From positions 1 through 37,751 of the IMG/VR virus record IMGVR_UViG_3300007537_000384: a stretch of DNA of 37,751 bases; one strand, 5' to 3'. Every line of letters begins with the position of its first letter. Within the stretch, counting starts at the first letter, position 1. A program made the translations under genes and the position numbers. Below the pieces are notes generated by a model. It was given only the letters and a program-made list of their open reading frames with translations, had not been told where the DNA came from and ran no database searches. Origin of the DNA: a virus. Positions 1-37,751 of the stretch are shown one piece after another.

Positions 1-30
1 GAATTTCTCATTCCCCACAAAACTTTCATC
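1..30 (-). CDS. Possible start of a further leftward gene (partial)
   Basis: An ATG at 30 on the minus strand opens a frame (M-K-V-L-W-G-M-R-N) that leaves the window without a stop. It lies 12 bases downstream of the NlpC/P60-like gene, like the tight spacing elsewhere in this operon. Only nine codons are visible, so no function can be given and the frame could be chance. Confidence 0.25.
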
Positions 31-41
31 AGTTCGTATGG

Positions 42-737
42 CTATATTTTATTAATATCACGAAAGAGAAAACCACGAACAATAGTATCAACAGTGCTAT
101 TTTTAATATCTTCAATTCTCATTTCATGCTGTTTCTTAGATAATATATTTAAAATTTCTTTTGTTTCGTCTAAGACGATATCTTTCTCTTTAGCAACTTC
201 TACAAATCAATTGGTAGCAGCATAAACTCTTCGAGTTCATTTTTTTGTCCTATAGCAATAAGAATTATTGAACCATCATCTACATCTGTACAATCTTATA
301 TCTCTGATTTCTGGACTATCTCAACGAACAAAGTCTATTATTCATAGATATCTTCAATCAAATCATGTAGTTGCCATTGCAATATGATAGCCGTTCTTGC
401 TATCAAAAAAGAGAAAGTCTCATCTTCCCACTTCGTCAAAATCTTTTTTGACATTTCATTTCTTCCAAATCTTGAAAGAATTGTTGTGACTTCAAAAGTC
501 ATCATCCCATAATCAGTTATTTATTCAAAACCTCACAAAAAGTCATCAACAATCTGTATATCTTCATCTGAGGTCTCATCATCTTGCATATCTAATTCAT
601 TGTAATTTGTCTGTTCGTTCAATATAATTCTCTGTAAGCAAATAGTTTTGCACTTGGTCTTGATAACCAGTTACTGGAGACATCATGAATCCAGTAGATA
701 AAATAATTCACGATAATAATTCGACTAATCAAGTCAT
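42..737 (-). CDS. NlpC/P60-like cysteine peptidase, probable second lysin
   Basis: 231 aa, read with TGA as Gly. Residues 1-25 resemble a hydrophobic signal or anchor. A papain-like NlpC/P60 core follows: RYARGG at 49-54, then TDCGGLF at 61-67, which matches the family pattern DCSGL with Cys63 as nucleophile, and GDFLFFDSKNGYHIAM with His118 as the expected catalytic His. Three of the core glycines are TGA. NlpC/P60 enzymes cleave peptide bonds of peptidoglycan stem peptides. The ATG lies 3 bases after the stop of the amidase gene, so the two wall hydrolases are probably co-translated. The C-terminal third (about 150-231) is not recognised and may bind the wall. Family call is fairly sure; role in lysis is inferred. 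Confidence 0.72.
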
Positions 738-740
738 GGT

Positions 741-1964
741 TTAATTAAGAAGATAAACCTCAAATACTCCCGCAGTAGAATTATCATATAAAATTCTATC
801 AAGGGCAGACTCTCAAAATCACATTCGTAGGTCTAATCTTTTGTCTTTAATTGCTCAACCTCTATCCCTACATGTGACTTCAAATTCCTTATGATTTGAG
901 ACCAATAATAACTTTGCACCTAATTGGATTTCTTTAGGACAAGCTACTACCTTTTCAACCATATCTTCTGTTAATTCACCTCAAGCTCAATGAGATATGC
1001 TACCTTGAGTATTCATACATCTATCAGACCTATAAGAGCCTGTTTGAGTGTTAAATTCTCAATCAATAATATTGCAATCTATGTCAAATTTTTGAGTCCT
1101 AGGGTAATATTTACTTTGATTAGTGAATGGTGAGTAGTAACGACTAACATTATACTCTCCTAGATATGTAACTCAATCTATTTTTTTTATCCCTCTTATT
1201 TCTTCCATTGGGAAGAGTTTTCAAGGACATGCAGTAGGACTTCAAGGAACTTCATTGTGTCATATTATAGGTATTTTTCCGTAATCTTCATATAATTCTG
1301 ATATCAAATACTTAATAACTTGTATTTGTTCTTTCGTTGGTTCATGCTTATTAAAATTTCACATAACCTCCATATGAATGCCATTTCGATTGTATTCTTG
1401 ATTTCTTGTTGCAGTCACTGCTTCCCATAGTGGACGAGTTTTTTTGAATTGTCAATCCTTTCATATAATATAGTGAGTTGGTACAGAACCATGTGTTCTA
1501 AACATACTTCTTTCCATCTCATCTAGTGTTAAATCAGTACGAGTTGCTGTGTGGTGTATAACAATATTTTCATAGGTTCTAACTAACGGTTTCTTTTCTA
1601 TTACTTTTACTATTTTCTTTTCTTTTTCTCAACAAAGCTCATTCTTCTTGCAATATTCCTCATCTAGTTTACAAAGATTTTCACACATCTTTTGCATTAC
1701 ATCTCTAGTTTCATTTGCTTCATCATGTATATTATGTTGAATTGCTTTTGCTCAAGTTATTATAGCCTCTTGCTTTTCTCGTTTTAGTTTTAATTCGTTT
1801 TCATATCATTTTAATTCTTGTATTAGATTTTCATGCTTTTTGATTTGATATTTATGTATCATTGATGGCACTTGCATTCATATGGCCAAGAATATCATAC
1901 ACATTGATATTGGTATTGCGAACTTTGGTTTTATTATCTTTAATAATAATTTTTTAATTTTCAT
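741..1964 (-). CDS. Membrane-anchored endolysin: amidase_2 plus 3D domain
   Basis: 407 aa. Residues 14-34 form one membrane segment (uncleaved signal-anchor or signal peptide). Residues 40-115 are a charged helix with several Cys. Residues 130-255 are an N-acetylmuramoyl-L-alanine amidase (amidase_2/PGRP fold): IVIHHTATR with zinc ligand His137 or 138, GHNEVPGSPTACPGK with His236 and Cys246. All three Gly in that second motif are TGA, strong evidence for the recoding. Residues 295-407 match the 3D/MltA-C-type double-psi barrel: CRDRGGAIKDKRLDL at 365-379 with the Asp residues typical of that family. The protein would thus cut the amide bond and perhaps glycan strands. First of a two-gene lysis cassette, on the replication strand. 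Confidence 0.88.
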
Positions 1965-1998
1965 AATAAAAAATATAAAATAAAAAGTACAAGAACTA

Positions 1999-2211
1999 TT
2001 ACACTAAGAAATATGTTGTTTGTCTTTGAATGCTACCTCACTTTTTTACTCTTTTCTCTTTCATGATTATGGTGTATCATTCTTTTCTTAGAGTGTGTAT
2101 GCACGCACCATATCTTAAAATACCATACTTCATAGCAAACTGATGAGCTCAAACTCATTTTCTTCTTTTCTTTTGTAAAAGATTTAAAACCCTTTCCTTT
2201 TGTGTTTTCAT
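1999..2211 (-). CDS. Small winged-helix DNA-binding protein
   Basis: 70 aa, five TGA codons. The sequence follows the pattern of small phage winged-helix proteins: TQKERVLNLLQ at the start, an Ala-His-Gln-Phe-Ala recognition region, then YGILRYGACIHTLRKEGY, where the I-x-x-LRxEGY motif marks the recognition helix and wing, and a C-terminal YFLV strand. Such proteins are often regulators or endonuclease accessory factors. It lies between the lysin gene and another small HTH gene, so a role in controlling lysis or late leftward genes is possible (inference). A 41-codon frame overlapping it at 2033-2158 is judged a shadow. Confidence 0.6.
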
Positions 2212-2246
2212 TATAATAAGATAAATTATAAAACAAATATTTAATT

Positions 2247-2432
2247 TTATTCTCAAATCCACCTGTTTGTTTTTTCTGCGTAGTTCGCAAAAAAATCTTT
2301 TATTCTTTTTTGATATTTTTTAGGTATTTCTCATTTCCAAGTATAAATAGTTTGAGGATGAATCTCTAAAAATTCTGCAAGTGATTCGACACTACACTCT
2401 TTCATCTTTTCTTTTACTTGCTCAATTAACAT
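2247..2432 (-). CDS. Small helix-turn-helix protein
   Basis: 61 aa with two TGA codons. Residues 14-40 fit a helix-turn-helix: VESLAEFLEIHPQTIYTWKG, that is a first helix with Ala, a turn at EIHP and a recognition helix QTIYTWK, followed by a basic helix (KKYQKRIKDFF). This resembles Cro-like or transposase-type HTH modules. Candidate transcriptional regulator of about 7 kDa. It is separated from the upstream DUF1064 gene by 87 bases, enough for its own promoter. Function beyond DNA binding is unknown. Confidence 0.55.
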
Positions 2433-2519
2433 AACAAAATAATTATCATATAAATCATTTAATTAACACTATACTGATTTAATATTAAATTTCAAGTCTT
2501 TTTTGTAAAAAACTATTAT

Positions 2520-2945
2520 TTATTTGTTTTTTCTATTATTTCTTTTTCTTTTCTCATTTTCTTCATAACTATAAAATTCTCATTTATACAACACAACCCA
2601 AGATAAGGTGATATTTCTATATTTATAATCAAACATCTTTCTTTTTATTTTAGCCATCTGAGTCGGCATTCACTTTACATCTATTACTTTTATTTCTCAA
2701 GAAGGATATTTAAGCAAGAAGTCTGCAATATAATTTATAGCTCTGTGATTTTTGCCATCCTTTTCAAACTTCTCCTGCAACAAGAACTTCGGCTGTAGCT
2801 TGAAGTCTTCTATTACTCCATTCTTTTTCATTTCTTTACAATGGATATAATACAATGATTCAGCTTTAGAGTCGAAATCAATTCAATCAACATTTATTTT
2901 TTTTGCCTTGTATTTCGAAGTTTTCTTTGCTATGTAATTTATCAT
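2520..2945 (-). CDS. DUF1064-family nuclease (PD-(D/E)XK type)
   Basis: 141 aa. Matches the phage DUF1064 pattern along its length: basic start KYKAKKINVDGIDFDSKAES (Glu29), QPKFLLQEKF, then IADFLL with Asp75 and VIDVKG with Asp89 and Lys91, followed by MPTQMAKIKRKMFDYKY. The E...D...DxK set is that of PD-(D/E)XK nucleases; related phage proteins are thought to process branched or broken DNA. Its start lies 80 bases inside the HNH gene upstream, in a different frame. Family assignment is good; the substrate is inferred. Confidence 0.75.
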
Positions 2946-3252
2946 TTTTTCTATTTTTAACTTTTAAAATTATCTTACTGACTGTGTCTAAATATATTTG
3001 CCTATTATCAAAAGTATTAAACTTATGTATTAGGTCATGATGATATTCACAAAGAGCAATGATGTTGTCTGAGCTATCATCCTTCTTTCACCTACATGAA
3101 GTTATTATGTGATGTATAGCACTAGCAACCCTAAGACATCATTCATGCTCACAGATGTGATTTCTTCTTTTCATATCTCATCTCTTTAATCACCTACTAT
3201 CTTCTCGGTTTTGCCAATGCTGAGGATACTTTTCTATTTTTTCTCTTTGCAT
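2866..3252 (-). CDS. HNH endonuclease
   Basis: 128 aa. Residues 28-74 carry an HNH motif: RRNHICEHEGC (Cys34, Cys39), IHHI (His47-48), DNIIALCEYHH (Asn63, Cys68, His71-72). The four Cys/His residues form the structural zinc site and the His plus Asn the active site. In many HK97-type phages an HNH protein works with terminase at cos ends, but here the gene is far from terminase, so it may be a packaging partner, a repair nuclease or a free-standing homing-type enzyme. The 5' end overlaps the preceding gene by 56 bases and the 3' end overlaps the DUF1064 gene by 80. Confidence 0.82.
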
Positions 3253-4047
3253 TTTTTTTTGGAAGTGTTGCTCTAAAATATCATAATCATAATTCTGTTA
3301 TCATATCTGATTTTCTTGCATGCTTTTCTATTAATGCTTCAGAAAAGTTGATTCAACGGAGACTTAATGATTTTTTTATACTTTTAATGTGTGTAGGTTC
3401 ATTTCTCAGTCAAAGAATCAACCATATTTGGAAACCAATACCTATTTTTTCGTTATTCATATATAATCCTCCTTTGTATTTGTGTGATAATCTATATGCG
3501 TCTAGCAACTCCTTTGAATTCTCTTTAAATACTCATTTTACAAACAATGGAGAATAAAAAATCTTTGTTGAAATCAAGATTGAATATGCCTTATTTTTTA
3601 TCGGCGTATCAGAGAACATATTTAATATAAACTTTTTAGAAACAAATCAACCACGTTCTATCACCACTTCTATGTCCTTTATTCTGTCAGCATAGAAATC
3701 TAAGAAGCATCAATTCCTTGAGCCTATAGACTTTACTAATCTTTTTAAAACATAATCACGTGTATTACTTAATGTAGAAAGTGGTTTTAATCTAAACCCA
3801 TCTTTTTATCTAAAAAGTCTTTTAAGTCTTTACCTAAAATTCATTTTCTTTTATCCAATGTTCTAACTGTTTTGAGTCAGTATTTTTTCTTGTAGTAAGT
3901 TGAATTTGACATCAACATACTCAATCACATATCTTTCCAATACTTGCTATCATATATCTTATCAGCATGGACTTGTCATGTATTTTTAAATAATTCATAA
4001 TCCTCTTCTTTGGCCATTACATTTCATTTGGTTTGTAGTATAGTCAT
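3197..4047 (-). CDS. Unknown protein requiring a -1 frameshift near 3802-3810
   Basis: Two frames together look like one protein. Frame 0 runs from ATG at 4047 to TAA at 3787 (86 aa: MTILQTKGNVMAKEED... ending DKKMGLD). The -1 frame is open from just after a TAA at about 3807 down to TAG at 3197 (about 200 codons) and reads KDGFRLKPLSTLSN onward with coding-like composition and six TGA-Gly, but has no start codon in its first 60 codons. The frames meet at GATAAAAAGATGGG on the minus strand. A ribosome slip on AAAAAG or a one-base homopolymer error would join them into about 283 aa. No known domain recognised; it lies between SSB and HNH genes. Confidence 0.55.
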
Positions 4048-4081
4048 TTTCTTTTCAATAAATTATAAATGTATGTTTTCT

Positions 4082-4106
4082 GGTAGGGGCAAGAAGCCCC
4101 CACCAA
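4082..4106 (-). terminator. Hairpin between SSB-like gene and frameshifted gene
   Basis: On the minus strand GGTGGGGGC pairs with GCCCCTACC around a TTCTT loop: nine pairs with one G-U. It is the only GC-rich stretch nearby and sits in the 75-base gap after the SSB-like gene. The T tract afterwards is weak, so it may be an attenuator or RNA-processing stem and not a full terminator. Confidence 0.55.
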
Positions 4107-4122
4107 GAAAGTTGGCAACTAA

Positions 4123-4815
4123 TTAGAATGGAAGGTCTTCATCTTCATCACCTTTAGACTTTTTACTTTCCTTCTTTTCTGCTTCTTTAGATTTAGATTC
4201 TGCTTCTTTTTCAAAATCTTCTCATAGACTGTCATCTGCTTCTTCTTTATCTTCTCAATCAAATACATTGTCGTATTTTTCTCTTACCTTTTCTATTTTC
4301 TTTTCTATGATTGGTATAAGAGTATCAATACATTCGTCAGTAGCTTTATCATAGTCTGGTTTTTCCTCTCATTGAACAATCTTTTTTCCTACTAGCTTAC
4401 CTAGTTCGTCCCAAGTTCGGTATCATTCACATCGTGGAGCATTAAAATCATCTTTTTCTTTTATACTTAATGCTCTATAACCTTGTTTGTTTTTATAGAC
4501 ATCAAACACTAAGTAATCAAGAGGACTTTTACCTGCCAGCGTATTCATTACATGCCTTGATAGGCTGTCATAAAGACCAAGCTGCAAAGTAAACTCTCCA
4601 TCATCATCTACAATGTCTATCAAAAGATTTTTTACTGTAACTTTTTTACCTTGACTAGGTCAAGACTTAGGAATGATTTCTTTTGATTCTGTATCAATTC
4701 AAACAATACGTCATCAGATAGTTTTTAATTCTTCTCATTCCATAAAGAATACTGGTCGTTCTTTCTCGTTGTTTCTAATTGAAACATACGTTTTTTGAAT
4801 AGCTTTTTTTCTCAT
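4123..4815 (-). CDS. Single-strand DNA-binding protein analogue
   Basis: 230 aa. No clear classical SSB OB-fold motif is visible, but the layout suits a phage SSB: a beta-rich N-terminal part (YVSIRNNEKERPVFF, IVGIDTES, KVTVKNLLIDIVDDDGEF, DYLVFDVYKNKQGYRALSI), then a flexible charged region from about residue 175 and an acidic tail ending DEDEDLPF. The last four residues are close to the DIPF tip with which bacterial SSBs recruit replication proteins. It sits among exonucleases and next to the recombination genes. It may alternatively belong to another OB-fold phage family; the tail and location support the call. Confidence 0.65.
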
Positions 4816-4841
4816 AAGTATAATAAATAAGTATATAAAGA

Positions 4842-5483
4842 TTAGGTATGATATTTAAGAATTGAGTGTATTTTTCTAGTTGCTGCAACATCTTTTTCAC
4901 AATATTCAACAACCTTTTTTATGTCAAAGTCTTTACTATGATAATATTTTCACATATTTTTACCATCAACATCTCATCATTTAGGAGATTCCATTCACAA
5001 TGCTTCACAAATTAGATTTAAAGAAGCTCACATATATCAAGCAAATTTCCAATCTTCCATTATATCTATAGCAGCAATCTCCCATGGTTTTTTACCAATA
5101 TTATTTATTTGATATGGTATTTTTTTTGACTGTATAACAAATCTTTTACAAAGGAATGGCATATCAAAATTTTTTATATTGAATCATGCCATAGTTATGT
5201 CAGTTCTTTTTCCTATAGTATCATAGAACTCTTCTAACAACTCAGATTCATCATCGTTATGTAGTGTCTTTGTGATAAATTTATCTTTGTGCTGGAAGCA
5301 CATTGTAATACATAGTACCCTTGAATATTCAGCATACAATCCTGCCTTTTCATAATACCATTCAGATGGTTTTACTTCTCAAATGTTTTTGCAATATCTT
5401 TCTTCCCAAATCTTTTTGAGGTTTTTTGGTAGCTTACTCCAAGAATATATTGGAGCAGTTTCTATATCAAAGTATAATATCAT
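4842..5483 (-). CDS. DEDDy-type 3'-5' exonuclease (PolB-exonuclease-like)
   Basis: 213 aa, a stand-alone DnaQ-fold exonuclease. Motif Exo I is LYFDIETAP (Asp6, Glu8), Exo II is AGFNIKNFDMPFL (Asp107), and Exo III is VEYCEKDVAAT with Tyr194 and Asp198, the spacing of the DEDDy class. It resembles the exonuclease part of family B polymerases without any polymerase domain. No DNA polymerase is visible in the window, so this may proofread for the host polymerase or trim ends in recombination (inference). Starts 15 bases after the stop of the PD-(D/E)XK gene. Confidence 0.85.
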
Positions 5484-5498
5484 AATAAATAATTAGGA

Positions 5499-6431
5499 CT
5501 AAAATGAAGGAACAATAAAGTCTTGTTGTAATCAACCTTCTATTTGGTCATAAAATCCAGATTTCATAAGTTTGGTTCTATTGATTGGGTCTCATGCTTC
5601 ATGATGTATTATATCTCAATGCTTACCTTCTGTAGTATACGATATAGGATACACACTTTTCCATTCACATTTTTCATAACATTCGATTAGTGCTTCTAAT
5701 CATGGCACTATTTTTGTTTCAACCTTTTCAATCAATTGTGTTTTTGTTAATTGATATCCATAGTAAGGGTATGGTGGTACTGTTCAAAGAACATCAAGCA
5801 TTACATCACATTCAACTCAATCTCTAACCTTAGCAAGTACAAAGTAATATGCCATAGAGAGAACATAGTCAAATGTAGTATCTAAATTGTATTCGAAATA
5901 ACTCACATTTCCACTGGTTTTCCAATCTCTTATGAGTTTTCTTTCTTTAGAATATCTATCCAATGTTCATTTTAACTTTAAGTTTTTATAATTAACAATA
6001 ACCTCTTCTTGTGTTTGATACTCTCATTTAGCATCTGCTAGTGGCTGTCTCATTACTTCATTGTACATTCAAAGTATTTTCTTTCAGTCTCAATTAGAAA
6101 TAAGTTGTTTATCGTCTCCATAGTAGAGCCCTTCTAGGTCTGCAACTTTTGCTGATTTAGAATATTCAATTCATTTTTCATCTAGCTTTTTCTTTATGTC
6201 ATCCTTTAATAGTTTCTCTTCTTTGATTGCATACTTTTTAAAGAACTCATCAGCACCATAACTCAATAGGTCATCAAAAGCCGTACCAAGTTTGAAATAA
6301 TCTTTTTCTCACTCATGAGTAGAAGGTATTTCTTTTTCGTATTTTAAATAATACGCCTCTGGTCAAAAAGATAAAAAATACTTTAATTTGCTCGCTGTAA
6401 TAAATCAACGATTGTCATCAAGATAGGACAT
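5499..6431 (-). CDS. PD-(D/E)XK exonuclease, RecB/Cas4-like
   Basis: 310 aa. The N-terminal FITASKLKYFLSFGPEAYYLKY is typical of the start of Cas4/RecB-like phage nucleases. KLGTAFDDLL (about 47-56) corresponds to the conserved G-x-x-h/D motif, LKGTLDRY at 153-160 gives Asp158, and KLIRDWKTSG gives Asp169 and Lys171. Together these form a D...DxK two-metal site. Phage enzymes of this type resect double-strand ends or degrade DNA in single-strand annealing recombination; the neighbouring DUF1351-like, SSB-like and exonuclease genes fit that. Twenty or so Gly are TGA. Confidence 0.78.
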
Positions 6432-6454
6432 AGTAGTAGTATATAATATAAAAT

Positions 6455-6736
6455 TTATTTAGATTTATTTTTTGTTGCTGTTTTGTTGGTGTTTTTTGTT
6501 TTCTTTTTCTTGCTTACTTGATATCAAGACTTTCACATCTTAAATTCAATTCAATCTGGCATCAAATCATAAACTGCATTTACGACTTTCATTGATGCTT
6601 CATCGTTTCCAGTTTGTATGCTTCATCAAACAGTTCATGCAGGGGTGATAAATAAAACACTTTTTCATTCTTTCTCCACATGCACACTTGATATATTATC
6701 AAGGTTTATAATTCAAAAGTCAGCTTTAACTCGCAT
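6455..6736 (-). CDS. Small protein with basic tail, unknown
   Basis: 93 aa, eight TGA codons. A compact N-terminal part (residues 1-70, hydrophobic alternation around VKADFGIINLDNISSVHVEK and SVLFITPAG) precedes a Lys/Thr/Asn-rich tail from residue 75 that could bind nucleic acid. Not recognised. Its place between the exonuclease and the coiled-coil recombination gene suggests it belongs to the same module. Confidence 0.7.
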
Positions 6737-6760
6737 AATAATATGATTAAATATTAAAGT

Positions 6761-7912
6761 TTATTTAGTAAATCATGAAAGTAAGTCGTCTTCCTTTTCC
6801 TCTTGTGAATTTTTTCGTATGTCATCAAAAGACTCCTGTTCTTCGTCATCCTCTAATATAAAGGTAGAAACTACTCTATACATGATTCTTTTATTTCATT
6901 CTGCTTTAATTATACACTCCTCTTCATTGTAGTCATTACTCACTAGCCAATCATTCATAACCTTTGCAAGTTTCTCTTCCTTTTCTTTTCTTTTTCTATC
7001 TTCTTCTTTTCTTTTCTCTTCTATTTCATGTAACTTTCTCATTATTGGCATGAATATATCGTTTTGGAATGTAGCTTTTGTAGATTTTTCTATTTCTGAA
7101 ATAGATACCTCAAAATCATCCATCACCAAAGCTATTCATGTATGCCTAAATCATAGGTCTATAAGAGATTTTACTTTCTCTGCGTTCTCCTTATCTTTTT
7201 TTTCTCTTTCTTTTTTCTCCTTTTCTCTTCTTTTTTTATCTGCCTCTCTAGCTCTTTCCTCTGCTTCTTTGGTTGCTTTTTTTTCTGCTTCCTTTCTTGC
7301 CATCTCTACAGCTTGTTCCTTTTCTTTTTCTGCTTCTTTTTTTGCCTCTTCTTTAGCTCTCTTTTCTGCATCTTTCTTTATCTTCTCTCTCTCTTTTTCC
7401 TGTTCTATTCTTTCCTTTTCTTTTCTCATTTCCTCCTTCTCTTTTTCTATCTTTTCTTTTTCCAGTTCAAACAATCTCTTTTCTTCTTCTAAGAGCCACG
7501 CATTAAACCTATCGAAGTCCATTGCTAATATGAAATCGTCTGAAGCTGTGACTCATTTTTCCTCCATCAACTCCTTGCGTTTAGGTAGTCATTTTTTCCT
7601 TTTCTCGATTTCTTTTTGTTCATCAATCCTTTTATATTCAGAAATGAGTTTTTTTTCTAATGGTTGTATTATTCATAATAATTTTTTTTCTTGTTCTATA
7701 ACTTTTTTTTGAAAACTTATAGCTTCTGCACGGTAATCCTTCAATGTGTTTGATATGTACAATCTTTTCTTTTGAAGGTCTTTTGTCGCTAATTTAACTT
7801 GTTCATATCATTCTTTATCATCTACTCATTTTATTTCTAGCTTTCCATATTCATCTGAAATCTTTCTAAGTTCATCAATAGTTGGGTTAAACTCTTCTAA
7901 ACTAAATTTCAT
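6761..7912 (-). CDS. DUF1351-like coiled-coil protein of the recombination module
   Basis: 383 aa. The first 100 residues (EEFNPTIDELRKISDEYGK, LATKDLQKKRLYISNTLKDYR, QPLEKKLISEYKRIDEQK) follow the pattern of DUF1351 phage proteins, which often accompany recombinases or exonucleases. Residues about 140-255 and 285-325 are long Glu/Lys/Arg heptad coiled coils with few TGA; between and after them sit short globular parts (SLIDLGFRHTGIALVMDDFEV; EEECIIKAEGNKRIMYRVVSTF). Function unknown; a structural or loader role for the neighbouring nuclease is inference. The highly purine-biased coil creates long Ser/Phe-rich false frames on the other strand. Confidence 0.68.
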
Positions 7913-7930
7913 TTTATGTGTTTTTAAAAA

Positions 7931-8275
7931 TTAAAGATATGGATTTGGACTGATTCAAGAGCATCCAATTATTTTATTTGTCTCTTGTGATTTTATTTTA
8001 CCAGATACAATATAGAAATCATCTCTTCTCACTGTTTGTGCTACTACCAAGGATACTATATAAATTACTCACTTTTTCTTTGGTGCAAAAAAATCAAGAA
8101 CAGACTCATCTATTTTGTATTTTGTTTCAGTCACTGGTATTCAATCAATAGTTCAAATACTTTCCTTTTGTTGTACCAATTGTAATCTCATTCACATTAA
8201 TGGTTGAATTGTCTTTTTTTCTCAGTCTTTTAAGAATACAGTTATTGGATGTCATGTTAAATTTTTTATCATCAT
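7931..8275 (-). CDS. Conserved phage protein of the NLTPH type, unknown function
   Basis: 114 aa. It fits a widespread family of small phage/bacterial proteins that begin near NLTPHxI and end with VIYIVSLLVAQA, RDD and a RIIG segment: here NLTGHPITVFLKDGEK, GTIDGIPVTETKY, GVIYIVSLVVAQTVRRDDF and TNKIIGCSGIS. The P of TPH is a TGA-Gly here. The function of the family is not established. Two ATG codons are adjacent (8275 and 8272); the upstream one is taken. Confidence 0.72.
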
Positions 8276-8332
8276 TATATGTTTTTAATTAAAGATTTAA
8301 TTTTTTTCTTATTTGTAACCAATTATACAAAT

Positions 8333-8707
8333 TTATATATCAATTTCAAGAGATTTTTCATTTATTATGAAGTTGATGTTTTCTTCTCAATAATTTATTG
8401 TAATTTCCGTTCATTTTTTAATTGGCTCTGTTGCCACTATAAGCAATGGTCAAGTTTCTTTTTCTTGATACACCATTGCATTTGGGGTTTTACTGTGATT
8501 TATATATCTTGCGTTTTCATACACTCAAACATATCTTCAATTTATGTAGAATAATTTTGATTTCTCATCAGCAGTAAGACTATCCTCCTCATTGTATTTG
8601 GAAAAATAATAAGAGTTACTTTCAATATATTCTCATACAACATAATCTTTTCAAGCAAACAAAGCGTTTCATTTTTCTTCTGTATAGCGAACTATATTTT
8701 TATTCAT
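8333..8707 (-). CDS. Minimal SET-domain protein, putative lysine methyltransferase
   Basis: 124 aa, almost only the SET fold. GNALFAGKDYVVGEYI (13-28) is the opening strand-turn motif (usual form GxGlFA...I.kGE.I). ARYINHSKTPNA (66-77) holds the NHSxxPN motif that shapes the SAM pocket and pseudoknot. LLIVATEPIKKGTEITINYGE (88-108) ends in the catalytic-type Tyr106 before GE. No pre- or post-SET zinc clusters are present. SET enzymes methylate protein lysines using S-adenosylmethionine; the target is unknown and could be a host or phage DNA-binding protein. It lies directly upstream (in transcription order downstream) of the primase-helicase and a 61-aa protein. Confidence 0.82.
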
Positions 8708-8730
8708 GATTGTTGAAATTAACTAATAAA

Positions 8731-8916
8731 CTATTTCTTATTTGATATGTTTGTTGGAGAGTCTACCTTGTTGATAGTTACGGTTGCAACGTTTCAATTT
8801 TTTCTCTCCTCTGCAATCTCTGTGTTGTAGTATCAACCATATTTTTTTCTCAAGCTATCAATTTTTTTTTCGTAATCATCTTTGCTTTTATAAGCAAAAC
8901 TTTCTGTGAAGTACAT
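8731..8916 (-). CDS. Small hypothetical protein
   Basis: 61 aa, charged (SKDDYEKKIDSLRKKYGG, EIAEERKNGNVATVTI), two TGA codons. ATG follows the primase-helicase stop by 23 bases and its stop precedes the SET gene by 23 bases. Not recognised; likely soluble. Confidence 0.6.
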
Positions 8917-8939
8917 AACGATTGTATTAAAAAATAAAA

Positions 8940-10937
8940 TTAAATAGAATTAAATCATTCATTTGCCCTCCTTTGTGTTTCTGAAACAGAGAATCAAAAC
9001 TCTCAAGTATTTTTATCAAACTCACTTGCAAATCTTCTATCTCAATATATCCTTCATCTAAGTTTAGTTATATGAAATATAGTCATATCCTCTATATCTC
9101 TAGTTATTTGGATTATAATGTTTGAAACTTGTTTTATCGCAGCTCAATCCTTAAATCGAGATGGACTTGGTATATCATCATTACCTTTATTTCCTTGATT
9201 AGTCCAGTTTCTATAATGAGCAACTAGAAATATCGCTACATTTCTTTTTCTTCATATCTCGTTTATTTGGTGCATCGCATTTTGTATTTGCAAATCGTGT
9301 CTTTCCTTATCGTTCATATGGAAGTAATGCAAGTGGTCTATAACAAACATATCTGCTCAATTATCGCAAGCCCTCTCCATTAACTCAATAAGATTATCTA
9401 TGGTCACCGATTTCTTTTTCTCAAGCTCTGTTACTTCTAGCTTTTGCAATATCTCTTTTGCCCTTCTCATATATGTCCAAAACGCATCATCATTATACTC
9501 GTTGTTTACAAATTTTACCCAAGAATAAGACCTATAATTATCAGCCTTTCTCAATATGTTTACCATATCGTATAACTCCTCTTTTCATTGGTCTTCTATT
9601 CTATCTTCCAAAGAATATCTTATAACATTTCGTCATTGCTTTGCCACATTACTAACAACTGCATTTACAAATGTAGTTTTTCCACATCATGTTTCTGCTC
9701 AAACGGTATATATCTTTCCCTTGTATATTCATCAGAGTGTTTCATCTCGTTCATCCCATCATCGCTTTATAATTTTTTTTGGGTCTGTTTTCTTTATCTC
9801 TTCAAATGCCCTATCAAGTTTATCTTTGTATGATATATGCAAAAAATTTTCTTCAACTTCTTTTTTCGCTATTTCTTTTTTTTCTTTCTGTTTTTTTTCT
9901 TCAAGGTCGTCAAAGTGTATTCAATGTTTTTCTTTAAAATATTCTATTGTCTTCTTTTTATCTTGTCATGCAACCTCATAATAGATTATTTCATAAGGAG
10001 TGAAATAACTTTTATCTGTTTTGATTAGTGAGCTTCAAGTGTTTACAATTATATTGTTTGGCTTCCATCGGTATGCCCCCATATTTTTGTGTCATTCGTG
10101 GAGAGCTGTATTATCTAGTCATTTATCAACAGTCCTAACATCTCGAACCTCTTCTGCTATTATATTTGCTGGTATGCTGTTTATCGCTTCCCAAACACCA
10201 CTTGTTTTTTCATAATCTTTTTTGTAATCTTTTTTTATAATTTCTTTAACTTTTTTTCTATCGTTTTTTTCTTTCTCAATTTCTTTTTTATTTTTTTCTG
10301 CGTATTTTTCTATAGCTGAGAACACCTTTGATTTTTTTTCTTCAAAATAGAGCATCTTACATTCAATTGGTCATAAGTCCCATAAGACCTTTTTCTTTCT
10401 TATTTTTTTTCTAGGGTTCATACTTCATGGCATTCTAGTTATCCTTGATATGTTTTTGCAAGCGTGGTCTGTTGCATATCATGTGGAAGCAATTAAGGCA
10501 TCTATTTTTTTGAATATGTATTCAATTCATAATGAATAAGACTCCTTATCAAAACTCCTCTCCTCTCAAGCGTAATACACATGCAATCAGTTTCAACTGT
10601 CAACTAAAGCACAATAATCTCAAAGTCAATTCTTATCTAATATTTCAACTATCTCTGCATATTTTTCTTGTAACTCGGATTGGTCTAACACTATAGGTTC
10701 TACCTCCTCTGTCATCTCATAATGCATGAGCCTAACATCAATATCGACACAAAAATATTTTTTCTTTGCGATGTCATCATCAGAACACCTATCATCAATT
10801 CATTTCTTTACTCATCAACAAAAATAAATATTGTTTTTTCCTTTAGATTTTTCGTAACTTACAAGGCTTCTTAAATTATTTATTTCTAGTCATTCACTGC
10901 CTTGTAGGAACTCTAAGAATTTTTTATTTTCATCCAT
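8940..10937 (-). CDS. Fused AEP primase and DnaB-like helicase
   Basis: 665 aa. N-terminal archaeo-eukaryotic primase (AEP/PrimPol-type) domain: YFCVDIDVRL with metal ligands Asp65 and Asp67, LVDSGNGLHVYY at 111-122, and ISRITRMPGSMNPRKK at 163-178, the R-x-PG-x-N-x-K signature. A linker with Lys/Glu coils covers about 200-385. The C-terminal RecA-fold helicase has Walker A GAETGCGKTT (Lys420), Walker B MFVIDHLHYF (Asp534), a sensor strand VAIFLVAHYR and SRFKDGAAIKQVSNIIIQITRD. It would unwind and prime the fork in one polypeptide. Both active sites include TGA-Gly. The ATG at 10937 overlaps no gene; the preceding stop is 29 bases upstream. Confidence 0.88.
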
Positions 10938-10966
10938 AGGAATTATTTTTTTTGATATAAAATTTT

Positions 10967-11800
10967 TTATCGGTTTTTTGCTAGACGGTTTCTTAGCGTA
11001 GACTTTCGGTCTTTTTGTTCAACGACTCAAGTAAGAACTTGTGCTTTCCAATACTTTTCAAATTCATCAAGTAGTGGCTTTAAGTTTTTATCCTTGTGTG
11101 TCCTTTCTGTTGCTATCAACACAGTATCAAACCACTTAATAAATTTTTCTGGAGTCTCTGTTTTAGCTGGTATCCATCACAGTCTCAAGAAAACTCACAT
11201 CACATATGCACTTGCTTTGTCTGGATTGTTTTTTGCGTAATCACTCATAATACCTATGGTTTCTTGGTTTTTGTCGGCGTCGCCCAATCTATTTTGTTTT
11301 TTTTCTTCTGCATTTCAAGAGGAATTTTTTTTTAGAGCGGGATTTTTCTTTTTTTTCTTTTCTTTTTCATTCTTGTCATTCTTGTTAATGGGTGTAACCT
11401 TCGTAAAGTTTTCATTGGAGTTTTCATTGGAGTTTTCATTGGAGTTTTCATAGTTGTCCAATGATTGGTATTTGTCGTAGTTAACTACTGTTACTAAAAT
11501 TCAGCGTGGAGTTTTCGTTGTCGTTATCATTAGAGCTTTCATAAGTTGCTTCATAAGAGTCTTCGTGTAGTGGGTATTATATGTCTTTGTTCTATAGCCT
11601 ATTTTGTAGGTAAGTTGCTGTTTTAAATCAGAATGAGTGACAAAACATTGTCATCTTTTTATAATATATTCTCAATATTTTTTTCATTTATGATTTGCTT
11701 TTCAACATAAATAAATTCGTATCTTTAAAAGCTCTGGAGATTTAGTCCATACCTCGCTTTCAAAAATTGTACGTGAAATAATAAATCATCATTTGTTCAT
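10967..11800 (-). CDS. Replisome organiser-like replication protein
   Basis: 277 aa. The N-terminal 120 residues follow the pattern of phage replication initiators with a winged helix: GGFIISRTIFESEVWTKSPELL, IYLCGKANHKG, IIKRGQCFVTHSDLKQQL, then YTKTLMKQLMKAL and GILVTVVNYDKYQ. A hydrophilic linker contains a triple NSNE-type repeat (12-base unit repeated three times at 11411-11448) and a Lys-rich run. The C-terminal part (SDYAKNNPDKASAYVMGVFLRLGWIP) resembles a DnaD-like or helicase-contact domain. Directly precedes the primase-helicase, as expected for an origin-binding or helicase-loading protein. Confidence 0.68.
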
Positions 11801-11812
11801 ACTGAGGGGAAA

Positions 11813-12154
11813 TTAAAAATTAAATGCTTTTATTTTTTCTTCAACTAAATCTAAAACATCTTGTGTTTTAGTATATCCTTGTTCTTCTGCCATATGTATC
11901 ATAGTTAAGCAATTAAACTTTAGGGATTTTACATATGCCTTAATTTGTTTTTCATTTAATTTAATTTTTTTTCATAAATTAATATCTTGTATTCAGTTCT
12001 TCTCTATGTTTTTGATTTCATTTGAATAATGTTTATGTATTTTGTTTTTTAGTTCTTCTATTGTTTCATATTTTTCTTTTGCAAACAATAAAAAATTTTT
12101 TGTATTTAGAAAAATATCTCTCATTATATCTCTAGTTTCTTCAACATCAAGCAT
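11813..12154 (-). CDS. Small helical protein upstream of replication genes
   Basis: 113 aa, helical and charged (MLDVEETRDIMRDIFLNTKN, YETIEELKNKIHKHYSNEIKN, LVEEKIKAFNF), only two TGA codons. First gene after the strong terminator on this strand and only 12 bases before the replisome-organiser gene, so it probably shares its transcript. Not recognised. Confidence 0.7.
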
Positions 12155-12174
12155 AATATTTTTTTACAAAAACT

Positions 12175-12208
12175 AAAAAGTAGCTTGCCCCCCAGTAAGC
12201 TACTTTTT
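12175..12208 (-). terminator. Strong intrinsic terminator, both strands
   Basis: A perfect 12-bp stem, AAAAAGTAGCTT with AAGCTACTTTTT, closes on a 10-base loop that contains six C or G. On the minus strand the stem is followed by T-rich sequence. It separates the block of small early genes (12307 upward) from the replication block. Confidence 0.85.
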
Positions 12209-12257
12209 CAGTAATGTTGTTGTTTATTTCAACTTTTCATACAACAACGCTGGGGAG
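12187..12257 (-). promoter_or_regulatory. Possible pseudoknot/attenuator coupled to the terminator
   Basis: In minus-strand RNA order: a CTCCCCAG segment (12250-12257), a hairpin GTTGTTGT/ACAACAAC (12216-12223 with 12241-12248), then the terminator whose loop contains CTGGGGGG. The CCCCAG upstream is complementary to CTGGGG in the loop (six pairs), so a loop-to-upstream interaction is possible. This could modulate read-through into replication genes. Seen as complementarity only; function is inferred. Confidence 0.45.
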
Positions 12258-12306
12258 CATTTATTATTGATAATATATTTTTTTTATTTCAATAATCAAG
12301 TTTTTT

Positions 12307-12546
12307 TTATTCAAACCTTTTATTAATATTATTTTCTCTATAGAAATCGTTAATGTATTTGGTGTCATCGTATTGATAACTTTTTTCCATAGCATTTAGT
12401 TTATCTATTTCTTTTTCATAGTAATCGTTACTCATTTCTTCTATTTCTACTCATCATCAAATCAAAGAAAAAAGAAACATAATCAATCATATTACAAACA
12501 ATAATACTATCCATCAAAAACATCATAAGTTGTTGTTTTTTTTCAT
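12307..12546 (-). CDS. Small single-pass membrane protein
   Basis: 79 aa. Residues 8-32 (GCFGWIVLLFVIGLIMFLFSLIGGG) are one membrane segment rich in TGA-Gly; the remainder is an acidic cytoplasmic or external tail (EIEEMSNDYYEKEIDKL). A holin-like role is conceivable by size but nothing specific supports it and the lysins are far away. Last gene before the terminator. Confidence 0.65.
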
Positions 12547-12570
12547 TTTTTTTAAATCAAATAATAAAAT

Positions 12571-12783
12571 TTATTTTTTTGGTCTATGAATTATCTTAAA
12601 TCAATTATATCCTCATCGTTTTTTAAATTCATCTACATCCAATCCACCTCAATGCATTAGTCATTTTTTGTAAAGATACAAGGAAAAATCTTCTGTATTT
12701 ATATACGGATTTCCTTTTATTATATCCCACAAAGTTGCTCGTGGTATTGTTTTTGTATTGCAATTTACTACGATTTCAGACAT
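12571..12783 (-). CDS. Small hypothetical protein
   Basis: 70 aa. Begins MSEIVVNCNTKTIPRATLWD and contains KKGLMHGGGLDVDEFKKRGGYNGFKII with four TGA-Gly. Soluble, basic. Tightly packed between neighbours in the early small-gene block; not recognised. Confidence 0.62.
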
Positions 12784-12792
12784 AATATAATC

Positions 12793-13005
12793 TTATGTTT
12801 TAAATTTTTTTATTTTCATTTTTCTATAGGGGTCTTCTTTATTATCTCGCACCTCTATAGAAATTAAGTCTTCATTATTGATATTATTTTTTACTATTTT
12901 TATTGCTTGCTCTTTCAATATTTTTTTTTCTATATATCAAATTATGTTGTTAGATATCAAACATTTACAATAAATATTATACTTTTTTTTTCTTATTTCA
13001 ATCAT
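12793..13005 (-). CDS. Small hypothetical protein
   Basis: 70 aa, basic, KKKYNIYCKCLISNNIIGYIEKK then ILKEQAIKIVKNNI and a Lys-rich end. Begins with a beta strand pattern like the next two genes (KYNVYIINFLTDKI), hinting at small paralogous folds. One TGA codon. Not recognised. Confidence 0.55.
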
Positions 13006-13009
13006 TTTT

Positions 13010-13219
13010 TTATTTCTTATTTTTTAAAATAATTGCTTCTAGTTCTTTACATATCTTACTATCTTGTGGTAATATCATAGGTCAATATCAATATCAATAA
13101 GCAAAAGATATCTTCTCTCAAATCTTTTCAGCTAAACTTTCTTTTACTCATTTACATTTTCTTGCAACTATTTTATCTGTTAAAAAATTTATAATATAAA
13201 CATTATATTTTTTTTCCAT
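13010..13219 (-). CDS. Small hypothetical protein with YG repeat
   Basis: 69 aa. MEKKYNVYIINFLTDKIVARKCKG then SLAEKIGEKISFAYGYGYGPM: three consecutive TAT-TGA units give Tyr-Gly repeats. Its ATG overlaps the 3' end of the upstream gene by 17 bases, so translation is probably coupled. Not recognised. Confidence 0.58.
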
Positions 13220-13607
13220 AATTTTTAATTCATAAATTTAAAAGATATTTATCAATGTCTTTTTGTTTGTCTTTTTCTAAGCTACAGCTGTCTATTCAAA
13301 CATTTGGTCAATTTTCAAAGCGATTTTTAATTTCTTCATTAAAGTTTTTTCTATAAATATATTCTACAAAAATCAAATCTCATTCAACATAAGAAAATAT
13401 TTGCATCTTTTCTATATTTATCCATTCTCAAAAATATGGTGCATCTTGATTACTATCAAATTGATGCCATTTTTTATCTTTATGAAATAGATTGTCAAAA
13501 GAGTATCTACTTCATTCGATAAATCATTTTCTGACTATTTTTTTATTTGAGCTAGCATTTACGTGGCTTGTTACTTCTCTTAAAATTCTCTGTATTTTTT
13601 CCTCCAT
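13203..13607 (-). CDS. Hypothetical protein
   Basis: 134 aa, eight or so TGA-Gly, mixed charged composition with several aromatic segments (GSRYSFDNLFHKDKKWHQF, EWINIEKMQIFSYVEGDLIFVEYIY). Probably a compact soluble domain. Overlaps the next gene by 17 bases. Not recognised. Confidence 0.68.
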
Positions 13608-13654
13608 TGGTTACTGTGTTTTAAGTAATAAAAAACTCTTTATATTTTTTTATT

Positions 13655-14155
13655 TTATATTTTTTTAAACAAATAATCTCAAATACTATTTGTTATTTCT
13701 GTTCTAGGTTGATATTTATCAATATCTTCTTCTATCATATACTTCAAAAGAAATGCCTCAAACTCTGACTTGTCTTTATTTCTCAATGCTATTGCCATAT
13801 ATGATATATTGTCTTCTCCCCAATCTCATCACATATCTCCGTAATACCTTGATTTATAATGAGATAAAGCCACAACTAAAGCGATGTCATATAGTTTTCT
13901 TGCTGTTTTCATAAATCACATATCAGATATAACAGGTAATAAGTCATTATCCCAGGAAGTTTCGTGAAAATATGCACCTATCTCTCATTCATAAAATTTA
14001 TCATAATCTTCATTCAATAGATGTTTTTTTTCTTCCCATAATTCAAGTAGTGTTTTATTTTCTTTTGTTTTTAGTAATCATAAAATACCTCTAAAGATTT
14101 CTTTTGTTTTTTTATTTTTTGATATTTTTTTATTGAAATAGTGTGTGTATCACAT
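13655..14155 (-). CDS. Hypothetical helical protein
   Basis: 166 aa. Mainly helical: a basic N-terminus (YFNKKISKNKKTKEIFRG), YFHETSWDNDLLPVISDMGF, TARKLYDIALVVALSHYKSRYYGDMGGDWGEDN and a C-terminal acidic helix. Six TGA codons. One of the larger proteins in the early accessory block, where anti-host functions are often found; no family recognised. Confidence 0.7.
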
Positions 14156-14199
14156 AGTTTTTTTTGGTAAAAGATTAAAAAGTTAATTTTTTTGTACTG

Positions 14200-14427
14200 T
14201 TAAAATTCAAAAGAAAGTTTATCTATCATTTCTCATTTTATAGAATGTCGATAAGTTTTTTTTCATTCAATGTTGCTATATTTTCATTTATCATATTGCT
14301 TGCTTCATTCTTTATGTCACATAGTTCTCAATCTTGTTTTTATCATCTCACTTTCTTTTTTGTCGTTTGTTGTGATAAAAGTTACTACTCATTTTCCAGT
14401 AGTGGGATAAGTTACGCTTATTGCCAT
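14200..14427 (-). CDS. Small basic hypothetical protein
   Basis: 75 aa with seven TGA-Gly (SVTYPTTGKGVVTFITTNDK, TRLRTMGHKEGSKQYDKGKY, EGKKTYRHSIKG). Strongly basic and Gly-rich, so nucleic-acid contact is possible. Its ATG lies within 3 bases of the upstream gene's stop. Confidence 0.6.
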
Positions 14428-14429
14428 AT

Positions 14430-14633
14430 TTATATCTTTATATTATCAAGTAAAAATTCATTAAGTTTTCAAAGTCATTCAAAAAATAGTACATCATAAT
14501 CTTTGACATTTTTTTTCTCATATAATTTATTTGCATAATCCCAAACCATTTCTTCTTTATCAAAAATTTCTTTTGTGAATATAGCTACAACCTGCATTTG
14601 GTCTTTGCTTCTTTCTATAATTATTGAATACAT
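14430..14633 (-). CDS. Small hypothetical protein
   Basis: 67 aa: a beta start (MYSIIIERSKDQMQVVAIFT) followed by helices (FDKEEMVWDYANKLYEKKN) and DVLFFEGLGKLNEFLLDNIKI. Looks like a small alpha/beta fold. Stop and next ATG are 2 bases apart. Not recognised. Confidence 0.6.
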
Positions 14634-14693
14634 ATTACATAAATTTTATAAATTAAAATTTTTTTTATTTTTATTTTTAAATATTTTAAAGTA

Positions 14694-14858
14694 TTAAATA
14701 TTTATTGCATACATCTCTTCGGCTATTGCTTCAAGTTCTTCTGATATAAATCTATTGCAATCATCATTTCTCATAATCTTATCTAGTTTATTTTCCCGTT
14801 CTTTAATTTGTTTTTTTATATTTTTATGGTCTTCTTTTAAATCATATTTTTTTTTCAT
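14694..14858 (-). CDS. Small coiled-coil protein
   Basis: 54 aa from ATG 14858, almost wholly a charged helix (DLKEDHKNIKKQIKERENKL) then ISEELEAIAEEMYAINI. No TGA codon, so support rests on composition, spacing and strand. A longer upstream start without leader is less likely. Confidence 0.5.
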   Translation of the reverse strand: MKKKYDLKEDHKNIKKQIKERENKLDKIMRNDDCNRFISEELEAIAEEMYAINI

Positions 14859-14875
14859 TCTAGTAAAATAAAGAA

Positions 14876-15055
14876 TTAAAAAGGTAATGGACTTTCCCAG
14901 CAATCTCAAGTCTTTTCGAGTGTTGCTATTGTATATTTTATTTCTACTTTTTTTGATTGTTTTTCTATATCATCAAGTCTTTTGTTATATTTTTCCTCAT
15001 CATCGAATACTTGATAATATTCTCCTATCCTTATAAGGTATAGTTTTTTTGGCAT
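14876..15055 (-). CDS. Small hypothetical protein
   Basis: 59 aa: MPKKLYLIRIGEYYQVFDDE, a charged helix, then VEIKYTIATLEKTGDCWESP. One TGA codon. Beta-helix-beta pattern; not recognised. Stop is 17 bases before the next gene. Confidence 0.58.
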
Positions 15056-15067
15056 TTCTTAATAAGT

Positions 15068-15316
15068 TTATGAATTAAAAACAGATACATCATACACCTC
15101 TACATCGTTTCTTTCTTTTAATTTTTCTTTTATTCTATTAAATCAAGTACCGCTTCAATGCCATATTTCTATACTATTATTTTTTAGTGCAAATCAAAAC
15201 TCATTGGCTATAATCTCTGTAATGTCTTCTAGTGTTTTGTTCTCACATCGGAAAACGTTACAATAATATACGCCTACTGGCTTACGTTTCTTGAAAGTTT
15301 GTGATATTAAATACAT
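15068..15316 (-). CDS. Small hypothetical protein
   Basis: 82 aa: MYLISQTFKKRKPVGVYYCN, DITEIIANEFGFALKN, IEIWHGSGTGFNRIKEKLKE. Three TGA codons, two of them in the HGSGTGF segment. Soluble alpha/beta composition. Not recognised. Confidence 0.62.
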
Positions 15317-15326
15317 AATTATAATT

Positions 15327-15674
15327 TTATAAATTAAAATGGTTTAGAATTTTTTTTGATTTTTTTTCTACTTCTATCATATAATCAACAAACTCTTCTA
15401 CTGTTTCAAATCGTGATTTTGCTTCAACATCAATTATAACATTATATCATTCATCTCATTCATCTCATAATAGATTTTTGACATATACGCTTGCTTCTAT
15501 CCAATTATCTGATGCATTCTCGCAATAGGTATAGTCTACTTCAAAACTAAACTCGCTACAAAAAGCATACATACTATTTGCAACCTCATCTTTATAATTG
15601 TTTTCTATTGCTTCTTTTTCATTTTCTTTTACTCGTTCAATCATTTTTTTTCTAAGCTCTATTGTTTCATTCAT
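15327..15674 (-). CDS. Hypothetical protein with AT-rich leader
   Basis: 115 aa. N-terminal charged helix (ETIELRKKMIERVKENEKEA), a central domain (SEFSFEVDYTYCENASDNWI) and a GDEGDEGYNVIIDVEAKS segment whose glycines are all TGA. Preceded by an AT-only leader resembling those at 16774, 17027 and 17241. Function unknown. Confidence 0.66.
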
Positions 15675-15704
15675 TTTTTTTAATTTTTTAAGTATAAAAA
15701 AGGC

Positions 15705-16034
15705 TTATTTATCCATTTGCATATGCATATGGTTTTGCATTTTTAGGTTCAAGTTCAATTGTATCTCACAATAAGAGTATACTGACAAAACGGACTTTTC
15801 TCACTGCATAGATGGACTTGAAAAATGCCTTGGGTTTTTTTTAGATATCCCATTTCTATAATATTTCCATAGTAAATCATTGTCAATTATTCTATTTTTA
15901 TAGTATATTTCCATAAAATCTTTTTCGGTTTTTTTTAATAAACTTATTAAAGACAAATCACTACTCCATAAATCAATTGTTTTTCTTAAAAATTTCTCTT
16001 CATTCTTTAGGTTTGCTAATTCTATTTTTTTCAT
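15705..16034 (-). CDS. Small hypothetical protein
   Basis: 109 aa. Helical N-terminal two thirds (LKNEEKFLRKTIDLWSSDLS, LLKKTEKDFMEIYYKNRI), one TGA codon, and an odd Met/His/Gln-rich end (QNHMHMQMDK). Reading-frame support is moderate because only one recoded codon is present and the tail is low-complexity. Confidence 0.55.
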
Positions 16035-16062
16035 AGCTACAAAATAAATAATAAAAATTTTT

Positions 16063-16773
16063 TTAGTTTTCTATTTTTTTTATTTTAACATTTTCTATTC
16101 TACTCATATTTTCAAGGTATTTTTTGGCTCGCCTTTTTGCTTCTCATTCAGTAAAAAATAGCTTTCAATATCTATATTGTGTATATTTTAGTCAACTTCT
16201 TGTTTTTCTTACTGGATATAGTTCCTTGTATACATAACTATCAAAACATATATAGAATTTTTTTTCTTTTTTTTCTTTTGGGTTTTCTCTTCTTTTGTTT
16301 TCTCTTCTTTGTTTTTGTAACATCAAAGCATTTTCCACTCAACTTATGTCATTGCTATTTATCCAACCCTTTTTCTCTATTTTTTCCCAATCAATATCAT
16401 TAATATTTTTTCAAAAAATTTTTATTTCTTTTGTTATATCATCATCAATATTGATATTTGTAAGGTATGAAATAGCTGATTTTGCATCTCCTCTTCAAGG
16501 AAATCTCCAACCTCACCAATATTGCATATTCATATCTTGTCGATTTGTTTCATCATATCAATCATCATTATCATCTATATAATTTTGTAAAATATTTTTC
16601 ACAAAATCAAAAGCATTTTTTTTATTTCATATTGCTTTTTTTGGTATCCCTCGACTTCTCTCTCTCCTTCAATCAAAATCAAAGCAATTATTGCTTCAAC
16701 TTTCAATTATTGGTAAAACTCATCAATTTGGTAATCATACTACGGCTTTTCTATAGGTAATTTCAATACTCAT
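16063..16773 (-). CDS. Hypothetical protein, largest of the small-gene block
   Basis: 236 aa, about a dozen TGA-Gly. N-terminal region GLPNGGVLPIIESGSNNCFD and an Arg-rich segment (GRRERSRGIPKK), a middle acidic part with IDDNDDGYDETN and WGGWRFPGRGDAKS, a very basic linker (QRRENKRRENPKEKKK) and a C-terminal part (FYICFDSYVYKELYPVRKTR; GEAKRRAKKYLENM). Two lobes joined by a basic hinge are likely. No family recognised. Preceded by the duplicated AT-rich leader. Confidence 0.66.
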
Positions 16774-16812
16774 TTTTTTTTTAATTTTTAAGAAAAATAA
16801 AAAGATTTTTTT
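16774..16812 (-). promoter_or_regulatory. AT-only leader, copy 1
   Basis: Positions 16781-16812 are identical, base for base, to 17031-17062 in front of the next gene. On the minus strand this is a T-rich run followed by CTTAAAAATTAAAAAAAATG at the start codon. No Shine-Dalgarno is present; an A/U-rich ribosome entry site is inferred. Confidence 0.6.
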
Positions 16813-17026
16813 ATAGTCAATCATTCATAAATGGTCAAACTTTGTTTAGTCTCATTCTCTCTCTCAAGTTTTCTTTTCTTATATTTTCAATATAGTCGTC
16901 TTTTGTTTTGTTTGTTCTATCCATAATCTCAAAAGCTGTTGCTTCTCTATATTTTGATATTTGATATATACTAATTTGTGTTTTTAGTTCTCAAGTTTCT
17001 TTATTCATAAATATTTTTTTATTCAT
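16811..17026 (-). CDS. Small charged hypothetical protein
   Basis: 71 aa: MNKKIFMNKETGELKTQISI then an Arg/Lys/Glu helix (DDYIENIRKENLRERMRLNK) ending GPFMNDGL. Three TGA codons. Lies between two copies of the same leader sequence. Not recognised. Confidence 0.6.
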
Positions 17027-17062
17027 TTTTTTAATTTTTAAGAAAAATAAAAAGATTTTTTT
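17027..17062 (-). promoter_or_regulatory. AT-only leader, copy 2
   Basis: The second copy of the 32-base leader (17031-17062), immediately upstream of the ATG at 17026. Exact identity over non-coding AT sequence 250 bases from copy 1 indicates recent duplication or selection on the leader. Confidence 0.6.
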
Positions 17063-17071
17063 GTATATTTT

Positions 17072-17155
17072 CTATAAGTGTATCAGAAAAAACGCTCAAA
17101 CAAATAGTATTCCTACTAAAAAACTCCATAAGAAAACAAACGTTATTGTATTCAT
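17072..17155 (-). CDS. Tiny membrane peptide
   Basis: 27 aa, nearly all one membrane helix (ITFVFLWSFLVGILFVGAFF), with one TGA-Gly. Too short for family assignment. A second membrane micropeptide at 17487-17567 makes a class of such peptides in this early region plausible. Confidence 0.42.
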
Positions 17156-17180
17156 ACTATAAAACTATAACAATATAAAT

Positions 17181-17240
17181 CTAAAGTAGTCAACTATCAA
17201 TCATATCCACTATGTCTTGGATAGGTATATCATATCACAT
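17181..17240 (-). CDS. Possible 19-residue micropeptide
   Basis: ATG-TGA start gives M-G-Y-D-I-P-I-Q-D-I-V and ends at TAG after 19 aa. Support comes from the upstream sequence (17241-17265), which resembles the leader of the two adjacent genes. Could be a leader peptide for the structured RNA region just upstream, or chance. Confidence 0.3.
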
Positions 17241-17265
17241 TTTTTTTGATTTTTAAAGAAATAAA
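17241..17265 (-). promoter_or_regulatory. AT-only leader, diverged copy 3
   Basis: On the minus strand CTTTAAAAATCAAAAAAAATG precedes the micropeptide start; it differs from copies 1 and 2 at a few positions. A related run also precedes the ATG at 15674. Confidence 0.4.
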
Positions 17266-17275
17266 ATACAAGTTA

Positions 17276-17427
17276 TCGTACTATCATTGCAATGTTGCAA
17301 TACGTGCTTATTTCTTTTTTAAAGTCTCATAATAAGCAGGAAAGTCAGACTATTCTGATAGGGATACAATCACACTTGTTTCAATACTTTGATTGTTATC
17401 TATGTATTTGTATCCCTTGATTTTTGT
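17276..17427 (-). ncRNA. Candidate structured leader RNA
   Basis: Four inverted repeats sit in series in a stretch with no open gene: AGGGATACAA with TTGTATCCCT (17360-17369 and 17408-17417, ten pairs, containing CAATCA/TGATTG as an alternative inner stem), TCAGA/TCTGA (17345-17358), TGCTTAT/ATAAGCA (17305-17338), and ATTGCAA/TTGCAAT (17286-17301). A good promoter (17434-17461) points into it. In such AT-rich DNA this density of paired segments suggests a folded RNA: a riboregulator, processed leader or small RNA. It is not a tRNA. Identity unknown. Confidence 0.5.
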
Positions 17428-17433
17428 ATTCTA

Positions 17434-17461
17434 AGTATAATGATTTTTTATTATTTTTCAA
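17434..17461 (-). promoter_or_regulatory. Leftward sigma70-type promoter
   Basis: On the minus strand TTGAAA (17461-17456), a 16-base spacer and TATACT (17439-17434). Transcription would start about 7 bases on, exactly at the 5' arm of the ten-pair stem of the structured RNA, and continue into the small-gene block. Confidence 0.6.
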
Positions 17462-17486
17462 GTCTTTTTTTGTTTTTTTTATAAAT

Positions 17487-17567
17487 CTATTTTCTTATTC
17501 AATATATAACTAGTGTTAAAATAATAGCTATAATCAATACACAAATAAAAAACATTGTTTTCTCCAT
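17487..17567 (-). CDS. Tiny membrane peptide
   Basis: 26 aa: MEKTMFFICVLIIAIILTLV then YGIRK, one membrane helix with positive end, one TGA-Gly. It sits 35 bases after ardC. Small hydrophobic early peptides occur in many phages, but no specific function can be claimed. Confidence 0.42.
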
Positions 17568-17602
17568 TCTTCTATTATATAAACAAATAAAATATTGTTT
17601 TG

Positions 17603-18427
17603 TTATTGTATTTTTTCTATATATTCAACCGCCTTTGTAGACTTTTTAATAGCTTGGAAAAGCTCTTTTTCTTTGTTGTTTTCTTTTATGTCTTTAGCTC
17701 GACTCGATACATATGCAAAGTTGTTTTTGCTAGCGTTTCAAGTAAATAAGCAAGCTCAAAATTCTGCAACAAGCTCTTCTTTTGAATATGCAAAGCCTCA
17801 AAAGTTTGTATCAAGTTTTCTATCTAGTCTTTTACTATTTCAAGTACTATGCATTGCCTCGTGACTTAAAGCGTGTAAATACTCTTCTTTTGATATAAAA
17901 TATTTTGACTTTGGGATATAGATAGTGTCTAGTTTTGGGCTGTATGCAGGTTCTCATTGCTTTAATTGTATGTTTTCTTTATCTATATAGTTTTCCAATA
18001 TTTCTAGTTTTTTACTTGTTTTGTCTTCTATTTGTGCATTTTCAACGTCTTTTTTGTCTTCTTTTTCTACTCATTCAAAACAATCTATATTTGCAACTTT
18101 GTATATATTGAATATCCAACTTTCTTTTGTATCTCAATTTTCAAGTTCTTTTTCTATTTTAGAAAAAAAACAAATAGGATACCATTTAATCCCTTTTTTG
18201 AATTTGTATCAAAGCTTTTGGCTTTGTTTTGCTGTCAATCGTTCATTTGTTTCATACTCATTATTTGCATTTGCAACCATAAGAAATATTTGATTGTATC
18301 AATTGTAAGGCTTTTTTGATAAGTGATTGATTGGCGTTGTAGATTGTCGAGTTTTTACTCGTTTTGTCTCATCTTGCATTGCCTCAAGTGTACTTGATAC
18401 TAATCGTTTGATTTGTTTACTAGTCAT
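17603..18427 (-). CDS. ardC: ArdC-type antirestriction protein
   Basis: 274 aa. The N-terminal part has the ArdC single-strand-DNA-binding pattern: TTPINHLSKKPYNGYNQIFL (30-49), where YNGYN matches the usual Y-x-G-x-N. The C-terminal part is a zincin: HALSHEAMHSTGNSKRLDRK gives His189, Glu190 and His193 (HExxH), and YSKEELVAEFGACL holds the second conserved helix with Glu218 and Glu222. ArdC proteins protect incoming DNA from restriction. Being first in the leftward unit and next to the switch region fits immediate-early expression after entry. Several conserved Gly are TGA. Confidence 0.87.
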
Positions 18428-18534
18428 TTTTATAATATTTTTAGAATTTAAAAGATTTTTGATTGTTTATCTTATTTTTTTATATTTTGCTTTTTTGTTT
18501 ATGTTTGCCTTTTCTTTTGTGTTGTATCTATAAT

Positions 18535-18599
18535 ATACAAAATATACAAAAATACAAGAAAAAATACAAATAAATACAAACATATATATATAAATACAA
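18535..18599. repeat. Array of six ATACAA motifs
   Basis: ATACAA begins at 18535, 18544, 18552, 18564, 18574 and 18594, an iteron-like cluster just upstream of ardC. The complement, TTGTAT, also makes up candidate leftward promoter sequence (TTGTAT, 16 bases, TATTAT near 18530-18557). May bind an initiator or repressor; AT-rich composition alone could yield part of it. Confidence 0.5.
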
Positions 18600-18674
18600 A
18601 ACAATATAAAGCAATCAAACATCAGTTAACAAGTAACAAATAAGAAATCACAAATAAACACAAAAAACAAGGAC

Positions 18675-18702
18675 TTGACAATATCAAAAAAGTATTCATA
18701 AT
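18675..18702 (+). promoter_or_regulatory. Rightward sigma70-type promoter
   Basis: TTGACA (consensus -35), 16-base spacer, CATAAT (five of six of -10). It reads into the G-poor untranslated stretch and then toward the late operon, giving a long leader of about 0.95 kb before the first plausible gene at 19663. Confidence 0.6.
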
Positions 18703-18780
18703 GACATAGAATTCTATTATATAAAAGTATAAAAAAGAAAAACAAAAAAACAGGATAAAATATTGTAATGCATCACAAAG

Positions 18781-18960
18781 CAAAAGCACAAAAAACGCTT
18801 AAACAAAACGCCAACCAAACCAACAAAACAAAACAAATACATAACAATAAAACAATAAACTAAACAGTAAAACAATATGATATACAAAGACTTGTTTTTG
18901 TTTGACTGCAAAAGCTAAACACAAAAAAACGCTTAAACAATCCACCAACCCAACCAACCA
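18781..18960. repeat. Imperfect direct repeat with CCAACC motifs
   Basis: 18781-18824 and 18909-18960 share CAAAAGC, then ACAAAAAACGCTTAAACAA, then a cytosine-rich CCAACC-type tail. A third CCAACCC-AAACCAAC copy lies at 19422-19436. On the minus strand the tails read GGTTGGTTGGGTTGGTGG, a run of two-G tracts able in principle to form a two-tier quadruplex. Confidence 0.6.
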
Positions 18961-19081
18961 ATATACTATGCTATTATAATTATATACTATATAACAAAAT
19001 CATTAAATCCCAATGTTGATTTTGGCTGCTATATAGTTGTACGCATATATAAAAAAAATAGTTGTGTACTGCGTTTATGTT

Positions 19082-19109
19082 ACTTTGCACAAGACTTATT
19101 GTGCAAAGT
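19082..19109. terminator. Perfect 11-bp hairpin
   Basis: ACTTTGCACAA, loop GACTTA, then TTGTGCAAAGT. It is followed on the plus strand by GCTTTTAG, a weak T-run, so it could terminate or attenuate the transcript from the promoter at 18675, or be an origin hairpin or protein-binding palindrome. Confidence 0.5.
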
Positions 19110-19662
19110 GCTTTTAGTTTTGTCAGTTCAAAACTACAATTTGAAAATAGCACAAAACAAAAAAGCACAATACAAAACAGTCAAAAAATCCGAATAAATA
19201 AAAAAAATAGTATCTTGGAAGTATCAAAAAATAATCCAAAATAAATAGAAACAGTCCAAAACATACTTAAAAAGCACAATATAAAGACATAAAAGGATAT
19301 TGAATATTGAAGCAATAATATAGTAGAGGGATACTGTAAGATATAGGGCTTTGATTGCATAGGGCTGAAAAAGTTCAGAAAACACGCCCCCATATGCCAC
19401 ATATACATGCTGATATTCACTCCAACCCAAACCAACTTCTAGCTATATATAAAACTAATAATAAGTCAATTATTCAGTCCAAAACAGGCAAAACACCCAT
19501 AGGGGGTTGTTATATATAGGATTGAAATGATAAAAATATAGCATCTCAAAAAAAATTTTGGGACACAATTTACAGACATTGACATTTCAAATAAAATAGT
19601 ATGGAATATATCTTTTGTCAAGGAAATAGAATGGCCAGATAGGTAACAGCTTGGAAAACTAT

Positions 19663-19899
19663 ATGTTACAAAAATCATTCCTACTCGATAAAAAACGGAT
19701 AAAAAAATCAATCATCATTGACATTTTAACAAAAAGAACACAGTTCTCATCGTTACAAATATTACTAAAAAAAGGGTGGTGTTTGTATAGATATATATGA
19801 CACAAAAAAAGACTTGCAATTGAAAGGAGAAATAATAAACCAATGATAATGGTATGTAGTAATCTGCTTTACTCTATAAAAATTTTAAATGTGTGATAA
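19663..19899 (+). CDS. Possible small basic protein, first of late unit
   Basis: 78 aa when two TGA are read as Gly: MLQKSFLLDKKRIKKSIIID, KRTQFSSLQILLKKGWCLYR, ending LLYSIKILNVG. Very Lys/Arg-rich. The stop overlaps the ATG of the next frame by 11 bases, which favours a real coupled pair. No family seen; it could be a DNA-binding protein. The composition is less typical than other genes, so it remains tentative. Confidence 0.4.
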
Positions 19900-20134
19900 A
19901 TCCACAATTTCTTTATTAGAGAAAAAGGTATGCAGGCTACAGGTTAGAAATAGGAACTTAAAAAAGAAGACTGAGAAGAAATATAGTCATTTATTCATAT
20001 GTAAGAAAATACAGGAGAGTGTATTGAAATTTATGGAGAAAAGTTGAAAGGAGAGGTGCACGAAGGATATTTCGTTGTATGAGTATTGGTCTTTTATTGC
20101 TCAATGTATTGAGGAGGAGGAGATAATAGAGTAG
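19889..20134 (+). CDS. Possible small protein upstream of terminase genes
   Basis: 81 aa, one TGA-Gly: STISLLEKKVCRLQVRNRNL, a basic helix, IQESVLKFMEKSGKERCTKD and an acidic end (ECIEEEEIIE-like). Starts inside the end of the preceding frame and stops 24 bases before the next gene. Position could suit a small terminase or regulator, but no motif confirms it. Confidence 0.42.
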
Positions 20135-20158
20135 TTTTTTATATTCTTATATATTATT

Positions 20159-20863
20159 ATGCCGAACAAAATTATTTCTAGAACTTACAAGGCCTGAGAA
20201 AATGGTAAGTTTTCTTTTACTGAGGTAAAAGAGTTTAGTCAAGAAGTTGATGTTACTGAGGTTAAGAAAAATTGTGATGAAGCTAAGGATTTATTGTATA
20301 AAAAGGACATCAACAGTATTAGTGATGCGGTAAAGAGCATTTGTGTATTTGTGTTGGCTCACAACAGGTTTATTGAGAATCCAACAGAGAGTTACAATCC
20401 AAAAGACCAAGTAGATGCGTTGGTTATCTCTAGAACATTCAAATCTAATATAGATAAGATGTTGAATGGGTTTCCTAAGGCTGTTCAAACAATCTTTGAT
20501 TTAGTAGATGATTACAATGATGATTGTTCTATCATGAATGACGCTAAAAAGGAGGGGATAGAGTTTGATGAAGTATTTGAGCCATTGGATAAAGATATTA
20601 TACTTGAAGATATTGAAGATAAGATAAAGATACCTTCTGACTATCCTAATTTCGAAGTAGATTTGGATAAAATGAAAGAGAATTGGGAAGGTTTAAAGAA
20701 AGCAGAGAACTCAGATTCTACACAAATAGAATTGCCGCAACCACTAGATGTATATGAAGTGCTTGGGGGTATCAAGTTATTTGAAGAAAAAGACCCTGTT
20801 GGTAAGCACAGCATTTCTAGAGAAACTAAAAAGGAGAGTAAAAAGAAAGGAGAGGATAAATAA
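20159..20863 (+). CDS. Unknown protein in small-terminase position
   Basis: 234 aa, acidic. N-terminal PNKIISRTYKAGENGKFSFT contains the only TGA. Helical middle (DEAKDLLYKKDINSISDAVK, VISRTFKSNIDKMLNGFPKA) and an acidic, proline-dotted C-terminal half ending in a Lys-rich tail (KESKKKGEDK). It ends 21 bases before the large terminase. Small terminase subunits usually sit here, but no DNA-binding HTH is evident, so this is placement and not family evidence. Confidence 0.72.
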
Positions 20864-20884
20864 TTTTATTTAATATTTTATATA

Positions 20885-22609
20885 ATGGCTGAATTTAAAC
20901 CATCAAACAAACAGTTTAAGGCTCTTATGTATCTTGGTGCGATACCGATACAAGAAGAGACTAATGATTGATGGAAGCCATTATATAATGATAAATGATA
21001 TCCTGTTTATGATACAACTACAACTGCATTGGGGTATTGAGGAGCAGCTTGATGAGGAAAAAGTTACCTATGATGTAGATGGATACTAATGATGGCATCC
21101 AAATTCCCTTGAACGCCTTGGTTTATATGTCGTGCAGAGTTGAAAAGATTAAAACAATCTACTCTTGTAACGATGTTTAAGGTGTTCAAGGAGGATGGCA
21201 TTAAAGATAAAAGAAAGGCTTGAGTGGACTACCAATGAATGCGGTACGAATACAGAGAGATAGAAGGTAAGATAACGCTTTGGAATGAAAGTGTTATATA
21301 TCTTGTTGGTCTTGACCATCAACCATGAGACCCAGAATATCTCAGATTCGGTTCGGTCGAATACACTGGTGGTTTTTTCGATGAAGCAAATGAAGTCCCT
21401 CATAGTGGATATGAGATATTAGTTTCCAGAATAAGAGCTAGTCTTGAGGACTTTTGTCCTCATTGTGCATCCAGAGTGCATGATGAAGATTTTATTGAAG
21501 AAGAAAGGATTAAAAACCCAAACCCTGCGAATAAAGATGATGAGCGAGTGGAGAAGAATTTATATGAGTGTGGTATTTGTTGAGCTGAGCATTATTGAAT
21601 AACTCCAAAGACACTTTGTACATTTAATCCTGATATGTCACGAACAAGAGAGAAGTTTTATGTTCCTTGGAGAGATGAAGAGGAGCAAGGATGAGATACT
21701 AAATTTATACCAGCCTTAGTTACTGATAATCCATTTATTCCTAAAGCATACATTACAAACCTTAGAAGGATGAAAGATAAAGTAAAGAGACAGAGACTCT
21801 TGCATGGTAATTTCGATTATGATGATAGCCCTTGAAAACTACTTGAGCATGATGATATAGTTGAGATGTTCAATAGAGAAACCGAAGACCAAAAATTGGC
21901 CAAAAAATATAAAAGTGACCCAGAATATAGGAAGTTATTTTCTCAACTCGGTAAATGTCAGGACACTTGATATGAATATAAAATTACTTGTGATGTAGCG
22001 AGACACGGAAGAGACCTTGCAATCATTTTTGTGTGGAATAAGTTAAGTATTGTTGAAATTTGGATATATACTTACTCTGATATAGGAGAATTAGAGGACA
22101 GAATAAAAATATTGGCTCAAAAATATAAAACAAACAATCTAGATGTTATGGTAGATGAAGAATGAGTCTGATGATGACTAGTAGATGCATTGGGATGTAG
22201 ATGATTTATATCTAATTCTTCTGCAATCCAACCAAAATCATCAAAGAAAGACCCTTTAAAGAAGCTAAATTATTATAGATTAAGAGACCAGTGTTGGTTT
22301 GAATTGCAAGATAATATCAAAGACATTGCTATAGATTTAAGTAATATATATGTTATTTGAGATAGAGTATCTGGTAAAACAGGTAAGGTTGTAGACCTTT
22401 CTGAAGAAAAAATAAAGCAAAGAATTATAGATGAGCTAGATGTAATGGTGGAGATAGATATTGATAAGGACTGACCAAAAAGAGTGATAGGAAAGGAAGC
22501 TATCAAGAAAAAAATATGACGTTCTCCCGACTTCTGAGATAATTTTATGTTCAGGATGTTCTGGTTTGTAAAGAGGAGTAAAAAGGTATATGTTTATTCT
22601 CCTGAGTAA
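20885..22609 (+). CDS. terL: Terminase large subunit
   Basis: 574 aa, the DNA-packaging motor. ATPase: P-loop GYGGAAGGGKS at 50-60 (Lys59), where three Gly are TGA; Walker B TGGFFDEANE with Asp166 and Glu167. A zinc ribbon is inserted at about 191-232: CPHC and CGIC pairs. Nuclease (RNase H fold): TCDVARHGRDLAIIFVW with Asp370 and Asp377, VMVDEEGVGGGLVDAL with Asp424, then YYRLRDQCWFELQD. Length is normal for the family. Reading TGA as Trp would abolish the P-loop, so this gene is the clearest proof of code 25. Cuts concatemers and pumps DNA into the prohead through the portal. Confidence 0.96.
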
Positions 22610-22674
22610 AATACATTTGCAAAAATGAAGTTTTCGATTAAATTATTAGAAATTTATATTTTTATCATATCTTA

Positions 22675-23991
22675 ATGGTAAAGGATTATATAAAAAACGC
22701 CATAAATAATGTATTTGGGAAATGAATGAAGAAAAATGACATTATGTGAGAAATGAGCAGACGTTGATATACGTATGTTTGAGATAGTTTTTCTGATTGT
22801 TGACCTATATCTATGGATTACAAAACTATGTTTGAAGTTCAAAGGATGAATGTGACAGCTCAGCAAAGCAAAAACCTTATAGTTAAAATGGTAGGAAAAA
22901 AATGAACAAATTTTTATGAAGGAAAGAAGCTCGTTGATTCAAAAAAACGAAGCAACATTTTTCAAGAGATGTTTAATGACCCAGTTGTTGGTTCTTATAG
23001 AGCATTTAAAGATAAATATTATACCAATCATTTCTGTTCTGGAATGGTTTTTTGATATGTAGCAAGAAATATGTTATGAGAACCAAGAATACAAATATTA
23101 GATTCTAGATGAATAACTCAAGAATTTGATTCTCTTGGAAATGTAAAGAAAATAAAGTACAATAATAAAGAAATTGATAAGAGTAGAGTTATAAGACAGA
23201 TAACTCATTATGACCCAAATAGAAACTGATATGGTATGTCTCCATATGAAGGAATTGTATATGATGCGATGTCTGACAGGGAGGCAAGTAAAAGAAATTT
23301 CTATTTCTTTAAAAACAATGCTATGCCATCAGTTATCCTTACTTTAGATGATGAGATAGAAAATCCAGAGGAGATAGAAAAAGCGATAAAGCAATTTGAA
23401 AATAAGTATAAAGGTACTGAAAAATCACATGGTGTTATGGCGTCTTGAGGTATAAAAGAGGTTAAAACTATTGATATATCTAATAAAGACTTAGAATTGC
23501 TAGATTTAGAGAAGTTTGCTATAAAAAAGACTGGTATAGTATTCTGATTTGACCCTAGATTTGTTGGATATAAAGATGATGCGAATGGTTCTCATGCTGA
23601 ATATCAATTAATGGCTAGCCAATCAGACAAGTCGATGATTAGTTTTGCAGATATACTTGAAGACTTCATGTACATGGCCGCAAAAATAGCATACGAAAAA
23701 TTCCCTTTCAGTAAGGTTGAATTAATTAACGACCAGTTCGTAGATGTTCAACTAAAGCAAGAACTTATCTTGAAGAAATTAGAGAAAGGAGCTTGTACCT
23801 TGAAGCAAGCAATATCTGAACTATGATACACTACTGAATGACTTCCTGAGTATATGGATACATATGTAATAAACTCTCAACGAAATTCTATTGAGAATTT
23901 ATTTAAGAAAATGAAAGTTGATATAAAAAAAACAGAGAAAGAAATAGAAAAAGAAAGCTCTGAAAATACAGTTAGTACCGATGAAGAATAA
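22675..23991 (+). CDS. Portal protein
   Basis: 438 aa, HK97-type portal by order and motifs: MDYKTMFEVQRMNVTAQQSK, HYDPNRNGYGMSPYEGIVYD, SDREASKRNFYFFKNNAMPS, VILTLDD, then KKTGIVFGFDPRFVGYKDDA and a helical C-terminus with a charged tail. The dodecameric portal sits at one head vertex, docking TerL and later the head-tail connectors. Eighteen or so Gly are TGA. It follows TerL after 65 bases. Confidence 0.88.
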
Positions 23992-24070
23992 TGTCTAATA
24001 AAAAAAGTTTGATTATTTCGGCTTTTACATTATACATATTGTAATTTGTTTTATTTTATTTTTCGTTGAC

Positions 24071-25537
24071 ATGGATTACACAGAAATGTCTAAAAAGGAA
24101 TTTAAAAACTATATTAATGAAAAAGGTTTTTTTGTTAATTTTAATGCTGAAAGGATTAATAAAAATGACTTTGAGGAAAGTCTTGAGGAGAATGCTAAGA
24201 GTAAAATTATGGCAAAACTACCAAAATGAGATAATATAGTTGTGTTCCAAGGTATAGCATCACAAAATTATGGTGTTGGTAAGAAAAACAGAAATTGATA
24301 CAAAATTGACCAATCTGGTTGGATGTTTGACTCTTATAAAGGAAATCCAATCATGCTTTTGCAACATAACCATGAATATGGTGGAATTGGTCATTCGTTA
24401 AGACTTTTCCTTGACGAGAAAGGAAATCTTAATAATATCTTTTATGTTGATATGAACACCCTCGATGAGAGAACTAAATATCAAGTAGAAAATTGATATA
24501 TAACTGCTGTTAGTACGTCTCATATCACTCATGAAGATATGATAGAAGACAACAAAACTTGAGAAAGATATACATGGGAAGAAGCAAGAGATAAAGATAT
24601 CGACTTGTGGAGTGTTATCTTTGGGGTTAGTGAGTCACATACAATGGTTGTGACTAAAGCAGAGATGATTGAAAATAGCTTAGTTACTATTGGTAGTAAT
24701 GAAGAGGCTATCGTTTCTCATAATAGTGTATGAAATTATTTTACTAATAAATATACATCAAACATGAAAATTACTAAAGCTGAAAAAGAGAACCTACTCA
24801 ATCAGCCATTGTCAAATAGCTTAAAGGCTAAAATAAACGAACTAGAAGTAGAAGAAGCTAAAGAAGAGGATAAAGAAGAGAACAAAGAAGAGGTTAAAGA
24901 AGAGAACAAAGAAGAAGTTAAAGAAGAAGTTAAAGAAGAGAACAAAGAAGAAGTTAAAGAAGAAGTTAAAGAAGAAGTTAAAGAAGAGGATAAAGAAGAA
25001 GTTAAAGAAGAGGATAAAGAAGAAAATAAAGAAGAAAATAAAGAAGAAGTTAAAGAAGAAGTTAAAGAAGAAGTTAAAGAAGAATCTCCAAGCGGAGATA
25101 AAAAAGAAGATGAGCCTGAAAATGGCGACTCAAATATGGATGCAGAAGCCAAAAAAGAGCCTGAATCTCCTGAAAACGGAGATGAAGAACCTGAAAATGG
25201 TGATTCAGATAAAGGTGAAGCAAAGGTTGAAGCTCCAGCGTCTGAAAATGACAAAAAAGAGGAAAACTCTATAAAGACACAAGAGAATTTGATTGAGTTT
25301 CAAAAGAACGAAATTGAATCTCTAAAAAATGAACTTCAAAAAGTTCAAAAAGAAAATGCCGATAAATTCAAAGTATTGGAGGATGCGGTATGAGTTGCTT
25401 TGGAAAATACAATTAGTATTACCAAAAGCATGAAGAATGTTTTAGTTGAAGGTGTTGACGCTTTTAAACAAGATGAAGATACACCAAAAAAAGAAAACAG
25501 ACTTTCTAGTCTCTTGAAAGAGATTAAGAAAGGTTAG
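24071..25537 (+). CDS. Prohead protease fused to scaffold-like domain
   Basis: 488 aa. Residues 50-215 fit the HK97 U35/S78 prohead protease fold: GNPIMLLQHNHEYGGIGHSL with His99, then GYITAVSTSHIT with the serine region Ser148/150, and MIENSLVTIGSNEEA, matching the family's E-x-SLVTxPAN hallmark. Residues about 258-345 are Glu/Lys low-complexity repeats, followed by a Pro/Gly/Glu-rich part and a coiled coil (ESLKNELQKVQKENADKFKV) to a basic end. Proteases fused to a scaffold assemble the prohead and then cleave it. Upstream of the capsid gene, as expected. Confidence 0.86.
24840..25085 (+). repeat. Tandem 12-base units encoding EEVK-type repeats
   Basis: Imperfect units of GAAGAAGTTAAA, GAAGAGGATAAA and GAAGAGAACAAA run for about 20 copies inside the protease-scaffold gene. 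They give Glu-Glu-Val/Asp/Asn-Lys tetrapeptides. Copy number is likely to vary by slippage. Not a CRISPR array: no spacers. Confidence 0.85.
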
Positions 25538-25570
25538 TCCATTATTTTAACTATTTAATTTATTGTAACT

Positions 25571-26719
25571 ATGGATAAAATCTTAGAGCAAATGAAACAA
25601 CTCAAAGAAATAGGAGGAGTTGACGCTAACAAAATCGAAGCTCAAGTCAATGAGTATAAAGACGAGCTTGCAAAAAAACAAGAAAACGCAAATGAAGTAG
25701 TGCATACTACTAACACAGGATTCGGTAAAGAACTAATTCCTGAAGATTTACTAACTGCACAAGTATTGGATATCGTTCCTGAATATACTCAATTCTTGTC
25801 TACTTTACCATGATATCATGGTGCTAATATGGGTAAATCAGAAAGTGTACCTATTATCGGAGAAGTAGATTACGCTGTTGGTCTTTCAGAAAGAACTTCT
25901 AATGCTTTGAGTCATACTCAAGCAAACAGAAAACTTCCTACTGCTAAAGTAACAATCAATCAAAAAACTCTATACATGAGAATTGATTTCTCTAGACAAG
26001 AGTTATTGTACTCTATTGCAGACTTGGAAAGTCTTACAAAGACAAAAATCGCTAAATCTATAGCTAAAACAACTGAATCAGCTGTTCTTAATGCTGATGA
26101 TGTTGATACTGTTACTGGTAACATCAATTGTGATGACGCTCAACCTTCTGTGACATTCCCTGACGGTGATGATGACCACAGAATGATTTACGCAGACTCT
26201 TTGAGAAAGACAATGCTAAATGGAACTGTTGATGTTGATTATAAAGACATTGGAGCTCTATCTTGGGAGAATCTTATTCAAACTAGGTCTCTTCTTGGTG
26301 ATTGGTCTTTTGATTTGGATGATGTATTGCTTCTTATGAACGGTGCAACATACAACAAAGCTATCACATTGACTGAGTTTGCTGATGCTTCTAAAAACGG
26401 AAAAGAATCTACTGTTGTTAAAGGAGCAATCACAAACATCTCTGGAAACGACCTTTTCGTTCCTAGGTCTTACCCTAAAACAGAGGCAGATGGTAAAGTT
26501 TCTGCTACTGGGTCAAATAACACTAAAGGAGGATTCATTTATATGAAAAAGCAAGCTGTTCAATACGGATATGGTTCAATTTTGGATATGGAAGTATACA
26601 AAATCGTTGGACAAGGTATCTCTGTTGTAGCTGCTATTGATTTTGGTTTTGCTATCGTTAATAAGAAAGCAGGAACAAATGACCCTCGAATTGTAGGTGG
26701 AATTAATGTAACTTTATAG
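25571..26719 (+). CDS. Major capsid protein, HK97 fold
   Basis: 382 aa. A helical N-terminal delta-like region (1-45, MDKILEQMKQLKEIGGVDAN, ELAKKQENANEVVH) precedes the shell: LIPEDLLTAQVLDIVPEYTQ, VPIIGEVDYAVGLSERTSN, LYMRIDFSRQELLYSIADLE, IARSI-like KIAKSIAKTTESAV, WENLIQTRSLLGDWSFDLDD (P-domain helix) and a C-terminal beta part ending VGGINVTL. The only TGA is Gly81; the other 29 or so Gly use GGA/GGT, unlike neighbours. A strong terminator follows. Position after the protease and before the connectors fits. Confidence 0.88.
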
Positions 26720-26730
26720 TATATTCAATA

Positions 26731-26759
26731 GGGGGCTAGCGTAAAAGCTCGCTCCCTTT
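26731..26759 (+). terminator. Terminator after the capsid gene
   Basis: GGGGGCTAGC, loop GTAAAA, GCTCGCTCCC: ten-position stem with one mismatch and one G-T pair, followed by TTT. Probably reduces transcription into the connector genes so that capsid protein is made in excess. Confidence 0.78.
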
Positions 26760-26788
26760 AAATATTTATTTAATAAACTCATTGTATT

Positions 26789-27556
26789 ATGAACAAATTC
26801 AGATATGTTTGACCAGAACATACAATGGTTCAGAAATCTAAAGGGTGACCATCTTTTAAAATTAAAAATGGTGAAACTATAGAAACTGAACTTGATATAA
26901 AATATATGAAAAGCAACAGATTTGTTCTTTTGGGAGAAGAAGTTGATGAGATAGTTCATGAATTTGAAGCACTAAGATGTTCTGAAGATTCACTTGTTTT
27001 GAAAGAAAAACAAAGTCTTGAAAACTTTCTTGATTCTCTTAATGAACAAAAAGAAGCTGCTGAAGAAAAATTTGAAAAATTTGCTAATCTTAGAAAAAGT
27101 ATTCTTGATGAAAAATCAGCAGAACTTAAACTAAGATTAGAGGAGCTATCAAAAGACGATGATAAAGACATAGCAAAGGCTGCAAGAGAGGCATTGAACA
27201 AAGTTTTCTCAGAAGTTACTGCTACTACTAAAAATCCTGAAGGTTCTGAAGATAAAGATGAAGAAAGACTTCAACTTGAAGCAAAAGCGAAAGAGCTAGG
27301 TATAAATGTTATGAAAAACTGGAGTGATGAAGCAATTAAAAATAACATAGCAAAGAGAGAGGATAAAAAAGCTATGGAAGTATTTAAGGCTATGGTAGAC
27401 AATAGAACTCCAGAACAACTTAACAACTTTATGAAAAGTTTAGATGAAGCTGTTTCTCTTTTGAAAGAAGAACTTAAAGAAGAAGGTAAAGAATATATAC
27501 AAGAAAAACATTCAGAACTAAAAACTGATGAGGAAAACAAAGGTGAAGACAAATAG
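26789..27556 (+). CDS. Coiled-coil protein with HeH-like motif
   Basis: 255 aa. The first 35 residues (FRYVGPEHTMVQKSKGGPSF) hold both TGA codons. A long acidic coiled coil covers 60-150. Residues about 170-200, LEAKAKELGINVMKNWSDEA then IKNNIAKRE, fit the helix-extended loop-helix (HeH/LEM-like) pattern seen in phage proteins next to capsid genes. Another helical stretch and a Glu/Lys tail follow. Function unknown; a head-associated or DNA-contacting role is inferred from motif and place. Confidence 0.65.
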
Positions 27557-27580
27557 ATTTTAGAAATTTATTGATAGGAA

Positions 27581-28120
27581 ATGTATGCAACAATAGAAGA
27601 TGTGAGAAATTTTGTTGGTTCAAAATACACAGACCCTCAAATTGAGTCTATGTTGAAATATACCGAGAATAGTATCACAAGTGTAGTTGGTGATATTTCT
27701 TATTGAATAAAGACTGAAAATATATCTGTTTGTAAGGCAGCTGAAAGGGAAATATTCTTAAAGAACATTCAAGTAAGAAGTATTATATCAGTAGATTGAA
27801 AAGAATATACTCATTCATACAAAATTATGCCTCCACAAAATAGGGCAGTTGAGTTTGAAGAGCTTTATTCTTATATCTCTTTCTGAAAAAAGAGTGATTA
27901 CTTTACTATAAAGTACGTCTCTTGATATAATGAAATACCTGAAGATATAAAAATGGCACATGCCTTATATACCGCAGAAGCTCTTGCAGATAATGTCGGT
28001 ATGCCTATATCTAAATATAAGATGTGACCTAGGTCTGTGGAGTATGATACTTCATGAAATAGTTCTTATCTTACCAAGGCAAATCAAATATTAAGTAAAT
28101 ATAAGATTTTAGTTGTATAA
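27581..28120 (+). CDS. Head-tail connector (gp6-like adaptor)
   Basis: 179 aa. Starts MYATIEDVRNFVGSKYTDPQ, as in the gp6-type connectors whose N-terminus scans DVKxxL..D. The hallmark is YFTIKYVSGYNEIPEDIKMA followed by a helix (HALYTAEALADNVGM), matching the G-Y-x-x-IPxDI segment of the family. It would form a ring below the portal. Seven TGA-Gly. Confidence 0.74.
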
Positions 28121-28128
28121 AATCACAA

Positions 28129-28503
28129 ATGGGGGTAGATGACATATTTTATGATAAGACTTGCGATGTATATGAGGTCTCTAAAGTAGTTAAAGACTAT
28201 ACAGAAGTCTATGAAGAAACAATAATATATTCCCAGATACCTTGTGATTACTATATTGCAACTAGAGGAAATGTAGTGAATTGGCAACCAGATTTATGAG
28301 CAAGAGAGCAAGACTTAGTGCGTAAGGACTTAGTTATACCATGAAGTGTGTATGATGAAACAAAACCAATAAGAGAGGGTTATTATATAAAAGCTGATGA
28401 GTGAGATACTTATGTAATAGACCAGTTGGATTATTATTATCTCCCAGATTGAACTTTGGAGTGTATTTACATCAGACTTAATCAAAAATGAAATCAACTT
28501 TAG
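28129..28503 (+). CDS. Probable head closure/head-tail adaptor protein
   Basis: 124 aa. Beta-rich: CDVYEVSKVVKDYTEVYEET, IPCDYYIATRGN, EGYYIKADEGDTYVIDQLDY. This resembles small phage head-completion proteins with an OB-like barrel (SPP1 gp16 class) and sits where they occur, right after the connector. Overlaps the next gene by 16 bases. Confidence 0.62.
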
Positions 28504-28895
28504 ATGCTAAAAGAATTTATCAAAAATATGTAAATTCGTTTAGTGCTAAACTTGATGAGTGACTTGATGAGGTTAAGAAGTATATAGACCAAAGGACTCC
28601 TGAGCTTACTTGAGATTTAATATCTCATAATAAGATAAAAAAGCCTTCACTTAGTGGTTTCATATTATCATGAAGTGTATATAATGATTTAGGTGAATAT
28701 GAGATGGATGTAGAAAGATGAAAATGAGAGACTTATAAATATCATAAGTATCCAGAATGAGTATCTAAATCTATCAAAAACAAAAGTAAAAGGGATATTA
28801 TAAAGGTAGGAGATGGTGCTCATATGTTTAGAGATTGATTTGCAGCATCCAAGGATATTTTAATCAATTTACTAATGTGAAATGGCATTAACTAA
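28488..28895 (+). CDS. Head-tail joining protein (HK97 gp10-like)
   Basis: 135 aa. KYIDQRTPELTGDLISHNKI holds the TPxxTGxL motif of gp10-like/minor tail proteins, followed by SGFILSGSVYNDLGEYEMDV and a C-terminal helix. These proteins have a common core shared with tail terminators and join head to tail. Translation is coupled to both flanking genes by overlaps. Confidence 0.7.
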
Positions 28896-29301
28896 CCTAC
28901 TATTGACAGACGTGGCTGATGTTCTAAATAACATCCCATCTATAATGTCTTTATTCCCATGATGACTATTTGTAGAACCAAAATTACAGAGTATAGACTT
29001 CAAATACGCATATCTAACTAAATATGAATATTGAGAGAGAAATAATTTAGAAAAGAATGCAAACGTAGAATTGAGTATTGTTGGTTGACCAGATGCGACT
29101 ACAAAAGAATTAGAAGATATGTTTCTTGTAGTTGATAACGAAATACTTCCAAATTTAGATGGTTGCTTACCTGTAAAAAAGTGGTGAAACACAACTGTTA
29201 AAAATATAAGACAAGGAAGTATGGGAAATGCAATGAGAGACCAAAAGTGAAATCTAGTTATTAGAAAAACATACACTTTTACATATCTAATTCAGAATTA
29301 A
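28882..29301 (+). CDS. Probable tail terminator/completion protein
   Basis: 139 aa, alpha/beta: MALTNLLLTDVADVLNNIPS, a central region with ELSIVGGPDATTKELEDMFL and a closing pair of strands (NLVIRKTYTFTYLIQN). Tail terminators such as gpU-like proteins have this size, fold pattern and position just before the tail tube gene. No decisive motif. Confidence 0.58.
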
Positions 29302-29535
29302 ATGACTGATGAAGTAAAAAAAAATAAGACAGAGGAGTGTATACCTTGCAAAGAAGGTAAAAAAGCTAATGTGCTAAATTCCTCTAAAGGTAAAGAAGAA
29401 AAGAGTAATCTTGATGACAAAAAGAAAGACAAGAAGAAGGTCAAAGAAAACAAAAAGAAAAATGACGAAGTGAAATTAGCCAAGAACGTCATTAATAAAT
29501 CTAAGGCTAAAAGAACTGGAATTATCCATTTTTAA
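29302..29535 (+). CDS. Small Lys/Glu-rich protein
   Basis: 77 aa, over a third Lys: KKNKTEECIPCKEGKKANVL, then DDKKKDKKKVKENKKKNDEV and a short hydrophobic end. A single Cys-x-x-Cys pair is near the start. ATG follows the previous stop by no bases. No TGA, so coding support comes from position and strand. Unknown. Confidence 0.6.
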   Translation: MTDEVKKNKTEECIPCKEGKKANVLNSSKGKEEKSNLDDKKKDKKKVKENKKKNDEVKLAKNVINKSKAKRTGIIHF

Positions 29536-29553
29536 TCTATAAATTATTGCACT

Positions 29554-30417
29554 ATGGCAACATTTAGTAAACAAAATGTGTCTTACAAAGCTGCTAAAGT
29601 TTATGTAGCTCCGTTTGACCCAGAAAGTACAAAAGCATTGAATATCCCTGCTAGAGCATTGGCAGATGACAATGACAACACAGATGCTGTTATCGCATAT
29701 CTAGAATCTAACTACACATTCGAAAGAATGGCTGGATTCAAAAACGTAGTAATCTCAGATGCATTTGAAGATGAAGTAGTTGATGAAGTAGATGATTGTG
29801 ATATCCAAGAATGGCAAAAGAAAGCATCTATAGTTACTTCTTTTTCAGGAGATTGGTTGACAACTCTTGATTTGAATGTAATTGAAATCCTTCTAGGATT
29901 TGGTTTCTCTGCTAAACCATGAACACCACAAACTGGTGAAACTTATACCCTTACTGCAAGCTCATGGACTCATGACAAATTCTATAGACTTCCATATCAG
30001 CATCACGATGTTAATGGAAACATTATAAAACCTGCTGTATATGCAGTAACTGCTGGAGGGGCTGGAATCACTGATGAAACAGGCTATAGAATTGTACAAA
30101 ACTCTTATGGAGAACGAGGTATTGTATTGTATGATACAGTTACTTTAACAGATGAAATAGTTGTTACATATGACTACACTCCAATAGCTGCTTCTTATGG
30201 TGGATTCGAATTTGGTGATATTGTACAACCGTACATGATTGTTAAAATAGAAACTTGCCCTGATGAAGATGGTAGAGTTCATAACTATTATCTAACTAAA
30301 GTATCACTTAGTGGTTCTCTAGACACTAGCTTCATCTCAACTGGTGAAGTTCCATTGTCTTCAATCACTCTAGCTGGTGCTAAAGGAGGAAATAAATACT
30401 TCAAAAAGCAGGCATAG
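29554..30417 (+). CDS. Major tail tube protein
   Basis: 287 aa. Beta-rich (YTFERMAGFKNVVISDAF, IVTSFSGDWLTTLDLNVIEI, TYTLTASSWTHDKFYRLPYQ, TVTLTDEIVVTYDYTPIAA) with a C-terminal SGSLDTSFISTGEVPLSSIT, a pattern seen in tube proteins with a closing helix and strand. Only one of about 22 glycines is TGA, as in the capsid gene, pointing to very high expression. A strong terminator follows. Order before chaperone and tape measure fits. Confidence 0.75.
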
Positions 30418-30436
30418 TAGTATTACATAATTATTA

Positions 30437-30476
30437 GAAAAGGGGATAGGGGAAAGAATCCCCTCCCCTTTTTTTT
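30437..30476 (+). terminator. Terminator after the tail tube gene
   Basis: AAAAGGGGATAGGGG, short A-rich loop, TCCCCTCCCCTTTTTTTT: a G/C stem with a long T tract, a textbook intrinsic terminator. Confidence 0.92.
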
Positions 30477-30495
30477 AAAAATATTATATATACAA

Positions 30496-31062
30496 ATGCG
30501 ATACAACTACCCTAAAAAAGAAGAATTTGAACTAAAATTTAATTTAAATATTGCAAAAAAAGAAAAATGAAGTAAAATAACTATAACTTTAAGCTATGAA
30601 CAAGCAACAATACAAGAAACAATGGACTTCTTACGTGATATTGAAAAATGATGACAATCGGAGTGGATGACAAACTTCTTAAAGAAATATTCAAATATAT
30701 GAAAGAACCCATTAGCAATGTGACTTCTTAAATTAGATAAGGACATTGCACAGAAAATGTTTGATAATATATTAGATACCAGATTTAGATGAGTTTTTGA
30801 TAAAAATCAGAAAAAGAAAGAAAAAAAGAAAGAAGATGATGTAGAAAGACCTTATAGTTCTGTTCTGTTGACAATATGCGAGAAAATAAACATTGACCCA
30901 GAGACCTTTCAAAACAGATATACTATAGAACAAATGAACTATTTCATAGATTGAATTGTGTTTAATGCAAACGAAACAACAGAAGAAGGTAGGGAACTTA
31001 ACAGAAAAAGAGTGTTTAATGATAAATATTCAGATGATGAGCTTTTAGATTTAATTAGTTAG
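30496..31062 (+). CDS. Probable tail assembly chaperone
   Basis: 188 aa. Lies between tube and tape measure genes, where gpG-type chaperones occur. N-terminal strands (EFELKFNLNIAKKEKGSKIT), a helical middle (EQATIQETMDFLRDIEKGGQ) and a charged linker (KNQKKKEKKKEDD) before a second helical lobe (RPYSSVLLTICEKINIDPET). No separate gpT-like extension or slippery site was seen, so the classical frameshift product seems absent; the two-lobe form may replace it. Confidence 0.6.
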
Positions 31063-31063
31063 C

Positions 31064-34000
31064 ATGGAAAAACTACAAGTTGATGCAGATATAAATTTGG
31101 AAAAGTTGTCTTCATGATTGAAGAGGGCTGAGCAGATGACGAAAACTTCCTGAAAAAAAATGGAAGGCAATTTGAATGTAGCTCCTAAAGTTAACACAAA
31201 AAAAATAAAAGGTGCTGAAAAAGCAATAGATAAATCTACCTGAAAGATGAAAAACTCTTTTGTGTCTTTGGCCGATGCTAGTGAACTACAAATAGAAGAA
31301 CTAAAGAATGCAGTCGTTGCAGATGCTAAAGAAATGGAAACTGCATTTGCTCTTTCTCCAGAAAAAAATACTGAACAGATAAAAAGACGAGCAGATAGTA
31401 TAAGAAAAGTCTGATTAACTGCAAAAGATACATGAAAACAATTGAGTAAATTAGAAGTTGAGCAATTTATTCAACTATGAATAAATAAAAATAAAATCAC
31501 AAATGAGATAAATACAATTAAGCAACAACTAAATACAGCGTTCAAAAGAACTGAAATAGATATAGATGTACAGAAAGCCAAGGTACTTAAAGAGCTAAAT
31601 GAAATATCAGCGTCGAAGAAAAGAGTAACCGACAAAGACACCCTTATACAAATTAATTTGAGGTCTGAGGAATTAAAAAGAAAGCTCAAGGAGTTAGAAA
31701 ATAGAAAAAGAAACTTATCAAAGAGAGCAAACATAGAATTAAATTTAAAAACAGACCAACTAAAAAGACAGCTAACTGATGTCAATCGTCAGATGAGGAA
31801 CATGGAAAATGTAGGTAAGGCTACAACATCCAGGCTATGAAAGCATTTTAATACTATAAATGATTCACTTAGAGCTTGATTATTTTCTACTTTTGGTGCA
31901 TTATCTGTTTGATGAGCACTTGCTCGTGGAATAAGATGAACTGTGGATTTAATGAGAAATAGTATTAGTATAGCAAAGAGGTTCGAATCTGCTTTCATTT
32001 GAGTAAGAAAAACAACAGAAGCAACAGCTTCTCAATTCGAAACACTTAAAGGAGAACTAAAAGATTTAACCACACAAATACCACTTACTTTTGAAGAGAT
32101 ATCTAAAATAGCAGAATTAGGTGGTCAGATGTGAGTTCCAGTTGAACAAATAAAAGAATTTACAAGAGCTGTAGCACAGATAGGTTCTACAACTAATCTT
32201 AGCATAGAAGATGCAGCCACTCAATTCGCTAGACTAGCAAATGTATTATGAGAACCATTGGATGAAATTGATAAATTAGCCTCTTCAGTTGTTGATTTGG
32301 GTAATAATTTTGCGGCACAAGAAAATGAAATATTGAATTTTACGACTAGAATTGCTGGTGCTGGTAATGTAGTATGATTGACAGGAGCTGATTTGGCTGG
32401 TATAGCTACAGCATTAACTTCAGTTGGAATAAAAGCTGAACTTTGATGAACTGCCGTAAACAAAGCATTGCTTGATATAAATTGAGCGGTTCAAGAATCA
32501 TGAGATGCTTTGGAATCATTTGCTAAAGTCGCTTGAACTACAGCAGAAGATTTTGCTAAACAATGGGAAGAAGATACAGCATGAGCTTTCAATAGTTTTG
32601 TTCAATGATTATCAGTTGCATGAGATAACGCTGACTCTATAATTTCTGAATTACTTTGAAATAACGTGAGAACTAAGCAGGCATTTTTAAACTTAGCTAG
32701 TGCATGAGATTTATTAACAAATGCAATTGAGAGGTCAAATACTGCATATAAAGAAAATATAGCACTTTCAAAGGAGGCAGAATTAAGATATGGTTCTGAG
32801 GAAAGTAAGTTGAAGATATTAACAAATGAATATGAAGCACAACAAGAGGTGATTGGAAAAAATTTATTGCCAGCTTTTGTTAGTTTGCAAAAAATAAAAA
32901 TATCTCTACTGAGATGATTTACTAGACTTTCAGAGGCTGTTTGATGAGCTAAAAACGCCTTCATGTGATTATGAATAGCTATAGCTGCTCTTTGAGTTAT
33001 AGTCGCTGGTCTTTCGGTTTGATTTGCACCAATATTAACTTTGGTTTGAGTGTTGTGAGCATTGTGAATTTCGTTGTATAAGCTATGACAAAATTCAGAT
33101 GTGACAACAACAAAAATGGATAGACTTAGAAATTCTTTGTGAAAAATATCAAAAGAATTAAAAGAGAATTCAGATGCACAAGAGGACTTAATAAGTTCTT
33201 ATATTTCTTGATGAGTCACTATTGATGAGTATAGAAAAAAAATGGAGAAACTAATAGAAAAAGAGTCAGAGTTGAATGCTTTGAGAGAGGAATCACAAAC
33301 AGAGATTGAAAAGATAAACAAGTCTAATGAATTACTAGCAAGAAGTCAAAAAGAGCAAGAAAAGCTAGCTAGAAAAGAAATAGAATTACAAGCAAAGATA
33401 CAAGAGGAAAAAGAAAAGATAATAGAATGAGAGAAAGAGATGATGAAACAATATAAGATAAATGAGAAAGTATTGTGAAAAAATAAGGCTACTATTATAT
33501 ACAATGAACAATTAAGAAAATCTAAAGAGAGTCTTAATTTATTAATTCAAGAAAAAGAGAAACTTAATAGTAGAACAGAACAGACTCAAAAAACAATAGA
33601 ACAAGAAGCATGATTACTTCAGGTTTTAAACTACGCATTAGACGATAGTAATGAGGTAACTAAGGCATTTAATGAGTTTCATATTGATAAAGATGCATCC
33701 AAGGAAGAGATTGAGGAACTTACAAAAAAATATGAAGATTTAGCATTTGCTGCTAAAGTAGCGTTGAAGGCTCAGTTAGCTGAAGACAAAAAAACATTAA
33801 CTTCTCTAAAAGAAAGGGTGGATGATGCTTGACCTCTTTTTTATACCACAGGAGTTTGACAAGATGTTATAAAAGACATAAAAGCAACTAACGACAGTAT
33901 AAGGCAAACTGAAGCACTAATAAAAGAAATAGACGAATATGAGTTTACTCCAATAAAAAATATTGACTGATTGAATTCTGCAAACAAGAGTCTTGAAAAC

Positions 34001-35857
34001 TTCAATAGCGTTATGGCTCAGATTTCTAACAATGCAGATGAGATAAATGAGCAGATAGAAAAAATATGATTACTGCTAAAAGATTGAAACATATCTGATG
34101 AACAAAGACAATCGTTATTAAAGAAACAGACACAACTTCAAGCAGACCTAACAGAATTAAAAGAGGCAGAAACTAATGCTATTAAGGATTGAAATTCTTC
34201 TTCAGATGTAAGAAATAAGATACTTAAAGCAGAACTTGCTTTATTGGAAACGCAGTATATACAAAGAATAAATGCTATAAACGACATATATGATGATGAC
34301 CTAGAAAGGTCTAAAAAATTAGTCGAAGCAAAAGAGGAGTTTGAAGAAGAAAAGAGAAATCTTGAAAATGAAACACACAAAACAATAATAGAAAATGCAG
34401 AGGCGGTAATAAAGAAATATGAAGAGTTAAAGAAAAAATGACAAAAAAGTTTTTCTGACATTGCGTGAAATATAGAAGATGTAGCTGATGACTTAGCCGA
34501 TATATCAGAAGAAATCAAAGAAATAAATAAAGAGATGATTGAGATTGACTCAGAAGCAGTTGAAGATATGAAAGATAGGTATACGGAAGTTTTAAAGGAA
34601 ATAGATAAATCTGATGCATCAATAGAAGATATGAAGCAAAAAATAGATGAAGCGAATGAGAGCACAGAAGATTTAGAGTGAAAACGAAAGGGTGTGTCAA
34701 GTGAGGTGGAAGATAGTCAAAAAAAGATTGATTGATACCAAGATAGCATAAATGACATAAATAAAAGTATAGAAGACGTGCAGAAGACTTCTTGACAGGA
34801 GTTAGCAGAGGCATATGTGACCTTATGAGATGAAATAGAGAAGAATCAAGAAAGACTAGATGAATTGAATGAAAAAACAGCTCTTTCAACTAAAGAAGAA
34901 GAGGAGAAATTGTCTATTCAAGAAGAAATAACAAAATCTCTAGAACAACAAGCAAAGGCTAGAGCAGAGATATCTGATGAACAAATAGATAGAGCAGAAC
35001 TTCTTGCATGAGAAACAGACGTTGAAAGAATAATAAGAGAAAGAGAGGAGACGAAAGCACAGTACGAGCTTGAGGTTCAAGATTTGGAAGATAAATTAAA
35101 TGCAGAACAAGAGATATTGAAATCTAAAAAAGAAGAAGAAGCAAGTATTAGAGCTAGATTGGACGAAAGAGAAAAGCAAGAACAACAAGAAAAATTAAAT
35201 GAATTGAAATCTCAACTAGAACAATATTATGACGATAGAGAAACCTTGATTAAAGAAAGGGCTCAATTAGAAAGAGCTTTGAGTGATAAGGAAATACAAG
35301 ACGCAATAGATGAAGAATTAGAAACTAAAACTACATGAATAATAAAGCAAAGAACCTTAGATTTAGCAGCGAAACAACAAGAATTGGATGACCTCAAAAA
35401 ATCAAACAAAGAAAAGCTAGACGAGATGAAAAAGTATTATATTGAGCTTTATAAATTAAATAGGTTATGACAAGAAAGTTTTGGAGAATCCTTTAATTTA
35501 GATGACTTTGACTTCTGAGAGTTTGAACAAAATATATGAACAGCAAAGACTGAATGATTGAATAATGATATAATAGATGCATTAAATGAAGAAAAGGAAG
35601 CACAAAAAGAGGCAACAGAAAAACTATGAAAGCTCTCTGATATCTTAGATTCGTTTATTAGGAATAGCTGATGAGATAAAGATAATCTCACTCAATTCTT
35701 AAAGATTGCTACATGATTGAGAGAGCAGGCAAATCTATCTCCAATATTAGACCAAAAAACATTAAATACAGTAAACCAAAGTAATGTGTTTCAAGTATCT
35801 TCTGGTATAGATGTAAATTCACTAGAAGCAATGTTGAGGAGGTCTGTAAAGATTTAA
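31064..35857 (+). CDS. Tail tape measure protein
   Basis: 1597 aa, one unbroken frame under code 25. Residues about 1-260 are charged helix. Residues 270-620 match the TP901-type tape measure core: ARGIRGTVDLMRNSISIAKR, FEEISKIAELGGQMGVPVEQ, NLSIEDAATQFARLANVLGE, LTGADLAGIATALTSVGIKA. Hydrophobic segments near 630-670 (GLGIAIAALGVIVAGLSVGF, LVGVLGALGISLYKLG) rely on many TGA-Gly. Then about 900 residues of coiled coil to a short C-terminal region. By the usual 0.15 nm per residue the tail would be about 240 nm. Sets tail length and may help DNA entry. Confidence 0.9.
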
Positions 35858-35873
35858 TATGTAATTAATTACT

Positions 35874-36710
35874 ATGATATGAAAGAACTATAGGTTTAAT
35901 TGATTTGATATGACAGATAGAGCTGCTATAGCTCAATGATTTGCTTTGCAAGATGTGGAGATATCTACAGAGCAAAGACAAGATATTGAGAATTATGCAA
36001 ACGACCATTGAAGCATATCAAGTAGAACACTAGAGTCATGAAGGCTCTTTGTGTTTTCTTGAATAGTATCTAGGGTTAAAAAAGAGGACAGATGAGCTGC
36101 TTGGAAATTGATAACTGACGCAATCAATATTGAGCCATTTATGAATACTCCTTATTTACATGACCTTTTCTTTCAAACAGATGAAGGAGAAGAGAGGCAA
36201 GTAAAGGCTATGGTAAAAGAAAAACCAAGAGGAACAAATTGAATATGAAACCCAGTAATTAATTTTTCATTCGAACTCTTTGCTCCTTGAAATGCAATAT
36301 ATGGAATAACTGAGCATACGGCCATAGGAGAATCTTCTGTCTTTTGATGAACCTCTTTTGCAAATTCATTTCCAATTTGATGGGGGTGATATTCCTGAGC
36401 TACTTCATGTGAAAATCTTGGAAACTATAAGGCTTGATGTGAAATAAAGGTTGTTGGTGAATTAACAAATCCGCTCATAAAAAACCTAACAACCTGACAG
36501 CAATTCAAGATAAATTGAGTAACTAAAAATTTGATACTTAATAGTAAAGACTGACGAACTGTAGAGGACGAATGAGTTGATATAAAATATAAAAGAGAGT
36601 ATGGTTCTGCTATTCTTCTTTGAGCTTGAATGAATCAGATATGAGTATTTGCAGATGCATGAGATGCCGCTGTGACAGTAAAACGATTTGACGCTTGGAA
36701 TACTATTTAA
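35874..36710 (+). CDS. Distal tail protein (Dit)
   Basis: 278 aa. Siphovirus tail-component pattern: NYRFNGFDMTDRAAIAQGFA, then DHGSISSRTLESGRLFVFSG in the N-terminal ring domain, and a galectin-like C-terminal half (FGGTSFANSFPIGWGGYSGA, INGVTKNLILNSKDGRTVED, GSAILLGAGMNQIGVF). Of 32 Gly, 24 are TGA, the opposite of the capsid gene. Follows the tape measure by 16 bases; forms the hub joining the tube to the tip. Confidence 0.82.
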
Positions 36711-36725
36711 TTTATAAATATAAAA

Positions 36726-37751
36726 ATGGAGTTGTTGATAAAGATATATCCAAACTATCGAAGCAATACTGAAAGGTTGAGTTTCAATCCAATTCAAGAG
36801 GTTATTATAGAAAAAGACCTTGATAGTTTTGATACAGCAACTTTTAGAGCTGAAGGGTATAATATCCAAGAATATGATTGAGTTGAAATATTTGAGGTTT
36901 GATATCCAGATAAATTGATTTTTAAATGAATAGTCTATCAAACAGAAAAAGAGATATCAATTATGTCGAATAAGACATTCATCACATGTAGAAGCGAGAG
37001 AGCTATTATGCAAAAAAGAAAGACATTGGTTTCTAGAACAAAATCAGATACAGTTGTGAATATATTGAATGAACTTTTTCTAGACTACCCTACAGACACA
37101 CGAGATACCAGTATCTGATTGAATGAAAGTATAAATCTCGAATACAAAGAATGAATAACGTATGAAAGTATATTAGATGATATTGCCTTGCAGGTATGAT
37201 GATATTGGGACATAGAGAACTGAGTTTTGCGTTTAGATGCAATATTATGACAAGATAAAACAACATGAAGTTGAATGAAAGAGGTGTTGTTTACTAGTAA
37301 TCAATGAGATAATGTAAATAAAATAAAGATAGTTTGACAGTCAACAAGAGAGAATATAATAATATGAACTGATGGAGATACCTCTCATATAGAGCAAGAC
37401 ATGACTGATTGAATAGTTTATTGAGTATGAAAATATAAGTTTAATTGATGAGATTTAGCTTTAAAAACTCAGAAAAAGCTAGAGAAGATGAATATAAGAC
37501 AAGTTATTTTGGATGTGGAAATTGACCCCAATGTGTGATTAAAGGCGAATATATGAGATAAACTTAATTTGGAAATCACAAATGTTGATTGATTGGATGA
37601 TATTACATGAGAAGTATTAGTTACTGAAAAGTCAATTACTTTCAGTAAAGGTAGGAAGTTAGAAAGACTGAAAGTGTGAACAAATATAATAAAACAAAAT
37701 TCTATATGAAACCTATTAACCACCATGAAAAAGGAGTTAGACATGATTTCA
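36726..37751 (+). CDS. Tail-tip hub/tail-associated protein (3' end cut)
   Basis: 342 codons to the window end, no stop. N-terminal strands ELLIKIYPNYRSNTERLSFN, then SLDFDTATFRAEGYN-like segments, GVEIFEVGYPDKLIFKGIVY, and later VNKIKIVGQSTRENIIIGTD and GDKLNLEITNVDGLDDITGE then SITFSKGRKLERLKVG. This strand order resembles gp27/gpD-fold hub proteins (ReqiPepy6 gp37-like or Tal). The rest, possibly with a wall hydrolase or fibre, lies outside. Confidence 0.7.

Follow-up and report, generated by a model that had tools for sequence, protein, structure and literature searches.

A divergent stand-alone SET-domain protein encoded in the replication module of a phage that reads TGA as glycine

Compact SET-domain proteins that act on DNA-packaging proteins have two precedents: the Chlorella-virus enzyme vSET of PBCV-1 (A612L; PDB 1n3j, 3kma), which methylates histone H3K27 and represses host transcription (PMC3089700), and the archaeal Go1-SET of Methanosarcina mazei, which methylates the DNA-binding protein MC1-alpha in vitro (PMC3980110). 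SET proteins have also been recorded in phages: ORF62 of Stenotrophomonas phage Ps15 is annotated as one (PMC9025141), a 735-kb phage (LR756501) carries another, and several BFVD entries are titled 'SET domain containing protein [uncultured Caudovirales phage]'. Our literature searches on the function of phage SET proteins returned an annotation mention only. Phage protein-lysine methylation has thus been little studied, yet SET genes are common in phage contigs and in bacteria of the Candidate Phyla Radiation (CPR). The protein analysed here is a divergent addition to this already known, functionally little-studied class, and its unusual features are a code-25 setting and a GxA sequence in the SAM loop.

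The window, by which we mean the whole stretch of DNA analysed, is the 37,751-nt (37.7 kb) virus record IMGVR_UViG_3300007537_000384. It consists of two divergent gene modules parting at about 18.4-20.2 kb, the left one transcribed leftward and the right one structural, with a terminase, HK97-type portal and capsid homologues, and tape-measure-sized and tail genes. Frames of the window stay open only with TGA as a sense codon, and those of at least 100 aa span 88% of it in code 25 versus 27% in code 11. Because TGA codons are found at glycines of the terminase Walker-A stretch GYGGAAGGGKS and at conserved glycines of the SET protein, and never at the tryptophans of its relatives, the genetic code of the window is code 25 (TGA = Gly). 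Absconditabacteria, Gracilibacteria and some of their phages use this code (PMC10746230), and the record therefore probably belongs to a tailed phage of an Absconditabacteria or Gracilibacteria host within the CPR, a host assignment drawn from the code only. Terminase, helicase and RecE-like queries recovered no relatives from IMG/VR, and the capsid query found no match in genomes. In IMG/VR the capsid query recovered five related phage fragments. No SET gene was found in them, but as all five cover the structural half only, this has no bearing on whether those phages carry one.

The SET gene occupies positions 8333..8707 and runs along the minus strand from 8707 to 8333; in code 25 it encodes a protein of 124 aa, closed by a TAA stop. 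The preliminary description of this DNA had placed a 124-residue SET protein here, which our analysis confirms, but on the minus strand and with TGA read as glycine only. Plus-strand and code-11 readings of the interval yield no protein, and under code 11 the gene contains eight in-frame TGA codons. Four of these eight fall at columns occupied by glycine in the relatives (94/98, 77/98, 89/98 and 50/98 sequences, respectively), and none at a tryptophan column. When compared with SET families by HMM, as had been proposed, the protein matched Pfam SET (PF00856) with 47.9 bits (E 1.9e-12), over the curated cut-off of 22.4. An HMM made from 98 SET relatives, with the window protein left out, gave 80.7 bits (E 1.2e-24) for the code-25 reading and no SET match for the code-11 reading of the locus. 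Reading TGA as tryptophan lowered this score to 55.3 bits and put tryptophan at conserved glycines, and was rejected. It is to be noted that readthrough of TGA extends many frames in AT-rich DNA, and 8333-8707 could in principle be no gene but a frame opened by the recoding in which a motif arose by chance. However, the high score comes from a model that does not contain the window protein, it decreases when TGA is read as tryptophan, the TGA codons sit at conserved glycines and a SET fold is predicted. The leave-one-out and TGA-position results rule out a chance frame, to which we attach a negligible probability, and 8333-8707 encodes a true SET domain. The second-best open reading frame of the window in the SET HMM search, a small one at 14433-14645, reached 13 bits (E ~1e-3, filters off), probably by chance.

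The motifs of the domain were mapped from the translation and from conservation. The SAM/active-site pseudoknot motif NHSxxPN, reported in the preliminary description, is found as NHSKTPN at residues 70-76 (8480..8500, minus strand), and the closing Tyr-Gly-Glu, likewise reported, corresponds to residues 106-108 (8384..8392, minus strand), Tyr106 being the catalytic tyrosine of SET-C. The opening motif stood in part: GNALFA is present at residues 13-18 (8654..8671, minus strand), but the conserved form of this SET-N SAM-loop motif is GxGxFA, and its second glycine is Ala15 here. The loop thus reads Gly13-Asn14-Ala15 instead of the canonical GxG, whereas 96/98 relatives have glycine at position 15 and the two that do not are both divergent. 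Membership in the SET family holds despite this GNA loop, since GxG is unnecessary for the profile or the fold match. The catalytic residues Asn70, His71 and Tyr106 are retained together with Ser72, Pro75, Asn76 and Glu101; the relatives keep the catalytic Asn in 97/98, His in 96/98 and Tyr in 98/98 cases, and each of N70, H71, E101 and Y106 is conserved in 96-98 of the 98. The protein contains no cysteine and therefore has no zinc-binding pre-SET or post-SET part, which bears out the earlier view of a SET core lacking both.

An AF2 model built from 18 aligned sequences (phage and window) reached a pLDDT of 77.4 and a pTM of 0.71; the single-sequence model was poor (pLDDT 47), and the good model draws on the rows of the relatives. 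Its best fold matches were vSET and Schizosaccharomyces pombe Set7. Foldseek aligned it to vSET (3kma) with an E-value of 4.7e-8, and VIA gave a Z of 13.2 and an rmsd of 2.4 over 103 residues at 28% identity for vSET, and a Z of 13.7 over 115 residues for Set7 (5h6z). A SET fold is thus predicted, and Asn, His and Tyr are not lost in the relatives, the two points on which the preliminary description had let its reading depend. vSET is also the closest solved viral relative by sequence and fold: like the window protein, it is a viral SET core (119 aa) without pre-SET, and the two share NHS, YG and the overall architecture. They differ in that vSET acts on histone H3K27 and has an intact GxG, whereas the window protein has GNA and belongs to a phage of a bacterium.

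Both the predicted SET fold and the catalytic residues that have been kept point to a SAM-dependent lysine methyltransferase. The presence of Ala15 in place of a near-invariant glycine lowers this claim, and we consider catalytic activity probable rather than assured. The same substitution, together with a long terminal branch in the tree (1.96 changes per column, where the median is 0.36) and a best PDB sequence match to KMT2E/MLL5, whose SET domain is generally considered inactive, would fit a pseudoenzyme, in which SAM turnover was lost or weakened by the GxG-to-GxA change and the SET fold was left with a role in binding peptides or proteins. On the other hand, alanine is the smallest alternative side chain to glycine, and Asn70, His71, Ser72, Asn76, Glu101, Tyr106 and the full domain length have all been kept, so that we regard a pseudoenzyme as unlikely, if the most serious competitor of an active methyltransferase. 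If active, the protein would be a small and tractable enzyme for asking which proteins phage SETs modify.

SET proteins proved to be widespread among phages. IMG/VR was searched with alignments as queries, every locus being re-detected by profile, and 103 loci with SET domains were collected (25, then 78 more); the window protein used alone as a query recovered no close relatives there. Many of these loci encode stand-alone proteins of 116-138 aa, and others carry a C-terminal SET in proteins of about 250-350 aa. Furthermore, 45 loci were found in cellular genomes, many of them CPR but including diverse bacteria and archaea, among them Methanosarcina and Methanomicrobia (L051, L046), and in a sample of 379 genomes from the phylum to which one CPR genome belongs, 70 contained a SET protein over the cut-off. 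These numbers contradict the earlier statement that eukaryotes and chromatin-modifying bacteria are the main sources of SET enzymes. Within the sampled CPR phylum, a pattern search found no code-25 genome, and for none of the 78 later-added IMG/VR loci was code 25 a better fit than code 11. As eight in-frame TGA codons break the gene, SET genes of this kind are missed under standard-code annotation of code-25 phages.

By its size and by the terminase, portal and capsid genes in the same record, the window protein fits a stand-alone tailed-phage SET class of about 115-140 aa. It has the same SET core as the stand-alone phage proteins of 116-138 aa (L020-L041, LR756501, phrog_28741/34170), which differ from it by their standard code, intact GxG and 24-30% identity; Ps15 ORF62 is placed with them by its SET annotation. 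Go1-SET is likewise a prokaryotic compact SET, but a cellular one, with MC1-alpha as its assayed substrate. CPR SETs (Kaiserbacteria, Nomurabacteria) share with the window protein the ARYINHS..PN motif and 30-38% identity, whereas they are host genes of about 130-200 aa, some with C-terminal cysteines. Most phage SETs read xSLYNHS at this place, and in the alignment the ARYINHS of the window is closer to CPR SETs than to most phage SETs; R67 occurs in 44/98 rows overall versus 3/20 phage rows. In the tree, the window protein forms a long branch outside any supported group. Measured by path, the rows closest to it are those of CPR proteins, which are oversampled in the tree, and grouping it with the main phage clade was not rejected (p-AU 0.73). 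In a quick tree of few columns, phage SETs cannot be accounted for with fewer than three label changes on starred branches, which is consistent with repeated acquisition of SET genes by phages.

The SET gene is part of a leftward replication/recombination operon, in agreement with the phage replication module recognised in the preliminary description. All genes given here lie on the minus strand. Directly upstream is a 61-aa open reading frame (8731..8916) that matched no family in our searches, followed by a DnaB-type primase-helicase as the second upstream gene (8940..10937; Pfam DnaB_C 1.1e-13, phrog_239 5.3e-27) and a DnaD-like helicase loader (10967..11800; phrog_2514 1.6e-17). The gene directly downstream (7931..8275) belongs to phrog_30542 and matches PADLOC Unk_01 (E 2e-12), described as a small protein without assigned role that is sometimes fused to CARF. 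Also downstream are a charged 383-aa protein and, by profile matches, a RecE/exonuclease VIII-like PDDEXK nuclease (5499..6431) and a 3'-5' exonuclease (4842..5483). Another downstream gene, at 4123-4815, encodes a protein ending in the acidic tail DEDEDLPF, which looks SSB-like by eye and has no family match. The position of the SET gene in this module suggests that it is expressed early. Three genes downstream of it, a 93-aa protein of no family (6455..6736) ends in a Lys-rich, histone-tail-like C-terminus, KKKKTKNTNKTATKNKSK; as a speculation from its sequence, this protein might be a substrate of the SET protein within the operon.

Several unrelated SET genes of other phages likewise adjoin recombination or replication genes, encoding SbcD/SbcC (L122, L182), a phrog_62 helicase (L023 group) or a ligase (L142); in L122 (4943-8219) the SET gene is flanked by SbcD-like and SbcC-like recombination endonuclease genes. 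We found no neighbour gene common to all phage SET lineages and, genes of DNA metabolism being common in phages, this context is weak evidence that gives the substrate class a lean only.

We therefore propose, with about even confidence, an early-expressed, stand-alone SAM-dependent protein-lysine methyltransferase acting most plausibly on a DNA-associated protein. Lysine would be the methylated residue, and a DNA-associated substrate, taken on its own, is a tentative assignment. The core SET fold, without pre-SET or post-SET, would bind SAM through the GxA/NHS/Tyr pocket, and the target lysine would enter from the opposite side to receive methyl groups. Made together with the replication proteins, the enzyme may methylate a phage replication or recombination protein, or a host nucleoid protein, and so tune DNA binding.

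The likeness to vSET also bears on a possible host takeover, in which methylation of a host nucleoid or transcription protein would bring about the repression of host genes, after the manner of vSET with algal H3. vSET, the closest solved viral relative, raises host H3K27 methylation and host transcription falls (PMC3089700). However, the likeness is at the level of the fold, with 28% sequence identity, and no bacterial substrate is known. The probable bacterial host is not known to have a histone H3, and we judge takeover of this kind to be rather improbable. A role against host defence, raised in the preliminary description and in which the SET protein would methylate a defence protein, could be suspected from the ArdC-type anti-restriction protein of this phage and from the occasional CARF fusions in the family of the downstream neighbour. 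The ArdC gene lies about 9 kb from the SET gene, however, PADLOC profiles did not match the SET protein at E 0.01, and phrog_30542 is a phage family of no established anti-defence role. Nothing specific favours this explanation, which appears very improbable. Beyond the window, the preferred reading of a lysine methyltransferase could be generalised: compact phage SETs would be widespread replication-linked enzymes acting on DNA-processing proteins, of which the window protein, perhaps acquired from a CPR host, would be a divergent representative with a changed SAM loop. To this broader picture we give a low probability.

Several minor observations were made along with these results. The ArdC-type protein at 17603-18427 matches ArdcN (8.8e-13) and a zincin metallopeptidase profile (4.9e-20). 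Among the phage loci L124-L197 (e.g. L163, 5470-6171), many proteins of about 300 aa combine a C-terminal SET (phrog_34170) with a tail-fibre-like N-terminal match, and in L163 the gene adjoins that of a DNA-ejection protein. In large phages, a gene with an Fe/Mn superoxide dismutase domain is located near SET (L031, 8197-9732; Sod_Fe_C 1.4e-39), as is also the case in L002 and in the syntenic loci L022-L033 and L040. In the window itself, there is one TGA glycine in the capsid gene (25571-26719) versus 33 in the primase-helicase gene, a difference that may reflect avoidance of the recoded codon where expression is high. Finally, the two divergent modules are separated by about 1.7 kb (18428-20158) without a convincing gene, where the sign of the GC skew flips, a possible control or origin region.

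Follow-up and report, generated by a model that had tools for sequence, protein, structure and literature searches.

Gene content and codon usage

The stretch of DNA analysed here (the window) takes up an entire IMG/VR virus record, 37,751 bases in length, which is classed as linear and may be incomplete. It belongs to an AT-rich tailed phage (GC 24–34%), in which the early module is read leftward and the packaging and virion module rightward. These divergent modules are separated by about 1.7 kb of AT-rich DNA almost devoid of convincing genes (18428–20158), which carries imperfect repeats and is a candidate control or origin region. The early module also encodes a small SET-domain protein (8333–8707, minus strand; Pfam E 1.9e-12). 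The features used in the analysis are the following.

741..1964, minus strand: amidase and 3D-domain lysin; 17 TGA
1221..1262, minus strand: amidase motif GHNEVPGSPTACPG; three TGA; PDB amidases align GH..TACPG
8940..11051, minus strand: primase/DnaB-like helicase; 34 TGA, 6 CGA
9675–9701, minus strand: helicase Walker A GAETGCGKT; two TGA read as Gly
10581–10598, minus strand: primase motif SGNGLH; two TGA read as Gly
17603..18427, minus strand: ArdC-like anti-restriction protein; 9 TGA, 5 CGA, with residues 23, 63 and 243 at conserved Trp columns
20885..22609, plus strand: terL, 574 aa; 24 in-frame TGA (read as Gly), 2 CGA, 1 CGG
21032..21064, plus strand: TerL P-loop GYGGAAGGGKS; three TGA read as Gly
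21641..21643, plus strand: CGA codon of TerL residue 253, read as Trp; all seven standard-code TerLs have W here (WWWWWWW)
22675..23991, plus strand: portal; 14 TGA, 2 CGA (residues 92 and 403; TGG in relatives)
23221..23253, plus strand: portal motif RNGYGMSPYEG; one TGA
24071..25537, plus strand: protein in the portal-to-capsid gap, by position probably a protease/scaffold; TGA 6/25 Gly codons
25571..26719, plus strand: major capsid protein; TGA 1/30 Gly codons
29554..30417, plus strand: probable major tail (tube) protein, by position; TGA 1/22 Gly codons
31064..35857, plus strand: tape measure protein; TGA 64/86 Gly codons
35874..36710, plus strand: distal tail (Dit-like) protein; 24 TGA, and CGA 228 and 271 at aromatic or Trp columns

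The probable tube protein had no family match in profile searches.

Under code 25, 49 genes were modelled, containing 416 in-frame TGA, 255 GGN and 75 TGG codons. As stated in an initial annotation made from the sequence alone, these genes end only in TAA (39) or TAG (10), never in TGA, and none requires TGA as its end. Since the models assume code 25, such TGA counts are partly circular; coding density, a less circular measure, is 0.84 under code 25 vs 0.20 under code 11. TGA makes up 62% of glycine codons over the window, and CGA occurs at 43 per 10,000 codons.

Reading of UGA

The terL frame (20885–22609) stays open for its 574 codons only if 24 TGA are read through. Residues 50–60, the P-loop, are encoded as GGG TAT TGA GGA GCA GCT TGA TGA GGA AAA AGT, so that the claim of the initial annotation that GYGGAAGGGKS needs three TGA to be glycine is borne out codon by codon. 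The same dependence had been proposed for three further motifs, and the codons are indeed there: three TGA in the amidase motif GHNEVPGSPTACPG, two in primase SGNGLH and one in portal RNGYGMSPYEG.

We aligned TerL, with TGA masked as X, to seven standard-code phage TerLs (from Bacteroides, Flavobacterium, Cellulophaga, Polaribacter and spring phages), a column check that the annotation had suggested. TGA columns hold mainly glycine (69/128, 54%) and about 1% tryptophan, and do not point to arginine or to gene ends. In the same seven proteins, GGN columns are glycine at 64/125 (51%) and TGG columns are tryptophan at 19/58. At the P-loop TGA columns 52, 56 and 57, glycine is present in 6/7, 7/7 and 6/7 TerLs, and TGA positions 56, 63 and 545 are glycine in all seven or in all except the most distant one. 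ArdC behaves likewise, its TGA columns 43, 73 and 119 being glycine in all four plasmid homologues (GGGG).

Phage relatives were assembled as about 50 viral contigs fetched with portal and capsid queries; no confirmed relatives emerged when viral contigs were scanned with TerL, helicase or amidase, or when named phages were searched with portal and amidase, and a PDB search with TerL gave no match. Over 144 columns from this phage family, the masked-codon likelihood for UGA was +34.9 for glycine, the next residue reaching +2.2. Tryptophan (codes 4/10 type), or another residue, is hardly credible as the meaning of UGA even though UGA = Trp is the most frequent UGA reassignment among bacteria (PMC8629427, Table 1), given the roughly 1% tryptophan against 54% glycine at TerL TGA columns and the pairing of TGA with TGG in only 4 of 1629 codons aligned with phage relatives. 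Judged by these alignments, UGA as good as certainly specifies glycine in the window.

Reading of CGA

The first lead on CGA came from codon pairing with relatives, where tryptophan was 34-fold enriched among CGA partners. A single TerL column was considered as the source of this enrichment and ruled out by a per-column count. Among the 11 CGA columns with relatives, 8 have a TGG partner and none has AGA, AGG or CGT. TerL residue 253 (CGA) is tryptophan in 7/7 standard-code homologues; for ArdC, tryptophan stands in 4/4 such homologues at residues 23 and 243, and in 3/4 at residue 63. When columns were scored, tryptophan was preferred to arginine at 9/10 CGA and 21/23 TGG columns, vs 2/125 AGA, 0/33 AGG and 0/7 CGT columns; in 100,000 samplings of Arg-codon columns, which are not independent, the CGA mean score was never reached.

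Profiles built by others were then scored with CGA and CGG read as tryptophan or as arginine. The tryptophan reading raised the scores for ArdcN (49.0 to 59.7), the ArdC metallopeptidase domain (72.3 to 80.0), the ArdC PHROG phrog_7245 (138.2 to 158.9 bits), TerL phrog_979 (78.3 to 89.1), helicase phrog_239 (95.6 to 99.5), Dit phrog_5577 (30.8 to 35.0) and the lysin 3D domain (20.0 to 23.9 bits). Slight drops were seen for phrog_2 (67.1 to 65.0), Terminase_6N (22.7 to 19.6), Amidase_2 (67.0 to 66.3) and DnaB_C (51.5 to 50.0). A few CGA columns are uninformative, such as capsid residue 373, which is mostly threonine.

It could be argued that the window follows plain table 25, with CGA as arginine and the conserved tryptophan sites at CGA as chance replacements. 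Several family relatives do read CGA as arginine (L031, L034, L038, L040), and some CGA codons of the window sit within charged stretches. Nevertheless, this reading is very improbable: tryptophan is favoured at nearly all CGA columns and hardly or never at AGA, AGG and CGT columns, the TerL and ArdC sites are tryptophan in standard-code homologues, profile scores go up, and a replacement of TGG by CGA requires two changes. Sequence comparison thus makes it extremely likely that CGA encodes tryptophan in the window. CGG, with just 2 codons here, may well do so too, and relatives L018–L022 favour tryptophan at this codon.

The code of the window is therefore not NCBI table 25, contrary to the annotation: UGA conforms to that table, and CGA, arginine there, does not. 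Similarly, the annotated role of TGG as a tryptophan codon stands, with the omission that CGA appears to serve as a second one.

Decoding and host

No tRNA gene was found in the window with ARAGORN or Rfam, the record being linear and possibly incomplete, and none in the related loci L002–L008. With no decoding tRNA encoded in the window, the host would have to supply it. The phage would use a host Gly-type tRNA(UCA) for UGA and a host Trp-type tRNA(UCG) or tRNA(CCG) for CGA, and reliance on host tRNAs would restrict the synthesis of phage proteins to double-code hosts.

A capsid match of 45% identity was found in G001, a 'Candidatus Gracilibacteria' metagenome-assembled genome. In G001, TGA has a frequency of 54.6 per 1000 codons and coincides with glycine at 340 aligned E. 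coli positions, and the sole RF-1-domain match is a full RF1. CGA is hardly used (0.18 per 1000), so G001 is no model of the window's host. The search for tRNA-Gly(UCA) that the initial annotation had proposed for host bins was run on bacterial genomes, and a tRNA(UCA) with G1:C72, C2:G71, G3:C70 and U73 was found in most of 28 genomes of the G001 family; these are the Gly-identity features given in PMC8629427, where G73 and the absence of A20 are those for Trp identity. In 14 members of this family (L211:1466–1544 and 13 more), the Gly-type tRNA(UCA) has an unusual D-arm, and ARAGORN labels the family's tRNA as tRNA-SeC.

Two genomes of the same class, G011 and G023, also read TGA as glycine, and of every 10,000 codons up to about 58 in G011 and 48 in G023 are CGA. 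Both carry a tRNA(UCA) with Gly identity together with tRNA(UCG) and tRNA(CCG) that have G73 and lack A20. The 46 CGA columns of G011 (Trp 13, Phe 10, Tyr 6) resemble its TGG columns; G023 is the closest to the window in TGA and CGA usage, with just four CGA columns aligned. By comparison with PMC8629427, we infer that both are Absconditabacteria. Recoded genomes have one RF1-type match and their standard-code class-mates two; no RF1-type match was found in G013, likely a gap.

The annotated host type, Absconditabacteria/Gracilibacteria, agrees with the code, the codon usage and the 45% identical capsid. Reading CGA as tryptophan besides UGA as glycine leaves as hosts only lineages in which both codons are reassigned, and on the basis of codon usage, code and the capsid in a Gracilibacteria genome, Absconditabacteria are probably the host group. 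A separate observation concerns G075 (L251, L242), which lies inside the code-25 order, has 4 TGA in rpoC, CGR as arginine and one RF1-type match, and carries a related capsid without TGA; it is possibly an early stage or a reversal of recoding.

Code switching offers another account, in which the phage would infect a standard-code host, supply its own suppressor tRNA and have its recoded genes read only late. Phages reassigning TAG or TGA in standard-code hosts are known to do this (discussed in PMC10746230), and in a linear, perhaps incomplete record the tRNA gene could sit outside. The window has neither of the two marks of such a phage, a suppressor tRNA of its own or a late-gene concentration of the recoded codon. 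The missing tRNA extends to L002–L008, and the early replication genes are rich in TGA (helicase 34, share 0.81) while the late capsid gene has very little, opposite to what a late-gene lock would give. Moreover, the sense change of CGA to tryptophan would need new tRNAs as well, and bacteria with exactly this double code exist. Code switching thus retains little probability. UGA and CGA are in all likelihood decoded by host tRNAs, and the whole is very likely explained by a tailed phage of code-25 bacteria with a host-decoded double code, UGA for glycine and CGA for tryptophan.

TGA avoidance in the capsid and probable tube genes

TGA accounts for 2/52 glycine codons in the capsid and probable tube genes vs a share of 0.67 in all other genes taken together (odds ratio 0.02, p 2e-20). 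The same two genes shun ATA, TTA and TTT and prefer ATC and TTC. Across related loci with enough glycine codons, the TGA share of the capsid gene lies below that of the rest of the locus in 43/43 (medians 0.11 vs 0.62), and below that of the portal gene in 34/34; as these loci are related, p-values are inflated. In G001, where the median TGA share is 0.86, the lowest shares include those of L19, L7/L12, EF-Tu, L14, EF-Ts and DnaK. Some ribosomal proteins use TGA freely (L2 0.87, L18 1.0), so the link with expression in the host is a tendency.

UGA may be a slower or scarcer glycine codon, in which case translational selection would purge it from those virion proteins that are produced in the largest amounts. 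High expression of the capsid gene is assumed here from stoichiometry. An unlikely alternative is that the low TGA content reflects recent acquisition of capsid and tube genes from standard-code phages, since standard-code relatives of the capsid do exist (L027, L031, L034, L036). Avoidance in all 43 loci, across a deep tree, argues against it, as do the adjoining portal genes, which keep TGA, and the shunning of ATA, TTA and TTT. Translational selection on a slow or scarce glycine codon is therefore the likely cause of TGA avoidance in the capsid gene. Avoidance of this strength makes the decoding speed of a reassigned codon testable.

Relation to known codes and phages

The glycine reading of UGA is known, and a phage with the double code appears to be new. 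Code 25, that of SR1/Absconditabacteria and Gracilibacteria, was reportedly described by Campbell and by Rinke in 2013. It also appears in Hanke 2014 (PMC4032931), and phages sharing UGA = Gly with such bacteria have already been published (PMC4032931, PMC10746230). The window resembles NCBI code 25 in UGA as glycine, in TAA and TAG stops and in candidate hosts with a Gly-type tRNA(UCA) and no second release factor, and differs from it in CGA, apparently tryptophan here and arginine in table 25.

The closest match is the double code of Absconditabacteria, UGA as glycine with CGA/CGG as tryptophan (Shulgina and Eddy 2021, PMC8629427). The reassignments of UGA and CGA are shared, CGA is more frequent than CGG in both, and the tRNA identity rules hold in the matching genomes G011 and G023, but the published case concerns bacteria and the present one a phage. 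With the phages and prophages of Gracilibacteria and Absconditabacteria (Liu et al. 2023, PMC10746230), the window has in common dense in-frame TGA, the host type and a code switch being unnecessary; in that study only codes 11 and 25 were tested, and the words 'capsid' and CGA are absent from its main text. Two phage assemblies follow a host AGG = Met reassignment (PMC8629427). These are alike in adopting a host's sense-codon reassignment and relying on the host tRNA, and unlike in codon, amino acid and host, with a single reassignment. No published phage with CGA as tryptophan was found in the open-licence literature.

Table 25, usual for phages of these bacteria, would place arginine at tens of tryptophan sites per genome. 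The double code also provides a quick host test, as a phage with CGA as tryptophan fits only lineages with a Trp-type tRNA(UCG).

Codes among the phage relatives

In the capsid-tree neighbours of the window (L002, L004, L017–L023, L028–L030), CGR favours tryptophan over arginine, the best residue at CGR in L028–L030 being phenylalanine or tyrosine. CGR is arginine in L031–L036, L038, L040, L041 and L027. TGA serves as a stop in apparent genes of L027, L031, L034 and L036, which are standard-code members of the capsid family with higher GC (0.41–0.63).

We tentatively suggest, at slightly less than even confidence, that one lineage, united by a common capsid and portal module, includes phages of at least three codes (the standard one; UGA = Gly with CGR = Arg; UGA = Gly with CGR = Trp). 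Its phages would have kept up with their hosts as the code changed step by step, with a host range locked by the code and with UGA kept from the most translated virion genes because a single tRNA limits the rate. With such a family one could examine whether viruses go along with changes in the host code, cross them or are barred by them.

In-frame intein-like inserts of about 360 residues were observed in the terL genes of L002 (1189–4956), L004 (880–3543) and L007 (1811–4348). They sit at the P-loop GK/S junction in L002 and L004 and at another site in L007, and L002 has a second insert site after DDDGVG. The first residue of the P-loop insert is Ile, not Cys.
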